The notes under the pieces are model-generated. The model ran no database searches. It worked only from the letters and a program-made list of their open reading frames with translations, and had not been told where the DNA came from. Source: Candidatus Flavonifractor merdavium (GTDB lineage: Bacteria > Bacillota > Clostridia > Oscillospirales > Oscillospiraceae). From it: 64,000 nt of DNA. Of this stretch, positions 1-64,000 are shown one piece after another (position 1 is the stretch's first letter; the number at the start of each line of letters is the position of its first letter). Location of the stretch: NCBI GenBank assembly GCA_019119335.1, contig DWXF01000023.1:1-64000 (forward strand), read 5' to 3'. The position numbers and the translations under genes are program-made.

Positions 1-1
1 T

Positions 2-1144
2 GAAGTATCTGACCTGCTGGGTGCGTTTAAGACAGTGAAAGACCATTTTTCTGTGGGCCATACACCGAAAGGAATATACGCTAATATGCTTAGCGAGGAC
101 TGCCGGAAAGTGGAAGAAAGGGATCAGGCTACCCTCGCATATCAGAATGGAAAGATTGTCGAAGCAACCGCTGAGCAAACTGACCTGCTACTTGCACCGC
201 TACCAAACAATGAAGAGTACACCGATGCGCTGGAACAGTATATTCGAAAGAACCTCCAAGAACTAACTAGAAAAGTGTTTTGCTGCGATGAGATCAGCAG
301 AGAGAACGCAGACCGCCTGAAGACACATATTTCCCGTGTGAAAGGATTTTGGTGTTTTGAACGCGACCGGTATCAGGATCATAATGCGGTACAGGAGGAA
401 AACAAAATTCCCTTTGAGGAAAATCACTATGCACTCTCCAAGGCAAAGTTGATCTCTCTGTATCAGGTCATCTTCCTTTCCGAGCCGAAAGCGGGATTGA
501 CCGCCGGGCGAGATCACCGAACCATGACCAGAGCAGACCGTTCCCCTGTGCCATCTTCCCGGGAGCAAAAGTCCTATTCCTCTGTGTTTTTAGAAACACC
601 GGGAACTCCCACATATCGGGACTCCTATTCTCAGCAGGAGATGTGCATATGGGTGGACTATCAGACTTTATTCAATGTCTCATCCCCGCAATTTGCCGAT
701 GCCTTTTTGAATGTGAATATCCATGCCCTGACGGTCATCCTCCAAAAAAAATCTGCACCAGAGCGCGTACAGCGCACGGCGGAGCAGATGTTGCGGCATG
801 CAGTAAGATCTCTTATCCGCCCGGAAAATGATTCCGTAGAGATCAGAATGCTATTCCAGAGGCTCTGGGAAACAGAAGGTGCAAGCTGTTACGTCTCCCA
901 AGCATTTCGGGCGAAAGCGAAAAGGGGGCGCCTGGGGGCCTATCTTCGCCTGTTGAGTGTGGCATATGTTCAGAAACAGATTTCAGCTGCCCTACATAGG
1001 GAGGGGAATCGTTGCTGTGCGGATGTGGCCCTTGTGCCCTATGATTTCAAGATCATGGAACTACCCCCCATTACCCTGCATTTATCCTGGGAGCATTTCA
1101 AAGGGAAACTTTTATTGGATTTTAAGGATCTATCCAACATTTAA
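2..1144 (+). CDS. Hypothetical protein of integrative element (5' end outside window)
   Basis: The reading frame is open to the window edge. A GTG at 35 is a possible start but has no clear ribosome site, and codons upstream of it (EVSDLLGAFKTV) continue the frame, so I treat the gene as cut by the window. About 380 residues are visible. I recognise no domain. The protein is basic and soluble-looking, with no membrane segment or signal peptide. It lies upstream of a P-loop ATPase, excisionase and integrase on the same strand, so a role in replication or transfer of the element is plausible but not shown. A strong terminator follows the stop. Base composition is lower in GC than the chromosomal genes right of 5.2 kb. 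Confidence 0.6.
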   Translation, partial: EVSDLLGAFKTVKDHFSVGHTPKGIYANMLSEDCRKVEERDQATLAYQNGKIVEATAEQTDLLLAPLPNNEEYTDALEQYIRKNLQELTRKVFCCDEISRENADRLKTHISRVKGFWCFERDRYQDHNAVQEENKIPFEENHYALSKAKLISLYQVIFLSEPKAGLTAGRDHRTMTRADRSPVPSSREQKSYSSVFLETPGTPTYRDSYSQQEMCIWVDYQTLFNVSSPQFADAFLNVNIHALTVILQKKSAPERVQRTAEQMLRHAVRSLIRPENDSVEIRMLFQRLWETEGASCYVSQAFRAKAKRGRLGAYLRLLSVAYVQKQISAALHREGNRCCADVALVPYDFKIMELPPITLHLSWEHFKGKLLLDFKDLSNI

Positions 1145-1147
1145 AAT

Positions 1148-1189
1148 CAAAACGACTGTCCAAAATAATACAATGGACAGTCGTTTTTA
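1148..1189 (+). terminator. Rho-independent terminator after the first element gene
   Basis: A 14-bp inverted repeat (arms 1149-1162 and 1174-1187, AACGACTGTCC core) is followed by a T-run. It sits five bases after the stop at 1144. Confidence 0.85.
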
Positions 1190-1317
1190 CTTGCAAATTT
1201 CTGCTTTGCAGCATGGGGAAATCTGTTCCCAAAATGATGGGGCGAAAAGTTGGCCATTGGGAGTATGATGTAGCTGCTTCCGGAAGGAAGACACCGTTTA
1301 GAAGGAGGAACCAAACC

Positions 1318-1515
1318 ATGAGCGCCTATACCCCGATTGGGAATTCCCAACAAGCCAATTCCCCTTATGACCCGCAATTTTCCCAGACGCTGGAGGAACT
1401 GCGGAAAATTCGAAAGGAGCTTCACCGAATTCGTAAGCTCAGGGAGGAGTGTTACGATGATCCCTTTGCCGCGCTGGCTCTGGCGCGGAGAACGCGGAAA
1501 AAAGGAGTGTGGTGA
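1318..1515 (+). CDS. Small coiled-coil hypothetical protein of the element
   Basis: A 65-residue protein. The ATG at 1318 is chosen because GAAGGAGG lies at 1301-1308. The C-terminal half is strongly charged and heptad-like (EELRKIRKELHRIRKLREE), suggesting a short coiled coil. Its stop overlaps the start of the ATPase gene (TGA 1513-1515, ATG 1515-1517), so the two are probably translationally coupled. No family is recognised. It could be an accessory or adaptor of the downstream ATPase, which is inference from the overlap only. Confidence 0.55.
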   Translation: MSAYTPIGNSQQANSPYDPQFSQTLEELRKIRKELHRIRKLREECYDDPFAALALARRTRKKGVW

Positions 1516-3113
1516 TGAGCATCGCCCTCCCCCTGGGGTTCCAGTTCCACGAACAGGGGCTCTCTCTAGATGGGGAAACCCTTGGGAATTTTGTAGTATA
1601 TCCCACGAAAGTCTACCGCAGGCAAGGGGATTCATTCCCCTTTGCCTGCGACCTGGAGATCCACACCACGGAACAGATCCGTTCTATGAGACAGATACCT
1701 TTCACCGCACTCACTCCGGACTGGTGGAAAAATCCTCCGCCAGGATGCTGGTATAACGCCCAGAAGAAACGACCGGATAAGGAAATTCAGAGGCTCTTTC
1801 AAGCCTGTATTGCCAATGCTTTGCAGGTGGAGGTCGTGCAGCCGGAGAAAATCGGATGGACCAAACTTCCATCCGGAAAGATGGCCTATATCACCGGAGA
1901 TCAGGTGATCGGGGGCACACCAGAAGACAACTTCCTCGTCTGGCCGCCAGAGCATGCGGAGGAACTGGTATTTGAAGAAGAGCCCTCTTCCAGCCTGGAG
2001 GACGCCATGACCTATTTCTGGGATCTCTTTCACACAATCCCCGGAATCACCGATGTGCTGATGGTCTACACCCTGTTTTCCTTCCTGTCTCCCCTCTTTC
2101 GGGAGGCCGGCCTGACTTCCCGGTTTCCAATCGTCCTAGAGGGGGCTACCGAGTCCAAAAAAACCACTCTGGCAACGCTGACCTGCGGAGCATTCCGGCG
2201 GAAAACCAATCCACGCGGCTGTATGGTGGGGCTGACCTCCACCCGAAGCGCCGTAGAACTGCGTGCCGGGCAGATGCGGCACTGCACCCTCATTGTGGAC
2301 GACCTGTTCCCGGATGGGGGGCGCTCACAGCAGGAAAAAGCCCTGAACCTCATCCGGGACTTCGCCAACCAAGACGCACGGGAAATTCGATCGGGAAAAT
2401 CCATTGTGGGAAACCGGCTGGACTGCGGCATGGTCATAACCGCTGAATTCTTTCCGCCATGTGAGCGATCCACCCGGACCAGATGCCTGCGGTTAAAGCT
2501 CCGGGAGCGTATCCCCAATACGGTTATCTACCCTTTTCAGAAATCCCCGGCGCTGTTAAGTAAGTTTTTCGAAGCATGCCTTGATCGGACAGCAATGAGC
2601 TATCAGGATCTGACAGACAAAGTAGCCAAGGACCTGCAGGAGTACCGTAAGCAGCGTGCTCAGGATCTTTCCAACCTGATCCCAAGCGAGCGGTTATCGG
2701 AAATTGGATTTATGCTCTATGAAACCCTGGATCTCTTGTTCACGCTCTTTCCGGACCAATCCCATGAGGACTGTTTAAATAGCTTTCAAGAAGAAATCAA
2801 CCAGTGGATCGCCTGGCAGTTAAGCCCGGAGGCCGTTCCAGAACTGCGGGATATTGTCTCATCTATCCCATTGCTTTATCAGCAGCATCCAGAGCAATTT
2901 CGTGAGCACTGCGGATGCTGGTGCATCACGCCGGATGCGCTCTGTCAACTCCTACAGGGGCATTACCAGGACCCGACTATTGACCGGGCTTATGTCATCC
3001 AGTGTCTACAGAGCCGGATGGTCTTGAAGAAAGATCGGAGCAGGGCAGCCACCAAAAAGATTGCAGGACAGCGGTACCTACATCTGATCCCCCATCGGCT
3101 TTGGGGATCATGA
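1515..3113 (+). CDS. P-loop ATPase/helicase-like protein of mobile element
   Basis: About 532 residues. The ATG at 1515 follows AAAGGAG at 1501-1507. A central nucleotide-binding region is visible: a Walker A-like loop GATESKKTT at residues 210-218, in which the usual glycine before the catalytic lysine is replaced by lysine, and a Walker B strand LIVDDL with Asp262-Asp263. An arginine-rich stretch (RSTRTRCLRLKLRER) follows and could hold arginine fingers. The overall plan resembles DUF927/phage-type helicase ATPases found in integrative elements beside excisionase and integrase, where they help element replication. The helicase assignment is tentative, as no primase or DNA-binding motif is evident. 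Confidence 0.6.
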   Translation: MSIALPLGFQFHEQGLSLDGETLGNFVVYPTKVYRRQGDSFPFACDLEIHTTEQIRSMRQIPFTALTPDWWKNPPPGCWYNAQKKRPDKEIQRLFQACIANALQVEVVQPEKIGWTKLPSGKMAYITGDQVIGGTPEDNFLVWPPEHAEELVFEEEPSSSLEDAMTYFWDLFHTIPGITDVLMVYTLFSFLSPLFREAGLTSRFPIVLEGATESKKTTLATLTCGAFRRKTNPRGCMVGLTSTRSAVELRAGQMRHCTLIVDDLFPDGGRSQQEKALNLIRDFANQDAREIRSGKSIVGNRLDCGMVITAEFFPPCERSTRTRCLRLKLRERIPNTVIYPFQKSPALLSKFFEACLDRTAMSYQDLTDKVAKDLQEYRKQRAQDLSNLIPSERLSEIGFMLYETLDLLFTLFPDQSHEDCLNSFQEEINQWIAWQLSPEAVPELRDIVSSIPLLYQQHPEQFREHCGCWCITPDALCQLLQGHYQDPTIDRAYVIQCLQSRMVLKKDRSRAATKKIAGQRYLHLIPHRLWGS

Positions 3114-3185
3114 GAATATATCATTCTCATGAATGGTCAATGGAGATGGCTATTCCATTCTATGTTATAAAGAGGTGAACAGAGT

Positions 3186-3383
3186 ATGCAGTACACGGAT
3201 TTTTCATCTATGCCGATGGTGCTGACAGTCAATGATGTGGCCGAAACCCTGGCGATAGGGCGAAATAAGGCGTATGCGCTGGTCAGCACGGGAGCCATCA
3301 AAGCGTTAAAAATTGGCCAGCATTATCGCATCCCGAGAGAGTCGCTGGTGGACTTCATCAAAAATGGCGCGCAGAGTGCCTGA
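3186..3383 (+). CDS. Excisionase / MerR-like helix-turn-helix DNA-binding protein
   Basis: A 65-residue protein with a single winged helix: LTVNDVAETLAIGRNKAYALVSTG, then KIGQHYRIPRESLVDFI. This is the standard excisionase-family (helix_turn_helix_17) layout. AAAGAGGTG precedes the ATG. It stands 60 bp ahead of the integrase start on the same strand, the usual xis-int order. In such elements the protein bends DNA at the attachment sites and biases the integrase toward excision. Confidence 0.9.
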   Translation: MQYTDFSSMPMVLTVNDVAETLAIGRNKAYALVSTGAIKALKIGQHYRIPRESLVDFIKNGAQSA

Positions 3384-3443
3384 ATGCCTAAGCTGCCCAT
3401 CGCAATGCGGTGGGCAGTTATATTTTACCATAAGGAGGGCAAT

Positions 3444-4832
3444 ATGTCGATCCGCAAACGTGGAAATTCATACCAAGTCATTTACCGCTGCCCTGGTGAG
3501 GCATCTCCTCGCACGGAAACGTTCAAGACAGAGGAAGAGGCACTAATCCGGGATATGCAAATCAAACTGGCCAAAAAGAACGGCACATTTGAACCGCCCG
3601 TAAAGATTTCCAAAGGTGCTGTTCGGGCTAAAAAAGAAATCACAGTCAGCGATTTCCTGGATGAGTATGTGGAGGTCTACGGCCTGAAGAAGTGGGGCAA
3701 TTCGTACTACTCTATGAGTACAGGTCTGATCCAGAATTACATCAAGCCCTATCTCGGAGAACGATATGTGCGATCCCTCACCGTCCGGGACATGGACGCC
3801 TACTATACCATGCTTTTAGACAAGCCCGCCGTCGTTGTATCCGGTCACCTGGATACGGGGGCTAAAATCACAGCACATACAGTCGGGCGAATCCACAAGC
3901 TACTCAAAAGTGCTTTCAGCAAAGCCGTAGTTTGGGAATATACCGTTGTAAATCCCACCATAGGTGCAACACTGCCAACAGCCAAAGCTGGTAAAAGGGC
4001 GGTATGGTCGGATGATGAGGCGATTGCGGCTCTCGCCGCCTGTGAGGATCAGCCCCTTCGCATTTGCTTATATCTTGCCCTGGGGTGCAGCATGCGCCTG
4101 GGGGAGATTCTGGGCTTACAGTGGGCCAATGTCCACATTGACGATGCATTGGTGGCAGAGGGGACGGCGTTTGTCAAGGTAGACCGGGAACTGCATCGGT
4201 GCAACAATAAGAGCATTGAGGCGCTGGAACGGGTCAATCGAAGCACGATCATCTACAAATTCCCCAGTATCATGCCAAAGAAAGCAACTACCACCCTTGT
4301 ACTGAAAGCACCCAAAACCGAGAGCAGCAACCGAACAATCTATCTGCCCAATGCTGTTGTCGAGGAGCTACGGCAAGTAAAGGTCCGCCAGGAGGAATAC
4401 AAGCGGCTGATGGGGGACGAATACCACGACTATGACTTAGTGGTATCGCAACTTAACGGCCGGCCTTATGAGATCCGTGTGATCGACAAGGCATTTTATA
4501 AGTTGATTACAAGAAATGACTTCCGCCCGGTGGTATTCCATAGCCTGCGGCACAGCAGCACTTCACTAAAGCTCAAGTTAAGCCGCGGCAATATCAAGGC
4601 TGTCCAAGGAGATACGGGCCACGCCGAGGCCCGTATGGTAACAGATACCTATGCCCATGGGTTTGATGCAGACCGAAAGCTAATTGCCCGTGAAATGGAT
4701 ACCGGCTTCTTCTCCAAAGTTGGTGCTACACAAGTAGATGAAGATATAGATGCTGATATGCTGCATAAGCTGAAAGCCCTGATCCAGAGCCACCCGGAGC
4801 TGTTATCTGAATTGCTGGAAGGTACGAAATAA
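3444..4832 (+). CDS. int: Site-specific tyrosine recombinase (integrase)
   Basis: A 462-residue phage/ICE-type integrase. The ATG at 3444 follows TAAGGAGGG at 3431-3439. The N-terminal portion is an arm-binding domain (RKRGNSYQVIYRCPGE), followed by a SAM-like core-binding domain and the catalytic domain. All catalytic residues are present: Arg218 (SMRLGEILGL), His366 and Arg369 (HSLRHSS), His393 (GHAEARM) and Tyr403 (DTYAHG). The gene ends 182 bp from the 3' end of a tRNA-Arg gene, the normal position next to an attachment site. The second attachment half must lie left of this window. Confidence 0.95.
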   Translation: MSIRKRGNSYQVIYRCPGEASPRTETFKTEEEALIRDMQIKLAKKNGTFEPPVKISKGAVRAKKEITVSDFLDEYVEVYGLKKWGNSYYSMSTGLIQNYIKPYLGERYVRSLTVRDMDAYYTMLLDKPAVVVSGHLDTGAKITAHTVGRIHKLLKSAFSKAVVWEYTVVNPTIGATLPTAKAGKRAVWSDDEAIAALAACEDQPLRICLYLALGCSMRLGEILGLQWANVHIDDALVAEGTAFVKVDRELHRCNNKSIEALERVNRSTIIYKFPSIMPKKATTTLVLKAPKTESSNRTIYLPNAVVEELRQVKVRQEEYKRLMGDEYHDYDLVVSQLNGRPYEIRVIDKAFYKLITRNDFRPVVFHSLRHSSTSLKLKLSRGNIKAVQGDTGHAEARMVTDTYAHGFDADRKLIAREMDTGFFSKVGATQVDEDIDADMLHKLKALIQSHPELLSELLEGTK

Positions 4833-4860
4833 AAGCCACAGGTATTGACGAAGAGCACTT

Positions 4861-4925
4861 AAATGTTGGCAAATGTAAGCAAGCACCGCTCCTTTTGCTC
4901 CCTGCAAGGCCAAAAATGTAAGCAA
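4861..4925. repeat. Direct repeats between integrase and tRNA-Arg, possible integrase arm sites
   Basis: The 12-mer AAATGTAAGCAA occurs at 4871-4882 and again at 4914-4925, and a diverged copy AAATGTTGGCAA lies at 4861-4872. Short spaced direct repeats beside int and the core site are what arm-type binding sites look like. Binding is inferred. Confidence 0.45.
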
Positions 4926-4979
4926 AATATGCAGCTCTATTAATATTATTTCAACGATTACTTATCGAACAGAAAGTGC

Positions 4980-5014
4980 AAAAAAGGAGCCAAAACTGCT
5001 AGTTTTGGCTCCTT
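4980..5014 (-). terminator. Terminator of tRNA-Arg(CCU)
   Basis: A near-perfect hairpin (arms AAAGGAGCCAAAACT and its complement around a 3-base loop) begins right after the tRNA CCA and is followed by a run of T on the minus strand. Confidence 0.85.
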
Positions 5015-5090
5015 TGGCACCCTGGAGAGGACTCGAACCTCCGGTCTACCGCTTAGGAGGCGGTTGCGTTATCCACTACGCTACCAGGGC
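5015..5090 (-). tRNA. tRNA-Arg, anticodon CCU (intact)
   Basis: A complete 76-nt cloverleaf on the minus strand. The acceptor arm GCCCTGG pairs with CCAGGGT (one G-U at 1-72), the D-stem is GCGT/ACGC, the anticodon stem is ACCGC/GCGGT with loop CTCCTAA, the T-arm contains GGTTCGAGTCC, and CCA is encoded. It reads AGG. No good promoter lies in the 50 bp directly upstream. The promoter at 5205-5233, ahead of the neighbouring tRNA fragment, points this way and probably drives it. Under the element model it is carried by the integrative element rather than by the host backbone. Confidence 0.95.
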
Positions 5091-5156
5091 TTATACACGA
5101 TATTAAATTTTTTTGTAACCTTTGGCGTATGCTCCTGCTTCCGCTTAGGAGGCGGT
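5049..5156. repeat. 16-bp direct repeat in the two tRNA-Arg anticodon arms (putative attachment core)
   Basis: CCGCTTAGGAGGCGGT occurs at 5049-5064 (inside the intact tRNA-Arg) and at 5141-5156 (at the break of the truncated tRNA-Arg). Flanking bases differ on both sides. The second copy marks where the host tRNA sequence stops, so it is the likely integrase crossover core. Confidence 0.6.
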
Positions 5157-5183
5157 CGCTCTATCCTGCTGAGCTACAGGCGC
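5141..5183 (-). pseudogene. 5' half of a second tRNA-Arg(CCU), interrupted in the anticodon arm
   Basis: On the minus strand, position 5183 starts a normal tRNA 5' half: acceptor GCGCCTG, TA, D-arm GCTC...GAGC, G, then anticodon stem-loop ACCGC CTCCTAA GCGG. After 5141 the sequence has no variable loop, no T-arm and no CAGGCGC acceptor strand. The break falls at the end of the anticodon stem, a known crossover position for tyrosine recombinases. The missing 3' half is expected at the other end of the integrated element, outside this window. Confidence 0.75.
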
Positions 5184-5204
5184 ATATCAATCAGATACCG
5201 GGTT

Positions 5205-5233
5205 ATTGTACCCCAAGTTTCCGCGTCTGTCAA
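5205..5233 (-). promoter_or_regulatory. Sigma-A promoter upstream of the tRNA-Arg fragment
   Basis: On the minus strand: TTGACA (5228-5233), 17-bp spacer, TACAAT (5205-5210). Transcription would begin about 15 nt before the broken tRNA and continue into the intact tRNA-Arg at 5090-5015. Confidence 0.8.
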
Positions 5234-5285
5234 CGGCGGCAGGGAGAAATGGAAGGGATTTCGGCGGATTTTTTGTGGAAACCGG

Positions 5286-5314
5286 TTGCATGGAGCATGG
5301 TCATACGGTATAAT
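5286..5314 (+). promoter_or_regulatory. Sigma-A promoter of typA
   Basis: TTGCAT (5286-5291), 17-bp spacer, consensus TATAAT (5309-5314). It lies about 55 bp ahead of the typA start and is divergent from the tRNA promoter. Confidence 0.8.
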
Positions 5315-5368
5315 GAATGGTCGAGCTTATTGAAATACTGTATGATATCGGATTTGAGGTGTACCATC

Positions 5369-7195
5369 TTGCAGGATACAAAATTGCGTAACGTAGCCAT
5401 TATTGCCCACGTTGACCACGGCAAGACCACCCTGGTGGACGAAATGCTCAAGCAGGGCGGCATCTACCGTGAGAACCAGGCCACCGTGGAGCGGGTCATG
5501 GACTCCAACGACCTGGAGCGGGAGCGGGGCATCACCATCCTGGCCAAAAATACCGCCGTCCATTACAAGGACGTGAAGATCAACATCGTGGACACCCCGG
5601 GCCACGCCGACTTCGGCGGCGAGGTGGAGCGCATCCTGAAGATGGTCAACGGCGTCATTCTGCTGGTGGACGCCGCCGAGGGCCCCATGCCCCAGACCCG
5701 GTTTGTGCTCTCCAAGGCCCTGGAGCTGGGCCACAAGGTCATCGTGGTGGTCAACAAGATTGACCGCCCCGACCAGCGCATCCATGAGGTCATGGACGAG
5801 GTGCTGGAGCTGTTGCTGGACCTGAACGCCACCGACGAGCAGTTTGAGTCCCCCACCCTGTTCTGCTCCGGCCGGCAGGGCACCGCCTCCTACTCCCCCG
5901 ACGTGCCCGGCACCGACCTGGTGCCCCTGTTCGAGACCATTCTCAACTATATCCCCGCCCCCGAGGCGGATGTGGACGCCCCCTTCCAGATGCTGGTGTC
6001 CTCCATTGACTACAACGAGTTTGTGGGCCGTATCGCCATCGGCCGCATCGAGCGGGGCACCGTGAAGCAAAACCAGGAGATCGCGGTGTGCAACTACCAC
6101 AAGCCGGAGGAGGCCCCCGCCAAGGCCAAAGCCACCGCCCTGTACCAGTTTGACGGCCTGGGCCGGGTGCCGGTCACCGAGGCCACCGCCGGCAACATCA
6201 TCGCCATGAGCGGCATCGGGGAAATTACCATCGGAGACACCATCTGCGCCCCCGAGGCGGTGGAGCCCATTGAGTTTGTGAAGATCTCCGCCCCCACCAT
6301 CGAGATGACCTTCTCGGTGAACGATTCCCCCTTCGCCGGCAAGGAGGGCAAGTTCGTCACCTCCCGGCAGCTGCGGGACCGTTTGTTCCGGGAGACTCTG
6401 AAGGACGTGTCCCTGCGGGTCACCGAGACCGACTCCACCGACGCCTTCAACGTGGCCGGCCGGGGCGAAATGAGCCTGTCCATCCTCATCGAGACCATGC
6501 GCCGGGAGGGCTACGAGTTCCAGGTATCCCCGCCCCGGGTGCTCTACCAGGAGATCGACGGCAAGATGTGCGAGCCCATTGAGCGGCTGGTGGTGGACGT
6601 GCCCAGCGACAGCGTGGGCGCGGTGATCGAGAAGATCGGCTCCCGCAAGGGCGACCTGCTGGAGATGACCCCGGTGGGCGAGCGGATGAAGATTGAGTTC
6701 CTGGTGCCCTCCCGCGGCCTGTTCGGCTACCGCAACGAGTTTTTGACCGACACCAAGGGCGAGGGCATCATGGCCTCCGTCTTTGAGTGCTACGCCCCCA
6801 TGAAGGGGGAGATCCAGCGCCGCAACTCCGGCTCCCTGGTGTCCTTCGAGACCGGCGAGAGCGTGACCTACGGCCTGTTCAACGCCCAGGAGCGGGGCGT
6901 GCTGTTCATCGGCGCCGGCGTGCCGGTGTACGCCGGCATGGTGGTGGGCGAGACCCCCAAGCAGGAGGATATCTCGGTCAACATCTGCAAGAAGAAGCAG
7001 CTGACCAACATGCGTGCCTCCGGCTCCGACGACGCCCTGCGGCTCACCCCGCCCCGCCAGATGTCCCTGGAGCAGTGCCTGGAGTTTCTGGCCGACGACG
7101 AGCTGCTGGAGGTTACCCCCCAGTCCCTCCGGCTGCGCAAGCGCCTGCTGGACCACTCCGCCCGTATGCGGGAGGCCTCCAAGAAAAAGGGTTAA
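5369..7195 (+). CDS. typA: Ribosome-associated translational GTPase TypA/BipA
   Basis: I choose the TTG at 5369 as start because GAGGTG lies seven bases upstream, giving 608 residues, normal for TypA; the frame extends further upstream with non-homologous sequence. The G domain is at the N-terminus: P-loop [10 protein letters not shown], switch region [15 protein letters not shown] and NKID. EF-G-like domains II, III and V follow, and the C-terminal TypA-specific domain ends in RLRKRLLDH. TypA binds the ribosome and supports 50S assembly and stress translation. It is monocistronic, with its own promoter and a terminator just after the stop. Confidence 0.97.
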
Positions 7196-7197
7196 TG

Positions 7198-7234
7198 AAA
7201 AATGCCCGCTGTCCAAGGACAGCGGGCATTTTTT
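7198..7234. terminator. Bidirectional terminator between typA and the CYTH gene
   Basis: Perfect inverted repeat (AAAAATGCCCGCTGTCC and complement around AA) flanked by A- and T-runs. It serves the convergent genes ending at 7195 (+) and 7236 (-). Confidence 0.9.
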
Positions 7235-7235
7235 G

Positions 7236-7721
7236 TCAGCAGGAAGCTCTGGTGCGCGCCCAGTAGGCGGCCATACTTTCGCCGCTTTGGCCGGTGGTCT
7301 CCCGGCTGAGGTAGGCGGCCAGCTCCACAGGAGGGTCCCAGGCCCGGGCGGCGGCCTCGTCGGGGAACTCCACCTCGGCGTAGAAAAAGCCGGTGTCCAG
7401 GTCACGGTCCACCTGGTTGACCTCCAGGGTCAGCCCGCCGGGCAGGGGATAGCGGCGCTGCTCCTTCTGAATCATGGGGCCGGTGAGCATCCCGGCCAGG
7501 GCCTGGTACTGCTCCACCGTCACCGGCAGCTCGATCTCCTCCCGGACCAGGCCGCCCTTGCCCTTGAAGCAGACAATGTACTGGCAGGGGCCGCCCTGGC
7601 GGGCCTCCCGCCGGACCCGGACGGCGGGGTGGGTGGCGAAATAGCCCTGGTCCATTTGGATCACGGCGGCGTGCTCCAGCTCCGGCCAGCCGTTGACCAG
7701 CCAGCGGCGTTCAATTTCCAT
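7236..7721 (-). CDS. CYTH-domain protein (triphosphate tunnel metalloenzyme family)
   Basis: 161 residues. The N-terminus MEIERRWLV carries the ExExK-type signature (E-I-E-R-R) of CYTH proteins. Further paired acidic/basic strands (VRVRRE, YIVCFKGKG, REEIELP, LEVNQVDRDL, FFYAEVEFPDE) match the tunnel wall of the fold. Members hydrolyse inorganic triphosphate or thiamine triphosphate, and a few are adenylate cyclases; the bacterial stand-alone type is most often a tripolyphosphatase. Which substrate applies here cannot be read from the sequence. AAAGGAGG precedes the ATG. The gene follows lysO by 12 bp, so they share a transcript, though no functional link is obvious. Confidence 0.88.
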   Translation of the reverse strand: MEIERRWLVNGWPELEHAAVIQMDQGYFATHPAVRVRREARQGGPCQYIVCFKGKGGLVREEIELPVTVEQYQALAGMLTGPMIQKEQRRYPLPGGLTLEVNQVDRDLDTGFFYAEVEFPDEAAARAWDPPVELAAYLSRETTGQSGESMAAYWARTRASC

Positions 7722-7733
7722 AAAGCGCCTCCT

Positions 7734-8708
7734 TTAGAAGGGCAGGGCCACGATGGCGGGCACCAGAATGGGCACCGCCAGGGAGAGCACCACGCCGGAG
7801 GTAAAGGAATAGATGGTGATGCGCTCATGGGTGGCGCCCACCACCACCGGCAGCACCGTGTCCATGGCGGCGGCGCCGGGCAGGGCGGCGCACTCCACAT
7901 AGCCGATGTACCGGGCCACCAGGGGGATAAACAGGATGGAAAAGATCTCCCGCATCACGTTGGACAGGAAGGCCACCGCGGAGACCGACAGGGAGTAGGG
8001 GGCCAGTAGGGTGGGGGCCAGGGAGTACCAGCCCATACCGGAGGCGGCGGCCATGGAGTCCTTGAGCCCCAGGGGAAGGACCAGCCCCGCCAGGGCGGCA
8101 AAGACCAGGGTACCGGCGCACACCGCCACCGGCACCAGCAGCACCTGGAACCCGGCGGCCTTGATGTCGCTGATGAGGGTGCCCTGCTTGCCCATGTCCA
8201 TGCCCACCATGAACAAAAGCAGATAGAGGCCGAAGTTGATCACTGTGCCGCAGTGGGCGGTGACGGCGGGGGGAAAGATGAACCGGCCGACCAGCATACC
8301 CAGCACCACCGCGACGACGATCCACTTGGTCAGGGAGTTGTCCGCCTTACCGGCGGTGTGGCTCTCCTGTTCCTGGGTCTGGGCCGAGCCCCGGGGCAGG
8401 CCGAACCGGTCCAGCTTCAGCACGAACCGCCGCAGCAGGGAGAGAAAGAGGATGGAGCCCACCATGGCCAGCACCGTAATGAGCAGGGCGGCCAGGCCGA
8501 TCTGCCCCAGGGAGGAGATGACTTCGTCGTTGGCCCCCAGGTTGACCCCCAGGGTGACAATGAGGATCATCAGTGCCACGAACTGCAGCTTGCCCACCCA
8601 GACCAGGGGGCGGCTGCGGACTCCCTTCCGGGAGCCGATGAATGCCCCGACGACCACCAGGGCGATGTAGATTGCCAGATTTGTGAGGGTGCTCAGGGTG
8701 GTACCCAT
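7734..8708 (-). CDS. lysO: L-lysine exporter LysO family
   Basis: 324 residues from the ATG at 8708, nine bases after AAAGGA (an ATG two codons upstream is too close to it). The protein is almost wholly hydrophobic with about eight to ten membrane helices. The C-terminal half has the LysO pattern of conserved charged residues inside membrane segments (GMDMG, GMGWYSL, NVMREI, GATHERITIYSF). The E. coli homologue (YbjE) exports lysine and thialysine. A promoter lies at 8762-8790, leaving a leader of about 46 nt, which is too short for a lysine riboswitch, and none is seen. Co-transcribed with the CYTH gene. Confidence 0.9.
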   Translation of the reverse strand: MGTTLSTLTNLAIYIALVVVGAFIGSRKGVRSRPLVWVGKLQFVALMILIVTLGVNLGANDEVISSLGQIGLAALLITVLAMVGSILFLSLLRRFVLKLDRFGLPRGSAQTQEQESHTAGKADNSLTKWIVVAVVLGMLVGRFIFPPAVTAHCGTVINFGLYLLLFMVGMDMGKQGTLISDIKAAGFQVLLVPVAVCAGTLVFAALAGLVLPLGLKDSMAAASGMGWYSLAPTLLAPYSLSVSAVAFLSNVMREIFSILFIPLVARYIGYVECAALPGAAAMDTVLPVVVGATHERITIYSFTSGVVLSLAVPILVPAIVALPF

Positions 8709-8761
8709 AACCATCCGTCCTTTGTGCAAAAAATAGGCCGGGACGCCGCCCGGCAGAGCAC

Positions 8762-8790
8762 ATTCTAACATATTCCATAGGGAAAGTCCA
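8762..8790 (-). promoter_or_regulatory. Probable promoter of lysO
   Basis: On the minus strand: TGGACT (8785-8790), 17-bp spacer, TAGAAT (8762-8767). Confidence 0.55.
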
Positions 8791-9107
8791 CCCCAAGAAG
8801 GCGGGGTACGGAGGACCAGCTGCCCCGAGGGAAAAGCTCGTTCTGAGGCATGGCACCAATGGCGGCAAGCTGGCAGGGGAAAAACGCAGCGGCCTCCAGT
8901 TTTGCCGGGTGACAGGCCGCCGGGCGGCAGCCGGAGTACCGATTTGCGGGAGCCAAACCGAGCCCTGCGGGGCTGAGGATTTGCCAGCCGCAGAAAACCC
9001 AGCCGCCGCCATGGGCCCCGGGTCCGGGCCGGAGCCCGGCGGCCTTTCGCCCCTTTCCGCCGGTGGAAAGGGGCCCGCCCGGAGGCGCCGCACCCCCAAT
9101 CAACGAC
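8791..9107. other. GC-rich intergenic spacer without a recognisable gene
   Basis: About 317 bp between the lysO promoter and the thrS terminator. It contains several short GC palindromes (for example around 8918-8936, 8965-8977 and 9033-9085) but no supported reading frame, tRNA or riboswitch. It is similar in texture to the spacers at 19907-20057 and 23948-24095. Confidence 0.5.
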
Positions 9108-9144
9108 AAAAAGCCCGCCGGAGGGAAATCCCTCCGGCGGGCTT
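9107..9144 (-). terminator. Terminator of thrS
   Basis: 16-bp stem (AAGCCCGCCGGAGGGA and complement) followed on the minus strand by TTTTT, 15 bp past the thrS stop. Confidence 0.9.
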
Positions 9145-9158
9145 ATTCATATGGGAAC

Positions 9159-10961
9159 TTACTTCTGCTCCCGGGCCTTGGCGTCCACTTCCTCCTTCAG
9201 CTGGGCGGCAAAGGCGTCGAAGGCCATGACCACCTGCTCGCCACGGCGGTTGCGGACGGCCACCTCGCCGCCCTCCACTTCCTTGTCGCCGATCACCAGC
9301 ATATAGGGGACCTTCTCCAGCTGGGCCTCGCGAATCTTCTTGCCGATCTTCTCGTTGCGGGGGTCCACCTCCACCCGGAAACCCTGGGCGAACAGCTTCT
9401 CCTTCAGCTCATAGCTGTAATCGACGGCCCGGTCGGTGATGGGCAGGATGCGCACCTGCTCGGGGGACATCCAGGTGGGCAGGGCGCCGCCGTACTCCTC
9501 CAGCAGGTAGGCCAGGGTACGCTCGTAGCAGCCCAGAGAGGTGCGGTGGATGATATAGGGGGTCTTTTTCTGGCCGTCGGCATCCACATACTCCATACCG
9601 AACTGCTTGGCCAGCAGCATGTCGATCTGGATGGTGACCAGGGTATCCTCCTTGCCGAATACGTTCTTGTACTGGATATCCAGCTTGGGGCCGTAGAAGG
9701 CGGCCTCGTCGATGCCGATGGTGTAGTTCACGCCCAGATCGTCCAGGATCTGGCCCATAACCCGCTGGGCCTCATCCCACTGCTCGGGGGTGCCCTCGTA
9801 CTTGTTGTTGGGGTTGGCGGGATCCCACTGGGAGAAGCGGAAGGTACACTTGTCCAGCAGGCCCACGGTGCTCAGGCAGTACTTGGCCAGGTCCAGGCAG
9901 CCCTTGAACTCCTGCTCCAGCTGCTCGGGGCGGAGGATCAGGTGGCCCTCGGAGATGGTGAACTGGCGCACACGGATCAGGCCGTGCATCTCGCCGGAGT
10001 CCTCGTTGCGGAACAGGGTGGAGGTCTCACCCAGCCGCATGGGCAGGTCCCGGTAGCTGCGGCCCCGGTTGAGGAACACCTGGTACTGGAAGGGGCAGGT
10101 CATGGGCCGCAGGGCGAAGCACTCCTTCTCCTCGTCGTGGGGGTCGCCCAGCACGAACATGCCGTCCAGATAGTGGTCCCAGTGGCCGGAGATCTTGTAC
10201 AGCTCCCGCTTGGCCATGTAGGGGGTCTTGGTCAGCAGATAGCCCCGCTTCTGCTCCTCGTCCTCCACCCAGCGCTGCAGCACCTGGATGGTGCGGGCGC
10301 CCTTGGGCAGCAGAATGGGCAGGCCCTGGCCGATGACGTCCACGGTGGTGAAGTACTCCAGCTCCCGGCCCAGCTTGTTGTGGTCCCGCTTGAGGGCCTC
10401 CTCCCGCTGCTTGAGCCAGGCGTCCAGCTCATCCTTCTTGGGGAAGGCGATGCCGTAGATGCGCTGGAGGGTCTCCCGGTTGGAGTCACCACGCCAGTAG
10501 GCGGAGTTGCAGGCGGTGAGCTTGATGGCGTTGCCCTTGATCCGGCCGGTGGAGTCCAGGTGGGGGCCGGCGCACAGGTCGGTAAACTCCCCCTGCTTGT
10601 AGAAGGAGATGTGGGCGTCCTCCGGCAGGTCCTGGATGAGCTCCACCTTGAAGGGCTCGCCCTTCTCCTCCATGAACTTGATGGCCTCGGCCCGGGGCAG
10701 CTCAAACCGCTCCAGCTTCAGCTTCTCCTTGCAGATTTTGCGCATCTCCCCCTCGATCTGCTCCAGATGCTCGGGGGTAAAGGAGAAGGGGGCGTCCATA
10801 TCGTAATAGAAACCCTCGTCGATGGAGGGGCCGATGGCCAGTTTCACCTCGGGCCACAGCCGCTTCACGGCCTGGGCCATCACATGGGAACAGGTGTGCC
10901 AGTAGGTCTTGCGGTACTCGGGATTTTCAAAGCTGAATTCGTTCTTGACTTCTTCGGACAT
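9159..10961 (-). CDS. thrS: Threonine-tRNA ligase lacking the TGS domain
   Basis: 600 residues. The protein begins almost directly with the editing domain (His22-x3-His26 in HTCSH, later TDLCAGPH), so the N-terminal TGS domain of typical 640-residue bacterial ThrRS is missing. The class II catalytic core follows: motif 2 RLGETSTLFRNED, zinc-site Cys/His residues around MTCPF, motif 3 HRTSLGCYERTLAYLLE. The C-terminal anticodon-binding domain has RILPITDRAVDY. The ATG is preceded by AAGGAGG. Expression should be controlled by the T-box leader at 10990-11271, which senses uncharged tRNA-Thr. No second thrS is in the window. Confidence 0.96.
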   Translation of the reverse strand: MSEEVKNEFSFENPEYRKTYWHTCSHVMAQAVKRLWPEVKLAIGPSIDEGFYYDMDAPFSFTPEHLEQIEGEMRKICKEKLKLERFELPRAEAIKFMEEKGEPFKVELIQDLPEDAHISFYKQGEFTDLCAGPHLDSTGRIKGNAIKLTACNSAYWRGDSNRETLQRIYGIAFPKKDELDAWLKQREEALKRDHNKLGRELEYFTTVDVIGQGLPILLPKGARTIQVLQRWVEDEEQKRGYLLTKTPYMAKRELYKISGHWDHYLDGMFVLGDPHDEEKECFALRPMTCPFQYQVFLNRGRSYRDLPMRLGETSTLFRNEDSGEMHGLIRVRQFTISEGHLILRPEQLEQEFKGCLDLAKYCLSTVGLLDKCTFRFSQWDPANPNNKYEGTPEQWDEAQRVMGQILDDLGVNYTIGIDEAAFYGPKLDIQYKNVFGKEDTLVTIQIDMLLAKQFGMEYVDADGQKKTPYIIHRTSLGCYERTLAYLLEEYGGALPTWMSPEQVRILPITDRAVDYSYELKEKLFAQGFRVEVDPRNEKIGKKIREAQLEKVPYMLVIGDKEVEGGEVAVRNRRGEQVVMAFDAFAAQLKEEVDAKAREQK

Positions 10962-10989
10962 GGTAATTCCTCCTTAACAATTTGGGGCG

Positions 10990-11271
10990 GAGGGTATGAA
11001 AAACGCCTCACCCCTGATTGGTCAGGGGTGAGGCGCGAAAAAACGTCCCACGGTTCCACCCTGCTTGCATAGAGCGCGGAGGCGCCCGTTTGAAGGGCGC
11101 GCAGCGTGACTTCATGCCGCTTGTGACTTCCTGTAACGGGAAAGCCCCGGCCCGGTCGTCCCGGGCGGCTCGGGAGTGGTACAGCCGCCGCGTGTCGTGG
11201 GACCCTTCCACCAGATGGGCCCCTCTCTGTCCGCCGCTGTGCGGGTTCTTCTCCGTCAAAGCCATTTTGAC
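10990..11271 (-). ncRNA. T-box riboswitch leader of thrS
   Basis: On the minus strand the canonical T-box AGGGTGGAACCGTG lies at 11062-11049. It is followed by a strong terminator hairpin (11004-11035, CGCCTCACCCCTGA arm) and a T-run, ahead of the thrS ribosome site. Upstream is a long structured region fitting stem I. Candidate threonine specifier ACC occurs in the segment CTGTACCACTCC near 11175, but I could not fold it to confirm. The terminator/antiterminator layout means uncharged tRNA-Thr would allow readthrough. Confidence 0.9.
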
Positions 11272-11277
11272 AAGGAG

Positions 11278-11306
11278 ACTATATCATTATGTAGTTGCCC
11301 TGTCAA
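11278..11306 (-). promoter_or_regulatory. Promoter of the thrS T-box transcript
   Basis: On the minus strand: consensus TTGACA (11301-11306), 17-bp spacer, TATAGT (11278-11283). The -35 box overlaps the stop codon of the upstream small gene ending at 11303. Confidence 0.85.
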
Positions 11307-11587
11307 GGGGAGGAAGGGCTTTTCCTGGATTCTCCGCCATAGTAGGCCAGCAGGCGCAGCCGGTAGTCCATGTTGTCGGCGTATTTTGCCTGGGAATTGC
11401 CGGTGAGGTATCGCCATGCGCTCTGCCAGCACTGAGGGGTGTAGGCGTCGCTGGAAATGGCATGGAGAGCATCTTGCATGGCCGGACAGGGCGCTTTTAA
11501 ATATTGCAGGTCGGAAAGATAGCAGCAGTGGGACAAATGGGCCAGTTGTTCCAGCAATTCAGAGGTCGAGTCCGATATAGCGGCCAT
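11303..11587 (-). CDS. Small hypothetical protein, divergent from an HTH regulator
   Basis: 94 residues from the ATG at 11587, chosen because TGAGGTGG lies five bases upstream; longer readings run through the promoter. The sequence is helical and soluble-looking, with scattered cysteines (SHCCYL, APCPAM, PQCWQS) that do not form a metal motif. No family is recognised. It has its own sigma-A promoter whose -35 overlaps a palindrome shared with the divergent Cro/CI-type regulator. The arrangement suggests a regulated pair, possibly toxin-antitoxin-like or stress-linked, but nothing in the protein proves that. Confidence 0.55.
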   Translation of the reverse strand: MAAISDSTSELLEQLAHLSHCCYLSDLQYLKAPCPAMQDALHAISSDAYTPQCWQSAWRYLTGNSQAKYADNMDYRLRLLAYYGGESRKSPSSP

Positions 11588-11618
11588 GAAAACCACCTCA
11601 GATGTAAGAATCGTCACC

Positions 11619-11647
11619 ATTATAAAACCAAAAAAATATATCGTCAA
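11619..11647 (-). promoter_or_regulatory. Promoter of the small gene at 11587
   Basis: On the minus strand: TTGACG (11642-11647), 17-bp spacer, TATAAT (11619-11624). The -35 overlaps the palindrome at 11646-11662. Confidence 0.75.
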
Positions 11648-11662
11648 GTGTAAATTACACTT
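11646..11662. promoter_or_regulatory. Candidate operator palindrome in divergent intergenic region
   Basis: AAGTGTAAATTACACTT is a perfect 8-1-8 inverted repeat between the two divergent genes, touching the -35 box of the leftward promoter. The adjacent HTH protein is the obvious candidate binder. Confidence 0.6.
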
Positions 11663-11721
11663 TAAAGTTATTTTTAGGGAGGGGTGGAATGGATACAATG
11701 AATTTGATGTGAGGTGATGAG

Positions 11722-12048
11722 ATGGGTCTGGATTACCGGCAACTGGGACAACGGATCGCTGCCCGCCGGAAGGCTTTGGGGCTGCGGCAAGCACAGGTTT
11801 GTGAGCGGTGCGATATCAACAACAACTATCTGTCCAACATCGAGCGGGGAAAATCCATTCCCAGCCTGGAGGTGCTGATGCGTGTCTGCGAAGCGCTGGA
11901 GGTCACGCCGGATTATTTGCTGCTGGGGACCCGGCGGAAAGAGGACTGGGAGCAGGTCCAGCTGGTGGCGGAGCGCCTTCAGGGAATGAGCCGGGAGCAG
12001 CTGGAGTTGGCGGACAGTTTTTTGTGCTGGCTGCAGGAGCGGGGCTGA
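11722..12048 (+). CDS. Cro/CI-type helix-turn-helix transcriptional regulator
   Basis: 108 residues with an N-terminal HTH_3 (Xre) domain: GQRIAARRKALGLRQAQVCERCDINNNYLSNIERGKSIPSLEVLMR in two pieces spans the helix-turn-helix at about residues 7-60. The tail is short and leucine-rich and has no recognised effector domain. GAGGTGATGAG precedes the ATG. Divergent from the 94-residue protein across the AAGTGTAAATTACACTT palindrome, so autoregulation and control of that gene are likely. Proteins of this size act as phage-like repressors or antitoxins; here it sits in ordinary chromosomal context. Confidence 0.85.
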   Translation: MGLDYRQLGQRIAARRKALGLRQAQVCERCDINNNYLSNIERGKSIPSLEVLMRVCEALEVTPDYLLLGTRRKEDWEQVQLVAERLQGMSREQLELADSFLCWLQERG

Positions 12049-12120
12049 GTGCGTCTAAAAGTGAAATTAACAGTTTATTCACAAAGGGGACACGATTTAG
12101 TCTTATTTACCAGGTATGAT

Positions 12121-12222
12121 ACACACAGATTCAGAGATGAATCGAATGCAAGACCATCCTCCCAAACCAATTCCTCTCTTATCCCTCTCCAACACCTTTG
12201 CAAACACACACAACACACACCC
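12121..12222 (+). other. G-poor, A/C-rich intergenic segment ahead of a strong terminator
   Basis: Between the HTH stop and the terminator, about 100 bases contain very few G and long A/C tracts (for example CAAACACACACAACACACAC). TATGAT at 12115-12120 could be a -10 element, but no good -35 is visible. There is no reading frame of note. It may be the unstructured 3' UTR of the regulator or a small RNA. Confidence 0.35.
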
Positions 12223-12253
12223 AAAAAGCCCCGGCCTCCGGCCGGGGCTTTTT
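12223..12253 (+). terminator. Terminator upstream of nadE
   Basis: Hairpin with arms CAAAAAGCCCCGGCC and complement around a 1-3 base loop, followed by TTTTTGGG. It ends the transcript coming from the HTH gene or the A/C-rich segment. Confidence 0.85.
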
Positions 12254-12264
12254 GGGCCTTCGCG

Positions 12265-12293
12265 TTGCAATCGGCTGGAAATTGGGGTATGAT
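12265..12293 (+). promoter_or_regulatory. Promoter of nadE
   Basis: TTGCAA (12265-12270), 17-bp spacer, TATGAT (12288-12293), about 40 bp before the nadE start. Confidence 0.7.
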
Positions 12294-12333
12294 AAAATCA
12301 AATTCCGTGCTGATGCAAAAGGAGGCGCTGTCT

Positions 12334-14262
12334 ATGCGCGACGGATTTGTGAAAGTGGCCGCCGGCACCCCCAGAATCCGGGTGGCCGACTGCCGTTACA
12401 ACGCCGAACAGATTTTTACCCTCATGCGGGAGGCCGACAAGCAGGGGGTAAAGGTGCTGGCCCTGCCCGAGCTCTGCCTCACCGGCTACACCTGCGGGGA
12501 CCTGTTTCTCCAGCCCACCCTGCTGAAGGGGGCGGAGGAGGGCCTGCGCACCATTCTGGACGCCACCAAGAACCTGGACATGGTGGCCACCGTGGGCCTG
12601 CCGGTTTGGAATAAATGGGACAACAAACTGTATAACTGCGCGGCGGTGATACAGAGCGGAGAGATTTTGGGGCTGATCCCCAAGACCTACCTGCCCAACT
12701 ACGGAGAATTTTATGAGGGCCGCTGGTTTGCGTCGGGGGCCGGGGTGGACGGCTCGGTGAACCTGTGCGGGGAGCAGGTGTCTCTCTGCGACCGGCTGGT
12801 CTTTGCCTGCACCAACCCCGACCTGCCCGAGCTGGTGATCGGGGTGGAGCTGTGCGAGGATTTGTGGGCGCCCGAGCCCCCCTCCGCCGCCCTGGCCCGG
12901 GCGGGGGCCACCGTCATTCTGAACCTGTCGGCCTCCAACGAGCTGGTGGGCAAGGCCTCCTACCGCCGGGGGCTGGTGTCCGGCCAGTCCGGCCGGCTGG
13001 TGTGCGGCTATGTGTACGCCGACGCCGGGGAGGGGGAGTCCACCACCGACCTGGTGTTTGCCGGGCACAACATCATTGCCGAAAACGGCGGGATCCTGGC
13101 CGAGCGGCGGTTTGCCTCCGGCCTCACCGTCAGCGAGCTGGACGTGAAGCGGCTCAGCTACGAGCGGCAGCGGATGAACACCTACAACGCCGACAAGAGC
13201 CGGGAGATCTGGCGGATCTCCTTCGATCTGGAGCTGGCCGACACCCGGCTGACCCGGCCCGTGTCCCCCACCCCCTTTGTCCCTCAGGATCAGAACGACC
13301 GGGCGGAGCGGTGCAACGAGATTTTGTATATCGCCGCCCTGGGCCTGAAAAAGCGGCTGGAGCACACCGGCGCCAGGACGGCGGTGGTGGGCCTGTCCGG
13401 CGGGCTGGATTCCACCCTGGCGGTGCTCATCACCGCCCTGTCCATGCAGATGCTGGACCGCCCCGCCAGCGATATCATCGCCGTCACCATGCCCTGCTTC
13501 GGCACCACCGACCGCACCCGCTCCAACGCCGTGCTGCTGGCCCAGCGGCTGGGCTGCACCCTCAAGAGCATCGACATCGGCCGGGCGGTGAAGGTCCACT
13601 TTGAGGACATCGGCCAGTCCATGGACGACCACGACGTGACCTTCGAGAACGGACAGGCCAGAGAGCGCACCCAGGTGCTCATGGACATCGCCAACCAGAC
13701 CGGCGGACTGGTCATCGGCACCGGAGACCTCTCCGAGCTGGCCCTGGGCTGGTGTACCTACAACGGGGACCACATGAGCAACTATGCCGTCAACGCCGGG
13801 ATTCCCAAGACCCTGGTGCGCCATCTGGTCAGTTTCATCTCCGACGACAAGGAGGCGGAGGACCCCCAGCTCTCCGGCGTGCTGGCCGATATTCTGGACA
13901 CCCCCGTATCCCCCGAGCTGCTCCCCGCCATCGAGGGGCAGATCGCCCAAAAGACCGAGGATCTGGTGGGCCCCTACGAGCTCCACGACTTCTATCTCTA
14001 CTACGCCATCCGCTGGGGCTTCTCCCCCCGGAAGGTGCTCCGGCTGGCGGAGCAGGCCATGGGCAAGCGGTATGACCGCGCCACCCTGCTCAAGTGGCTG
14101 AACAGCTTTTACCGCCGCTTCTTCTCCCAGCAGTTCAAGCGCTCCTGTCTGGCCGACGGCCCCAAGGTGGGCTCGGTGGCCCTGTCCCCCCGTGGGGACT
14201 GGCGGATGCCCTCCGACGCAATGGCCGCCCTGTGGCTGGAGGAGCTGGAGGGCCTGAGCTGA
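12334..14262 (+). CDS. nadE: Glutamine-dependent NAD+ synthetase
   Basis: 642 residues from the ATG at 12334 (AAAGGAGG at 12317-12324). The N-terminal third is a nitrilase-type glutaminase with the Glu-Lys-Cys triad recognisable in LPELCLTGYTCGD, IPKTYLPNYGEFYEGRW and GVELCEDLWAP. The C-terminal synthetase domain has the ATP-pyrophosphatase P-loop GLSGGLDSTLAVL, then TGDLSELALGW and the late LHDFYLYY segment. It converts deamido-NAD and ATP to NAD using ammonia channelled from glutamine, the last step of NAD synthesis. Two chromate-transporter half genes follow within a few bases. Confidence 0.96.
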   Translation: MRDGFVKVAAGTPRIRVADCRYNAEQIFTLMREADKQGVKVLALPELCLTGYTCGDLFLQPTLLKGAEEGLRTILDATKNLDMVATVGLPVWNKWDNKLYNCAAVIQSGEILGLIPKTYLPNYGEFYEGRWFASGAGVDGSVNLCGEQVSLCDRLVFACTNPDLPELVIGVELCEDLWAPEPPSAALARAGATVILNLSASNELVGKASYRRGLVSGQSGRLVCGYVYADAGEGESTTDLVFAGHNIIAENGGILAERRFASGLTVSELDVKRLSYERQRMNTYNADKSREIWRISFDLELADTRLTRPVSPTPFVPQDQNDRAERCNEILYIAALGLKKRLEHTGARTAVVGLSGGLDSTLAVLITALSMQMLDRPASDIIAVTMPCFGTTDRTRSNAVLLAQRLGCTLKSIDIGRAVKVHFEDIGQSMDDHDVTFENGQARERTQVLMDIANQTGGLVIGTGDLSELALGWCTYNGDHMSNYAVNAGIPKTLVRHLVSFISDDKEAEDPQLSGVLADILDTPVSPELLPAIEGQIAQKTEDLVGPYELHDFYLYYAIRWGFSPRKVLRLAEQAMGKRYDRATLLKWLNSFYRRFFSQQFKRSCLADGPKVGSVALSPRGDWRMPSDAMAALWLEELEGLS

Positions 14263-14263
14263 C

Positions 14264-14857
14264 GTGAATCTCTATTTCGATCTGTTCTGGACCTTTGCCA
14301 AAATCGGCGTGTGTACCTTCGGCGGGGGCTACGCCATGCTGTCCATCCTCCAGCGGGAGCTGGTGGAAAAGCGGCATTGGGCCAGCGAGGAGGAGCTGTC
14401 CGACTACTTCGCCATCGGCCAGTGTACCCCCGGCATTATCGCCGTCAACACCGCCACCTTCGTGGGCCACAAGCTGAAAGGGGCGGCGGGGGGCGTGGCC
14501 GCCACCCTGGGCCTGGTGTTTCCCTGCCTGGTGATCATCATGCTCATCGCCGCCTTTTTGCAGAATTTTGCCCACCTGCCCGTGGTGGTCCACGCCTTCA
14601 ACGGGGTGCGGGCCTGCGTGTGCGCCCTGATTTTGTCCAGCGTCCTCAAGCTGCGCAGGTCCACCGTGGTGGATATGCCCACCGTGGTCATCTTCGCGGC
14701 GGTACTTATCCTGGCGGTGGTTGGCAACTTTGCCGCCTTTCCCGCCAATGCCCTGGGCGCCGTGCTGGGCTATGTGTGCTCCCCCATCGTGCTGGTGGTG
14801 GCGGCGGGGGCGGCCGGGCTGTGCATCCGGGCGGCGAAGGGAGGGCGGAAGGGATGA
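14264..14857 (+). CDS. chrA: Chromate transporter family protein, N-type half
   Basis: 197 residues starting at a GTG one base after the nadE stop, within its ribosome context. This is a single CHR domain (short-chain type): FTFGGG-like CTFGGGYAML near the start and the signature AIGQCTPGIIAVNTATFVG, with about six membrane helices. In many Firmicutes the transporter is split into two adjacent single-domain proteins that work together. This is the first of the pair; its stop overlaps the second start (ATGA at 14854-14857). The substrate may be chromate or another oxyanion; the family name alone does not settle it. Confidence 0.85.
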   Translation: MNLYFDLFWTFAKIGVCTFGGGYAMLSILQRELVEKRHWASEEELSDYFAIGQCTPGIIAVNTATFVGHKLKGAAGGVAATLGLVFPCLVIIMLIAAFLQNFAHLPVVVHAFNGVRACVCALILSSVLKLRRSTVVDMPTVVIFAAVLILAVVGNFAAFPANALGAVLGYVCSPIVLVVAAGAAGLCIRAAKGGRKG

Positions 14858-15441
14858 TCTACCTCCAGCTCTTTTTCGAGTTCTTCAAGGCGGGCCTCTT
14901 TGCCATCGGCGGGGGCCTGGCCACCATCCCCTTCCTCACCGACATGGGGGCCCGCACCGGCTGGTTTTCCGCCGGGGAGCTGGCCAACATGATCGCCATT
15001 TCCGAGTCCACCCCCGGTCCCATGGGGGTGAACATGGCCACCTACGTGGGCTTCCACACCGGCAGTCTGGCGGGGGGCGTTGTGGGCGGGATCGCAGGAG
15101 GCGTCATCGCCACCCTGGGTCTGGTGTGCCCCTCCATCATCGTCATCCTCATCATCGCCGGATTTTTGAAAAAATTCCGGGAGAGCCGGGGGGTGGACGC
15201 GGTGTTCTACGGCATCCGGCCCGCCTCCACCGCCCTCATTGCCGCCGCCCTGGTGGAGGTGTGCGCCATCGCCCTGGTGAACACCGGGGCGGCCTTTGGC
15301 GGGGCGGACTTCTTTCGCTGGAAGGCCATTCTCCTGGCGGCGGCGGTCTTTGTCTGTCTCCAGGTGGGGCCGCTGAAAAAGCTCCACCCCATCGCCTTTA
15401 TCGCCGCCTCGGCGGTGCTGGGGGTGCTCTTTCAATTCTGA
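14854..15441 (+). CDS. chrA: Chromate transporter family protein, C-type half
   Basis: 195 residues. The ATG at 14854 overlaps the preceding stop. It is the partner CHR domain with FAIGGGLATIPFL and the AISESTPGPMGVNMATYVGF signature, followed by a run of hydrophobic helices ending at a glycine/alanine-rich helix. The overlapping reading frame implies equimolar production with its partner. A bidirectional terminator follows. Nothing nearby indicates metal stress, so export of chromate specifically is uncertain. Confidence 0.85.
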   Translation: MIYLQLFFEFFKAGLFAIGGGLATIPFLTDMGARTGWFSAGELANMIAISESTPGPMGVNMATYVGFHTGSLAGGVVGGIAGGVIATLGLVCPSIIVILIIAGFLKKFRESRGVDAVFYGIRPASTALIAAALVEVCAIALVNTGAAFGGADFFRWKAILLAAAVFVCLQVGPLKKLHPIAFIAASAVLGVLFQF

Positions 15442-15446
15442 AGCAG

Positions 15447-15488
15447 AAAAACGACCCGCAAAGCCGCCGGCTTTGCGGGTCGTTTTTT
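15447..15488. terminator. Bidirectional terminator after the chrA pair
   Basis: Perfect inverted repeat (AACGACCCGCAAAGCC and complement) with A-run before and T-run after, between convergent genes. Confidence 0.9.
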
Positions 15489-15489
15489 G

Positions 15490-15819
15490 TCACAGCAGAC
15501 AGCGCTCGCCCTGCTCCAGGTAGTGGGCGTCGGAGCGTACCGTCAGGCGGCGGGGAGAGCAGCTCTCGGGCAGATAAAACCGTATGCCCCTCAGCACCAG
15601 GTCGATGGCCGCCGGTCCGTGGTGGGCGGGGACGGCGAAGATCCGGCTGCCCCGGACCGTGTCCCCCTCCAGCACCTCCACCGCCACCGCCACCCGCCGC
15701 TCGGGCAGCACCCCCGCCAGCCGGAGGGAACAGTCCAGGGTCTGCCAGCCGCCGGGCTCCAGGGAGCCCAGCTCGCAGTACAGCGTCCCGCCCTCCAGGG
15801 TCAGCTTGCGTTCCAGCAT
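15490..15819 (-). CDS. Hypothetical beta-rich protein downstream of proA
   Basis: 109 residues from the ATG at 15819 (GGGGGTG six bases upstream). The sequence reads as alternating strands (LTLEGGTLYCELGSL, RRVAVAVEVLEG, SRIFAVPAHHGPAAIDLVLRGIRFYLP) with no membrane segment or signal peptide. I do not recognise a family. It lies 86 bp past proA on the same strand, separated by a hairpin, so it may be read by leakage from the pro operon or have its own weak promoter. Confidence 0.5.
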   Translation of the reverse strand: MLERKLTLEGGTLYCELGSLEPGGWQTLDCSLRLAGVLPERRVAVAVEVLEGDTVRGSRIFAVPAHHGPAAIDLVLRGIRFYLPESCSPRRLTVRSDAHYLEQGERCLL

Positions 15820-15841
15820 GGGACACACCCCCAAACAAAGT

Positions 15842-15871
15842 CATACGGCGGGCATGGCTGCCCGCCGTATG
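15842..15871 (-). terminator. Hairpin after proA (weak terminator)
   Basis: 13-bp stem CATACGGCGGGCA with its complement and a 4-base loop. The following minus-strand sequence is only moderately T-rich (ACTTTGTTT), so termination may be partial. Confidence 0.5.
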
Positions 15872-15905
15872 TAATCGACCGGTTGGGGGCCGCTTCATCC
15901 TATGT

Positions 15906-17153
15906 TCAGCGGACCTGTCCCGTGCCGTAGATGATGAACTTGCTGGAGGTCAGCTCCTCCAGACCCATGGGGCCCCGGGCGTGCATCTTCTGGGTGGAAA
16001 TGCCGATTTCCGCCCCCAGGCCAAACTCAAAGCCGTCGGTGAAGCGGGTGGAGGCGTTGACGTACACCGCCGCCGCGTCCACCACGTCCAGAAACCGCTG
16101 GGCGGCGGCATAGTCGTTGGTCACGATGGCCTCGGAGTGGCCGCTGCCGTGGGCGGCGATGAAGTCGGTGGCCTCGTCAAAGCCGCCCACCACCTTGACG
16201 GCCAGGATGTAGTCCCCGAACTCGGTGTCCCAGTCGGCCTCTGAGGCGGGCTTCACGAAGTCCCCCAGAATGGCCCGGGTCTCCGGGCAGCCCCGCAGCT
16301 CCACGTCCTTGGTCTGGAGCAGCTGCCAGGCCATGGGCAGAAAGTCCCGGGCGATCCCCCGGTCCACCAGCAGGCACTCGGCAGCATTGCATACCGAGGG
16401 CCGGGAGGTCTTGGCGTTGTGGATGATCCGGGCGGCCATGTCCAGGTCGGCCCCCTCGTGGACGTACACGTGGCACACCCCCACGCCGGTCTCGATCACC
16501 GGCACCCTGGCGTTTTCCACCACGCTGCGGATGAGCCCCGCGCCCCCCCGGGGGATGAGCACGTCCAGGTATTCGGTGAGGCCCATCAGCTCGTTGGCGC
16601 TCTCCCGGCTGGTGTCGGTCACCAGAGCCACGCAGTCCCGGGGCAGCCCGGCGCCCTCCAGGGCGTCCCGCATGACGGCCACAAAGGCCTGGTTGGAGCG
16701 GAAGGCCTCCTTGCCGCCCCGGAGGAGCACCGCATTGCCCGACTTGAGACACAGGGCGGCGGCATCCACTGTCACGTTGGGCCGGGCCTCATAGATGATG
16801 CCGATGACCCCCAGGGGCACCCGGCGCTTGCCGATGGTGAGGCCGTTGGGCCGGGTGGACATCTTGGTGACCTCCCCAATGGGGTCGGGGAGGGCGGCCA
16901 CCTGCCGCACCCCCTCCACAATGCCGGCAATGCGGCCCTGGTCCAGGGCCAGCCGGTCCAGCAGGGCGGGGCGGAGCCCGGCGGCCTTGCCCGCCTCCAG
17001 GTCGGCGGCGTTGGCGGCGAGAATCTCCCCCTGCCGCGCCACAATGGCGGCGGCGATGGCCTCCAGCGCGGCGTTTTTCCGGGCGGTGCCCGCCACGGAC
17101 AGCACCCGGGCGGCGTTTTTGGCCGCCAGACCCTGGGTTTCCAACTGTGTCAT
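15906..17153 (-). CDS. proA: Glutamate-5-semialdehyde (gamma-glutamyl phosphate) reductase
   Basis: 415 residues of the aldehyde dehydrogenase superfamily. Recognisable ProA segments are RRVPLGVIGIIYEARPNVT (cofactor side), SGNAVLLRGGKEA, the catalytic cysteine region SVCNAAECLLV, and the C-terminal ASTRFTDGFEFGLGAEIGIST. It reduces gamma-glutamyl phosphate with NADPH in proline synthesis. ATG is preceded by AAGGAGTG. Follows proB by 42 bp in the same operon; no proC is present in the window. Confidence 0.97.
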   Translation of the reverse strand: MTQLETQGLAAKNAARVLSVAGTARKNAALEAIAAAIVARQGEILAANAADLEAGKAAGLRPALLDRLALDQGRIAGIVEGVRQVAALPDPIGEVTKMSTRPNGLTIGKRRVPLGVIGIIYEARPNVTVDAAALCLKSGNAVLLRGGKEAFRSNQAFVAVMRDALEGAGLPRDCVALVTDTSRESANELMGLTEYLDVLIPRGGAGLIRSVVENARVPVIETGVGVCHVYVHEGADLDMAARIIHNAKTSRPSVCNAAECLLVDRGIARDFLPMAWQLLQTKDVELRGCPETRAILGDFVKPASEADWDTEFGDYILAVKVVGGFDEATDFIAAHGSGHSEAIVTNDYAAAQRFLDVVDAAAVYVNASTRFTDGFEFGLGAEIGISTQKMHARGPMGLEELTSSKFIIYGTGQVR

Positions 17154-17195
17154 AGTCGTTCACTCCTTATTTGTCAGATCAAAGGGTCAGGCGGG

Positions 17196-18002
17196 TCAGC
17201 GGGGCCGGGTAAACCGGGTGCCCACGTCCTTGCCCGCCACAATGTCGTAAACGGCCTCCATGTTGCTGCCGTTGGCGATGACCATGTCGATGCCCGCCTC
17301 CAGGCAGAGCTGGGCGGCGTTGAGCTTGGTGGCCATGCCTCCGGTGCCCCGCCAGGTGCCCGCGCCCCCCGCCATGGCCCGCAGCTCCGGCGTGACGGCG
17401 GCGACCTGGTGGATCAGTTTGGCCTCCGGGTGGGTGCGGGGGTCGGCGTCGTACAGTCCGTCGATGTCGCTGAGCAGGATCAGCAGATCGGCCGAGCACA
17501 GCCGGGCCACCATGGCGGACAGGGTATCGTTGTCGCCCAGCACCTTGCACTGGCCGGTCTCGATTTCCGCCGAGGATACCGAGTCGTTCTCATTGACGAT
17601 GGGGATGACCCCCAGCTCCAGCAGGGCCTCAAAGGTGTTGTGCAGGTGCTCTGAGCGGACGGGGGCGTCCACGTCCTCCCCGGTGAGGAGGATCTGGGCC
17701 ACCGTCCGGTTGTACTCGGAGAAAAATTTGTCGTAAACGTGCATCATCATGCACTGGCCCACGGCGGCGGTGGCCTGCTTCATCCGCAGCTCGGAGGGCC
17801 GCTCCGGCAGGCGCAGCTTCTTGGTGCCGATGCCGATGGCGCCGGAGGATACCAGCACCACCTGACAGCCCATGCCCTGCAGGTCGGAGAGCACCCGGGC
17901 CAGGTGCTCCATGTTATGTAGATTCAGGCTGCCCGTCTCCCGGGTGAGGGTGGAGGTGCCCACCTTGACCACGACCCGGCGGATCTCCCGCTGTTTTTCC
18001 AA
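17196..18002 (-). CDS. proB: Glutamate 5-kinase, short form without PUA domain
   Basis: 268 residues; the TTG at 18002 lies about ten bases after GGAGAGG. The amino-acid kinase fold is clear: VVKVGTSTLT at the N-terminus, LVSSGAIGIG, the glutamate-binding PIVNENDSVS, and GTGGMATKLNAA near the C-terminus. The C-terminal PUA domain of the 370-residue enzymes is absent, as in many Firmicutes. It phosphorylates glutamate as the committed and usually proline-inhibited step of proline synthesis. First gene of proB-proA, with its own promoter at 18039-18066. Confidence 0.96.
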   Translation of the reverse strand: MEKQREIRRVVVKVGTSTLTRETGSLNLHNMEHLARVLSDLQGMGCQVVLVSSGAIGIGTKKLRLPERPSELRMKQATAAVGQCMMMHVYDKFFSEYNRTVAQILLTGEDVDAPVRSEHLHNTFEALLELGVIPIVNENDSVSSAEIETGQCKVLGDNDTLSAMVARLCSADLLILLSDIDGLYDADPRTHPEAKLIHQVAAVTPELRAMAGGAGTWRGTGGMATKLNAAQLCLEAGIDMVIANGSNMEAVYDIVAGKDVGTRFTRPR

Positions 18003-18038
18003 AATGTCTCATCCTCTCCGGCGGCTTTTCCGCCATAT

Positions 18039-18066
18039 ATTATCATACCACAGATCCCCATTGCAA
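18039..18066 (-). promoter_or_regulatory. Probable promoter of proBA
   Basis: On the minus strand: TTGCAA (18061-18066), 16-bp spacer, GATAAT (18039-18044). Confidence 0.6.
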
Positions 18067-18147
18067 TAAAGTGTAAAAGCAAAGAAAAGAAAGCGGAGAA
18101 TCAGGAAAGAAAACCAAAGGTTTTAGCACTTTTTCGTGGTTTCCCGG

Positions 18148-18176
18148 TTGAAATCTGTTCCGGTTTGGAGTACAAT
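18148..18176 (+). promoter_or_regulatory. Promoter of the trmL-pgk glycolytic operon
   Basis: TTGAAA (18148-18153), 17-bp spacer, TACAAT (18171-18176), 43 bp before trmL. Confidence 0.75.
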
Positions 18177-18218
18177 AGCCTCCGCTGGTAAAAAAAGAGG
18201 CTGGAAAGAGGTGGGAAG

Positions 18219-18713
18219 ATGCTCAATATTGTGCTTTTTGAGCCGGAGATCCCACAAAACACCGGGAACATTGCCCGCACCTGCGCGGTGACGGGGACCC
18301 GGCTCCATCTCATTGAGCCCCTGGGCTTTGACATCAGCGACAAGGCGGTCAAGCGGGCGGGTCTGGACTACTGGCATCTGGTGGACGTACGGGTCTACCA
18401 GGGCCTGGACGACTTTTTCCGCAAGACAAAGGCGCAGGACATCTGGCTGGCCACCACCAAGGCCCCCAGGTCCTACACCCAGGCGGTTTTCCGGGATGAG
18501 TGCTACCTCATCTTCGGCAAGGAGACCGCCGGCCTGCCGGAGGAGTTCCGCATGGCCCACAGCGACCGCTGCATTCGTATCCCCATCCGGGCGGAAGCCC
18601 GGTGTCTGAACCTGTCCAACGCCGCGGCCATCGTGACCTATGAGGCGCTGCGGCAGCTGGACTTCCCCGGCCTCACCGGGGAAGGTGAGATGAAAGGAGC
18701 TTGTACAGGATGA
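18219..18713 (+). CDS. trmL: tRNA (cytidine/uridine-34 2'-O)-methyltransferase
   Basis: 164 residues, a minimal SPOUT methyltransferase. The N-terminus [22 protein letters not shown] is the TrmL/CspR signature. The knotted SAM-binding part contains [12 protein letters not shown] and [24 protein letters not shown]. It 2'-O-methylates the wobble base of tRNA-Leu isoacceptors. GAGGTGGG precedes the ATG. The stop overlaps the pgk start (ATGA, 18710-18713), so a tRNA modification gene heads the glycolytic operon. Confidence 0.95.
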
Positions 18714-19906
18714 ACTACAACAAGAAGACTGTAAAGGACATTGATGTGGCCGGCAAGAAGGTCCTGCTGCGCTGCGATTTTAACGTGCCCATGGCCAAGG
18801 ACGGCAGCGGCGTCATCACCGACGACAAGCGCATCCGGGCCGCTCTGCCCACCATCCAGTACCTGCTGGACCAGAATGCCGCCGTGATCGCCTGCTCCCA
18901 CATGGGCAAGCCCAAGGGCGAGGTGGTGCCTTCCCTGAGCCTGAAGCCGGTGGCCGCCCGCCTGAGCGAGCTGCTGGGCAAGGACGTGATCATGGCCGAG
19001 GACGTGGTGGGCCCCGACGCCCAGGCCAAGGCCGCCGCCCTGAAGCCCGGCCAGATCATGCTGCTGGAGAACACCCGCTTTGAGAAGGGCGAGACCAAGA
19101 ACGATCCCGAGCTGGCCAAGGCTATGGCCTCCATGGCTGAGGTTTACGTATCCGACGCCTTTGGCGCCGTCCACCGCGCCCACGCCTCCACCGCCGGCGT
19201 GGCCGACTACCTGCCCGCCGTGTCCGGCTTCCTGATCCAGAAGGAGCTGGAGATCATCGGCGGCGCCCTGGCCAATCCCAAGCGGCCCCTGGTGGCCATC
19301 CTGGGCGGCTCCAAGGTGTCCTCCAAGATCGGCGTCATCAACAACCTGCTGGAAATCGCCGACACCATCATCATCGGCGGCGGCATGACCTACACCTTCC
19401 TGAAGGCCCAGGGCGGCTCCATCGGCAAGTCCCTGCTGGAGGAGGACTGGCTGGACTACTGCAACGACATGATGAAGAAGGCCCAGGAGAAGGGCGTCAA
19501 GCTGCTGCTGCCCGAGGACACCGTGTGTGCCAAGGAGTTTGCCGCCGACGCCGAGCCCATGACCGTGGACAGCATGCACATCCCCGACGACTGCCTGGGC
19601 ATGGACATCGGCCCCAAGGCCATCGCCGCTTACAGCGAGGCCGTGAAGGATGCCGGCACCGTCATCTGGAACGGGCCCATGGGCGTGTTTGAGTTCCCCG
19701 CCTTCGCCGCCGGCACCAAGGCCGTGGCCGAGGCCCTGAGTGAGAGCCACGCCATCACCATCATCGGCGGCGGCGACTCTGCGGCTGCCGTGCAGCAGCT
19801 GGGCTACGCCGACAAGATGACCCACATCTCCACCGGCGGCGGCGCCTCCCTGGAGTTTATGGAGGGCAAGGAGCTGCCCGGCGTGGCTTGTCTGCTGGAC
19901 GCTTAA
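18710..19906 (+). CDS. pgk: Phosphoglycerate kinase
   Basis: 398 residues from the ATG at 18710 (AAAGGAGC upstream). Typical features: N-domain [10 protein letters not shown] and RRIRAA-like [12 protein letters not shown], substrate-site [18 protein letters not shown], hinge and nucleotide site [24 protein letters not shown], and the C-terminal [11 protein letters not shown] and [12 protein letters not shown]. It makes ATP and 3-phosphoglycerate from 1,3-bisphosphoglycerate. The last 22 codons are repeated, slightly diverged, 216 bp downstream (20058-20122). Confidence 0.98.
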
Positions 19907-20122
19907 ATAGATAGGCGCCGCCGCGCGAGCGAAAGCGAGCCGCGCCGCAGGCGCGTCCAAGCGTTTGCGCAGCAAACCTTGCCGCAGGGCGAATTTACTT
20001 CGCCCGAGGATATGAAATCCAAAGGGGCCCCCGGCGGAGCTGTGCTCCGTTGGGGATGCGCCTCCCTGGAGTTCATGGAGGGCAAGGAGCTGCCCGGCGT
20101 GGCTTGCCTGCTGGACGCTTGA
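19842..20122 (+). repeat. Duplicated pgk 3' end flanking a GC-rich spacer
   Basis: Positions 19842-19906 (end of pgk, TAA stop) and 20058-20122 (TGA stop) match over about 65 bp with only three or four differences, two of them synonymous. The downstream copy has no start and is a non-functional remnant. A shorter third echo, TTGCCTGCTGGAC, is at 20137-20149. The intervening 151 bp hold small palindromes such as GGGCGAA/TTCGCCC at 19987-20005 and no reading frame. Confidence 0.85.
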
Positions 20123-20216
20123 TTTTGTGGCGTAAATTGCCTGCTGGACAAATAATTCTGACATCATCGGTTCATGGACCTGAAATAGAAGACTGGAAGA
20201 AAGAGGTAAGATCCCA

Positions 20217-20990
20217 ATGAACAGAAGATACCGCAAGACTATTATTGCCGGAAACTGGAAGATGAACAAGACCCTCACCGAGACCAAGGCCTTTGCCGAG
20301 GAGCTCAAGCCCCTCATCGGCAAGCCCAAGTGGTGCGAGGTGGTGCTGTGCGTGCCCGCCGTGAACCTGCAGGCCGCCGTGCGGCTGTTCAAGGAGAGCC
20401 GGGTGGCCATCGGCGCCGAGACCTGCCACTATGAGTCCCACGGCGCCTTTACCGGCGAGGTCTCTCCCGAGATGCTCAAGGACATCGGCGTGAAGTACGT
20501 GATCATCGGCCACTCCGAGCGCCGGCAGTACTACAATGAGACCGATTTCACCGTCAACAAGAAGGTCCATGCCGCCCTGGAGGCCGGCCTGTATCCCATC
20601 GTCTGCGTGGGCGAGAGCCTGGAGCAGCGGGAGCTGGGGGTCACCATGGACCTCATTTCCTACCAGGTGAAGGCCGCCCTGTCCGGCGTGCCCGCCGACA
20701 AGATGCGCCACGTGGTCATCGCCTATGAGCCCATCTGGGCTATCGGCACCGGCAAGACCGCCACCGCCGAGCAGGCCAACGAGGTCTGCGAGGCCATCCG
20801 CGCCGTCATCCGCAAGCTGTACGGCGCCCGCGTGGCCCGCGCCGTCACCATCCAGTACGGCGGCTCCATGAATGCCAAGAACGCCCAGGAGTTGCTGGCC
20901 CAGCCCGACGTGGACGGCGGCCTGATCGGCGGCGCCTCCCTGAAGGCCCCCGACTTTGTGGAGATCATCAACGCCGCCAATCAGGAATAA
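20217..20990 (+). CDS. tpiA: Triosephosphate isomerase
   Basis: 257 residues, a TIM barrel: GNWKMNKT (Lys substrate contact) at the N-terminus, IIGHSERR (catalytic His), [13 protein letters not shown] (catalytic Glu), IQYGGSMN and GGLIGGASL phosphate loop. It interconverts dihydroxyacetone phosphate and glyceraldehyde-3-phosphate. AGAAAGAGG precedes the ATG at 20217. It follows the duplicated pgk tail and leads into gpmI 34 bp later. Confidence 0.98.
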
Positions 20991-21024
20991 GGCAGCGGGC
21001 TGGTCAGAGAACAAGAGGTACACT

Positions 21025-22545
21025 ATGAGTAAAACACCGACTACCTTGATTATCATGGACGGCTTCGGCCTGCGGGACGACAAGACCGGCAACGCCATTG
21101 CCGCCGCCCATACCCCCAATCTGGACAAGATCTTTGCCGAGAACCCCGGCTGCAAGCTGGCGGCCTCCGGCATGGACGTGGGTCTGCCCGAGGGCCAGAT
21201 GGGCAACTCCGAGGTGGGTCACACCAACATCGGCGCCGGCCGGGTGGTGTTCCAGGACCTGCCCCGGATTACCAAGTCCATTCAGGACGGCAGCTTCTTT
21301 GAAAACGAGGCCTATATCGAGGCCATGGACGACTGCAAGGAGCGGGACGGCGCGCTGCACGTATTCGGCCTGCTCAGCGACGGCGGCGTGCACAGCCACA
21401 TCACCCACATCTTCGCCCTGCTGGAGCTGGCCAAGAAGCGGGGACTGCGCCGGGTGTTCGTCCACTGCTTCCTGGACGGCCGGGACGTACCCCCCGCCTC
21501 TGGCAAGGAGTACGTGGAGCAGCTGGTGAACAAGTGCAAGGAGATCGGCGTGGGCCAGGTGGCCACCGTCATGGGCCGCTTCTACGCCATGGACCGGGAC
21601 AAGCGGTGGGACCGCCTGCAGCGGGCCTACGACGCCATCGTCCTGGGCGTGGGCGCCGAGAACGCCGACCCGGTGGACGCCGTGCAGAAGTCCTATGACG
21701 CCGGGGTCACCGACGAGTTTGTGGAGCCCATCGTGTGCGCCAAGGAGGGCAAGGTGAAGGAGGGCGACTCCATCATCTTCATGAACTTCCGCCCCGACCG
21801 GGCCCGGGAGATCACCCGCTGCTTCGTGGACCCCGCCTTCACCGACGTGGAGCGCAAGCACGGCTATTTCCCCGTGACGTACGTGTGCACCACCGAGTAC
21901 GACGCCACCATGCCCAACGTGCTCATCGCCTTCCCCCACCGGGAGCTGGTGAATATCTTTGGCGAGTATATCGCCCGCCAGGGCTACACCCAGCTGCGCA
22001 TTGCCGAGACCGAGAAGTACGCCCACGTGACCTTCTTCTTCAACGGCGGCGAGGAGCGGGTGTTCCCCGGCGAGGACCGGTGCCTGATCCCCTCCCCCAA
22101 GGTGGCCACCTACGACCTGCAGCCCGAGATGAGCGCCCCCGAGGTCACCGAGGAGGCCGTCAAGCGCATTGAGAGCGGCAAGTACGATGTGATCATCCTC
22201 AACTTTGCCAACTGCGACATGGTGGGCCACACCGGCGTGTTTGACGCCGCCGTGAAGGCCGTGGAGGCCGTGGACGCCGGCGTGGGCAAGGTGGTGGAGG
22301 CCACCACCAAGATGGGCGGCGTGTCCCTCATCACCGCCGACCACGGCAACGCCGACCGGATGCTGGACGACGACGGGACCACGCCCTACACCGCCCACAC
22401 CACCAACCTGGTGCCCTTCTACATCGTGGGCGCCGACGTGAAGCTGCGGGACGGCCGACTGGCCGACATTGCCCCCACCATGCTGGACCTGATGGGCCTG
22501 GAAAAGCCCGCGGAGATGGACGGGGAGACGCTGATTCTCAACTAA
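21025..22545 (+). CDS. gpmI: 2,3-bisphosphoglycerate-independent phosphoglycerate mutase
   Basis: 506 residues from the ATG at 21025 (CAAGAGG upstream). An alkaline-phosphatase-superfamily metalloenzyme: LIIMDGFGLRDD with the first metal ligand, the nucleophilic serine in GQMGNSEVGHTNIG, HCFLDGRDVPP and MGRFYAMDRDKRW in the phosphotransferase domain, FRPDRAREI, and the late metal ligands NCDMVGHTG and TADHGNAD. It interconverts 3- and 2-phosphoglycerate and is Mn-dependent in Firmicutes, which makes it sensitive to pH and metal supply. Confidence 0.98.
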   Translation: MSKTPTTLIIMDGFGLRDDKTGNAIAAAHTPNLDKIFAENPGCKLAASGMDVGLPEGQMGNSEVGHTNIGAGRVVFQDLPRITKSIQDGSFFENEAYIEAMDDCKERDGALHVFGLLSDGGVHSHITHIFALLELAKKRGLRRVFVHCFLDGRDVPPASGKEYVEQLVNKCKEIGVGQVATVMGRFYAMDRDKRWDRLQRAYDAIVLGVGAENADPVDAVQKSYDAGVTDEFVEPIVCAKEGKVKEGDSIIFMNFRPDRAREITRCFVDPAFTDVERKHGYFPVTYVCTTEYDATMPNVLIAFPHRELVNIFGEYIARQGYTQLRIAETEKYAHVTFFFNGGEERVFPGEDRCLIPSPKVATYDLQPEMSAPEVTEEAVKRIESGKYDVIILNFANCDMVGHTGVFDAAVKAVEAVDAGVGKVVEATTKMGGVSLITADHGNADRMLDDDGTTPYTAHTTNLVPFYIVGADVKLRDGRLADIAPTMLDLMGLEKPAEMDGETLILN

Positions 22546-22582
22546 AGCGGTATCCGGCGGGCTTCCGCCGTACCAAATATAG

Positions 22583-23947
<1,365 letters not shown>

Positions 23948-24095
23948 GCAGAAGCGCTGAGAGCCCGGGAGCAGGCGCACAGCGAACCGCGCAGACAAAA
24001 AAGCAGTTTGGCCGCAGGCCAAAGGTGTTTTTTGCGCAGCGGTAAGCAGTGCGCCGTCGCGGAGGGCGCGAAGCGTGACATCGAAGGAACCACAC
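23948..24095. other. GC-rich spacer after eno, resembling the spacer after pgk
   Basis: About 150 bp without a reading frame. It carries an inverted element TTTGGCC/GGCCAAA near 24008-24023 and motifs GCAGGCGC and GCGCAG, also found in the spacer at 19907-20057, in the same order. Possibly a dispersed intergenic repeat of this genome. Confidence 0.4.
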
Positions 24096-24126
24096 GGGGC
24101 CGCTGCCAATGGCAGCGGCCCCTTTC
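24096..24126. terminator. Terminator after the glycolytic operon
   Basis: Stem GGGGCCGCTGCC with complement and a 3-base loop, followed by CCTTTCC. It lies between convergent eno and the ferritin-like gene. Confidence 0.7.
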
Positions 24127-24133
24127 CATTGTG

Positions 24134-24754
24134 TCACAGCTGCTCCAGGACCCCCCGGATGGTCCACACGTGGGCCTCCTCCTCCCCGGCCAGCTCGGAA
24201 AAGAGCTCCTTCAGGCAGGGGTCGGCGGTCTCGGCTGCGGCGGCCTGATAGGCCGCCGCCCCCCGCTGCTCCGCCCAGAACCGCTCCCGCAGGGCGGCAT
24301 GGAGAGGCGCGGCGGTCTGGCTGGAGCGCACCTCCGGCCAGTAGCGCACTCCGGAGATGAGAAAATAGGCGGTGCTCAGCTTTTTGGCGTGGCGGCGCTC
24401 GTCGGCGGCTATGGCCGCCAGCGCCCGGCCGCCCCCGCCGGGGGTGCGGCGGGCCAGGGCCTGATAGCTCCGCCAGTCGGAAAGCTCGTCGTCTATGTAC
24501 CCCTGCAAAGACGCGCCGTAAGCGGCGGAGGCCGGCCCCAGGCACTGGATGTCGTGGCCCTCGTCCGCCTGACCCAGAGTCACGATCCGGGCCTCCATTG
24601 CCTGCGGTACCGCCAGGGCCGTCTCCCCCTCCGCCGCCTGTCCCTCCGCCTCCGGCAGGGTGAAGGGGCAGTCCCCCCGTTCATCCGGCATCACCCGCCG
24701 CCACACCCGCTCAAACACCTCCCGGTCCACGCCGGGAATGGAAGTCTGTTCCAT
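24134..24754 (-). CDS. Ferritin-like (rubrerythrin-type) diiron protein
   Basis: 206 residues. A four-helix ferritin-like domain is suggested by paired carboxylate motifs: DDELSDWRSYQALA (helix A), AADERRHAKKLSTAYF (ExxH, helix B), RERFWAEQRGAAAYQ (helix C) and AGEEEAHVWTIRG (ExxH, helix D). There is no C-terminal rubredoxin domain (no CxxC pairs). Such proteins bind a diiron centre and commonly act in peroxide defence or iron handling in anaerobes. The actual activity is inferred. GGAGGCGGAAGT precedes the ATG; it is a single gene, convergent to eno and divergent from sufC. Confidence 0.75.
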   Translation of the reverse strand: MEQTSIPGVDREVFERVWRRVMPDERGDCPFTLPEAEGQAAEGETALAVPQAMEARIVTLGQADEGHDIQCLGPASAAYGASLQGYIDDELSDWRSYQALARRTPGGGGRALAAIAADERRHAKKLSTAYFLISGVRYWPEVRSSQTAAPLHAALRERFWAEQRGAAAYQAAAAETADPCLKELFSELAGEEEAHVWTIRGVLEQL

Positions 24755-24824
24755 ACTTCCGCCTCCAATTCTGTTTGGATTCCCCTCATTCTATGCCGGA
24801 ACGGGAGCATTTGTCCCGCCAGGG

Positions 24825-24853
24825 TTGTATTTTTGTGGTAAGCGTGATACAAT
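24825..24853 (+). promoter_or_regulatory. Promoter of sufCB
   Basis: TTGTAT (24825-24830), 17-bp spacer, TACAAT (24848-24853), about 40 bp before sufC. Confidence 0.7.
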
Positions 24854-24895
24854 ACTAACTCTGGGATCAACCAATTGACAAAGGAGAGACCGCTC

Positions 24896-25636
24896 ATGCT
24901 GGAGATCAAGCATCTCAGCTATCAGGTGGAGGACGAGGCAGGCCAGGAGCTGGGCATCCTCAACGATGTGTCCCTCACCGTGGCAGATCATCAGTTTGTG
25001 GTGATCACCGGCCCCAACGGGGGCGGCAAGACCACCCTGGCCAAGGCCATTATGGGCCTGGTGGAGCCCACCGGAGGCCAGATTTTGTGGAACGGAACCG
25101 ACATCACCCATATGCCCATCACCGACCGGGCCCGGCTGGGGGTGAGCTACGGCTTTCAGCAGCCCCCCCGGTTCAAGGGGCTGAAGGTAAAGGACCTGCT
25201 GGCCCTGGCCTCGGGCAGCGAGAAGCTCACCCGGGAGGAGAGCTGCCAGTACCTCACCAAGGTGGGGCTGTGCGCCGGGGACTATATCGACCGTGAGGTG
25301 GACGCCTCTCTGTCCGGCGGCGAGGTCAAGCGCATTGAGATCGCCACCATTCTGGCCCGCAAGTCCGGGCTGATGATCTTTGACGAGCCGGAGGCGGGCA
25401 TCGACCTGTGGTCCTTCGCCAAGCTCACCGAGACCTTCAAGCTCATCCACCAGAAGCGGGAGGCCACCCTCATCGTCATTTCCCACCAGGAGCGCATCAT
25501 CGACCTGGCGGACGAGATCGTCATGATCGGCGACGGCCAGATTCAGAAGCACGGCCCCAAGGACGAAATCTTCCCCCAGATCCTGGCCAATACCAGCACG
25601 GGCTGCAGCTATCTTTCGGAAGGAGCGGACAAGTAA
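24896..25636 (+). CDS. sufC: SufC-type Fe-S cluster assembly ATPase
   Basis: 246 residues from the ATG at 24896 (AAAGGAGAG upstream). ABC-type ATPase: Walker A GPNGGGKTTLAK, Q-loop region GFQQPPRFKGL, signature SLSGGEVKRIEIA (normally LSGGE), Walker B GLMIFDEPEAGID, H-loop ISHQERI. The high similarity pattern GGEVKRIEI and DEPEAGID marks SufC rather than a transporter. It drives conformational change of the SufB scaffold. The stop overlaps the sufB start by one base. Confidence 0.93.
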   Translation: MLEIKHLSYQVEDEAGQELGILNDVSLTVADHQFVVITGPNGGGKTTLAKAIMGLVEPTGGQILWNGTDITHMPITDRARLGVSYGFQQPPRFKGLKVKDLLALASGSEKLTREESCQYLTKVGLCAGDYIDREVDASLSGGEVKRIEIATILARKSGLMIFDEPEAGIDLWSFAKLTETFKLIHQKREATLIVISHQERIIDLADEIVMIGDGQIQKHGPKDEIFPQILANTSTGCSYLSEGADK

Positions 25637-26559
25637 TGGATCAGGCAGAGTGGAAGCTCCTCAAGGAGATCGCGGACCTGGAAAAGACCCCCCAGGGGGC
25701 CTACAACATCCGCCGCAACGGACAGCTGGACTCCCGCAACAACACCGCCAACATCGAGATCACCACCAAGACCGAGCCGGGCAAGTCGGGCATTGACATC
25801 ACCGTGAAGAGCGGCACCAGGCACGAGTCGGTCCACATCCCGGTGATCATCAGCCAGACCGGCCTTTCCGAGCTGGTGTACAACGACTTTTTCATCGGCG
25901 AGGACTGCGACGTGGACATCGTGGCCGGCTGCGGCATCCACAACACCGGCTGCGAGACCAGCCAGCACGACGGCGTGCACACCTTCCACATCGGTAAGAA
26001 TTCCAAGGTCCGCTATGTGGAGCGGCACTACGGCGAGGGCCCCGGCACCGGCAAACGAATCATGAACCCCCAGACCATCGTATACCTGGACGAGGGGGCC
26101 AGCCTCAACATGGAGTCCACCCAGATCCGGGGCGTGGACTCCACCAAGCGGGAGACCAAGATCGTGGCGGGCCCCCGGGCTGAAGTCGTTATCACCGAAA
26201 AGCTCCTTACCCACGGCCAGCAGACCGCCGAGAGCGACATGGAGATCATTCTGGACGGGGAGGACGCCTCCGGGCGGGTGATTTCCCGCTCCGTGGCCCA
26301 GGACGACTCCCAGCAGGTGTTCTACCCCAAGATGACGGGCAATGCCAAGTGCTTCGGCCATGTACAGTGTGACTCCATCATTATGGGTCAGGCCCGGATT
26401 TCCTCCATCCCGGCCATCGTGGCCAACCATGTGGACGCCCAGCTCATCCATGAGGCGGCCATCGGCCGTATCGCCGGGGACCAGATCCTCAAGCTGATGA
26501 CCCTGGGCCTTACCGAGCAGGAGGCGGAGGAGAAGATTCTGGATGGATTCTTGCAGTAA
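25636..26559 (+). CDS. sufB: SufB/SufD-family Fe-S scaffold protein, short form
   Basis: 307 residues, much shorter than SufB (about 470) or SufD (about 430). It retains the beta-helix core: NDFFIGEDCDVDIVAGCGIHNTGCETSQHDGVHTF, RYVERHYG, and the C-terminal IPAIVANHVDAQLIHEAAIGRIAGDQILKLMTLGL typical of SufB/D. Only sufC accompanies it: no sufD, sufS or sufU. This two-gene form matches the minimal SUF-like (SmsCB) systems described in anaerobic bacteria and archaea, thought to be an ancestral cluster assembly machine. The sulfur source is not encoded here. Confidence 0.88.
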   Translation: MDQAEWKLLKEIADLEKTPQGAYNIRRNGQLDSRNNTANIEITTKTEPGKSGIDITVKSGTRHESVHIPVIISQTGLSELVYNDFFIGEDCDVDIVAGCGIHNTGCETSQHDGVHTFHIGKNSKVRYVERHYGEGPGTGKRIMNPQTIVYLDEGASLNMESTQIRGVDSTKRETKIVAGPRAEVVITEKLLTHGQQTAESDMEIILDGEDASGRVISRSVAQDDSQQVFYPKMTGNAKCFGHVQCDSIIMGQARISSIPAIVANHVDAQLIHEAAIGRIAGDQILKLMTLGLTEQEAEEKILDGFLQ

Positions 26560-26956
26560 GGATTACAGCGATCTGCTGGAGCAGGTAAACAGCGGGGCCT
26601 TTTTCGGGCCCAGCAGCGGCGTGAAGGTTACCGCCATCCGGCAGTATGAGGCAGAGGGGGTACTGGAGGTCCGGAAGGACACCTATAACCCCCTGGGCGT
26701 GATCCACGGCGGGGCCCTGTTCACCCTGGCGGACACGGTGACCGGCACCGCCGCCTACACCATCGGGAACCGGCCCTGCGTCACCCTGGACAGCTCCATG
26801 CAGTTTCTGGCCGCCGCCCGAGGGGACCGGATCCACTGTCTGGCCAAGCCCAAAAAGCTGGGGCGCACCATTGTGGTGTACGACGTGACCCTCACCGATG
26901 GGGAGGAGCGGCTGGTGGCCTCCGGCACCTTTACCTTTTTCGTCAAACAAACCTGA
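26543..26956 (+). CDS. PaaI-like hotdog-fold acyl-CoA thioesterase
   Basis: 137 residues; the ATG at 26543 lies inside the last codons of sufB, a 17-bp overlap. The hotdog signature is clear: YNPLGVIHGGALFTLADTVTGTAAY holds the HGG loop and the catalytic Asp helix, followed by SSMQFLAAARGDRIHCLAKPKKLGRTIVVYDV and the final strand SGTFTFF. These enzymes hydrolyse aryl- or acyl-CoA esters. Coupling to sufCB is by overlap only; no metabolic reason is apparent. Confidence 0.9.
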   Translation: MDSCSKDYSDLLEQVNSGAFFGPSSGVKVTAIRQYEAEGVLEVRKDTYNPLGVIHGGALFTLADTVTGTAAYTIGNRPCVTLDSSMQFLAAARGDRIHCLAKPKKLGRTIVVYDVTLTDGEERLVASGTFTFFVKQT

Positions 26957-26995
26957 AACAGCGCCGCCGGGTATTACCCGGCGGCGCTGTTTTTC
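26956..26995. terminator. Terminator after the suf-thioesterase operon
   Basis: Stem ACAGCGCCGCCGGGT with complement and a 3-base loop, then TTTTT. Its right half also encodes the last residues of the leftward membrane protein ending at 26974. Confidence 0.9.
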
Positions 26996-27315
26996 TCCTC
27001 CTTCAGCAGCTCCCCCAGCCGCAGCAGGGCGGCCAGCAGCACCAGCAGGGAGGCCAGCACATTGGTGGCGGCGGCATCTTCCCCCTGCGTGCCCGCAGCC
27101 TCCCGCCGGCCCTGGAGGGACAGGCAGAAGAAAACGCCCAGGGACAGTACCACCAGCACCGACGCGGCCAGCCGCAGGCCGGTCACGTCGGTCTCCTCCC
27201 CCCGGCACAGCCCCTGCCGCTGGAGCCACAGGGCCCGCCAGGACAGCAGGATAGACCCCAGCAGCACGGTGAGAAAAAACAGGGATTTGTCCGCCTGTTC
27301 CAGTTCCTTGCCCAT
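26974..27315 (-). CDS. Hypothetical two-helix membrane protein
   Basis: 113 residues from the ATG at 27315 (AAAGGGG upstream). Two to three hydrophobic segments are seen: FFLTVLLGSILLSWRALWL near the N-terminus, LAASVLVVLSLGVFFCLSL, and the C-terminal NVLASLLVLLAALLRLGELL. A polar linker holds RREAAGTQGEDAA. No family recognised. It follows prfC on the same strand after an inverted repeat. The C-terminal codons lie in the shared terminator stem. Confidence 0.5.
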   Translation of the reverse strand: MGKELEQADKSLFFLTVLLGSILLSWRALWLQRQGLCRGEETDVTGLRLAASVLVVLSLGVFFCLSLQGRREAAGTQGEDAAATNVLASLLVLLAALLRLGELLKEEKNSAAG

Positions 27316-27369
27316 CCAATCACACCCCTTTTCCACATTGTATCCAGGAAATGTGGAAAAGGTAAACAG

Positions 27370-27405
27370 ACAGGCCGGGACGGCTTTGCCGTCCCGGCCT
27401 GTCTC
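27370..27405 (-). terminator. Inverted repeat after prfC
   Basis: Long perfect stem (arms AGACAGGCCGGGACGGC and complement). The T-run on the minus strand is weak, so this may terminate incompletely and allow reading of the membrane protein gene. Confidence 0.6.
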
Positions 27406-27406
27406 A

Positions 27407-29008
27407 TCAGAATCTGGCCCCGCCAAACTCGTGGAAGGTGAGGTTTTTGTTGCGCTCCTGGGTCCAGTTGACCGCCCACTGGGAGCCGAACAGCAGCAGC
27501 TGGTTGCCCTTGTAGTCCTCCACCAGCTTGGTGTCGGTGCCCAGGGTCAGGTCCTCCTCCTTCACCGGCTGGCCGTCGTCGGTCTCGATCCACCGCAGAT
27601 ACTCGTAGGGCAGGCCCTCCATGTACAAATCCACATTGTACTCGTTTTTCAGCCGGTACTCCAGCACGTCGAACTGCAGGGTGCCAACCACGCCCACGAT
27701 GACCTCCTCCATGCCGGAGTAGGGAGTCTTGAAGATCTGGATGGCGCCCTCCTGGGCGATCTGCTCCATGCCCTTCAAAAACTGCTTGCGCTTCATGGTG
27801 TCCAGACTGCGCACCCGCTTGAAGTGCTCGGGGGCGAAGGTGGGGATGGGGTCGAAGGTAAACTTCTTGGCGGCGGTGCACAGAGTGTCGCCGATGGAGA
27901 AGATGCCCGGGTCGAACACGCCGATGATGTCCCCGGCGTAGGCCTCCTCGATGATCTCCCGCTCCGCGGCCATCAGCTGCTGGGGCCGGGACAGGCGGAT
28001 TTTCTTGCCGCCCTGGACGTGGTAGACTTCCCGGTCGGCCTCAAACTTGCCGGAGACAATGCGCATGAAGGCGATCCGGTCCCGGTGGGCCTTGTTCATG
28101 TTGGCCTGGATCTTGAACACGAAGGCGGAGAAGGCATCGTCCATGGAGTCGATGATCTCCTCGCCGGCCCGCCGGGGCAGGGGGGCGGTGGTCATCTGCA
28201 AGAAGTGCTCCAGGAAGGGCTCTACGCCGAAGTTGGTCAGCGCCGAGCCGAAGAACACCGGCGAGAGCTTGCCGTGGCGCACCCGGTCCAGGTCAAACTC
28301 GGCGGCGGCGCCGTCCAGCAGCTCGATCTCGTCGGTGAGCTGCTGGTGCAGCCGCCCGCCGATGAGCGCGTCCAGGTTGGGATCCCCCAGCTCCACCTCA
28401 GTGGCGGTGGCCGCCTTGGCGCCGCCGTTGGAGGTGAAGTGGATGATCTTCCGGCTGCCCCGGTCGTACACGCCCTGAAACTCCTTGCCGCAGCCGATGG
28501 GCCAGTTCACCGGATAGGTCTCGATACCAAGCTCCTTCTCCAGCTCCTCCAGCAGCTCGAAGGAGTCCCGGGCCTCCCGGTCCATCTTGTTGATGAAGGT
28601 GAAAATGGGGATGTCCCGCATGGCGCACACCTTGAACAGTTTCCGGGTCTGGGCCTCCACGCCCTTGGCGGCGTCGATGACCATGACGGCGGAGTCGGCG
28701 GCCATCAGGGTGCGGTAGGTGTCCTCGGAGAAGTCCTGGTGGCCGGGGGTGTCCAGGATGTTGATGCAGTAGCCCTCGTACTGGAACTGCATGACGGAGG
28801 AGGTGACCGAGATGCCGCGCTGCTTCTCGATCTCCATCCAGTCGGAGGTGGCGGCCCGGGTGTTCTTCTTGCCCTTGACCTGGCCGGCCTGGGCGATGGC
28901 TCCGCCGTAGAGCAGGAACTTTTCCGTCAGCGTGGTCTTACCGGCGTCCGGGTGGCTGATGATGGCAAAGGTCCTGCGACGTTTGATTTCAGCTTCGTAT
29001 TGTGACAA
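27407..29008 (-). CDS. prfC: Peptide chain release factor 3
   Basis: 533 residues; TTG start at 29008 with AAGGAGG nine bases upstream. Translation GTPase of the EF-G/RF3 group: ISHPDAGKTTLTEK P-loop, EKQRGISVTSS switch, DTPGHQDFSEDTYR, NKMDREARD. RF3-specific features follow: GCGKEFQGVYDR and the C-terminal FGSQWAVNWTQERN. It removes RF1/RF2 from the ribosome after peptide release. The HAD phosphatase gene lies 48 bp upstream on the same strand. Confidence 0.97.
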   Translation of the reverse strand: MSQYEAEIKRRRTFAIISHPDAGKTTLTEKFLLYGGAIAQAGQVKGKKNTRAATSDWMEIEKQRGISVTSSVMQFQYEGYCINILDTPGHQDFSEDTYRTLMAADSAVMVIDAAKGVEAQTRKLFKVCAMRDIPIFTFINKMDREARDSFELLEELEKELGIETYPVNWPIGCGKEFQGVYDRGSRKIIHFTSNGGAKAATATEVELGDPNLDALIGGRLHQQLTDEIELLDGAAAEFDLDRVRHGKLSPVFFGSALTNFGVEPFLEHFLQMTTAPLPRRAGEEIIDSMDDAFSAFVFKIQANMNKAHRDRIAFMRIVSGKFEADREVYHVQGGKKIRLSRPQQLMAAEREIIEEAYAGDIIGVFDPGIFSIGDTLCTAAKKFTFDPIPTFAPEHFKRVRSLDTMKRKQFLKGMEQIAQEGAIQIFKTPYSGMEEVIVGVVGTLQFDVLEYRLKNEYNVDLYMEGLPYEYLRWIETDDGQPVKEEDLTLGTDTKLVEDYKGNQLLLFGSQWAVNWTQERNKNLTFHEFGGARF

Positions 29009-29056
29009 GGTATGGTTCCTCCTTGGTGAAATGAAAGTTCGATAAAGGCGGCTGGA

Positions 29057-29698
29057 TTATGGGGGAGACAGCCGCGCCACCGCCGCCGGGATCTCGGCGA
29101 AGGAGCGGACGAAGGGCACCTCATGGTCGATGGCGCCGAAGCCGTAGGCGGCATGTAGGAAGGGCACCCCCGCCGCGGCGGCGGCATCGCAGTCCCCCTG
29201 GGTGTCCCCGATGTAGAGGGGGCGCTTCATGCCGTTGCGCGCCGCCACCAGGGCGATGTTGTCCGCCTTGCCCTTGCCGGTACGGCCGGGGTTTTCGTAG
29301 TCGGTAAAATACTTCCCCAGACCGTGGGCCTGGAAAAAGGCCTCGATATAGCCGTCCTGGCAGTTGCTGACGATGCACAGGGGATAGCTTTGGGCCAGCA
29401 GCGCCAGGGTTTCGGGCGCCTGGGGATAGAGGGCGCCGCCGTGGGCGGCCACGTAGCTGTTTTCCTCCGCCAGCAGCTCGGCCAGCACGGGCTGGAGCTG
29501 TTCGGCGGGCAGGTCGGGCAGCACCTTTTTCACAATGTCCGGCAGCAGCATCCCCATGCAGCCGGCCACAGTCTCCCGGGTCATCAGCCCGGCCAGCTCC
29601 GGCGTCCGCCGCTCCAGCACCCGCCGCCAGGAGATACAGATGGCGTCCACCGAGTCCCACAGGGTCCCGTCCAGATCAAACAGCAGTCCGTCAAACAA
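29057..29698 (-). CDS. HAD-superfamily phosphatase (phosphoglycolate phosphatase-like)
   Basis: About 213 residues. I prefer the TTG at 29698, nine bases after GGGAGG; a GTG at 29704 is also possible. HAD motifs: I, LLFDLDGTLWDS with nucleophile Asp; II, CIVSNCQDG; III, KADNIALVAARN; IV, YIGDTQGDCDAAAAAG. The helical cap between motifs I and II is of the Gph/PGMB type (subclass I). Possible substrates include phosphoglycolate, pyrophosphate or sugar phosphates. It shares orientation with prfC and may be in its transcript. Confidence 0.9.
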   Translation of the reverse strand: MFDGLLFDLDGTLWDSVDAICISWRRVLERRTPELAGLMTRETVAGCMGMLLPDIVKKVLPDLPAEQLQPVLAELLAEENSYVAAHGGALYPQAPETLALLAQSYPLCIVSNCQDGYIEAFFQAHGLGKYFTDYENPGRTGKGKADNIALVAARNGMKRPLYIGDTQGDCDAAAAAGVPFLHAAYGFGAIDHEVPFVRSFAEIPAAVARLSPP

Positions 29699-29789
29699 GC
29701 ACACGCGCCTCCCGAAGCAAATACATACTCTGATACTATATCATACCCCTTGCGGCCATTTCAAGCCCGGCCGCCCCGCATTTTGTACG

Positions 29790-29827
29790 AAAAAAGCCCT
29801 GCCCGCCGGGATTTGGGCGGGCAGGGC
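29790..29827 (-). terminator. Terminator of the feo operon
   Basis: Stem GCCCTGCCCGCC with complement followed by TTTTTT on the minus strand, 24 bp past the regulator stop. Confidence 0.85.
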
Positions 29828-29850
29828 AGGGGAGGCGGAGGGGCGGGCCG

Positions 29851-30222
29851 TCAGGCGGGCAGGGGAGCCGCCGCCGGGACGGCGGGGAAGCAGCGGCGGG
29901 GCAGCTCGGACACGGCGGCGCAGGCCGCCTTCCAGGCCTCCTCCCCGGACAGGCCCATCCGGGGAGCCAGGTCCCGGGCCAGCTCGTCGGCCTGGGCGGA
30001 CAGAGCCCTGGCCAGGTGGATGCCCGAGCGGGTCAGATGGACCTTGCCGTAGCGCTCCTTGGCCACCAGCTCCTTGTCGGTGAGTACCCCCATCATGCTG
30101 GTGACCGAGGCCCGGGAGACCTCCAGCACCCGGGCGATGTCCTTGGAGGAGACCTCCAGCCGGATCTGGGAGAGGTGGTAGATGGTCAGCAGATAGCGGA
30201 CGTTGGTGCAGGTCAGCTCCAT
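29851..30222 (-). CDS. DtxR/MntR-like metal-dependent regulator of the feo operon
   Basis: 123 residues from the ATG at 30222 (AAAGGAAG upstream). N-terminal winged helix: TNVRYLLTIYHLSQIRLEVSSKDIARVLEVSRASVTSMMGVLTDKELVAKERYGKVHLTRSG in parts, exactly the DtxR-family DNA-binding unit. The dimerisation part is short (SAQADELARDLAPRMGLSGEEAWKAACAAVSELPRRCF), and there is no SH3-like FeoA domain. As the last gene of an iron-uptake operon that carries DtxR-type half-sites at its promoter, it is the likely autoregulatory iron or manganese sensor. The metal cannot be decided from sequence. Confidence 0.8.
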   Translation of the reverse strand: MELTCTNVRYLLTIYHLSQIRLEVSSKDIARVLEVSRASVTSMMGVLTDKELVAKERYGKVHLTRSGIHLARALSAQADELARDLAPRMGLSGEEAWKAACAAVSELPRRCFPAVPAAAPLPA

Positions 30223-30236
30223 TGCGCACTTCCTTT

Positions 30237-30419
30237 CTAAGTTGTGGAACCCGGATGGGACTTCCGAGGGGGATGGCACAGGCCGGAACAGCCGCAGCTC
30301 CCACAGGAGCCGCCGCAGGAGCAGCCGCCCTTGCCGTTGCGTTTGTTGTGAATTCCCCTTGCGATAATGGCCACGCAGATGGCCGCGATCACAAGGCCGA
30401 TGAGGATGGAGGGCAGCAT
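30237..30419 (-). CDS. FeoB-associated Cys-rich membrane peptide
   Basis: 60 residues: one N-terminal membrane helix (ILIGLVIAAICVAIIARGI), a short basic stretch (HNKRNGK), then a glycine/cysteine cluster GGCSCGGSCGSCGCSGLC with six cysteines. This is the small protein family commonly found directly after feoB in Firmicutes. It probably helps gather or pass ferrous iron at the membrane. Between feoB and the regulator in the same operon. Confidence 0.88.
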   Translation of the reverse strand: MLPSILIGLVIAAICVAIIARGIHNKRNGKGGCSCGGSCGSCGCSGLCHPPRKSHPGSTT

Positions 30420-30441
30420 GATAGATGCTCCTTTCTTCTTT

Positions 30442-32670
30442 TTACTTTGCCGCGGCGGCCACCGCCCGCAGGCCGGCGCCCTGATCGGCGTACTTGTTCT
30501 TGCGTACCAGCAGGTAAATCAGCGCGGCCAGCAGGATGACGGCCGCCACGGTGGCCGGGCCGAAGGACACCAGGCCCAGGGCCAGACCTCCCAGCTGGTA
30601 GACGATGAGGGAGACGGCGTAGGCAAAGCCGCACATGTAGCCGATGGCCCCCAGGGTCCACTTGGGATTGTTCATCTCCCGCTTGATGGCGCCCATGGCG
30701 GCAAAGCAGGGGGCGCACAGGAGATTGAAGATCATGAAGGAGTAGGCGGACAGGGCGGAGAAGTGGAGGCCCACCGCCGCCAGCAGGGCGGGGTCGTCCT
30801 CGGCCGCCTCGCTCCCCACCTGGAGCACCACCGAGAGGGTGGAGACCACATTCTCCTTGGCGATGAGGCCGGTGAAGGTGGCCACGGTGGACTGCCAGTC
30901 CCCGAAGCCCAGGGGGGCGAAGAGGAAGGCGATGACTCCGCCGATGGCGGCCAGCAGGGAGGAGTTGTTGTCCTCCACCATCTGGAAGGCGCCGTCCACA
31001 AAGCCGAAGCCCTGGAGGAACCACAGAATCACAGAGGACAGGAAAATCACGGTGCCCGCCCGTTTGATGAAGGACCAGCCCCGCTCCCAGGTGGCCCGCA
31101 GCACGTTGCTGGCTGTGGGGGCGTGGTAGGCGGGCAGCTCCATCACAAAGGGGGCCGGGTCCCCGGCGAAGATCCGGGTCTTTTTCAGCAGAACCCCCGA
31201 GAGGATCACGGCGGCCACCCCGATGAAGTAGGCGGACACCGCCACCCAGGTGGAGCCCCCGAACAGGGCCCCGGCGAACAGGCCGATGATAGGCATTTTG
31301 GCCCCGCAGGGGATAAAGCCGGTGGTCATGACGGTCATTTTCCGGTCCCGGTCCTGCTCAATGGTGCGGGAGGCCATGATACCGGGCACGCCGCAGCCGG
31401 TGGCCACCAGCATGGGGATGAAGGACTTGCCCGACAGGCCGAAGCGGCGGAAAATCCGGTCCATGATGAAGGCGATGCGGGCCATGTAGCCCACGTCCTC
31501 CAGAACGGACAGCAGCAGGAAGAGCACCAGCATCTGGGGCACGAAGCCCAGCACCGCGCCGACACCGGCCACGATGCCGTCCTGAATCAGGCTGTACAAC
31601 CAGCCGGCCACCACAGGGTTCCCCTGGGCGTCCAGCAGGAAGCGGTTGAACAGGTCGGGGACAATCTGGCCAAACAGGGTGTCGTTGGCCCAGTCGGTGC
31701 CCAGGGTGCCGATGCCAATGCCCCAGGCCTCTCCGCTGCCGTCAAAGAGGGCCATGGGCGAGGTGCCCATGGAGATGGCGTACACCAGAAACATAATAGC
31801 CGCGAAAATGGGCAGGGCCAGCACCCGGTTGGTGACGATGCGGTCGATCTGATCGGAGGTGCTCATGGAGTGGGCGGCGCGCTTCTTCTTCACCGCCTTG
31901 CCCACCACGGCGCTGATGTAGGCGTAGCGCTGGTTGGTGATGATGCTCTCGGCGTCGTCGTCCAGCTCCCGTTCGCAGTCGGCGATGTGGGAATCCAGGT
32001 GCTCCTTCAGCTCCCCGGTCAGGTTCAGCCGCTCCAGCACCTTCTCGTCCCGCTCAAAGACCTTGATGGCGTACCAGCGGAGATACCGCTCCTCCACCAG
32101 GGAGGCGATGGACTCCTCGATGTGGGCGATGGCGTGCTCCACGCTGCCGGTGAACACGTGGGGCAGTTCCCCGGCCTGGTGGCTCTGGGCCAGGGTCACC
32201 GCCTGCTCGGCGGCCTCCCGGCCGCCCTCCCCCTTCAGGGCGCTCATCTGCACCACCCGGCAGCCCAGAGCGGCGCCCAGCTTCTCCAGGTCGATCTGGT
32301 CCCCGTTCTTGCGCACCAGGTCCATCATATTCACCGCCACCACCACCGGGATGCCCAGCTCGATGAGCTGGGTGGTGAGGTACAGGTTGCGCTCAATGTT
32401 GGTGCCGTCCACAATGTTGAGGATGGCGTCCGGCTTCTCCTGGACCAGATAGTTCCGGGCCACCACCTCCTCCAGGGTGTAGGGGGACAGGGAATAGATG
32501 CCCGGCAGGTCCTGGATCACCACATCCTTGCGGCCCTTCAGCCTGCCCTCCTTCTTTTCCACCGTCACGCCGGGCCAGTTGCCCACGTATTGGCTGGAGC
32601 CGGTCAGGGCGTTGAACAGCGTGGTCTTGCCGCAGTTCGGATTGCCCGCCAGCGCGATGTTAAGCTGCAT
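30442..32670 (-). CDS. feoB: Ferrous iron transporter FeoB
   Basis: 742 residues from the ATG at 32670 (GAAGGGAG upstream). The N-terminal G domain has P-loop ALAGNPNCGKTTLFN, PGVTVEKKEG, DLPGIYSL and NMMDLV (G4). A helical GDI region and then the polytopic membrane domain follow: Gate motif GCGVPGIMASRT, FIPCGAKMPI, and a later FNLLCAPCFAAMGAIKREM containing Cys residues of the permeation path. It imports Fe2+ using GTP/ATP hydrolysis. Preceded by two feoA genes. Confidence 0.97.
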   Translation of the reverse strand: MQLNIALAGNPNCGKTTLFNALTGSSQYVGNWPGVTVEKKEGRLKGRKDVVIQDLPGIYSLSPYTLEEVVARNYLVQEKPDAILNIVDGTNIERNLYLTTQLIELGIPVVVAVNMMDLVRKNGDQIDLEKLGAALGCRVVQMSALKGEGGREAAEQAVTLAQSHQAGELPHVFTGSVEHAIAHIEESIASLVEERYLRWYAIKVFERDEKVLERLNLTGELKEHLDSHIADCERELDDDAESIITNQRYAYISAVVGKAVKKKRAAHSMSTSDQIDRIVTNRVLALPIFAAIMFLVYAISMGTSPMALFDGSGEAWGIGIGTLGTDWANDTLFGQIVPDLFNRFLLDAQGNPVVAGWLYSLIQDGIVAGVGAVLGFVPQMLVLFLLLSVLEDVGYMARIAFIMDRIFRRFGLSGKSFIPMLVATGCGVPGIMASRTIEQDRDRKMTVMTTGFIPCGAKMPIIGLFAGALFGGSTWVAVSAYFIGVAAVILSGVLLKKTRIFAGDPAPFVMELPAYHAPTASNVLRATWERGWSFIKRAGTVIFLSSVILWFLQGFGFVDGAFQMVEDNNSSLLAAIGGVIAFLFAPLGFGDWQSTVATFTGLIAKENVVSTLSVVLQVGSEAAEDDPALLAAVGLHFSALSAYSFMIFNLLCAPCFAAMGAIKREMNNPKWTLGAIGYMCGFAYAVSLIVYQLGGLALGLVSFGPATVAAVILLAALIYLLVRKNKYADQGAGLRAVAAAAK

Positions 32671-32744
32671 GGTTTGTCTCCCTTCTCTTACATTAGCGAC
32701 AACTAACTCGCTTGTGGAAAAAATGCCGTCCCAGACGGCGGTTG

Positions 32745-32966
32745 TCAATCAATTTCGATCATGGCCGCGTCGGCCTTGCGCACGCTCAGCTCGTAGCCCC
32801 GCACGCTCAGCTCCATGGGGTCCCCCAGAGGGGCCACCTTGCGCACGTGGATGTCCACACCCTTGGTGATCCCCATATCCATGATCCGGCGCTTCACCGC
32901 GCCCTCGCCGTGGAGGCGGACCACCGTAACGGTGTCCCCCACCCTGGCGTCCTTCAAGGTCCTCAT
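32745..32966 (-). CDS. feoA: FeoA-domain protein (second copy)
   Basis: 73 residues from the ATG at 32966 (AGGAGA upstream). SH3-like FeoA domain: RTLKDARVGDTVTVVRLHGEGAVKRRIMDMGITKG...VRKVAPLGDPMELSVRGYELSVRK, with the hallmark MDMGI and GDPMEL...RG. FeoA partners FeoB at the cytoplasmic face. The feoB start is 74 bp downstream. Confidence 0.95.
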   Translation of the reverse strand: MRTLKDARVGDTVTVVRLHGEGAVKRRIMDMGITKGVDIHVRKVAPLGDPMELSVRGYELSVRKADAAMIEID

Positions 32967-32979
32967 TGCGTATCTCCTC

Positions 32980-33192
32980 TCACACCAGAATTCGATTGGC
33001 CATATCCCGGTCCAGGGCAATCCGGCTGTCCTTCACCTGGACGATCAGGTTTCCGCCCAGATGGCTGACCACCGTGACGGTCTCCTCCACCACGAAACCC
33101 AGTTCCGCCAGGTGCTGCCGGAGCTCATCCTTTCCCGTAATCTTACGAATGGTCACCGGCTCGCCCCGGTCGGCCATAGTCAGCGGCATCAT
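32980..33192 (-). CDS. feoA: FeoA-domain protein (first copy)
   Basis: 70 residues starting at the first of two ATGs (AAAGGAG seven bases upstream). FeoA/SH3-like: PVTIRKITGKDELRQHLAELGFVVEETVTVVSHLGGNLIVQVKDSRIALDRDMANRI, where LAELGF replaces the MGI hallmark of the other copy. The two copies are only distantly alike, so they are not a recent duplication. First gene of the operon; 13 bp ahead of the second feoA. Confidence 0.92.
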   Translation of the reverse strand: MMPLTMADRGEPVTIRKITGKDELRQHLAELGFVVEETVTVVSHLGGNLIVQVKDSRIALDRDMANRILV

Positions 33193-33210
33193 GTCGGTCT
33201 CCTTTCTCTG

Positions 33211-33267
33211 CTGGTTAGTCAGGCTAACCAGTCGGGGTTAAATTTGCGGTTAGCAGCTTCTAACCGC
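33211..33267. promoter_or_regulatory. Paired GGTTAG/CTAACC inverted repeats (DtxR-like operators)
   Basis: Two inverted repeats lie between the feo promoter and feoA. One spans 33211-33231 (half-sites CTGGTTAG and CTAACCAG, 5-base centre). The other spans 33246-33267 (GCGGTTAG and CTAACCGC, 6-base centre). The half-sites GGTTAG/CTAACC equal those of the DtxR consensus, though the spacing is wider. A further GCGGTTAG sits in the promoter spacer (33292-33299). Confidence 0.7.
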
Positions 33268-33279
33268 TGGATCAAATAG

Positions 33280-33308
33280 AGTTTACCGCAACTAACCGCC
33301 GTTGTCAA
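33280..33308 (-). promoter_or_regulatory. Promoter of the feo operon
   Basis: On the minus strand: TTGACA (33303-33308), 17-bp spacer containing a GGTTAG half-site, TAAACT (33280-33285). Confidence 0.8.
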
Positions 33309-33464
33309 TCCCATCTTGGAAAAAATTTGCGCGCTCCTGTTTAGGGTGTGGGAAGAAAGACCGGAAATAAGACAAAAAGCGGGTAGAAACTATCCGAATT
33401 GCACAATCGGAACAGGCGAAAGTTTAGCAGTCCTACAAAAATAAAGGTGGAATCCATCTTTGGA

Positions 33465-33494
33465 TTGCTATTTCTAACCAAAGAATGGTATAAT
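33465..33494 (+). promoter_or_regulatory. Promoter of the maltodextrin operon
   Basis: TTGCTA (33465-33470), 18-bp spacer, TATAAT (33489-33494), directly followed by a LacI-type operator. Confidence 0.7.
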
Positions 33495-33507
33495 GACATT
33501 GCTGAAA

Positions 33508-33536
33508 CTGGAAACGTTTCCAGCAACGTTTCCAGG
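33508..33536 (+). promoter_or_regulatory. LacI-family operator plus extra half-site
   Basis: CTGGAAACGTTTCCAG (33508-33523) is a perfect 16-bp palindrome with the central CG of LacI-family operators. A second half-site AACGTTTCCAGG follows at 33525-33536. They cover the start-site region of the promoter, so bound repressor would block initiation. The LacI protein at 36732 is the natural ligand. Confidence 0.8.
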
Positions 33537-33572
33537 CACAACGGTACAGTTTTATTTAGGAGGTTATTGGAA

Positions 33573-34922
33573 ATGAAGAAGAAGCTCTTGGCTCTTGGCA
33601 TGGCTGCGGCCCTCTCTCTGTCTCTGCTCAGCGGCTGCGGCGGCGACACCACACCCTCCGGGGACGCCTCCCCCTCCGGCGGCGGCGACGCTCCCTCCGG
33701 CGGCAAGGTCTACTACCTGAACTTCAAGCCCGAGCAGGACGCCCAGTGGCAGGAACTGGCCGAGCTGTATACCGAGGAGACTGGCGTGGAGGTCACCGTG
33801 CTCACCGCCGCCTCCGGCAACTATGAGACCACCCTGAAATCCGAGATGGCTAAGACCGATGCCCCCACCCTGTTCCAGGTCAACGGCCCCGTGGGCCTGG
33901 CCGCCTGGAAGGACTACTGCTACGACCTGTCCGGCTCCCAGGTGGCCGGCGAGCTGACCAGCGACGAGTTCGCCCTGATGGACGGGGACAAGATGGCCGG
34001 CATCGGCTACGTCATTGAGACCTACGGCATCATCTACAACAAGGCTCTGCTGGAGCAGGCCGGCTACACCGCCGACGACATCAAGAGCTTTGCCGACCTG
34101 AAGAAGGTGGCCGAGGACATCACCGCCCGCAAGGACGAGCTGGGCTTCTCCGCCTTCACCTCCGCCGGTATGGACGGCTCCTCCGACTGGCGCTTCAAGA
34201 CCCACCTGGCCAACCTGCCCATCTACTATGAGTACAAGGCCGACGGCATCGACACCACCGACGCCATCAAGGGCACCTATCTGGACAACTACCGCCAGAT
34301 CTGGGATCTGTACATCAACAACGCCACCTGCGAGCCCACTCTGCTGTCCACCAAGACCGGCGACGACGCCGTGGCCGAGTTTGTGACCGGCAAGGCCGTG
34401 TTCTATCAGAACGGCACCTGGGCCTACAACGATGTGGCCGAGCTGGGCGACGACAACCTGGGCATGCTGCCCATCTACATCGGCGTGGAAGGCGAGGAGA
34501 ACCAGGGTCTGTGCACCGGCACCGAGAACTACTGGTGCGTGAACGCCAAGGCCTCCGAGGCCGACATCCAGGCCACTCTGGACTTCATGTACTGGTGCGT
34601 CAGCTCCGAGGTGGGCACCAAGGCCATGTGCGGCGGCGAGGGCGCCATGCCCTCCGGCCAGGCCGGTATGGGCTTTGTGATCCCCTTCAAGGGCAACCAG
34701 GAGTCCACCAATCCTCTGGTGAACATCGGCAACCAGTATGTGGCCGACGGCTATGAGTCCGTGTCCTGGAACTTCTCCACCATGCCCTCCGAGGAGTGGA
34801 AGAACGGCGTGGGCTCCGCCCTCACCACCTATGCCGCCGACCAGAGCGACGCCAACTGGGACGCCGTGGTGACCGCCTTTGTGGACGGCTGGGCCGCCGA
34901 GGCTGCCGCGGTCAACGGCTGA
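33573..34922 (+). CDS. Sugar ABC transporter substrate-binding lipoprotein (maltodextrin type)
   Basis: 449 residues from the ATG at 33573 (TTAGGAGG upstream). Lipoprotein signal: MKKKLLALGMAAALSLSLLSGCGGD with the lipobox LSGC; then a Ser/Gly/Pro linker. The mature part is a family 1 solute-binding protein (YTEETGVEVTVLTAASGNYETTLKSEMA near the N-lobe; FVTGKAVFYQNGTWAY; PFKGNQESTNPLVNIGNQY). It would deliver an oligosaccharide to the two permeases. The substrate is inferred to be maltodextrin from malQ and glgP downstream. No ABC ATPase lies in the operon, so a shared MsmK-like ATPase elsewhere is needed. Confidence 0.9.
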   Translation: MKKKLLALGMAAALSLSLLSGCGGDTTPSGDASPSGGGDAPSGGKVYYLNFKPEQDAQWQELAELYTEETGVEVTVLTAASGNYETTLKSEMAKTDAPTLFQVNGPVGLAAWKDYCYDLSGSQVAGELTSDEFALMDGDKMAGIGYVIETYGIIYNKALLEQAGYTADDIKSFADLKKVAEDITARKDELGFSAFTSAGMDGSSDWRFKTHLANLPIYYEYKADGIDTTDAIKGTYLDNYRQIWDLYINNATCEPTLLSTKTGDDAVAEFVTGKAVFYQNGTWAYNDVAELGDDNLGMLPIYIGVEGEENQGLCTGTENYWCVNAKASEADIQATLDFMYWCVSSEVGTKAMCGGEGAMPSGQAGMGFVIPFKGNQESTNPLVNIGNQYVADGYESVSWNFSTMPSEEWKNGVGSALTTYAADQSDANWDAVVTAFVDGWAAEAAAVNG

Positions 34923-34948
34923 GACCTGATTTATATGCGCTGAGTGGA

Positions 34949-34979
34949 GCAGCGGGCGGGCGTTTCGCCCGCCCGCTGC
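34949..34979 (+). terminator. Intercistronic hairpin between binding protein and permease
   Basis: Stem GCAGCGGGCGGGCG with complement around TTT, no T-run. Such hairpins usually stabilise the upstream message or cause partial termination, giving excess binding protein. Confidence 0.65.
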
Positions 34980-35017
34980 CCCTTTCCCTCAAATTTCAGG
35001 AGAGGAGGTATACCCCT

Positions 35018-35860
35018 GTGGAAAAAGCCATCAAGCGATATTTCCCCATTTTTCTGCTCCCCACCCTTGTGGCTTTTATGATCGGATTTGTCGTTCCCTT
35101 TCTCATGGGCATCTGGCTGTCCTTCTGCGAGTTCACCACAGTGACAGACGCCACCTTTATTGGCCTGGGCAACTACGTGAAAGCCCTGGAGGACACCGTG
35201 TTCCGCCATGCCTTCTGGTACACGGCCCTGTTCGCGGTGGTATCCCTGGTGATCATCAATGTCATCGCCTTCACCATCGCCCTGGCCCTGACCCAGAAAA
35301 TCCGGGGCACCAACATCTTCCGCACGGTGTTCTTCATGCCCAACCTTATCGGCGGTATCGTGCTGGGCTATATCTGGCAGCTGATTTTCAACGGCATTCT
35401 GTCCGTGTACTCCACCGCCCTCAACCTCAATGAGTGGTACGGCTTTGCCGGGCTGCTGATTCTGGTGGCCTGGCAGCAGATCGGCTATATGATGATCATT
35501 TATATCGCCGGGCTGCAGGCCATTCCCGGCGACGTACTGGAGGCCGCCGCCATCGACGGAGCCACCGGCCCTCAGCGGCTCTTCCGGGTGACCATCCCCA
35601 TGATGATGCCCTCCATCACCATCTGCACCTTCCTGACGGTGGTCAACGGCTTCAAGCTCTTTGACCAGAACCTGTCCCTCACCGCAGGCGAGCCGGCCAA
35701 GATGTCGGAAATGCTGGCCCTCAACATCTATTACACCTTCTACGGCCGCACCGGCTGGGAGGGCGTGGGCCAGGCCAAGGCGGTGATCTTCTTCGTGCTG
35801 GTGGTCATCATCGGCATGTTCCAGCTGAAAGCCACCCGTTCCAAGGAGGTGCAGCAGTAA
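35018..35860 (+). CDS. Sugar ABC transporter permease (MalF-like)
   Basis: 280 residues from the GTG at 35018 (GGAGAGGAGG upstream). Six membrane helices; N-terminus FPIFLLPTLVAFMIGFVVPFLMG. The EAA loop reads EAAAIDGATGPQRLFRVTIPMM (coupling to the ATPase), followed by a last helix and the Lys/Arg tail. This is the CUT1-type MalF/UgpA group without the extra periplasmic loop. The stop overlaps the next start (TAATG). Confidence 0.92.
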   Translation: MEKAIKRYFPIFLLPTLVAFMIGFVVPFLMGIWLSFCEFTTVTDATFIGLGNYVKALEDTVFRHAFWYTALFAVVSLVIINVIAFTIALALTQKIRGTNIFRTVFFMPNLIGGIVLGYIWQLIFNGILSVYSTALNLNEWYGFAGLLILVAWQQIGYMMIIYIAGLQAIPGDVLEAAAIDGATGPQRLFRVTIPMMMPSITICTFLTVVNGFKLFDQNLSLTAGEPAKMSEMLALNIYYTFYGRTGWEGVGQAKAVIFFVLVVIIGMFQLKATRSKEVQQ

Positions 35861-36696
35861 TGAAGCGGAAACAGCGGCTGAACCGGATGGGAACCGGTAT
35901 CTTCACCTTTATCAGCATTTTCTACGTGCTGCCCATTGTGGTGGTGTTCTTCAACTCCTTCAAGAAAAAGTCCTACATCAATCTGGAGCCCTTCCAGCTG
36001 CCCGACGGCAACACCTTCACCGGCCTGGACAACTACACCACCGCCATCGACCAGTACGGCTTTCTCAAGGCGGTGGGCTGGACGGTGTTCATCACCGTGG
36101 GCTCGGTGCTGGCCATTCTGATCTGCACCTCCATGTGCGCCTGGTTCATCACCCGGGTGCGCAACCGCTTTACCAAGGGGATCTATCTGCTGTGCGTGTT
36201 CTCCATGGTGGTGCCCTTCCAGATGGTGATGTTCACCCTCTCTCTGGTCACCGACCGGCTGGGCCTGGGCACGCCCTGGGGCCTGATCGTCATTTACCTG
36301 GGCTTCGGCGCGGGGCTGGCGGTGTTCATGTTCTGCGGCTTTGTCAAGTCCATCCCCATCGAGATCGAGGAGGCCGCCATGATCGACGGCTGCTCCCCCA
36401 TCCGCACCTTCTTCTCCGTGGTGCTCCCCATCATGAAGCCCACCTATATCTCGGTGGGCATCCTGGAGACCATGTGGATCTGGAACGACTTCCTGCTGCC
36501 CTACCTGACTCTGGACATCAAGAAGTACAAGACCATCTCCATCGTCATCCAGTATATGAAGGGCTCCTACGGCCGGGTGGACATGGGCGCCATCATGGCC
36601 GCCCTCATCATGGCGGTCATCCCGGTGGTGGTGTTCTACCTGAGCTGCCAGAAGTATATCATCAAGGGTGTTGCCGCCGGCGCGGTGAAGGGCTGA
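35860..36696 (+). CDS. Sugar ABC transporter permease (MalG-like)
   Basis: 278 residues, overlapping the previous stop by one base. Six membrane helices with FYVLPIVVVFFNSFKKKSYI at the N-terminus and the EAA loop EIEEAAMIDGCSPIRTFFSVVLPIM. It ends in the CUT1-typical QKYIIKGVAAGAVKG. It forms the heterodimeric channel with the preceding permease. Confidence 0.94.
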   Translation: MKRKQRLNRMGTGIFTFISIFYVLPIVVVFFNSFKKKSYINLEPFQLPDGNTFTGLDNYTTAIDQYGFLKAVGWTVFITVGSVLAILICTSMCAWFITRVRNRFTKGIYLLCVFSMVVPFQMVMFTLSLVTDRLGLGTPWGLIVIYLGFGAGLAVFMFCGFVKSIPIEIEEAAMIDGCSPIRTFFSVVLPIMKPTYISVGILETMWIWNDFLLPYLTLDIKKYKTISIVIQYMKGSYGRVDMGAIMAALIMAVIPVVVFYLSCQKYIIKGVAAGAVKG

Positions 36697-36731
36697 GGCG
36701 CACCCGCCCGGAAGGAGGTTGGGCGTAAGCC

Positions 36732-37745
36732 ATGACCATCAAAGATATTGCCCGCCTGTCCGGATACAGCCTGGGGACGGTCTCCCGGGTCCTGAACAAC
36801 CATCCAGACGTGAGCCAGGCGGCCCGGGAGCGGGTCATGGCGGTGGTGCAGGAGCAGGGCTTTGAGCCCAACACCAACGCCAGGCATTTGAAAATGCAGG
36901 CCCAGTCGGCCATTGCCGTGCTAGTCAAGGGCTCCCAGAACCTTCTGTTTGCCGGTATCCTGGAGCGCATCCAGTCCCTGCTCCAGGACAGCGAGGAGGA
37001 GGTGTACGTGGCCTACCTGGACGAGGACGCCGACGAGGTGCAGTACGCGGTGCAGCTGGTCAAGCTCCGCCGCCCCAAGGGATTTCTCTTCCTGGGGGGC
37101 GACCTGGAGTGCTTCCGGCGGGAATTTCACCAGATCACGGCGCCCTGCGTGCTGCTGACCAACGACGCCCAGTCCCTGGGCTTCGGGAACCTGTCCAGCT
37201 TTACCACCGACGACACGGCGGCGGCGGGAGCCGTCATCGAGTACCTCTACCGCCGCGGCCACCGGCGCATCGGCGTGCTGGGGGGCAATCTGGCCAGCGA
37301 GCAGATCAGCCTCAAGCGTCTGCGGGGGGTCCAGAGCACCATGAAGCGGCTGGGGCTGCCCTTTGACGCCCAGTCCCAGCATGTCCCCTGCCGGTTCTCC
37401 ATGGCGGAGGGCTATGCCGCCGCCCGCAGGCTGCTGGAGCGGGAGCCGGAGCTGACGGCCCTGTTCGCCCTGGGCGACGTCATCGCCCTGGGGGCCATGC
37501 GGGCCATCTATGACCTGGGGCTGCGGGTGCCGGAGGATATCTCCATCGTGGGCTATGACGGCATCAACGAGACGAAGTTCTGCATTCCCCGCCTGACAAC
37601 CATCCGGCAGGATGCCGCCCAGCTGGCGGCCCGGGGGGTGCAGACCCTGCTCCAGGCCATTCACTACAAACATCCGCCGGTCTACGAGACCATTGACTTT
37701 GCACTGCTGGAACACGAGAGCGTCAGCTCCGTGGAGCCCCAGTAA
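36732..37745 (+). CDS. LacI-family transcriptional regulator of the maltodextrin operon
   Basis: 337 residues; AAGGAGG precedes the ATG. The N-terminal HTH MTIKDIARLSGYSLGTVSRVLNNHPDVSQAARERV and hinge NTNARHLKMQAQSAIAVLV are canonical LacI. The effector domain is periplasmic-binding-protein-like (VLLTNDAQSLGFGNLSSFTTDDTAAAGAVIEYL; RRGHRRIGVLGG; ISIVGYDGINETKF). It likely binds the CTGGAAACGTTTCCAG operator at 33508 and releases on a maltose-derived inducer. It sits inside the operon, so regulation is autogenous. Confidence 0.94.
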   Translation: MTIKDIARLSGYSLGTVSRVLNNHPDVSQAARERVMAVVQEQGFEPNTNARHLKMQAQSAIAVLVKGSQNLLFAGILERIQSLLQDSEEEVYVAYLDEDADEVQYAVQLVKLRRPKGFLFLGGDLECFRREFHQITAPCVLLTNDAQSLGFGNLSSFTTDDTAAAGAVIEYLYRRGHRRIGVLGGNLASEQISLKRLRGVQSTMKRLGLPFDAQSQHVPCRFSMAEGYAAARRLLEREPELTALFALGDVIALGAMRAIYDLGLRVPEDISIVGYDGINETKFCIPRLTTIRQDAAQLAARGVQTLLQAIHYKHPPVYETIDFALLEHESVSSVEPQ

Positions 37746-37781
37746 CATTCACATTCACTGCAGGAAGGTTGGTGCTTGCAT

Positions 37782-39290
37782 ATGCGAAGTGCCGGTATTC
37801 TGATGCCGATCACCGCGCTGCCCTCGCCGTGGGGCGTGGGAACCCTGGGCCGGGCCGCCAGAGGGTTTCTGGACTTTTTGGTGGAGAGCGGCCAGACCTA
37901 TTGGCAGATCCTGCCCATAGGTCCCACTGGCTACGGCGACTCCCCCTATCAGCCTTTCTCCTCCTATGGAGGAAACCCCTATTTCATCGACCTGGACGAT
38001 CTGGCCCGGCAGGGCCTGCTCCAGAAGGAGGAGTATGAGGGCCTGGACTGGGGCGGCCAGCCCGGCCGGGTGGATTACAGCGCCCTGTACCGGCAGCGGT
38101 TCCCGGTGCTCCGCAAAGCGGTGGAGCGGCTCTGGGCCGGGGAGGAAGAGGCGGTGCGGGCGTTCTGCCAAAAGGAGGCCCGCTGGCTGGAGGACTACGC
38201 CCTGTTCATGGCCCTGAAGGACCGGTTTGACGGCGTTCCCTGGCAGAGCTGGCCGGAGGGCCTGCGCCGCCGTCAGCCCCAGGCTCTGGAGGAGGCCCGG
38301 GGCCAGCTGGCGGCGGAGCTGAAGTTCTGGAAGGGCCTTCAGTTCCTGTTTTTCGCCCAGTGGGACAGCCTGAAGGCCCTGGCGGCGGAAAAGGGCATTT
38401 CCATCATCGGAGACCTGCCCATCTACGTGGCGGAGGACAGCGCCGATGTGTGGGCCCATCCGGAGCAGTTCCAGATGGACGAGCAGCTGCGGCCCACCCG
38501 GGTGGCGGGCTGTCCGCCGGACGGCTTTTCCGCGGATGGGCAGCTGTGGGGCAATCCCCTGTTTGATTGGGCGCGCATGGAACAGGACGGATACCGCTGG
38601 TGGATGGAGCGCATCTCCTTCCAGTTCCGCTTTTATGACGTGCTGCGCATTGACCACTTCCGGGGCTTCGACTCCTATTACGCCATCCCCGCCGCGGCGG
38701 AGACCGCCAAGGAGGGTTCCTGGGAGCCGGGGCCGGGCATCGCCTTCTTCCGCAGCATGGAGCGGGTGGTGGGCCAGCGGCCCATTATCGCCGAGGACCT
38801 GGGCTTTCTGACCCCGTCGGTCCAGAAGCTGCTGGAGGACACCGGCTATCCCGGCATGAAGGTGCTGGAATTTGCCTTTGACAGCCGGGACGGCGGCGGG
38901 CGGGTATACCAGCCCCACAACTACCCCGCCCACTGCGTGGCCTACGTGGGCACCCACGACAATGACACCGCCCTGGGCTGGCTGAGCGCCGCCCGGCCGG
39001 AGGATGTGGCGCTGGCCCGGGAGTATTTGCATCTGGATCCGGCGGAAGGGGAAAACTGGGGCATGATGCGGGCCATCTGGAGCAGCGCCGCCGGCTGCGC
39101 CATCGTTCAGATGCAGGATCTGCTGGGCCTGGGCTCGGAGGGGCGGATGAATACCCCCTCCACCTTGGGCGGAAACTGGCAGTGGCGGGCGCTGCCCGAC
39201 TTTGACAGCCCGGCGCTGGCCCGGCGGGTGCGGCGGCAGATGGAGCTGTATGAACGCCTGCCGGAGGAAAAAGGGGGAGAAGCTGTATGA
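37782..39290 (+). CDS. malQ: 4-alpha-glucanotransferase (amylomaltase)
   Basis: 502 residues from the ATG at 37782; a TTG two codons upstream (37776) has better spacing to AGGAAGG and may be the real start. GH77 features: RSAGILMPITALPSPWGVGTLG, PTGYGDSPYQPFSSYGGNPYFIDL, IGDLPIYVAEDSADVWAHPEQF, the nucleophile region VLRIDHFRGFDSYYAIPA, acid/base IIAEDLGFLT, and YVGTHDNDTALGW. It transfers glucan segments between maltodextrins, producing longer chains for the phosphorylase. Its last four bases overlap the glgP start. Confidence 0.97.
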   Translation: MRSAGILMPITALPSPWGVGTLGRAARGFLDFLVESGQTYWQILPIGPTGYGDSPYQPFSSYGGNPYFIDLDDLARQGLLQKEEYEGLDWGGQPGRVDYSALYRQRFPVLRKAVERLWAGEEEAVRAFCQKEARWLEDYALFMALKDRFDGVPWQSWPEGLRRRQPQALEEARGQLAAELKFWKGLQFLFFAQWDSLKALAAEKGISIIGDLPIYVAEDSADVWAHPEQFQMDEQLRPTRVAGCPPDGFSADGQLWGNPLFDWARMEQDGYRWWMERISFQFRFYDVLRIDHFRGFDSYYAIPAAAETAKEGSWEPGPGIAFFRSMERVVGQRPIIAEDLGFLTPSVQKLLEDTGYPGMKVLEFAFDSRDGGGRVYQPHNYPAHCVAYVGTHDNDTALGWLSAARPEDVALAREYLHLDPAEGENWGMMRAIWSSAAGCAIVQMQDLLGLGSEGRMNTPSTLGGNWQWRALPDFDSPALARRVRRQMELYERLPEEKGGEAV

Positions 39291-41557
39291 GGACCCAGAC
39301 TGATTTGGAACGTGTTTTGGCCGCCCGCGGGGTCAACCTGGACACCTGCTCCGACCGGGAGCTGATGTACGCCCTGACCGCCGCGGTGCGTCAGCTGCAA
39401 AAGCCCATGGACCACGCCGGGGGAAAGCGGAAGCTGTATTACTTCTCCGCGGAATTTCTGGTGGGCCGTCTGCTGCGGGCCAATCTGATCAACCTGGGCC
39501 TGCTGGAGGAGGCGGAGCGGCTGCTGGCCGCCCACGGCCGCTCCCTGGCCCAGGTGGAGGACCAGGAGCCGGAGCCCTCTCTGGGCAACGGCGGTCTGGG
39601 CCGTCTGGCTGCCTGTTTTCTGGATTCCATCGCCTCTTTGGGCCTCAACGGGGATGGGGTGGGCCTCAACTACCACTACGGCCTGTTCCGCCAGCGGCTG
39701 GACACCGGCCGGCAGACCGAGGAGCCCGACCCCTGGCTCGCGCCGGAGTCCTGGCTGCTGGACACCGGAGTGTCCTACCAGGTGGACTTTGGGGGCTTTT
39801 CCCTGAACGCCAGACAGTACGACCTGGAGATCCCCGGCTATGAGAACGGCGTATGCAACCGGCTGCACCTGTTCGACGTGGAGCGGCCCGCGCCGCCCCC
39901 CGCTGACGGCATCCGGTTTGACAAAACCGACATCGCCGGGCACCTGACCGCCTTCCTGTACCCCGACGACAGCGACGAGGCCGGCCGGCTGCTGCGGGTC
40001 TACCAGCAGTATTTCATGGTTTCCGCCGGCGCGCAGCTGCTGCTGCGGGAGCTGGAGGAGGCCGGCCACTCCCCGCTGGAGCTGGACCAGTATGCCGTGG
40101 TACACATCAACGACACCCACCCCTCCATGGTGATCCCCGAGCTGCTCCGGCTGCTCACCGCCCGGGGGGTGGAGCTGGAGCAGGCCATGGATCTGGTGGA
40201 GCGCACCTGCGCCTACACCAACCACACCATCCTGTCCGAGGCCCTGGAGAAGTGGCCCGCCTCCTATCTGGAGCAGGTGGCTCCCCAGCTTCTGCCCTTC
40301 ATCCGGGCCCTGGATCAGCGGGCCCGGCAGCGCAGCGACGATCCGCGGACGGCCATCTGGGACGAACACGACGTCATCCACATGGCCCATATGGATATCC
40401 ACAGCAGCGCCAAGGTCAACGGCGTGGCGGAGCTGCACACGGAGATTCTGAAAAACACCGAGCTGCACCCCTTCTATGTGCTCTATCCCGAAAAGTTCAA
40501 CAACAAGACCAACGGCATCACCTTCCGCCGGTGGCTGATGAGCTGCAATCCCGCCCTGGCCGGCCTGATTACCCAGGCCATCGGGCCGGAGTGGCAGCGG
40601 GACGCCGGGCTGCTGGAAAACCTGCTGGAGCACAAGGAGGACGGCGCCCTCCTGGAGCGGCTGCTGGCCGTGAAGGAGGAGAACAAGGGGGCGCTGGCCC
40701 GCTGGCTGGGGAGCCGGGGGACGGATATCGACCCCCACAGCGTCCTGGACATCCAGATCAAGCGGCTGCACCAGTACAAGCGCCAGCAGATGAACGCCCT
40801 GTACGCCATCTGGAAGTATTTCCAGATCAAGGAGGGGCACACCCCGCCCCGGCCCGTGACCATGGTGTTCGGCGCCAAGGCGGCCCCGGCCTACACCCTG
40901 GCCAAGGACACCATCCACCTGCTGCTGTGCCTGGGCAAGCTGATTGAGCGGGACCCCCAGGTCTCCCCCTGGCTGAAGCTGGTGATGGTGGAAAACTACA
41001 ACGTCTCCGCCGCCGAGCGGCTGGTCCCCGCCTGCGACATCTCCGAGCAGATCTCCCTGGCCTCCAAGGAGGCCAGCGGCACCGGCAACATGAAGCTGAT
41101 GGCCAACGGCGCGGTCACCCTGGGCACCCTGGACGGGGCCAATGTGGAGATCGCCCGGCTGGTGGGGGAGGGCAACATCTATCTGTTCGGCCGTTCCGCC
41201 GACGAGGTTATTGCCCTCTACCGGGACAACGCCTACCGCAGCAGCGACTACTGGCAGAAGCCGGAGCTGGAGCGGCTGGTGGACTTCATCCTCAGCCCGG
41301 AGCTGCTGGCTATCGGCGACGCCGGGTGTCTGAGCCGGCTCTACAAGGACTTCATCGCCAAGGACTACTTTATGGCCCTACTGGATCTGGAGGACTATAT
41401 CGCGGTGAAGGAGCGGTGCCTGGCCGAGTACGAGGACCGGGCCGCCTGGAGCCGCAAGATGCTGGTCAACATCGCCCGCTCCGGCTTCTTCTCCTCCGAC
41501 CGCACCATTATGGAGTATAACCGGGACATCTGGCGCCTGACCCCGGATAGAGCCTGA
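39287..41557 (+). CDS. glgP: Glycogen/maltodextrin phosphorylase
   Basis: 756 residues; ATG at 39287 in the overlap ATGA. GT35 phosphorylase: YYFSAEFLVGRLL, EPSLGNGGLGRLAACFLDS, HINDTHPSMVIPELLRLL, YTNHTILSEALEKWP, and the pyridoxal-phosphate site EASGTGNMKLMANGA with Lys603, then LDGANVEI. The family is 750-850 residues; the shorter N-terminus suggests no phosphorylation or AMP control. It releases glucose-1-phosphate from alpha-1,4-glucans. With MalQ it completes intracellular maltodextrin use. Confidence 0.97.
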   Translation: MRTQTDLERVLAARGVNLDTCSDRELMYALTAAVRQLQKPMDHAGGKRKLYYFSAEFLVGRLLRANLINLGLLEEAERLLAAHGRSLAQVEDQEPEPSLGNGGLGRLAACFLDSIASLGLNGDGVGLNYHYGLFRQRLDTGRQTEEPDPWLAPESWLLDTGVSYQVDFGGFSLNARQYDLEIPGYENGVCNRLHLFDVERPAPPPADGIRFDKTDIAGHLTAFLYPDDSDEAGRLLRVYQQYFMVSAGAQLLLRELEEAGHSPLELDQYAVVHINDTHPSMVIPELLRLLTARGVELEQAMDLVERTCAYTNHTILSEALEKWPASYLEQVAPQLLPFIRALDQRARQRSDDPRTAIWDEHDVIHMAHMDIHSSAKVNGVAELHTEILKNTELHPFYVLYPEKFNNKTNGITFRRWLMSCNPALAGLITQAIGPEWQRDAGLLENLLEHKEDGALLERLLAVKEENKGALARWLGSRGTDIDPHSVLDIQIKRLHQYKRQQMNALYAIWKYFQIKEGHTPPRPVTMVFGAKAAPAYTLAKDTIHLLLCLGKLIERDPQVSPWLKLVMVENYNVSAAERLVPACDISEQISLASKEASGTGNMKLMANGAVTLGTLDGANVEIARLVGEGNIYLFGRSADEVIALYRDNAYRSSDYWQKPELERLVDFILSPELLAIGDAGCLSRLYKDFIAKDYFMALLDLEDYIAVKERCLAEYEDRAAWSRKMLVNIARSGFFSSDRTIMEYNRDIWRLTPDRA

Positions 41558-41568
41558 GCATGCAAAGA

Positions 41569-41617
41569 AACGTACCCCCTGATGCACAGTCTGCATCAGG
41601 GGGTACGTTATTTTTTC
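41569..41617 (+). terminator. Terminator of the maltodextrin operon
   Basis: 18-bp perfect stem (AACGTACCCCCTGATGCA and complement), then ATTTTTT. It lies between convergent glgP and the redox operon. Confidence 0.92.
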
Positions 41618-41628
41618 TGTTGGCAGGG

Positions 41629-42066
41629 TTACAGGAACAGGCTGCTGCACCCCTGAACGGCCAGAAAGAGCACGCCGGCGGAGAGAAGCGGCGCCAGCCT
41701 GCCCGCCGGGCCGGAGGCCAGGCGCTCACAGATGGCGGTAAACAGGAAGGTCAGCACCAGAAAGGCCCCGCAGCTCACCACTGTGAACCGGAGCAGCTCC
41801 TGAAGGGCCACCAGTCCGGCGGCCAGGGGGAGCAGGGCAAAGGTCAGCCCGCCCAGCAGGGCCACCACGGGCCAGACCCGCCGCTCCATCCGGGGTCCGG
41901 AGTAGGACTCCAGGACAAGGGCCAGCAGAGAGAGCCCGCTGACCAGCATCAGGTCCACAGGGGGGAGGATGGCGGCGGGGGAATAGGTCTGGACCAGCAG
42001 GTATCCCAGAAATGCCAGGCCGGTCACCGCCGCCAGGAAGGTATTCAGACGATAGGCGTTTTTCAT
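41629..42066 (-). CDS. Unrecognised membrane protein at the end of the rnfCDG operon
   Basis: 145 residues from the ATG at 42066 (GGGAGG upstream), four bases after the rnfG stop. About four membrane helices: NTFLAAVTGLAFLGYLLVQTY, VDLMLVSGLSLLALVLESY, VVALLGGLTFALLPLAAGLVALQELL and FTVVSCGAFLVLTFLFTAICERL, then GRLAPLLSAGVLFLAVQG. It occupies the place where rnfE follows rnfG in standard clusters. It lacks the paired Cys motifs and the six-helix length of RnfA/RnfE. I cannot assign a family; a membrane anchor or partner for RnfD/G is the simplest inference. Confidence 0.6.
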   Translation of the reverse strand: MKNAYRLNTFLAAVTGLAFLGYLLVQTYSPAAILPPVDLMLVSGLSLLALVLESYSGPRMERRVWPVVALLGGLTFALLPLAAGLVALQELLRFTVVSCGAFLVLTFLFTAICERLASGPAGRLAPLLSAGVLFLAVQGCSSLFL

Positions 42067-42070
42067 CACA

Positions 42071-42610
42071 TCAACCTCCCCATTCCGTGGCGCTGGAGCC
42101 AATATCCGCGCCGGTCACAAAGGCGCTGGCCGAGGTGACCGCCTTGGCCACGGCCTTGGAGGTCACGGTGGCCCCGGTGAGGGCGTCCACGTTTTCGCCC
42201 ACGGTGAACGAGGTGCCGTTCCAGAGGAACTGGGACAGAAAGTCCGCGTCGGAGAGGGCGTTCATGCCCAGACCGTAGGTCTCCTGCATGTCCCGCACCA
42301 CCAGGCCGGAAATGGAGCCGTCGGAGTGTACGCCCACCAGCATGGTGATGTCCCCGGCGTATCCCGCCGTGACCGTTTCGATCACGTAGCCGTTTTCCGC
42401 CTTATATACGGCGGAGATGGCCTCGTCCTCTCCGGTATAGGCCTCCTGGGTAAAGCTGTCCGCGCCGGGCAGGAGGGTGGACAGAATGGACTGCAGCTCC
42501 TGCTCCTCCTGCTCCCGGGCGATAGGGGAGAGCACGGTGGAGCTCAGAAACAGGACCAGCGCCGCCAGCAGGAGGGCGGCCACGGGCTGAAGCCACGGTA
42601 TTCGCTTCAC
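42071..42610 (-). CDS. rnfG: RnfG-type FMN-binding membrane-anchored electron carrier
   Basis: 179 residues; GTG start at 42610 in the overlap with the rnfD stop, AAGGAGGGG upstream. One N-terminal membrane helix (VAALLLAALVLFLSSTVLSP), then an extracytosolic FMN_bind domain. The ApbE flavinylation motif is DALTGATVTS, with acceptor Thr148. The body has YVIETVTAGYAGDITMLVGVHSDGSISGL and ETYGLGMNAL, as in RnfG/NqrC. It would carry covalent FMN outside the membrane and exchange electrons with RnfD. Confidence 0.93.
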   Translation of the reverse strand: MKRIPWLQPVAALLLAALVLFLSSTVLSPIAREQEEQELQSILSTLLPGADSFTQEAYTGEDEAISAVYKAENGYVIETVTAGYAGDITMLVGVHSDGSISGLVVRDMQETYGLGMNALSDADFLSQFLWNGTSFTVGENVDALTGATVTSKAVAKAVTSASAFVTGADIGSSATEWGG

Positions 42611-43581
42611 TGTACGCCCCCTCCTTTCACGGTGCCGAAGCGCTTGGGCGGCGCAAGCCGGTCCAGGCTCCAGGCACAGGCGTTCATCAGCAAAATGGCA
42701 TAGGTGACCCCTTCCGGGAACAGGCCGTAGTAGCGCAGCAGCACCGTAAGCACGCCGCAGCCCACCCCGTAGAGCAGCTGGGCCCCGGGGGTCACGGGGG
42801 AGGTGGCGTAGTCGGTGGCCATAAAGAGGGCCCCCAGCAGCACGCCGCCGCACATCAGGCTGTAAAGCATCCACTGGACAGGGTCCTGTCCCTTGGAGAA
42901 AATCAGGGTGAGCAGGGCCACAGAGCCCAGGTAGGCCGCGGGAATACGCCAGGAGATCACTCTGCGGAGCATCAGATAGCCGCCGCCCAGCAGCAGGGCC
43001 AGGGCGGACACCTCGCCGATGCACCCGCCCATGTTCCCCAGAAACACATCCAGCAGGGATTCCGTGGGCAGGGCGGGCATGACCATGTGGTGGAGAGGGG
43101 TGGCGGCGGAGACGATATCCACCGACAGGGCCGTCGGATCCAGCGCGGCGCCCGCCGGGGCGTACCGCACCATCCAGCCGGGCCAGAGCAGGACCAGAAG
43201 GGCCCGGGCGGCCAGGGCGGGGTTAAAGATATTCTGGCCCAGGCCGCCGATGAGGCCCTTGACCACCACGATGGCAAAGACGCCTCCCACCGCCCCCAGC
43301 CAGTAGGGGACGGAGGCCGGCAGCGTCATAGCCAGCAGCACGCCGGTCACCGCCGCCGAGAGGTCCGGCAGGGTGTTGCTCTGCCTGGTGAGCATGCGGA
43401 AAAGCCACTCGGAGAGCAGGCAGGAGAGCACGGTGACTCCGGTGAGCACCAGGGCCCTCAGCCCGAAAAACCACACGCCGGCAAAGAGGGCGGGGAGCAG
43501 CGCCAGAAGCACGTCGCCCATCAGGCGGCTGGTGCGGGCGCCGCTATGGATATGGGGAGAGGATGTTACCAGCAGATTCAT
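42607..43581 (-). CDS. rnfD: RnfD-type flavin-carrying membrane subunit
   Basis: 324 residues from the ATG at 43581 (GGAGGC upstream); the start overlaps the rnfC stop. About nine to ten membrane helices. N-terminal SSPHIHSGARTSRLMGDVLLALLPAL is the RnfD/NqrB entry. The flavinylation motif VDIVSAATPL holds acceptor Thr161. C-terminal MATDYATSPVTPGAQLLYGVGCGVLTVLLRYYGLFPEGVTYAILLMNAC is typical of the family. It passes electrons through the membrane between RnfC-side and RnfG-side cofactors. Confidence 0.94.
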   Translation of the reverse strand: MNLLVTSSPHIHSGARTSRLMGDVLLALLPALFAGVWFFGLRALVLTGVTVLSCLLSEWLFRMLTRQSNTLPDLSAAVTGVLLAMTLPASVPYWLGAVGGVFAIVVVKGLIGGLGQNIFNPALAARALLVLLWPGWMVRYAPAGAALDPTALSVDIVSAATPLHHMVMPALPTESLLDVFLGNMGGCIGEVSALALLLGGGYLMLRRVISWRIPAAYLGSVALLTLIFSKGQDPVQWMLYSLMCGGVLLGALFMATDYATSPVTPGAQLLYGVGCGVLTVLLRYYGLFPEGVTYAILLMNACAWSLDRLAPPKRFGTVKGGGVQ

Positions 43582-44885
43582 GCTCTGTTCGCCTCCTTCA
43601 GCTGCTGTTTGCCCGCGCCGAACCGCTCCACCAGGGGGAGCTGGCCCGGGCAGCTGTAAGCGCAGCTGCCGCACTCGATACAGTCCGTCAGGTGCAGACG
43701 CTCCAGCTCCCGGAGGTTCCCGGCCTGTTCAAAACGGTATAAGTACAGCGGCTGCAGATGCATGGGACAGACGGACACGCACTTGGCGCAGCGGATGCAG
43801 GTTGGGGTTTTGGCCTGGGGAGCGGCGCCCTTCAGGCACAGGATGGCGTTGGTGCCCTTGAGTACCGGCACGGACAGGTCCTTTTGGGCCACGCCCATCA
43901 TGGGGCCGCCGGAGAGCACCTTTTGGGTCTCCTCCGCCATGCCGCCGGCGGCCTCCAGGGTCTGCTGGAAGGTGGCGCCGATGCGGACGATCAGGTTCTT
44001 GGGGGCGGCGGCGCCGTCGCCGGTCACGGTCACAATGCGGCGGGTGACCGGTTTGCCCTCGTAGACCGCCTGGTAAACGGCGGCGGCGGTGGCCGCGTTG
44101 AACACGGCGCAGCCCACGGCGGCGGGCAGCTTTCCGGGGGGAACCTGCCGGCCGGTGACCGCCTGTATCAGCTGCTTTTCCGCGCCCTGGGGGTAGCGGG
44201 TGGGGAGCACCCGCAGCTCAATGGCCCCCTCTTTGGGCAGGGCCTCCCCCAGGATCCGGATGGCCTCCTGCTTGTTGTCCTCCACGGCGATTACGGCGTG
44301 CCTGGGAGTGAGGGCATGGAGGAGAATCTCCGTGCCGCGGGTCACCTGCTCCGGATAGGTACACAGCAGGGTGTCGTCGGCGGTGATGTAGGGCTCGCAC
44401 TCACAGGCGTTGATGATGACGTAGTCCACCTGACCAAGGGCGGAAAAGGCTTTCACGTCCGTGGGGAAGGTGGCGCCCCCCATGCCCACGATGCCCGCGT
44501 CCCGGATGACCCGGAGGATCTCCTCCGGGGCGAGGTCTTTGTGGGTCAGATGGGGCTTCAGGGTATCGTCGGGGGTGTCCATGTAGTCGTTTTCGATGAC
44601 CACCGACAGCACATCCTGTCCGTTGGGATGGGGGCGTGGTTCCACAGCCACCACCTTGCCGGAGACGGAGGCGTGGATGGGGGCACAGACCCCCTCGCCG
44701 TCGCCGATCTTCTGGCCCAGCCGCACCTGATCCCCCACCTTCACCACAGGGGTGCAGGCCGCGCCGATGTGCTGGAGCATGGGCAAAACCACCTGCGCCG
44801 GCAGCGGCGCGGGAACGGGAGCCGCCCCCCGGGAGAGGTCCTTGTGCCCCTCCGGGTGGATGCCGCCCCAAAACAGTTTTCTCAT
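43578..44885 (-). CDS. rnfC: RnfC-type NADH-binding iron-sulfur subunit
   Basis: 435 residues; GAGGTG precedes the ATG at 44885. It contains the biotinyl/lipoyl-like N-terminal portion (VVKVGDQVRLGQKIG...PIHASVSGKVVAVE), the NADH/FMN-binding Rossmann part (GIVGMGGATFPTDVK, NACECEPYITADD), a SLBB segment, and two 4Fe-4S motifs CIRCAKCVSVCP and CIECGSCAYSCP. Length and motifs are complete, so it should still take electrons from or give them to NAD(H) on the cytosolic side. The partner rnfB gene for ferredoxin is not in the operon. Confidence 0.95.
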   Translation of the reverse strand: MRKLFWGGIHPEGHKDLSRGAAPVPAPLPAQVVLPMLQHIGAACTPVVKVGDQVRLGQKIGDGEGVCAPIHASVSGKVVAVEPRPHPNGQDVLSVVIENDYMDTPDDTLKPHLTHKDLAPEEILRVIRDAGIVGMGGATFPTDVKAFSALGQVDYVIINACECEPYITADDTLLCTYPEQVTRGTEILLHALTPRHAVIAVEDNKQEAIRILGEALPKEGAIELRVLPTRYPQGAEKQLIQAVTGRQVPPGKLPAAVGCAVFNAATAAAVYQAVYEGKPVTRRIVTVTGDGAAAPKNLIVRIGATFQQTLEAAGGMAEETQKVLSGGPMMGVAQKDLSVPVLKGTNAILCLKGAAPQAKTPTCIRCAKCVSVCPMHLQPLYLYRFEQAGNLRELERLHLTDCIECGSCAYSCPGQLPLVERFGAGKQQLKEANRA

Positions 44886-44916
44886 TCTTTACACCTCAAT
44901 CATACGAGCGCTCAGT

Positions 44917-45951
44917 CTACACTCGGATATACGCCTGAAATCCCGGACTGTACAGGATGGTTCCGTCCGGGCGCATCCACATGGCCTCTGCCCCGAAGGC
45001 GTCCAGCAGGGCCTGGCCCTCCTCCTGGGGCAGGGTGAACAGGGCGGTGGAGAGGGCGTCCGCCACGCCGGAATCCCCGCACAGGATGGTGACCGCCCGC
45101 CAGTAGCCGGCGGGGAAGAGGGTGTCCGGGTCAATGATGTGGTGATACGCCACGCCGTCCACAGTGAAATACCGCTGGTAATCTCCGCTGGTGACCACGG
45201 AGCGGTCTTTCACATAGAGGGTGTGGAGGTACTGCTCCGAATCGTCCGGGTCCTGGACCCCCACCACCCAGGGCTGGCCGTTTTCCGGCTTGGGGCCGGT
45301 GGCCCGGACGTTTCCGCCCACGCTGATGAGCAGCCCGGAGGGGGCGTTCCGGCAGACCTGCTCCACGGCGTAGCCTTTGGCGATGGCCCCCACGTCCAGC
45401 CTGACCTCCGGGTCGGACAGAAACACGGTGCCCTGTTCCGGGTCAATCTGGATGCTGTCTATATCGGTGTGGGCCGCGGCCAGCTCCAGGGCCTCCCCAT
45501 CGGGCAGGGCCGCCGCCCCGGGGTCCTGGATACCGGCCTCCCGGGCGTCATGCCACAGGCGGAGCACGCTGCCCATGGCAATGTTGACCCTGCCCCCGGT
45601 CTGGGTATACAGCTCCTTGGAGAACTGCAGCAGGTCGATGATCCGCCGGTCCACCTCCACCGGCTGCTCCCAGGCGCGGTCGTTGATGGTCTTGATGTTG
45701 GAAAGCCCCTCATACTCGTTGTAGATGTCATAGAGCTGGTGGTACTCCAGCAGCTGGTCGTGGATGGCCTGGGCGGTGGCGGTAAAGGCCTCCTCCGACT
45801 CGGCGTACCCCACGATGGTGGTGACCGTGTCAAACAGCGTCAGGAAGGTGGCCTGGTAGCGCTTCAGCCCGTCGCCGGCGGGCTCCGCCGGCGACGCCGT
45901 ACATCCGCAGAGCAGGGCCAGCAGGAGGAGCAGGGTGAAGATCCGTTTCAT
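44917..45951 (-). CDS. apbE: FAD:protein FMN transferase (ApbE) lipoprotein
   Basis: 344 residues from the ATG at 45951. Lipoprotein signal MKRIFTLLLLLALLCGC with lipobox LLCGC, so it acts outside the membrane. ApbE features: FDTVTTIVGYAESEE, VNIAMGSVLRLWHDAREAG, LDVGAIAKGYAVEQV, LISVGGNVRATGPK, and the metal/pyrophosphate end TLFPAGYWRAVTILCGDSGVADALSTALF. It moves FMN from FAD onto threonines in [ST][GA]AT motifs, present in RnfD (Thr161) and RnfG (Thr148) of the same operon. Confidence 0.95.
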   Translation of the reverse strand: MKRIFTLLLLLALLCGCTASPAEPAGDGLKRYQATFLTLFDTVTTIVGYAESEEAFTATAQAIHDQLLEYHQLYDIYNEYEGLSNIKTINDRAWEQPVEVDRRIIDLLQFSKELYTQTGGRVNIAMGSVLRLWHDAREAGIQDPGAAALPDGEALELAAAHTDIDSIQIDPEQGTVFLSDPEVRLDVGAIAKGYAVEQVCRNAPSGLLISVGGNVRATGPKPENGQPWVVGVQDPDDSEQYLHTLYVKDRSVVTSGDYQRYFTVDGVAYHHIIDPDTLFPAGYWRAVTILCGDSGVADALSTALFTLPQEEGQALLDAFGAEAMWMRPDGTILYSPGFQAYIRV

Positions 45952-45973
45952 ATGTCTGCGCTTCCGGGCGGGC

Positions 45974-47047
45974 TCAGGCGCCGGCCTTGGCCAGCAGGGC
46001 CTGGAACTCCCCGATGGAAAGGGTGACGGAGGCGGCCAGGTCGGCGTCGGCGGCGGCTCCCGTCTCCGTGACGGCCAGGCCCGCCACCTGGTCCAGGGTC
46101 TTGCCCGTGACGTAGGTACAGAAGCCGGCGGCCTGCTCATACCACTCCTTGCCGATGGAGCTGGCCTTCTTCATGCCGTAATCGTCCCCCAGCTGGTTTT
46201 TGGAGGGCTGGGCCGCGGTCAGGTCGGAGGTGACCGCGCCGGCGGTGTCGAAATTCACGTTGGCCTGCACCGCGTCGATGTAGCAGCTGGTGATCACGTC
46301 GCCGCTGAGGGTGACGGCGGCCACGGTGGCGTAGGTCTGGATGAGCCCGTCCTCCTCCTGGGTGGCGCTCTTGCTGCTTGCCACGTTGGTGGAGGTGGTG
46401 AGGGCCAGCCGGTCCCCCTGGCTGGCGCCCAGGTGGGTGGCGTTGGCCACGGCCTGCTGGATGGCGTCCAGGTAACCGCCGATGGATATGGTGACGGAGG
46501 CGGCCAGGTCGGCGTCGGCGGGCCTGCCCTCCTCGGTTACGGCGATGCCCTGGAGCTCCTCCACCGTCTTGCCCTCCACATAGTCGGCCAGCGCCTGGGC
46601 CTGCTGGTTCCACTCCTTGCCGATGGGGCTGTACTTGCCCATGCCGTAGTCGCTGCCCAGCTCATTTTTGGAGGGCACCGGGGCGGTCGGGTCGGCGGTC
46701 ACGTTTCCGGCGGCGTCAAAGCTGACCTTTGACTGGATGGAATCGATCACGCAGGAGTCGATGACCCCTTCGTCGGTTACGGTGACAGCCACCAGGTCAA
46801 TGTCGGCCTGGCCGAGGCCGTCCTCGCCGTCGGCGGCGCTTTTGCTGCCGGACACGCTGGCGCTCAGGTAAAGGCCGGTCTTGACCGCCTCGCCCGAGGG
46901 CTCCCGGGACTGGTCGGGGGTGGGGGCGGCGGTTGCCGGTACGGACTCCTGGGGCGGGGGCACGGCCACCACCGCCGTGCTGCCGCAGGCGGACAGAGCG
47001 CCCATTGTCAGCGTACCGGTCAGGATCAAGGCAAGCAGTTTCTTCAT
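45974..47047 (-). CDS. Lipoprotein with two FMN_bind-like repeats
   Basis: 357 residues; AGGAGG precedes the ATG at 47047. Lipobox LSAC after MKKLLALILTGTLTMGA, a Pro-rich linker, then two tandem repeats of about 140 residues. Each repeat runs from an SKSA strand through VIDSCVIDSIQSKVSFD / VITSCYIDAVQANVNFD, SKNELGSDYGM / SKNQLGDDYGM, IGKEW and VEGKTVEELQGIAVTE / VTGKTLDQVAGLAVTE, to ADADLAASVT. The last segment occupies the place of the flavin motif of FMN_bind domains (compare DALTGATVT in RnfG), but with AAS instead of GAT. I infer a divergent extracellular FMN_bind-type carrier, either flavin-bearing through Ser or not at all. Confidence 0.6.
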   Translation of the reverse strand: MKKLLALILTGTLTMGALSACGSTAVVAVPPPQESVPATAAPTPDQSREPSGEAVKTGLYLSASVSGSKSAADGEDGLGQADIDLVAVTVTDEGVIDSCVIDSIQSKVSFDAAGNVTADPTAPVPSKNELGSDYGMGKYSPIGKEWNQQAQALADYVEGKTVEELQGIAVTEEGRPADADLAASVTISIGGYLDAIQQAVANATHLGASQGDRLALTTSTNVASSKSATQEEDGLIQTYATVAAVTLSGDVITSCYIDAVQANVNFDTAGAVTSDLTAAQPSKNQLGDDYGMKKASSIGKEWYEQAAGFCTYVTGKTLDQVAGLAVTETGAAADADLAASVTLSIGEFQALLAKAGA

Positions 47048-47067
47048 ATGTAGTACCTCCTGAATGA

Positions 47068-47385
47068 TTAGTGGATCTGTTTCATTTCAAAGTGGATCAA
47101 AAACGACAGCAGCGCCCGCAGCAGGATGACAGCGCCCAGAAATATCAGCTCGTTGAGCTCATGGACCAGGACTGTTTTCAGAATCTCCGCCGCCATTTTG
47201 AATTCCAGGCCGATGGCCAGACCGTTGGCCAGGGCGAACTTCACGTCCCCCTCCGCATGGGTGATAAGCCCCTTCACATAGCGGATAAACGCGCCGACCG
47301 CCGACACCGCCACCACGAAAATGCCCATCAGCTCCAGCAGGGAGATCAGTGTGGGCAGCGCGGTTTCAATCCATTGTTTCAGCAT
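47068..47385 (-). CDS. DUF1622 family membrane protein
   Basis: 105 residues from the ATG at 47385 (GGAGGC upstream). Three membrane helices; the middle has the DUF1622 pattern AIGLEFKMAAEILKTVLVHELNELIFLGAVILLRALLSFLIHFEM, preceded by the basic stretch RYVKGLITHAEGDVKFA. The function of the family is unknown. It lies 20 bp ahead of the lipoprotein gene, in the same operon as apbE and rnfCDG. Confidence 0.85.
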   Translation of the reverse strand: MLKQWIETALPTLISLLELMGIFVVAVSAVGAFIRYVKGLITHAEGDVKFALANGLAIGLEFKMAAEILKTVLVHELNELIFLGAVILLRALLSFLIHFEMKQIH

Positions 47386-47438
47386 AAGTAGCCTCCACTC
47401 CTGATACAACATTGGTAAGGTTGTGGCTCCCCCTGGAC

Positions 47439-47924
47439 TCAGGGACTTCTGCGCCTGCGCATTACGTTCAGCGCTACAAACTGGCCCAGCAGCTCCACGG
47501 TGCCCTCCGTACCCAGAAGGCCGCTGTTTACCGTCAGGTCATACCGGTCCAGATCGGCCCATTTTGCCCCGGTATAGTAGCCGTACAGCCGGGACCGCTC
47601 CCGGTCCTGATACAGGGCCTCCCGCTGGGCCTGCTCCCGGGAGAGGGTATTTTCCTCCATGATCCGCTCCAGCCGGCGCTCCATGTCGCAGTGAACGAAA
47701 ATGCGCATCAGGCCCTCCCGGCCGGTCAGCACAAAGTCGGCGCAAAAGCCCACCATGACGCAGGGCCCCCGCTCCGCCAGCCGGAGGAGCTGCTCCCGCC
47801 AGCCGTCGTCGCCGGGCTGGGGCAGGAAGTCCACGTCGTAATAGGGAACATCCAGACGTTCCGCCAGCCGCCGGCCGATCTCCCGCCCGCCGCTGCCGTA
47901 CTTCCGCGTAATTGTGATAATCAT
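47439..47924 (-). CDS. Cytidylate-kinase-like protein
   Basis: 161 residues from the ATG at 47924 (GGAGCAGTCAA upstream). It starts with IITITRKYGSGGREIGRRLAERLDVPYYD, the P-loop-like entry of the cytidylate kinase-like family (AAK/Cmk2 type), and continues with VMVGFCADFVL and RIFVHCDMERRLERIMEE. It is shorter than typical members (about 200 residues). The substrate is unknown; such proteins are often found beside membrane redox or transport genes. First gene of the leftward redox operon. Confidence 0.8.
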   Translation of the reverse strand: MIITITRKYGSGGREIGRRLAERLDVPYYDVDFLPQPGDDGWREQLLRLAERGPCVMVGFCADFVLTGREGLMRIFVHCDMERRLERIMEENTLSREQAQREALYQDRERSRLYGYYTGAKWADLDRYDLTVNSGLLGTEGTVELLGQFVALNVMRRRRSP

Positions 47925-47962
47925 TTGACTGCTCCATTTCGCGCCCAAAAGAATTTGATAAA

Positions 47963-47991
47963 ATTATAACAATCTCTTCTTAATGAGTCAT
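47963..47991 (-). promoter_or_regulatory. Possible promoter of the redox operon, with palindromes
   Basis: On the minus strand: consensus TATAAT (47963-47968) with a weak -35 (ATGACT, 47986-47991) at 17 bp. The -35 lies in the palindrome GAGTCATTACTC (47985-47996). A second perfect palindrome, CTTAATATTTATTAAG, is just upstream at 48001-48016. A regulator-dependent promoter is inferred. Confidence 0.5.
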
Positions 47992-48018
47992 TACTCCACC
48001 CTTAATATTTATTAAGAA

Positions 48019-48060
48019 AGTGGGATGGACGCCGCTTCGGAAAGCGGCGTCCATCCCACT
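48019..48060 (-). terminator. Terminator of the histidine kinase gene
   Basis: 19-bp stem (AGTGGGATGGACGCCGCTT and complement around CGGA), followed by CTTTCTT on the minus strand. Confidence 0.75.
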
Positions 48061-48066
48061 TTGGGG

Positions 48067-49821
48067 TCATATATCGTTGTCCCTGCGCTCCGCATCCGGC
48101 GGCGGAAGGGGCAGGCGGACGGTGATGGTGGTCCCCCGGCCCGGCTGGCTGTGGACCGAAACGCTGCCCTGGTGGTCCTGGACCACCTGCTGTACGATGG
48201 CCAGTCCCAGTCCGGTGCCTTTTCCCCGCTCCTTGGTGGTGAAGAAGGGCTCAAAAATGTGCTCCAGCAGGCCGGGGTCGATTCCCGGACCCGTATCGGC
48301 CACATGGAAGCAGACGGCGTCCCCGTCCTGCTCCGTTGTGACGGTCAGGGACCCGCCGTCGGTCTCCATGGCCTGATAGGCATTCAAAATCAGGTTCAGC
48401 AGCATCTGGGACAGCTGGATCTCGTTGCCCCGCACCCAGAGGTGGCGGCAGTGGAGCCGGCTGCCCACCTCCACCTTGGGCGGCTTGGCCGGGGCGGAGA
48501 TCTCCAGAACTCGCCGCACCAGCTCGTCCGGCGCCACGTACTGAAAGGTGAGGGGGGTGTTTTTCCGCGAAAGGTCGGAGAGCCGGGAGATGATGGTCTT
48601 TGCCTTGCGGGAGGCCTCATAGATCTCCAGCACGTTGTCGTACAGCTCCTCGGTGTCCGGCGGCAGCTTTTCCAGAACCAGAATGGAATAGCCCATGATG
48701 GGGGTCAGCAGGTTGTTGAATTCATGGGCGATGCTGGAGGTCAGGGTGCCGATGATCTCCAGCCGCTGATGATGGGCCAGGGCCTGGGTCTTTTTCGTCA
48801 CCGCCTCCAGCGCCAGATTCTGTTCCCGGAGGGTGAGCACCTCCTGCTGGGCCCTCACATTGCGCCGGGCCACAAACAGAATCAGCGTCAACAGCAGCAG
48901 GATGCCGGTTATGATCATACTGCTGTATGCGGCAAGCCGTATGGTAGCCATGTGGATGGGCCGTTTGACGGTCTCATAATTGAGGGAGGCCCCCACGGAA
49001 AACACGCCGTTGTTGCCGGCGGCGGGAAGGGCCGCTATCCGCGCCGTATAGCCTTCCCCCTCCCGTTCTTCCCCCGCCTGGTAAAAGACGGCGGCCTCCT
49101 CCCCGGTGCGCTGGCAGCTCAGCAGGATATCCAGTTCGTCGGAATAGATCCCTTCCGGCAGGCCGTCGGAGATCAGCGCCGCCCCGGGGCCCGTCTGGGT
49201 CTGGTAGAGCGCCGCCCTTCCCCCCGCGTCCAGCAGCAGGATGCGGTCCTGGGTCCCGGCAATCAGGTTTCCCGCCACGGCCTGGTAGAAATCGGTGAGG
49301 CTGACCAGCACGCCGTATTGCAGGCCCCCGTTGCTGGTTTTCAGAAACGAGAGATAAATGTCGCCCGCCCCGTCGATACATGGCCCGATGCGGATTTCCC
49401 CATCCAGTCCGGCCCGGGCGGGGAAGGTGTAGTCGGTCCTGCCCCGGGCGGAATAGACAATGGCGTCCCCGTCCAGGCACAGCATGTCGTAGGTCAGCGG
49501 GTGGTCCCACAGGATGGTGTCCCGCAGATTTTGCGCAATACTTGCGGCGTTTCCGCCGTTCCGGTAGGCCGCCTCCGCCTCCTCCAGCCCAGCCCGCCGC
49601 ACGGTGTGCTCCAGGTCCCGCAAAAACTGCTGCAGGTAGCTGGTGATGCTCCGGTCAACCGAGCGGGCCAGGCCCAGAAGCTGCCGGTCCTCATTTTCGA
49701 TGATGAGGCTTTCGTACTGCTGAAACACGCGGAATACCATCACAATCCCCGTGCAGATCAGGCCGAGGGTCAACAGTACGGCAATCAGAACTTTGCGCTC
49801 CTGCCGGATGAATTGCTTCAA
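48067..49821 (-). CDS. Membrane sensor histidine kinase
   Basis: 584 residues. Membrane helix near the N-terminus (VLIAVLLTLGLICTGIVMVFRVF), an extracytosolic sensor of about 260 residues (Cache-like by size and position), a second helix (AAYSSMIITGILLLLTLILFV), a coiled-coil linker, then the kinase core. H-box SIAHEFNNLLTPIMGYS (phospho-acceptor His), N-box LNLILNAYQAME, G1 VADTGPGID, F-box EPFFTTK and G2 GKGTGLGLAI. The core is of the NtrB/HisKA type. Divergent from the response regulator and next to the tct transporter, so it resembles the TctE role: sensing an external organic acid. Confidence 0.92.
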   Translation of the reverse strand: MKQFIRQERKVLIAVLLTLGLICTGIVMVFRVFQQYESLIIENEDRQLLGLARSVDRSITSYLQQFLRDLEHTVRRAGLEEAEAAYRNGGNAASIAQNLRDTILWDHPLTYDMLCLDGDAIVYSARGRTDYTFPARAGLDGEIRIGPCIDGAGDIYLSFLKTSNGGLQYGVLVSLTDFYQAVAGNLIAGTQDRILLLDAGGRAALYQTQTGPGAALISDGLPEGIYSDELDILLSCQRTGEEAAVFYQAGEEREGEGYTARIAALPAAGNNGVFSVGASLNYETVKRPIHMATIRLAAYSSMIITGILLLLTLILFVARRNVRAQQEVLTLREQNLALEAVTKKTQALAHHQRLEIIGTLTSSIAHEFNNLLTPIMGYSILVLEKLPPDTEELYDNVLEIYEASRKAKTIISRLSDLSRKNTPLTFQYVAPDELVRRVLEISAPAKPPKVEVGSRLHCRHLWVRGNEIQLSQMLLNLILNAYQAMETDGGSLTVTTEQDGDAVCFHVADTGPGIDPGLLEHIFEPFFTTKERGKGTGLGLAIVQQVVQDHQGSVSVHSQPGRGTTITVRLPLPPPDAERRDNDI

Positions 49822-49911
49822 TTCTCATGCCCCCCCTTGCCAAAGCCCGTAAGATTCTTTTATACTGGATATCATAATGTATGAAACAGGCTGTGTAAAG
49901 GGGGATGCACC

Positions 49912-50598
49912 ATGGCGGACCAGGTGCTCATTGTGGACGACGATCAGGCGGTTCTCGCCATGCTGTATAAGGTCATCAGCAGCAATGGTCTTCAGGCGGA
50001 CACCGCCGAGTCGGGGGAGGCGTGCCTGGAGCTGCTGAAGCAGAAGCAATATGACCTGCTTTTGCTGGACATCAACCTGTCCGGCATGGACGGCTTTCAG
50101 GTGATCCAGCACATCCGGCGGCAGGGCAGCAAGATCCCCATTGTGATTGTCAGCGGCCGGAAGGAGGATTACGACACGCTCTACGGCCTGGATATCGGCG
50201 CTGACGACTACATCACAAAGCCTCTGAATCCCGTCACCCTGGCCGCAAAGGTGAAGGCGCTCATCCGCCGCAGCCGGGGCAATCTGCCCGGCGCGGACCA
50301 GGTGATCACCGCCGGCCCCTTTCAGTACAATACCAGTACCCTGCGGTTTTACAAAAACGGGGCGGAAATTCCCCTTTCCTCCAAGGAAAACGCCATCATC
50401 AAGCTGTTTATGGACAATGTAAATCACATTTTTTCCAAAGATATGATTTACGATCTGGTGTGGGGGTCGGCCATTATTGATGAAAACGCCATCATGGTGT
50501 ACATCAACCGGCTCCGGGCGAAAATTGAGGAAAATCCGTCCAAGCCCCAGTATATTCAGACCGTTCGCGGGCTGGGGTACCGGTTTGTGGTTCCGTAA
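49912..50598 (+). CDS. OmpR/PhoB-family response regulator
   Basis: 228 residues; AAGGGGGATG region precedes the ATG. Receiver domain: LIVDDDQAVL acidic pocket, phospho-acceptor Asp in LLLDINLSGMDGF, IVIVSGRKEDYDTLYGLDIGADDYITKPL. C-terminal winged helix: ISLSSKENAIIKLF-like segment, IFSKDMIYDLVWG, NAIMVYINRLRAKIEE and QTVRGLGYRFVVP. It pairs with the divergent kinase, and a terminator separates it from tctC. Its likely target is the tct-sulfatase operon, as in TctD systems. Confidence 0.94.
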   Translation: MADQVLIVDDDQAVLAMLYKVISSNGLQADTAESGEACLELLKQKQYDLLLLDINLSGMDGFQVIQHIRRQGSKIPIVIVSGRKEDYDTLYGLDIGADDYITKPLNPVTLAAKVKALIRRSRGNLPGADQVITAGPFQYNTSTLRFYKNGAEIPLSSKENAIIKLFMDNVNHIFSKDMIYDLVWGSAIIDENAIMVYINRLRAKIEENPSKPQYIQTVRGLGYRFVVP

Positions 50599-50637
50599 GC
50601 AATATGCAAAGCGCCGGTCCATGCTCAGTTGCGTGTC

Positions 50638-50674
50638 AAAAGCCCTGGAACCGCTGTGGTTCCAGGGCTTTTCT
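50638..50674 (+). terminator. Terminator after the response regulator
   Basis: Stem AAAAGCCCTGGAACC with complement and a 5-base loop, followed by TTTT. Confidence 0.85.
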
Positions 50675-50711
50675 ATGGAGGCGGATATGGGACCGGGTAA
50701 GGGTGTACAGT

Positions 50712-50741
50712 TTGGACAGAAGAAATTGTGCACATTATATA
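50712..50741 (+). promoter_or_regulatory. Possible promoter of the tct operon
   Basis: TTGGAC (50712-50717), 17 bp, TTATAT (50735-50740) in an AT-rich stretch. It leaves a leader of about 170 nt before tctC; the rest of the 50675-50919 gap is AT-rich with no gene visible. Confidence 0.45.
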
Positions 50742-50919
50742 AAAAAGGGAAAATAAAAATACAGCATCTCAAAAATATGACTATAACCATACAACTTTGT
50801 GCTATTCTTTCAAAGATTTGTTGAATTTCAGAGGGGCGCAATGGTAAATTAAATACAACAGGCGAAATATAAAGCCTAAAAACTGGAGAAATGATACAAA
50901 ATGAGAAGGAGTGTAAAGA

Positions 50920-51903
50920 ATGAAAAAACGGCTACTTAGTTTGTCTCTTGCAGTGGTCATGTCGCTGGGCCTGCTGGCCGGCTGCGGCAACAGCTCCGGG
51001 GGCGGCGGCGGAAAAAGCGCCAGCTGGAAGGTGACCTGCCCCTGGGCGCCCTCCGGTGTGGCCGCCATGGTGAGCCAGAAGGCGGCCGCCAAGTCCACCG
51101 AGTACTCTGACACCATTACCCTGGTGGCCGAGGCCATTGCCGGCGACGCCGCCACCGTGAACACCTGGGTCATGGACACCGAGGCCAACGACCCCGAGCT
51201 GGTGTTTGTGGGTGAGGGCCTGCTGTCCATCACCTCCATCATCGACCCCTCCAAGATGCAGTTTACCCAGGACGACTTTGTGTTTGTGGAGAACCTGTAC
51301 TCTTCTATCTTCGTGCTCTCCGCCGACAAGGAGCTGAACATCAACAACATCTCCGAGCTGGAGGCCTTTGTGGGCCAGGGCGGGGAGATCAGCGTGGCCG
51401 TCAACGGCGCCACCGGCTCCGAGGCCTTCCTGGCCGCCTCCCTGTTCGGCAAGATGGGGGCGGGGGACCAGCTGAAGCTGGTGGCCTACCAGTCCGCCGC
51501 CGAGGCCGCCCAGGCGGTGGCCAAGGGCGAGACCCAGTTCGCCGTCTCCCACCAGTCCCAGATCCAGGAGACCTATCAGCAGGACGGCGTGACCATCGTG
51601 TGCGCCTTTGATGAGAAGCCTCTGGAGAACGGCCCCTTCGCCGGCGTGGAGGGCGTGGGCGAGTACGGCTACCCCTACTTCCGCAACCGCTGCTTCATCA
51701 TGGCCCGGGCGGGTACCGACGAGGAGACCGTGGCCCAGCTCAAGGAGCTGTACGACAAGATCCTGGCCGATGAGGAAGTGGTCACCTGGCTCCAGGACAC
51801 CATGCTGCTGGAAGTGGACACCATGTCCCAGGAGGACATGGACGCCCACGTGGAAAACGTGAAGAACATCGTCAACGAGTATAAGGATATCGTCGCCGGC
51901 TGA
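50920..51903 (+). CDS. tctC: Tripartite tricarboxylate transporter substrate-binding lipoprotein
   Basis: 327 residues; AAGGAGTG precedes the ATG. Lipoprotein signal with lipobox LLAGC after MKKRLLSLSLAVVMSLG, Gly/Ser linker, then a TctC/BugD-type binding protein: WKVTCPWAPSGVAAMVSQ, DPELVFVGEGLLSITS, NGATGSEAFLAASLF, SAAEAAQAVAKGETQFAVS, PYFRNRCFIMARAGTDEETV. It would capture a carboxylate-bearing ligand outside the cell for TctAB. Confidence 0.9.
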   Translation: MKKRLLSLSLAVVMSLGLLAGCGNSSGGGGGKSASWKVTCPWAPSGVAAMVSQKAAAKSTEYSDTITLVAEAIAGDAATVNTWVMDTEANDPELVFVGEGLLSITSIIDPSKMQFTQDDFVFVENLYSSIFVLSADKELNINNISELEAFVGQGGEISVAVNGATGSEAFLAASLFGKMGAGDQLKLVAYQSAAEAAQAVAKGETQFAVSHQSQIQETYQQDGVTIVCAFDEKPLENGPFAGVEGVGEYGYPYFRNRCFIMARAGTDEETVAQLKELYDKILADEEVVTWLQDTMLLEVDTMSQEDMDAHVENVKNIVNEYKDIVAG

Positions 51904-51923
51904 GCGCGATAAACCGTGATGAT

Positions 51924-51962
51924 GGGGGAATGGGATGGATAGGCCCTCCCATTCCCCCTTTT
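51924..51962 (+). terminator. Hairpin between tctC and tctB
   Basis: 12-bp stem GGGGGAATGGGA with complement, loop of 11, then CTTTTG. Likely a partial terminator or message stabiliser giving extra binding protein. Confidence 0.65.
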
Positions 51963-51999
51963 GCGCCGATTTTTGTCCGTGAGAGGAGGTCTGTACAAT

Positions 52000-52515
52000 A
52001 TGAAACAATGGGTGGATCGCCTGTACGCCCGCATGGACGCCTGGGGAGAGTGGCTGGGTGAAAAGCAGCTGCGCATTCCGGTGGACCTGACGGCAGGCAT
52101 TGTCTTTTTCCTGTTCGCGGTGGTGATCCTGCTGGTCATGCCCCAGCAGGTGGTGGTCTCCGAGAAGGACGCGGTGGACGGCCGCGCCTTCCCCACCCTG
52201 CTGATGGTGGTCATGATGCTCTGCTGCGCCATGCTGGTGGGCAAGGAGCTGTACAAGCTGGCCACCAGGCGGCCCATGAACTGGAAGGTCATCAATCTGC
52301 AGACGGAGCTGAAGGCGCTGGTGATCCTGGCGATTCTGGTGGTCTCTTATCTGCTGGCCCGGGTCACCGACCTGTTTGTGGTGGGCGCTCTGGTGTGCTC
52401 GCTGGGCTTTTTGGTTTACTTCCGATGCAGAAAGCCCAGCTATTACGCCATAACCCTGACCCTGGCCGTGGCCATCTGGGCGGCCTTCCGGTTCGTGCTG
52501 AACGTGGATTTTTAA
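52000..52515 (+). CDS. tctB: Tripartite tricarboxylate transporter small membrane subunit
   Basis: 171 residues from the ATG at 52000 (GAGAGGAGG upstream). Four membrane helices after a short amphipathic N-terminus: LTAGIVFFLFAVVILLVM, FPTLLMVVMMLCCAMLVGKEL, LKALVILAILVVSYLLARV, and FVVGALVCSLGFLVYF with a last helix. Pattern and position are those of TctB. tctA follows 16 bp later. Confidence 0.88.
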   Translation: MKQWVDRLYARMDAWGEWLGEKQLRIPVDLTAGIVFFLFAVVILLVMPQQVVVSEKDAVDGRAFPTLLMVVMMLCCAMLVGKELYKLATRRPMNWKVINLQTELKALVILAILVVSYLLARVTDLFVVGALVCSLGFLVYFRCRKPSYYAITLTLAVAIWAAFRFVLNVDF

Positions 52516-52530
52516 GGAGGAGGTCCTTTC

Positions 52531-54036
52531 ATGCTGCAATACATAGCCCCCGCCACCGGCCTTCTCTTCACGCTGGAAAATATCCTGTGGATTAACATCG
52601 GCGTGTTTGTGGGCGCGGTCTTTGCTGCCATTCCCGGCCTGAGCGTTATTTTGTGCGTCATTCTCTTCCTGCCGGTCACCTACACCATGACCGCCATTCC
52701 CGGCATGATGTTCCTGCTGGGCATCTACTGCGCCGGCGGCTACGGCGGCAGTGTGTCCGCCATTCTGATCAATACCCCGGGCACCCCCCACGCCGCGGCC
52801 ACCATGCTGGACGGACACCCGCTGTCCCAGCAGGGCCGCACCAAGGCCGCCCTGAAAATCGCCCTGTACGCCTCCACCTTCGGCGGCATTTTCTCCGCCC
52901 TGATGCTGCTGTTCCTGGGGCCCCAGGTGGCCAAGGTGGCCGCCCAGCTGGGCACCGCCGAGTACTTTATGGTCTGCGTGTTCGGCCTGACCATCATTGC
53001 CGGCGTCTCGGGCAAGAGCATCATCCGGGGCCTGGTCTCGGCCTGCCTGGGCCTGCTCATCTCCTGCGTGGGCACCGACCCCATGACCAGCTACGACCGC
53101 TTCACCTTCGGCATCCCCCGGCTGTATCTGGGCCTGGATCTGGCGGTGTGCCTCATCGGTCTGTTCGCCCTGGTGGAGATCCTGGCCAAGGCGGAGAAAA
53201 AGCGGGGAGACCTGCACATGGATACCCGCAAAATCAAGGACGACGGCAAGATCACCCCTCAGGAGTACAAGCGGATGGTCCGGCCCGTGCTCATGTCCTC
53301 CATTATCGGCGTGCTGGTGGGTATCATTCCGGGTACCGGCGCCTCCGAAGCCTCCTGGTTCAGCTACAACACCGCCAAAAACCTGTCCAAGCACCCTGAG
53401 GAGTTCGGACACGGCTCGGTGGAGGGCATCGCCGCCGCCGAGTCGGCCAACAACGCCGTCACCGGCGCCACCCTCATCCCCCTGCTGACCCTGGGTATCC
53501 CCGGCGACGGAACGGTGGCCATCATGCTCTCGGCCCTGATGATCAACGGCCTGAATCCCGGCCTGTCCCTCTTCACCACCGACGGCGACATCATGTACGC
53601 CATTATGCTGGGCCTGATCCTGGTCAATCTGTTCATGTTCCTCCAGGGCAAATTCCTTACCTCCCTGTTTGCCAAGGTGGTGTCCATCCCCCAGGAGATC
53701 CTCACCCCCATCATCGTCATCTTCTGCTTTGCCGGCGCCTATTCGGTCAATGAGAACTACTTTGACGTGGCCGTTGCCCTGGTGTTCGGCGTGCTGGCCT
53801 GGGTGCTGCGCAAGCTGGACCTGCCGCCGGTGCCCATCCTGCTGGGCCTGGTGCTGGGCCGCATGACGGAGACCAATTTCCGCCGGGCGCTGCTCATTTC
53901 CAACGGGGACCCCTCCATCTTCGTTCAGAGCATCTACTGCAAGATTTTCCTGGTGCTGATCATCGTGGCGGTGGCCGCCATCATCCGGGGAAAGCTGAAG
54001 GAGCAGAAAGCCGCCAAAGCGGCCGCTTCACAGTAA
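52531..54036 (+). CDS. tctA: Tripartite tricarboxylate transporter large membrane subunit
   Basis: 501 residues; TAAGGAGGAGG precedes the ATG. Polytopic, about 11-12 helices, with the two TctA signature regions: GLSVILCVILFLPVTYTM...GGYGGSVSAILINTPGTPHAAATMLDGHPLSQQG, and later GIIPGTGASEASWFSYNTAK...GHGSVEGIAAAESANNAVTGATLIPLLTLGIPGDGTVAIML. These glycine-rich loops form the substrate path. The family carries citrate and other carboxylates using an ion gradient. Confidence 0.96.
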   Translation: MLQYIAPATGLLFTLENILWINIGVFVGAVFAAIPGLSVILCVILFLPVTYTMTAIPGMMFLLGIYCAGGYGGSVSAILINTPGTPHAAATMLDGHPLSQQGRTKAALKIALYASTFGGIFSALMLLFLGPQVAKVAAQLGTAEYFMVCVFGLTIIAGVSGKSIIRGLVSACLGLLISCVGTDPMTSYDRFTFGIPRLYLGLDLAVCLIGLFALVEILAKAEKKRGDLHMDTRKIKDDGKITPQEYKRMVRPVLMSSIIGVLVGIIPGTGASEASWFSYNTAKNLSKHPEEFGHGSVEGIAAAESANNAVTGATLIPLLTLGIPGDGTVAIMLSALMINGLNPGLSLFTTDGDIMYAIMLGLILVNLFMFLQGKFLTSLFAKVVSIPQEILTPIIVIFCFAGAYSVNENYFDVAVALVFGVLAWVLRKLDLPPVPILLGLVLGRMTETNFRRALLISNGDPSIFVQSIYCKIFLVLIIVAVAAIIRGKLKEQKAAKAAASQ

Positions 54037-54053
54037 GGAAGGAGCACGGGCAT

Positions 54054-55406
54054 ATGGCATACAACATTTTATTCTACTTTACGGACCAGCAGCGCTGGGA
54101 TACCTGCGGCTGCTTCGGCCAGCCCCTGGATATTACCCCCAACCTGGACCGTCTGGCGGGAGAAGGGGTGAAGTTTGACAACGCCTTCTCTCCCCAGCCG
54201 GTGTGCGGTCCCTGCCGGGCCCTGTTCCAGACCGGCAAGTATCCCACCGAGACGGGCTGCTTCCGCAACAACATCATGCTCCCCGCCGGAGTAAAGACCC
54301 TGGCCAACTACATCGAGGAGGCGGGCTATGAGACCGCCTATATCGGCAAGTGGCACCTGGCCAGCGACGGCGAGCTGGAGAAGCCCCCCACCATCGACCA
54401 CACCATTACCGCTGTGCCCAGGGAGCTGCGGGGAGGCTACACCGGCTTCTGGCGGGCCGCCGATGTGCTGGAGTTTACCTCCCACGGCTACGACGGGTAC
54501 GTGTTTGACGAAAACAACAACCGCATCGACTTCAAAGGCTACCGGGCCGACTGCATCACCGACCTGGCGCTGGAGTTTTTCGACCGGTACGACGGCAAAA
54601 AGCCCTTTTTCATGACCGTCTCCCAGATCGAGCCCCACCACCAGAACGACCGGGGCCACTACGAGGGGCCGGAGGGGTCCAAGGAGAAGTACAAAAACTT
54701 TGTGCTCCCCCACGACCTGGAGGTGCTCCAGGGCAACGCGGCGGAGGAATATCCCGACTATCTGGGGCAGTGCGCCAGCCTGGACGAGAATCTGGGCCGG
54801 CTGGTGGAGCGGCTGAAGCGGGAGGGGCTGTACGACAACACCATCATCATTTTCGCCTCCGACCACGGCTCCCACTTCAAGACCCGCAACACCGACAGCC
54901 ACCTCAACGGCTATGACGACTACAAGCGCACCTGCCACGACGGGGCCCTCCACGTTCCCTTGGTCATTGCCGGCGGTCCCTTCAGGGGCGGCGTGGCCGT
55001 GGAGGAGCTGGTGAGCACCGAGAGCCTGCCCAAGACCATTCTGGCCATGGCCGGCGTGGATGTGGGGGAGGCCATGATCGGGGAGAACCTCCTTGACGTG
55101 GTGGAGAAAAAGACTGATAATAGACCCAACCAGGTGTTTGCCCAGATCTCCGAGAGCCGGGTGGGCCGCTGCGTGCGTACGCCGGAGTATCTCTACTCGG
55201 TCTACGCCCCCGGGGTCAACGGCGGCGAGGCCGCGGCGGCGGACGTCTACGCCGACGACTTCCTCTACGACCTGAAGGCCGATCCCTGGCAGCTGAACAA
55301 TGTGGTGGCCGACCCGGCCTACGGCCAGGTGAAGGAGGAGCTGCGCAAGCGTCTGCTGGACTGGCTGGAGAAGGCGGAGGGGTGCCGGCCCACCATTACG
55401 GACTGA
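54054..55406 (+). CDS. Cytoplasmic Cys-type sulfatase
   Basis: 450 residues; GGAAGGAG precedes the ATG. Sulfatase/alkaline-phosphatase fold: metal ligands in LFYFTDQQRWDTCG, the formylglycine motif PVCGPCRALFQTGKYP (C-x-P-x-R; first Cys is the residue to be oxidised), YIGKWHLAS, and late metal ligands FASDHGSHFKTRN. No signal peptide, so it works in the cytoplasm on an imported sulfate ester. It follows tctA by 17 bp and shares the operon with a regulator. The convergent radical SAM gene at 56568 is the likely maturase. The exact substrate is unknown. Confidence 0.92.
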   Translation: MAYNILFYFTDQQRWDTCGCFGQPLDITPNLDRLAGEGVKFDNAFSPQPVCGPCRALFQTGKYPTETGCFRNNIMLPAGVKTLANYIEEAGYETAYIGKWHLASDGELEKPPTIDHTITAVPRELRGGYTGFWRAADVLEFTSHGYDGYVFDENNNRIDFKGYRADCITDLALEFFDRYDGKKPFFMTVSQIEPHHQNDRGHYEGPEGSKEKYKNFVLPHDLEVLQGNAAEEYPDYLGQCASLDENLGRLVERLKREGLYDNTIIIFASDHGSHFKTRNTDSHLNGYDDYKRTCHDGALHVPLVIAGGPFRGGVAVEELVSTESLPKTILAMAGVDVGEAMIGENLLDVVEKKTDNRPNQVFAQISESRVGRCVRTPEYLYSVYAPGVNGGEAAAADVYADDFLYDLKADPWQLNNVVADPAYGQVKEELRKRLLDWLEKAEGCRPTITD

Positions 55407-55419
55407 GGAGAGGGTGCGC

Positions 55420-56523
55420 TTGGCGGGCTCTGGCAAAAAGACGGATGAGGTCTACCGTTGGCTGATGGCCTATATCGACGAGAACAAGTTTTCCGGCAAC
55501 CTGAAGCTGCCCTCGGAAAACGCGCTGTGCCGCCGGTTGGATATGAGCCGGGAGACGGTGCGCGCCGCGCTGGAGCGGATGGCCCGGGAGGGGCTGGTCC
55601 GGCGGGTGAAGGGAAGCGGCACCTACATCAACAAAGAGGTGGCCCTGTCCCGGGAGCTGGACACCGGCTCCGCCCTGCTGAAAATCGGCCTGATCCTCCA
55701 GGGCCAGGACGCCGACGCCAACTCCGCCCTGCTGGAGGGGATCAAGGGCGTGCTGCCCGCCGACCAGGTGGACCTGCGGGTGTTTTTTACCGACAACAAG
55801 TTCTCCAACGAGCGCAACTGCCTTCAGACGGTGGTCCACCAGAACTTCCAGGGCTTCATCATCGACGGGGTCAAGGCAAGCCTGCTCAACCCCAACCTGG
55901 ACTGCTACCGGGAGATCTACCGGCGGCACATCCCGGTCATCTTCTATAACAATTACTACAAAAATCTGCGCTATCCCCGGGTGATTGTCAACGACCTGGA
56001 GTGCGCCGACCGGCTGGTTGGCATGCTCATCGAGCGGGGCCACCGGCTCATTGCCGGCATCTTTGTCTATGACAATTACCAGAGCATTGAAAAGTTCCAG
56101 GGCACCGCCGCCGCCATGCAGAAGCGGGGGGTGGAGTTTCAGGACGACTACATCAAGTGGTGCGTCTCCAACGAGGCCCACGACCAGCGCTTTGCCCGCA
56201 CCATCGATCACTTCTTAAAAGGGCTGCCCAAATATACCGCCGTGGTGTGCTGCAACTACATGATCTACCGCCTGGTGCGCCGGGTGCTGGAGAGCCAGGG
56301 CAAGCGGGTGCCGGAGGACTGCTCTCTGGTGTGCTTTGACTACTCGGGACAAAACTGGGAGGCGGAGGGGATCACCTGCTCCGTCCACCAGGGCCAGCAG
56401 ATGGGCCGCCTGGTGGCCACCCGGCTGATGACCATGATCCAGCGCCGGGACTGCGACGACAAAAACTATACCTATGTGATGAAACCGAAGATTTACGAGG
56501 GCAGCTCCATCCGCACCTTGTAA
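55420..56523 (+). CDS. GntR-HTH / LacI-type effector hybrid regulator
   Basis: 367 residues; TTG at 55420 sits nine bases after GAGGAG (a GTG at 55414 is too close). The N-terminal GntR winged helix is complete: NLKLPSENALCRRLDMSRETVRAALERMAREGLVRRVKGSGTYI. The C-terminal 280 residues form a periplasmic-binding-protein-like sensor as in AraR: IGLILQGQDADANSALLEGI, INNYYKNLRYPRVIVND, CADRLVGMLIERGHRLIAGIF, VPEDCSLVCFDYSG. Such hybrids are ligand-released repressors of sugar operons. Here it most likely regulates the tct-sulfatase operon in response to the desulfated or sulfated ligand. Confidence 0.92.
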   Translation: MAGSGKKTDEVYRWLMAYIDENKFSGNLKLPSENALCRRLDMSRETVRAALERMAREGLVRRVKGSGTYINKEVALSRELDTGSALLKIGLILQGQDADANSALLEGIKGVLPADQVDLRVFFTDNKFSNERNCLQTVVHQNFQGFIIDGVKASLLNPNLDCYREIYRRHIPVIFYNNYYKNLRYPRVIVNDLECADRLVGMLIERGHRLIAGIFVYDNYQSIEKFQGTAAAMQKRGVEFQDDYIKWCVSNEAHDQRFARTIDHFLKGLPKYTAVVCCNYMIYRLVRRVLESQGKRVPEDCSLVCFDYSGQNWEAEGITCSVHQGQQMGRLVATRLMTMIQRRDCDDKNYTYVMKPKIYEGSSIRTL

Positions 56524-56569
56524 AAAAACGCTCTGAGCGGTTCCGGAGGAACCGCTCAGAGCGTTTTTT
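56523..56569. terminator. Bidirectional terminator between the regulator and the maturase gene
   Basis: Perfect 21-bp stem (start AAAAAACGCTCTGAGCGG) with a 4-base loop, A-run and T-run on both sides. Confidence 0.93.
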
Positions 56570-57680
56570 ATCGGATGGCTGCCGCCGCCTGGCGCAGGCG
56601 GGGCATGGCGTAGTCGAAAAATTGCCGAAGGGCGGGGCAGTAGTAATTTTCCACCTGGTGAGCCAAGCCTGTCCAGTCCCGGGGACAGCCTCCCCGGCAA
56701 ACGGCAACGTGGGGGCACCCCGCGCAGGCCTGGGGCCGCATCTGGCCGCGCTCCAAAAAACGGCGGCTTTGGGCGCAGGTTACGGCGTCGTCCACCCCCA
56801 GGTCATGGATGTTCCCCAGATACCACTCGTCCAGTACAAAAAAGTCGCAGGGGTAGAGGCCGCCGTCCCCTTCCACCACCAGATAGCTGCCGCAGGCCCC
56901 CGACGCGGCGCAGGTGCTGGGGGGCATCCCGGCCAGAATACGCAGATAGTCGTCAAAGAGGCGGATGCTCACATAGCGCCCACCCTGCCAGTCCCGGTAC
57001 CAGCAGTCAAACAGACCGCACAGAAACTGGCCGTAGCGCTGCGGGGACAGGGAATAGGGCATGCTGCCCCGGGGCGCTTCCAGGGGGTCCAGGCAGGGGA
57101 TGAATTGCAGAGGGTGGCGGCCCAGCTTGCACAGAGACTGGTACACCTTCTGGGGGCTGCGGGCCATGGGGCCGGTGACGACACACAGAAGATTGGTCTC
57201 CACGCCCGCCTGTTCCAGCTGCTTCAGGGCCGCCGTAGCCCGGTCCCAGGTGCCCTTGCCCTGGGCATCCACCCGCATGGCGTCGTGAAAGGCCCGGGCG
57301 CCGTCCAGAGACAGGCCTACCAGCACATGGTTTTCCCGGAAAAACTCCGCCCACTCCCCTGTGATGGACATGCCGTTGGTTTGAATGGAATGGTGGACCG
57401 CCACGCCGGAGGGAATGAGCTCCCGCTCCATGCGCACAAAGGCCCGGAAAAAGTCCAGGCCCGCCAGAGTGGGCTCGCCCCCTTGAAAGGTGATTTGAAT
57501 GACATCCCCGGCCTGAACCGCGCCGGCGGCGGCCCGGAGGAGGGCCTCCGCCGTCTCCCGGGTCATGAGCCCCATGCTCCTGGTCTCCCTGCACTGGGCG
57601 ACATCCTCATAAAAGCAGTACCGGCAGCGCAGACCGCACAGGCTGGAGGCCGGCTTTACTAAAAAGGTGAGCTGCTTCAT
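56568..57680 (-). CDS. Anaerobic sulfatase-maturating enzyme (radical SAM/SPASM)
   Basis: 370 residues from the ATG at 57680 (GGAGGG upstream). Radical SAM cluster CGLRCRYCFY (CxxxCxxC), GGEPTLAGLDFF, TNGMSI, then the SPASM region: ASGACGSYLVVEGDGGLYPCDFFV, RPQACAGCPHVAVCRGGCPRDW, YYCPALRQFFDY with the cysteines for two auxiliary 4Fe-4S clusters. The layout and length fit anSME, which oxidises the sulfatase Cys (or Ser) to formylglycine without oxygen. It converges on the sulfatase operon and is probably its partner. Confidence 0.92.
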   Translation of the reverse strand: MKQLTFLVKPASSLCGLRCRYCFYEDVAQCRETRSMGLMTRETAEALLRAAAGAVQAGDVIQITFQGGEPTLAGLDFFRAFVRMERELIPSGVAVHHSIQTNGMSITGEWAEFFRENHVLVGLSLDGARAFHDAMRVDAQGKGTWDRATAALKQLEQAGVETNLLCVVTGPMARSPQKVYQSLCKLGRHPLQFIPCLDPLEAPRGSMPYSLSPQRYGQFLCGLFDCWYRDWQGGRYVSIRLFDDYLRILAGMPPSTCAASGACGSYLVVEGDGGLYPCDFFVLDEWYLGNIHDLGVDDAVTCAQSRRFLERGQMRPQACAGCPHVAVCRGGCPRDWTGLAHQVENYYCPALRQFFDYAMPRLRQAAAAIR

Positions 57681-57713
57681 CGTTCCCTCCTCAGAGACTC
57701 TGCTCTGAGCCAC

Positions 57714-57741
57714 AGTATAGCAGATTTTTCCCCTGGTGCAA
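57714..57741 (-). promoter_or_regulatory. Promoter of the maturase gene
   Basis: On the minus strand: TTGCAC (57736-57741), 16-bp spacer, TATACT (57714-57719). A 7-bp inverted repeat CTCAGAG/CTCTGAG lies at the start-site region (57690-57709). The remainder up to 57910 shows no gene. Confidence 0.6.
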
Positions 57742-57910
57742 AGCCTTTGCGGAGACGGGGAGCCGCCGGACTGGGCCGTCACAGCGGGGGAAGGGTGGGA
57801 GACCTTCCCCAATCGGTGCAAACAGCTCCCCCGTACCCTGCGGAAGGGTCCATCTGACAGGGCCGTTCATAGAATAAGGCGGGACTCTTTCCCAGAAGGA
57901 GGTAACACAC

Positions 57911-59284
57911 ATGGGTGTTACAAATTCCAATAAGGTAATCAGCGCCGACCGCATTGCCTGCGACGGCGCTTTACGTGTGACGCTGGCCCTGACGGCCGCG
58001 CCGGACATCGTGGCCAATCCCACGGATATCGTGCTGGTTCTGGACCGCTCCGGCAGCATGGCCGGCGGGCCTCTGGCCGACATGAAGCTGGGGGCAAAGA
58101 CCTTTATTGACCTCATTGACGAGGCCACGGACAGCGCAAAAGACGGCCAGATCGGCTCCGGCAGCCGGATGGGCGTGGTCAGCTTTGCCAACACCGCCGC
58201 GGCGGACACGCAGCTCATCACCTCCGTGGATGAGCTGAAAGCCGCCGTGGACGGCCTGACGGCCAGCGGCGGCACCAACCATGCCGACGCCTTTGCCAAA
58301 GCCACCCAGCTGTTTGATCCAAACTCCTCCAACGCCAAGGTCATGGTCATGTTTACCGACGGCAACACCACCGCCGGCGCGCCGCCCGCCCCCGTGGCGG
58401 CCGCGGCCAGGGCCCAGGGAATCATCATTTACTGCATCGGCCTGATCGGCTCCGACGGTCTGGACGTCAGCGCGCTCAACAACTGGGCCACAGACCCGGA
58501 CGCCTCCCATGTGGCGGTGACGCCGGATGCCGCCGACCTGGAGGCGCTCTTTGCGGAGCTGGCCGCCAATATCTCCAAACCGGGCGCCACCGACATTACC
58601 ATCCAGGAGGTGGTCAACCCGGACTTCGTCATCACCAGCATCTTGTCGCCCACAAAGGGGACCGCCACCATGCTGGACGCCCATTCGCTGCGGTGGGATA
58701 TTATGGAGCTGGGGGTAACCGCCAGCGAAAGCGCGGCGCTGGAGTTTTTCGTGCGCCATGTGGGCCAGCAGTCCGGAACCAAACTGGTCAATCAGTCCAT
58801 CACCTATTCGGACCGGGAGGGAAACCTTGTCTCCTTCCCCAAGCCCGCCGTGTCGGTGGAGTGCGATATTGTCGTTCATCCCGAACCATGCCCCCAGCCT
58901 GTGGAGCTGACGGTGGAGGGCTGCCGGGATTCCGTCCTGGTGGACCTGGGGGACGTCGAACTGACGTCTCAGGGCCGGATCATTCAGATGGACGTGACCA
59001 TCAAAAACGTCTGCCCCGGCAAACGGGTGGCCCTGGCGGCCATCCTCACCGAGGTGGACCGGGACGGTATGGAGCACCAGCGGGGCATGAAAGCCATGAC
59101 CATTCCGGCCCATGATTCCCCCGCGTGCCGGGATGTATTGGTCAAGTGCGTGAAATTTGTGCTGCCGGAGGACCTGAGCGTGTCCGGCGGGGCTATGTGC
59201 AGCCCCCGCAAATTGAAAGCCCGCTTTCTTGCCAACAACATTGACACGGATTACCGCTGCTGCGAGTCTGTTTTTACGCTGTAA
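57911..59284 (+). CDS. von Willebrand factor A domain protein, cytoplasmic-type, Cys-rich C-terminus
   Basis: 457 residues; AGAAGGAGG precedes the ATG. No signal peptide or membrane helix. vWA domain at about residues 35-220 with a complete MIDAS site: DRSGSM (DxSxS), the Thr in ASGGTNHADA, and MFTDGNTT Asp. A beta-sandwich-like middle (TDITIQEVVNPDFVITSILS...LRWDIMELGV...SITYSDREGN) and a C-terminal region follow. The latter has seven or more Cys (VEGCRD, NVCPGK, PACRDVLVKC, AMCSPRK, RCCESVF) and ends in ARFLANNIDTDYRCCESVFTL. I know of similar unexplained proteins in clostridia, without established function. Confidence 0.8.
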   Translation: MGVTNSNKVISADRIACDGALRVTLALTAAPDIVANPTDIVLVLDRSGSMAGGPLADMKLGAKTFIDLIDEATDSAKDGQIGSGSRMGVVSFANTAAADTQLITSVDELKAAVDGLTASGGTNHADAFAKATQLFDPNSSNAKVMVMFTDGNTTAGAPPAPVAAAARAQGIIIYCIGLIGSDGLDVSALNNWATDPDASHVAVTPDAADLEALFAELAANISKPGATDITIQEVVNPDFVITSILSPTKGTATMLDAHSLRWDIMELGVTASESAALEFFVRHVGQQSGTKLVNQSITYSDREGNLVSFPKPAVSVECDIVVHPEPCPQPVELTVEGCRDSVLVDLGDVELTSQGRIIQMDVTIKNVCPGKRVALAAILTEVDRDGMEHQRGMKAMTIPAHDSPACRDVLVKCVKFVLPEDLSVSGGAMCSPRKLKARFLANNIDTDYRCCESVFTL

Positions 59285-59303
59285 CCGATCTGGTGCCGCA
59301 TTT

Positions 59304-59332
59304 GGGACGGCCCGGCTGATCCGGGCCGTCCC
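59304..59332 (+). terminator. Hairpin after the vWA gene
   Basis: Stem GGGACGGCCCGG with complement and a 5-base loop; downstream GGGTTATATAT is only weakly T-rich. Confidence 0.6.
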
Positions 59333-59354
59333 GGGTTATATATGCCGCGCCGCC

Positions 59355-59383
59355 TTGAAAAGACGGGGAGAAGCCGGTATAAT
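59355..59383 (+). promoter_or_regulatory. Orphan rightward promoter between the vWA gene and tRNA-Val
   Basis: TTGAAA (59355-59360), 17-bp spacer, TATAAT (59378-59383). The next rightward gene starts 310 bp later; transcription would run antisense over tRNA-Val. Confidence 0.5.
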
Positions 59384-59453
59384 AGCCTCGTCCCTATTCC
59401 GGTTTGGAATCTCGGGGAGCCGACGGAACAGAAAGGCGAAGCGTTGCTCCGGA

Positions 59454-59493
59454 CAAAACAAAATCCCCCGAAGCCTTGCGGCTTCAGGGGATT
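59454..59493 (-). terminator. Terminator of tRNA-Val
   Basis: 14-bp stem (AATCCCCTGAAGCC and complement, minus strand) followed by TTTTGTTTT. Confidence 0.85.
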
Positions 59494-59497
59494 GGTC

Positions 59498-59573
59498 TGG
59501 TGGACGATACAGGACTTGAACCTGTGACCTCCCGCACGTCAAGCGGATGCTCTACCAGCTGAGCTAATCGTCC
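59498..59573 (-). tRNA. tRNA-Val, anticodon GAC
   Basis: 76-nt minus-strand cloverleaf: acceptor GGACGAT/ATCGTCC, D-arm GCTC...GAGC, anticodon stem-loop TCCGC TTGACGT GCGGG (anticodon GAC), T-loop GGTTCAAGTCC, encoded CCA. Confidence 0.96.
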
Positions 59574-59587
59574 GAACAGCGTAAATT

Positions 59588-59616
59588 ATTATACCCGGAA
59601 AAGCGGAATCTGTCAA
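59588..59616 (-). promoter_or_regulatory. Promoter of tRNA-Val
   Basis: On the minus strand: TTGACA (59611-59616), 17-bp spacer, TATAAT (59588-59593), full consensus, 15 bp before the tRNA. Confidence 0.9.
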
Positions 59617-59694
59617 TACCTTTTTCTGTTCTCTTTTTAAAAAAGGGTGCGGGTTGGCAGATGTGAGGTCAAAACACGGGTTTGGGGGAGAAAC

Positions 59695-60477
59695 ATGAAC
59701 TATTTTCAGATATCGGCCAAGCAGCTCCACCCGGCGCTGGACGGCGGGGCGCGGCTGCAGGTCTATTGCCGGACGCGCAGCGGGCTGCTGGCGGACGACG
59801 GAGCGCGGTGGGGGGTGTTGATCCTGCCCGGCGGCGGCTATGAGCGCATTGCCCCGGCGGAGAGCGAGCCGGTGGCGCTGGCCTTTCTGGCGGCGGGGGT
59901 ACAGGCCTTTGTGCTGTCGTACAGCCTGCTGCCCCTGGGCTGGCCCCAACAGTTTCTGGAGGGAGCGGCGGCCCTGGCCTGGCTCCGGGCCCGCGCCGGG
60001 GAACTGGGCATCCGGCCCGACCGGGTGGCGGTGTGCGGCTTCTCCGCCGGAGGACATCTGGCGGGCTGCCTGTCCTGCCTGTGGGACCACCCCCTGCTGG
60101 GGGAGCGGCTGGGTCTGACCCCGGAGCAGGCGCGGCCAAACGCCGCCATTCTGGGCTATCCGGTGGTGAACGATGTGCGCTATATCGCCCCGCTGGGCGG
60201 GGAAGAGGAGCTGCGGCTGGACCGGCGGGTGGGGAGCGATCACCCGCCCGCCTTCCTGTGGGCCACCGGGGAGGACGCCACGGTGCCGGTGCAGAACACC
60301 CTGGACTACGCCGCCGCTCTGAAAAGGGCGGGGGTGCCGGCGGAGCTCCACCTCTTCGCCCGGGGGCCCCATGCCATGGGGCTGGCCGACCGGGAGAGCG
60401 CCCGGGATCAGGCCCACTACAACCCCCACGCGGCGGCCTGGCACGGCCTGTGCGTGGACTGGCTGAAAGGAGTATGA
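59695..60477 (+). CDS. Alpha/beta-hydrolase esterase (acetyl esterase/BD-FAE type)
   Basis: 260 residues from the ATG at 59695 (GGGGGAG upstream). Fold markers: oxyanion loop LPGGGYERIAPAESEPVA, nucleophile elbow VCGFSAGGHLAG (Ser), acid in LWATGEDATVPV and His in FARGPHAMGL. No signal peptide. Related enzymes remove acetyl groups from sugars or xylan fragments. It forms a two-gene unit with the SDR gene starting four bases after its stop. Confidence 0.9.
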   Translation: MNYFQISAKQLHPALDGGARLQVYCRTRSGLLADDGARWGVLILPGGGYERIAPAESEPVALAFLAAGVQAFVLSYSLLPLGWPQQFLEGAAALAWLRARAGELGIRPDRVAVCGFSAGGHLAGCLSCLWDHPLLGERLGLTPEQARPNAAILGYPVVNDVRYIAPLGGEEELRLDRRVGSDHPPAFLWATGEDATVPVQNTLDYAAALKRAGVPAELHLFARGPHAMGLADRESARDQAHYNPHAAAWHGLCVDWLKGV

Positions 60478-60480
60478 GAG

Positions 60481-61203
60481 ATGGCGCAGCGTGTGGTGCT
60501 CATTACCGGCGGCAGCCGGGGAATCGGAGCGGCGGCGGCCCGGCGGTTTGCCGCCGGGGGGGACAAGGTTGTGATCAATTACTGCCGCTCCCGGGAACAG
60601 GCGGAGGCCCTGGCGGCGGAAACCGGCGGCTGGGCGGTGGGGGCCGATGTGTCCGACCCGGAGCAGGTCAGGAATATGGTTGACAATGTGTTGGATAAAT
60701 TTTGTCAACTTGACATTCTGATATGCAACGCCGGGATTGCCCAGCAGAAATTATTTGGCGATTTGACCGACCAGGACTGGCGGCGGATGTTTGCCGTCAA
60801 TGTGGACGGGATATTTTATACCATCCGGACGGCTCTGCCCCACTTTATCCACCGGAAACAGGGGCGGATTCTCACCCTCTCCTCCATGTGGGGGCAGGTG
60901 GGGGGCTCCTGCGAGGTGGCCTATTCCGCGGCAAAGGCCGCTGTGATCGGCATGACAAAGGCCCTGGCCAAGGAGCTGGGACCCTCTGGGATTACGGTAA
61001 ACTGCGTGGCTCCCGGGGTGATTGACACCGAGATGAACGCCAATCTGGGGCTGGAGGACCTGGCCGCTCTGGCGGAGGAGACCCCCATGGGGGTAATTGG
61101 AAAGCCGGAGGACGTTGCGGAGGCCCTGTGGTATCTGGCTTCTCCCGGCGCAAAATTTGTCACCGGCCAGGTTTTGGCCCCCAACGGCGGGCTGATCGTG
61201 TAA
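60481..61203 (+). CDS. Short-chain dehydrogenase/reductase (FabG-like)
   Basis: 240 residues; AAAGGAG precedes the ATG. Cofactor loop LITGGSRGIGAAAARRF (TGxxxGxG), NAGIA, catalytic Ser/Tyr/Lys in LSSMWGQVGGSCEVAYSAAKAAVIG, and NCVAPGVIDTEM. The N-terminal basic pattern favours NADP(H). 3-oxoacyl-ACP reductase is the default name, but no other fatty-acid genes are near, so the substrate is open. A 70-bp AT-rich patch (60670-60740) contains TTGACAA and TTGTCAA inside the coding sequence. Confidence 0.9.
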   Translation: MAQRVVLITGGSRGIGAAAARRFAAGGDKVVINYCRSREQAEALAAETGGWAVGADVSDPEQVRNMVDNVLDKFCQLDILICNAGIAQQKLFGDLTDQDWRRMFAVNVDGIFYTIRTALPHFIHRKQGRILTLSSMWGQVGGSCEVAYSAAKAAVIGMTKALAKELGPSGITVNCVAPGVIDTEMNANLGLEDLAALAEETPMGVIGKPEDVAEALWYLASPGAKFVTGQVLAPNGGLIV

Positions 61204-61241
61204 AAATCGGAGTCTGATTCACAAATTGTTCATATTTCCAA

Positions 61242-61280
61242 CAATGGCCGCCTGGCGCAGGCGGCCATTGTGCAGTTTTT
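61242..61280 (+). terminator. Terminator after the SDR gene
   Basis: Stem CAATGGCCGCCTG with complement, loop GCG, then TGCAGTTTTT. Confidence 0.85.
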
Positions 61281-61283
61281 AGG

Positions 61284-61312
61284 TTGACAATTTCGGGCGA
61301 ACCGCATATAAT
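61284..61312 (+). promoter_or_regulatory. Consensus promoter of the liv operon
   Basis: TTGACA (61284-61289), exact 17-bp spacer, TATAAT (61307-61312). An inverted repeat TTGACAAT (61284-61291) / ATTGTCAA (61311-61318) brackets both boxes, so a dimeric repressor could cover the promoter. Confidence 0.9.
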
Positions 61313-61343
61313 TGTCAACAACTTCTAAGAAGGAGGAATTACC

Positions 61344-62564
61344 ATGAAGAAGCTTCGCATCCTGTCTCTTGCGCTGGCGGGTGCTCTGTGCCTTTCCATG
61401 CTGTCCGGCTGCGGCAACGGCGACCAGGGTTCCGCCAATACCCCCGGCAGCGGCGAGACCACGCCCGCCGGTACCGAGAACGGCTCCACCGGTTCCACCG
61501 ACGGCACCATCAAGATCGGCGGCATCGGCCCCCTGACCGGCTCCGCCGCTGTGTACGGCCTGGCTACCAAGCAGGGCGCCGAGGTGGCCATCCAGGAGAT
61601 CAACGCCCTGGGCGGCCTGCAGTTCTCCCTGGACTTCCAGGACGATGAGGGCGACACCGAGAAGGCCGTCAACGCCTACAACAAGCTCATCGGCGACGGC
61701 ACGCAGATCATCTACGGCTGCACCACCACCAACCCCTGCGTGGCCGTGGCCGCCGAGACCTACTCCGCCCGCTACTTCCAGCTGACTCCTTCCGCCTCCT
61801 CCACCACCGTGACCGAGGGCAAGGACAACGTGTTCCAGGTGTGCTTCACCGACCCCAACCAGGGCATCACCGCCGCCAACTACATCAAGGATAACGGTCT
61901 GGGCACCAAGGTGGCCGTGATCTACAACAACGGCGACGCCTACTCCACCGGCATCTACAACGCCTTCCAGGCCACCGCCGATGAGATCGGCCTGGAGATC
62001 GTCACGGTGCAGACCTTCCCCGACGACAGCAACACCGACTTCAACGTGCAGCTGTCCGCCGCCAAGGACGCCGGCGCCGACCTGGTGTTCATGCCCATCT
62101 ACTACACCCCCGCCTCCCTGATCCTGTCCCAGGCCAAGAGCATGGGCTATGAGCCCACCTTCTTCGGCTGCGACGGCATGGACGGCATCCTGGACCTGGA
62201 GGGCTTTGATGTGAGCCTGGCCGAGGGCCTGATGCTCATGACCCCCTTCAACGCCTGGGGTGAGGACGAGCGCACCAAGACCTTCGTCAGCGAGTATGAG
62301 GCCGCTTACGGCGGCATCCCCAACCAGTTCGCCGCTGACGGCTACGACTGCATGTACGCCATCTATGAGGCCTGCACCGCCGCCGGCATCACCGCCGACA
62401 TGAGCGCCCAGGACGTCTGCGAGGCCCTGATCGCCCAGTTCACCTCCGCCGACTTCAGCGTGGACGGCCTGACCGGTACCGGCATGACCTGGTCCGCCAA
62501 CGGCGAGGTCTCCAAGGCCCCCGTGGTGGTTAAGGTCGAGGGCGGCGTGTACGTCACCCAGTAA
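61344..62564 (+). CDS. livK: Branched-chain amino-acid ABC transporter binding lipoprotein
   Basis: 406 residues; AGAAGGAGG precedes the ATG. Lipobox LSGC after MKKLRILSLALAGALCLSM, then a Gly/Thr linker. Periplasmic-binding-protein type I (LivJ/K): IKIGGIGPLTGSAAVYGLATKQGAEVAIQEINALGG, GDTEKAVNAYNKLIGDGTQIIYG, SASSTTVTEGKDNVFQVCFTDPNQG, and KVAVIYNNGDAYSTGIYNAF. It feeds LivH/LivM. The ligand could be Leu/Ile/Val or another amide; residues alone do not tell. Confidence 0.93.
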   Translation: MKKLRILSLALAGALCLSMLSGCGNGDQGSANTPGSGETTPAGTENGSTGSTDGTIKIGGIGPLTGSAAVYGLATKQGAEVAIQEINALGGLQFSLDFQDDEGDTEKAVNAYNKLIGDGTQIIYGCTTTNPCVAVAAETYSARYFQLTPSASSTTVTEGKDNVFQVCFTDPNQGITAANYIKDNGLGTKVAVIYNNGDAYSTGIYNAFQATADEIGLEIVTVQTFPDDSNTDFNVQLSAAKDAGADLVFMPIYYTPASLILSQAKSMGYEPTFFGCDGMDGILDLEGFDVSLAEGLMLMTPFNAWGEDERTKTFVSEYEAAYGGIPNQFAADGYDCMYAIYEACTAAGITADMSAQDVCEALIAQFTSADFSVDGLTGTGMTWSANGEVSKAPVVVKVEGGVYVTQ

Positions 62565-62593
62565 GTTCATCAGCGTCCGCTGACATAGGAATG

Positions 62594-62629
62594 AAAGCGG
62601 GTTGCCGGCGCGCCCGGCAGCCCGCTTTT
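62594..62629 (+). terminator. Hairpin after livK
   Basis: Stem AAAGCGGG-TTGCCGG with complement followed by TTTTCCCC: a partial terminator giving extra binding protein. A second imperfect inverted repeat (arms 62647-62662 and 62683-62698, GTATGGC...GCCATAC) follows before livH. Confidence 0.65.
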
Positions 62630-62734
62630 CCCCATGTTATCCCTTTGTATGGCGGACACATCCGCAGCCCGGCGGGGCCGCTGATGTTTCTGCCATACAG
62701 CGCGTCTGCGAAAATACAGAGAGAGGTGAATGGT

Positions 62735-63607
62735 TTGAGCTTCCTCAACAATCTGATCACCGGCATCAGTCTGGGCAGCGTCTACGCCATCATCGCCCTG
62801 GGCTATACCATGGTGTACGGCATCGCCAAGATGCTGAACTTTGCCCACGGCGACGTCATTATGGTGGGCGCCTACATGATCTTCTTCGCCACCGGCAGCT
62901 TTGGGCTGAATCCCATTGTGGGCATCCTGCTGGCCGTGGTGGTGTGTACCGTGCTGGGCGTGGTCATCGAAGGGCTGGCCTACAAGCCCCTGCGGCAGGC
63001 CTCCTCCCTGGCGGTGCTCATCACCGCCATCGGCGTCAGCTACTTTCTCCAAAACGCCGCCCTGCTGCTGTGGGGCGCCGACCCCAAGGTGTTTACCTCC
63101 GTCATCCCCGAGGGCTCCCTGCCCATTGAAGGGGTGAACATCACCTACGTGTCCCTGGTCACCGTGCTGGCCTGCATCGTCATCATGCTGGCCCTCACCT
63201 GGTTCACCAGCAAGACCAAGATGGGTAAGGCCATGCGGGCCTGCTCCGAGGACAAGGCGGCGGCCCAGCTCATGGGCATCAACGTCAACCGCACCATTTC
63301 CATGACCTTCGCCATCGGCTCCGCCCTGGCGGCCATCGCCAGCGCCCTGCTCTTCTCCAGCTATAAAAACCTGATCCCCACCAGCGGCTCCCTGCCCGGC
63401 ATCAAGGCCTTTACCGCCGCCGTGTTCGGCGGCATCGGCTCCATCCCCGGCGCCATGCTGGGGGGCATCCTGCTGGGCATCATCGAGACCTTTGCCAAGG
63501 TGATCAACACCAACATCTCCGACGCGGTGGTGTTCGCCGTGCTCATTATCGTGCTGCTGGTCAAGCCCGCCGGTCTGCTGGGCAAGACCGTCCGCGAGAA
63601 AGTGTGA
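62735..63607 (+). CDS. livH: Branched-chain amino-acid ABC transporter permease LivH
   Basis: 290 residues; TTG at 62735 sits six bases after GAGAGGTG and gives the normal N-terminus MSFLNNLITGISLGSVYAIIALGYTMVYGIAKMLNFAHGD. About eight membrane helices. The coupling EAA-like loop reads RACSEDKAAAQLMGINVNRTISMTF, and the end GIIETFAKVI...LLVKPAGLLGK is typical. Follows livK after 170 bp containing two hairpins. Confidence 0.95.
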   Translation: MSFLNNLITGISLGSVYAIIALGYTMVYGIAKMLNFAHGDVIMVGAYMIFFATGSFGLNPIVGILLAVVVCTVLGVVIEGLAYKPLRQASSLAVLITAIGVSYFLQNAALLLWGADPKVFTSVIPEGSLPIEGVNITYVSLVTVLACIVIMLALTWFTSKTKMGKAMRACSEDKAAAQLMGINVNRTISMTFAIGSALAAIASALLFSSYKNLIPTSGSLPGIKAFTAAVFGGIGSIPGAMLGGILLGIIETFAKVINTNISDAVVFAVLIIVLLVKPAGLLGKTVREKV

Positions 63608-63617
63608 GGTGGCGGAT

Positions 63618-64000
63618 ATGAAAAAACTTTCTCCCGACCGCAAGCGGCTGCTCAACAACTGCATTACCTACGGCATCGTGATCGCCGCCTTTGTGATCCT
63701 CCAGGTCTGCAACGCCGGTGGCCTGCTGTCCCCCTCCATCCAGGGCCAGCTGGTGCCCATCTGCGCCTACGTGGTCATGGCCATTGCCCTGAACCTGGTG
63801 GTGGGCATCTCCGGCGAGCTGAGCCTGGGCCACGCCGGATTTATGAGCGTGGGTGCCTTCTCCGGCGTGGTGGCCGCCCTCTCCCTCCAGAACAGCATCC
63901 CCAACGACGGCCTCCGTCTGGCCATCGCCATGGTGGTGGGGGCGGTGCTGGCCGGTGTGGCCGGCGTCATCGTGGGCGTGCCGGTGCTCCGGCTCCGGGG
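63618..64000 (+). CDS. livM: Branched-chain amino-acid ABC transporter permease LivM (3' end outside window)
   Basis: The ATG at 63618 (GAGGTGGCGG upstream) opens a frame that runs off the right edge. 127 complete codons are visible: a charged N-terminus MKKLSPDRKRLLNN, helices ITYGIVIAAFVILQV and LVPICAYVVMAIALNLVVG, and the LivM hallmark ISGELSLGHAGFMSVGAFSG. It overlaps nothing and begins 11 bp after livH. livG and livF are expected just beyond the window. Confidence 0.95.
   Translation, partial: MKKLSPDRKRLLNNCITYGIVIAAFVILQVCNAGGLLSPSIQGQLVPICAYVVMAIALNLVVGISGELSLGHAGFMSVGAFSGVVAALSLQNSIPNDGLRLAIAMVVGAVLAGVAGVIVGVPVLRLR

Follow-up and report, generated by a model that had tools for sequence, protein, structure and literature searches.

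A candidate NADH-to-exterior electron conduit built from RnfC, RnfD, RnfG and a cysteine-less RnfA relative in Oscillospiraceae

The presence in Candidatus Flavonifractor merdavium of an operon that carries rnfC, rnfD and rnfG beside genes for an ApbE flavin transferase and a lipoprotein, and from which canonical rnfA, rnfB and rnfE are absent, raises the question as to what such a partial Rnf cluster might do. We analysed it within a 64,000-nucleotide stretch of DNA (the window) and across related genomes. As a first-pass annotation of the window had described, eight genes with short gaps or overlaps lie on the minus strand (41629-47924); in gene order they are spaced by 53, 20, 22 and 31 bases, overlap twice by 4 bases and are then separated by 4 bases (Table 1). 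The same annotation had placed the end of the operon at a terminator shared with the convergent glgP, where a terminator-like stem was indeed found. No Rfam family was found in 40000-50500, and neither a terminal reductase nor a membrane NADH dehydrogenase (K03885) is encoded among the eight genes of the operon. The DUF1622 protein is accessory and the cytidylate-kinase-like protein probably lies outside the electron path.

Table 1 Features of the operon and its flanks, by position in the window
Feature	Position	Strand	Evidence and remarks
Sigma-70-like promoter site	47963-47991	-	Upstream of the first (kinase-like) gene; 10/12 consensus match only, TG before second hexamer
Cytidylate-kinase-like protein	47439-47924	-	Pfam Cytidylate_kin2, E 6.6e-37; in 12/92 loci scanned
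DUF1622 small membrane protein	47068-47385	-	Pfam DUF1622, E 5.9e-17; in 21/92 loci scanned
Lipoprotein	45974-47047	-	Lipobox Cys21; two repeats of ~150 aa, probably FMN-bind2 type; flavinylation positions occupied by Thr186 and Thr342
ApbE flavin transferase	44917-45951	-	Pfam ApbE, E 4.7e-66
RnfC	43578-44885	-	Complex1_51K (FMN/NADH), SLBB, two [4Fe-4S] motifs
RnfD membrane subunit	42607-43581	-	Pfam RnfD, E 3.7e-108; SAATP flavinylation-type motif, Thr162
RnfG	42071-42610	-	GTG start; N-terminal hydrophobic segment; FMN_bind domain, TGAT motif Thr148
M145, last gene of the module	41629-42066	-	Five-helix membrane protein of 145 aa; remote cysteine-less RnfA relative
Terminator-like stem, 18 pairs	41569-41609		Between the operon and convergent glgP (39287-41557, +)

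RnfC matches the Pfam 51K (E 2.3e-48) and RnfC_N (E 3.4e-34) models and carries CxxCxxCxxxCP twice, at 363 and 402, in keeping with the two 4Fe-4S motifs originally reported. RnfG matches Pfam FMN_bind (E 1.6e-16) and scored 67.5 against NCBIfam rnfG, below the cut-off of 102; its TGAT threonine is residue 148, as first numbered. The threonine motif of RnfD is also present, but the residue is 162 and not 161, and the protein matches PF03116 alone, with no PF00175 fusion. Across the module, both iron-sulfur motifs occur in 48/49 RnfC rows, [ST]GAT in 43/47 RnfG rows and the ATP motif in 40/46 RnfD rows; cofactor motifs are mostly retained. RnfG of two relatives has three FMN_bind stretches. An unrooted tree limited to distinct RnfD sequences no shorter than 270 aa, its canonical rows drawn from a single family as either the top-scoring loci or ones fetched for the purpose, split module from canonical operon type 46/46 with support of 100/100.

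The product of the last gene, M145, had been described as an unknown membrane protein of 145 residues. A membrane protein it is, but its relationship now appears recognisable: profile-profile comparison with RnfA gave E 6.6e-7, against 0.16-0.65 for six other families and a minimum of 0.0072 in 40 shuffles, the relationship being confident across the C-terminal pair of helices and a forced path running from end to end. Among 14 weak HMM matches of M145 in 400 genomes, 13 fell on RnfA. Assignments as RnfE-like (profile E 0.16), EetB-like (0.21) and DUF1622-like (0.65) were rejected. The protein lies below Pfam detection (the window protein matches 0 families, and 1/30 members matches PF02508, at E 0.32), NCBIfam names no family for it, and Foldseek against the PDB returned no significant match, the best RnfA chain standing at E 0.99. 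Its AF2 model (pLDDT 91.3) has five helices, in contrast to six per subunit in the parent RnfA/RnfE, with no counterpart of the first segment of RnfA. Whereas Cys28 and Cys116 of RnfA are present in 22/22 canonical rows, no Cys or His column of M145 exceeds 13/30 rows, and without conserved cysteines the protein should not hold a [2Fe-2S] cluster. M145 is thus best described, from profiles and alignment, as a remote and shortened RnfA relative without the conserved cysteines, and to say that the operon has no RnfA is too simple. It accompanies rnfC, rnfD and rnfG in 44/46 loci, or 40/42 once same-contig duplicates are removed (the pairs L044/L079, L045/L063, L047/L089 and L052/L098), and both loci without it run into contig ends. 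In a class-level search of 393 genomes, with at most ten candidates scored per genome, the M145 profile found the window genome only, among the 21 matches listed (three of the host's family), and absence outside the family is accordingly soft.

The lipoprotein is present in 45/46 module loci. The lipoprotein scan covered the best 80 of 529 relatives. An ApbE gene occurs in the same locus in 77/80 named loci. Both flavinylation positions hold Thr or Ser in 31/31 aligned rows, three of the 34 sequences requested (L064, L094 and L124) having been dropped for a stop codon in the stretch. The register of this alignment agrees with 2KZX, which at E 2e-4 was the one PDB sequence obtained up to E 1, and with canonical RnfG (E 0.0053; hhalign probability 6.8); the module's own RnfG gave E 0.15, no better than controls. 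The motif is degenerate, with AASVT in place of [ST]GAT, Pfam FMN_bind models match 0/8 members, neither Pfam nor NCBIfam names a family for the protein, and Foldseek of its model against the PDB gave no significant fold. Taken together these comparisons moderately support the lipoprotein as a putative FMN protein. Inspected by eye, the ApbE of the window also shows a lipobox-like start.

The core lipoprotein-ApbE-RnfC-RnfD-RnfG-M145 recurs in Oscillospiraceae and some Lachnospiraceae; Flavonifractor plautii ATCC 29863 (L069) is among the carriers of the module. Gene order in related operons, a comparison that the first-pass annotation had proposed, proved stable, with RnfC-D-G in 45/46 loci and rnfA or rnfE in 0/92 loci scanned. 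Only four frames in the 92 loci had the RnfB model as their best match; the scores were weak (E 1.2e-4 to 1.5e-7) and all four frames lie outside the core operons. Module frames with cofactor motifs occur in 35/400 genomes of the host's family (12/106 genera). RnfA/RnfE-type genes are found in 28 of the 35 M145-positive genomes, the window genome included (one, G670, by a partial match only), and PF02508 is wholly absent from the other seven, four of which are at least 90% complete; within the 10 genomes examined for the RnfB iron-sulfur domain, none of these four has an RnfB-sized frame with it. The window genome carries a complete rnfCDGEAB on another contig (C51), and the eight-gene operon is therefore a second system. 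The original statement that RnfA, RnfB and RnfE are missing holds for the canonical genes of the operon, but it does not extend to the genome and overlooks the RnfA relative in the operon itself. The rnfEAB genes, whose discovery elsewhere in the genome together with co-expression had been named as evidence against a conduit, were literally found, but inside their own complete cluster, and other module genomes do without them. Since seven M145-positive genomes have none, the module need not borrow RnfA or RnfE, and borrowing of rnfEAB was rejected. A recent origin by duplication from the rnf of the same genome was rejected too, as the two RnfD proteins are 52% identical and fall in separate clades.

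With a probability of about 0.65 we read the operon as a one-way half of Rnf, in which NADH would reduce the FMN of RnfC, the two [4Fe-4S] clusters of RnfC would hand electrons to the flavins of RnfD, and from there the electrons would cross the membrane and reach the FMN carried by RnfG. They would leave for an external acceptor by way of the lipoprotein, whose two domains are probably both flavinylated; ApbE would attach the flavins, and neither ferredoxin nor quinone would be required. M145 probably takes up some of the room that RnfA and RnfE would otherwise occupy and serves as a docking piece between RnfG and RnfD; without cluster cysteines it would be unable to return electrons to the cytosolic side. 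Electron flow and its direction, flavinylation of the lipoprotein and the role of M145 are what we infer; the sequences themselves show which genes are present, their motifs and their conservation, the occurrence of the module in genomes that lack RnfA/E, and the kinship of M145 with RnfA. An NAD(H)-to-outside conduit through RnfC-D-G and the lipoprotein had been proposed at the outset, and it is still the best reading (0/92 loci with rnfA/rnfE, 7/35 genomes without PF02508, cofactor motifs, ApbE in 77/80), but with the absence of RnfA amended. The quinone prenyltransferase UbiA (PF01040) was found in 0/12 module genomes, the window's included, out of the 35, with 14/14 controls positive.

Listeria-type loci for flavin-based extracellular electron transfer comprise Ndh2, demethylmenaquinone, PplA, FmnB and EetA/EetB. 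As far as the cited account of that locus goes (PMC9973259), the module resembles it in a lipoprotein with two putative FMN-type repeats and an ApbE, a pair that many relatives have next to EetA/EetB, but it has no Ndh2 in the operon and no UbiA-type enzyme in the 12 genomes tested, its transmembrane step would be made by RnfC-D-G, and its lipoprotein is compared with PplA at the level of architecture. EetA/EetB occur in 22/46 loci with rnfC, rnfD and rnfG; they are not in the window operon, and the window genome has them on the contig of its complete rnf. We withdrew them as a mark of an extracellular electron transfer locus because eetB is also reported to adjoin Rnf genes in 572 clostridial genomes, so that near the module they speak for flavin supply and not for extracellular transfer as such. 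NQR/RNF-like systems, in the parts of the descriptions drawn on here (Meheust et al. 2021, PMC8238504; PMC10979944), have an RnfD-NqrF (PF00175) fusion plus RnfG, with the RnfD threonine not conserved. They share with the module an RnfG/NqrC-like FMN subunit and, putatively, a single flavin route that crosses the membrane one way, from NAD(P)H to an FMN domain on the extracytosolic side, but the module has a true RnfC with two iron-sulfur motifs, the RnfD threonine, M145 and the lipoprotein, and its RnfD (PF03116) has no C-terminal PF00175. With the Rnf complex rnfCDGEAB it has in common RnfC, RnfD and RnfG with iron-sulfur and flavinylation motifs, an ApbE and the remote RnfA relative; unlike that complex it has no RnfE, no RnfB and no RnfA/RnfE pair with four conserved [2Fe-2S] cysteines, adds the lipoprotein and is found in genomes with no RnfA/E match. 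Published cluster definitions, as given in these accounts, require RnfB for RNF, a PF00175 fusion for NQR/RNF-like and a membrane NADH dehydrogenase for EET. Judged by gene content, the module appears to be a new form of flavin-based extracytosolic electron transfer outside the definitions compared.

Several other readings have to be weighed. The products could instead join RnfA, RnfE and RnfB of the complete operon, as alternative subunits of a modified ferredoxin:NAD pump, as the 28 genomes with RnfA/RnfE-type genes would allow; the seven module genomes that lack them, the module's own RnfA relative and the separate clade of its RnfD make this very improbable. A decaying, functionless duplicate of rnf, for which the missing E, A and B might speak, has next to no probability and appears already contradicted by conservation, given cofactor-motif frames in 12/106 genera and a fixed gene order. 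It is unlikely that the system feeds an envelope reductase or repair protein of its own, or takes up electrons from outside to make NADH, in place of general extracellular electron transfer. The operon has no terminal reductase, and in the parent Rnf complex the flavin steps can run in both directions; however, the lipoprotein is nearly constant in module loci and no other extracytosolic partner was recognised among the gene families scanned.

Somewhat less likely again is an energy-conserving NADH:external-acceptor oxidoreductase, in which RnfC-D-G and M145 still move Na+ or H+ through RnfD, an M145 dimer or both. That M145 is kept with the module means that it matters, and one published model, as far as its description goes, sets the Na+ channel or ion path in NqrB/RnfD (PMC12174285); against this, the module lacks the redox-switched [2Fe-2S] gate of RnfA/E, and another published model, in the account available here, sets ion transport in RnfA-E. 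Going beyond the one-way conduit itself, we propose only tentatively, at a little under even odds, that RnfC-RnfD-RnfG-M145 is a distinct respiratory complex of gut Oscillospiraceae, in which loss of RnfE, RnfB and the RnfA iron-sulfur cluster made a reversible pump into a quinone-free NADH-to-exterior conduit, perhaps still moving ions through RnfD and an M145 dimer.

If the one-way conduit is real, the module would be a natural experiment that halves Rnf, with the NADH-RnfC-RnfD-RnfG branch kept, the ferredoxin-RnfB-RnfA/E branch gone and the cluster-less RnfA relative left in place, and would bear directly on whether ions cross Rnf/Nqr in RnfD or in RnfA/E. Gut clostridia that are seemingly unable to make quinones would also gain a means of dumping NADH electrons outside the cell, by a route unnamed under the RNF, NQR/RNF-like and EET cluster definitions compared.

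The eight tightly packed genes at the centre of this analysis had been read in the first-pass annotation as an NAD(H)-to-outside conduit, in which RnfC-D-G pass electrons to a lipoprotein in an operon without RnfA, RnfB and RnfE. The description of the operon stands overall, with one correction: the threonine of RnfD is at residue 162 and not at the position then given. There are 4-base overlaps between RnfC and RnfD and between RnfD and RnfG, a promoter-like site (10/12 match) lies ahead of the cytidylate-kinase-like first gene, with 3 such sites in the region vs 1.0 expected, and no Rfam families were found in window 40000-50500. The genes missing from the operon are present elsewhere in the genome (81.6% complete), since rnfEAB form part of a complete rnfC-D-G-E-A-B on contig C51. 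The window and C51 copies share 52% (RnfC), 52% (RnfD) and 37% (RnfG) identity, and the window operon is therefore a second system beside the complete rnf.

Features of the window operon and of compared loci (L-numbers; C51, other contig of the window genome)
Feature	Coordinates	Strand	Remarks
Operon	window 41629-47924	minus	cytidylate-kinase-like, DUF1622, lipoprotein, ApbE, RnfC, RnfD, RnfG, M145 (145-aa membrane protein)
Strong terminator-like stem	window 41569-41609		after M145, end of operon
Inverted repeat	window about 48010-48060 (by eye)		between sensor histidine kinase gene and operon
Sensor histidine kinase gene	window 48067-49821	minus	immediately upstream of operon, same strand
RnfG Thr/Leu site	position 21 of aligned stretch (window frame)		residue 28 of canonical copy
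EetA (NusG_II), EetB (Hpre_diP_synt_I), second ApbE	C51:36148-37017 (L142)		contig of canonical rnf, outside window operon
Enlarged RnfG	L049:8518-10902		794 aa
Enlarged RnfG	L053:8291-9946		552 aa to contig end
Divergent gene order	L121:1242-7815		EetA EetB DUF1622 lipoprotein ApbE, several RnfG-like stretches, RnfC, RnfD, contig end
Split lipoprotein	L051:10477-11516		genome G135 (no RnfA/E match); two adjacent frames; frameshift or assembly error

A lipoprotein profile recovered 529 relatives from an 84,980-species collection. The best 80 of these, from Flavonifractor, other Oscillospiraceae, Lachnospiraceae, Ruminiclostridium, Sedimentibacter and Spirochaetales records, were annotated with 10 loci from family (Oscillospiraceae) genomes, the window stretch and one more stretch of its genome, giving 92 loci. 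The window lipoprotein shares 97% identity with its counterpart in Flavonifractor sp. An306. rnfC, rnfD and rnfG occur together at 46 of the 92 loci, accompanied by M145 at 44, the lipoprotein at 45, ApbE at 43 and EetA/EetB at 22, and M145 is found at 40/42 once four same-contig duplicates are removed. The two loci without it both lie at contig ends, L053 stopping inside rnfG and L121 after rnfD, and RnfA and RnfE models matched 0/92 loci. Half of the best 80 (40/80) are without RnfC, with EetA or EetB at 21 of these 40; lipoprotein-ApbE pairs with no nearby RnfC gene were seen for example at L083, L084, L094, L103, L107, L111 and L138.

Among family genomes a single M145 query matched in 10/200 and a 30-row profile in 49/400, 35 of them strongly (E < 1e-19) and across 12/106 genera. 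Of the 14 weak matches, 13 correspond to the RnfA of rnf loci with RnfE and RnfB, and one (genome G094) to no recognised gene. Profile-profile comparison with a 22-row RnfA profile gave E 6.6e-7 (probability 92), vs E 0.16 for RnfE, 0.21 for EetB, 0.65 for DUF1622, 0.4 for RnfD, 0.2 for RnfG and 0.45 for RnfB; as controls, the best of 40 block-shuffled M145 profiles reached 0.0072 and a reversed M145 profile 0.46, and the positive pair RnfA/RnfE scored 1.5e-24. Judged from these comparisons M145 is a relative of RnfA. The confident alignment covers 57 C-terminal columns, and a forced end-to-end path places M145 on RnfA 34-196, so that the first RnfA segment with Cys28 has no counterpart. A permissive BLASTP alignment with the RnfA encoded in the window genome (23% identity, 145 columns, E 6e-4) has a different N-terminal register, which leaves the match of the N-terminal helices unsure. 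Pfam did not detect PF02508 (the RnfA/RnfE family) on M145, and Foldseek with the predicted model (five helices, pLDDT 91.3) returned nothing significant, RnfA chains 8ahx_A and 9eri_A ranking 2 and 6 of 48 matches (E 0.99 and 2.4) and a third, 7zc6_A, being absent from the 48 listed. Cys28 and Cys116 are present in 22/22 canonical RnfA rows, and in M145 Cys or His occupies at most 13/30 rows of any column. In the parent complex, according to PMC12174285, the [2Fe-2S] cluster linking RnfB to RnfG is bound by four cysteines, two from RnfA and two from RnfE; M145 should be unable to hold it, and its role in the module is one that we infer.

The remaining Rnf subunits of the module mostly keep their redox motifs, with both FeS motifs of RnfC in 48/49 module rows vs 37/38 full-Rnf rows, the [ST]GAT motif of RnfG in 43/47 vs 39/48 and the ATP motif of RnfD in 40/46 vs 44/46. 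In the RnfG transmembrane region one site is Thr in 100% of full-Rnf rows and Leu in 89% of module rows, perhaps a contact with RnfA/E. In two relatives RnfG is enlarged and has three FMN_bind stretches, possibly a built-in electron relay, as would be expected if RnfG were the exit for electrons.

The lipoprotein carries two repeats after the lipobox cysteine (self-comparison E 2.5e-68), this cysteine being present in 26/31 rows with three rows gapped there. Both repeats contain the motif D-L-x-x-S-V-T, its last place Thr or Ser in 31/31 rows each. 2KZX (E 2e-4) is the sole PDB sequence found within E 1, and its SGAT aligns on this motif; the canonical RnfG profile falls into this register too (E 0.0053), but its probability is just 6.8, and the module RnfG profile gave E 0.15, the level of controls. 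It speaks against an FMN-type domain that neither Pfam FMN_bind nor a fold search with the lipoprotein model gave a significant match. The repeats fit the FMN-bind2 type, described in PMC10979944 as about 160 aa and often in even-numbered copies.

UbiA-type prenyltransferase is required for (demethyl)menaquinone, and it was found in 0/12 module genomes tested vs 14/14 controls, which makes a Listeria-type Ndh2-quinone-PplA route unlikely; RnfC-D-G can provide the transmembrane step from NADH. EetA/EetB, seen immediately upstream of the lipoprotein in several relatives (e.g. genomes G136, G053 and G135), point to flavin supply only. Under the operational definitions of Meheust et al. (PMC8238504), RnfB is required of an RNF cluster, fusion of PF03116 to PF00175 of an NQR/RNF-like one and a membrane NADH dehydrogenase of an EET one; the window operon encodes none of the three and falls under none of these definitions. 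No prior account of the operon was found in the open-access literature on Rnf, flavinylation and extracellular transfer, covered mostly at the level of abstracts.

In an unrooted RnfD tree of 92 distinct rows, sampled mostly from one family, the 46 module rows form one side and the 46 full-Rnf rows the other, a split that has 100/100 support and recurs in 100% of the 200 bootstrap trees. PF02508 had no match in 7/35 genomes with strong M145, four of them 94-99% complete (G135, G614, G736, G741) and three 70-86% complete (G634, G707, G776). The FeS domain PF04060 was not matched in G614 and G741, and G135 and G736 have one match each in a 767-aa frame, the RnfB frame of the window genome being 303 aa. 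By sequence comparison the module is a separate lineage and occurs in genomes where RnfA/E are not found; we infer the direction, acceptor and ion coupling of the conduit that it would form.
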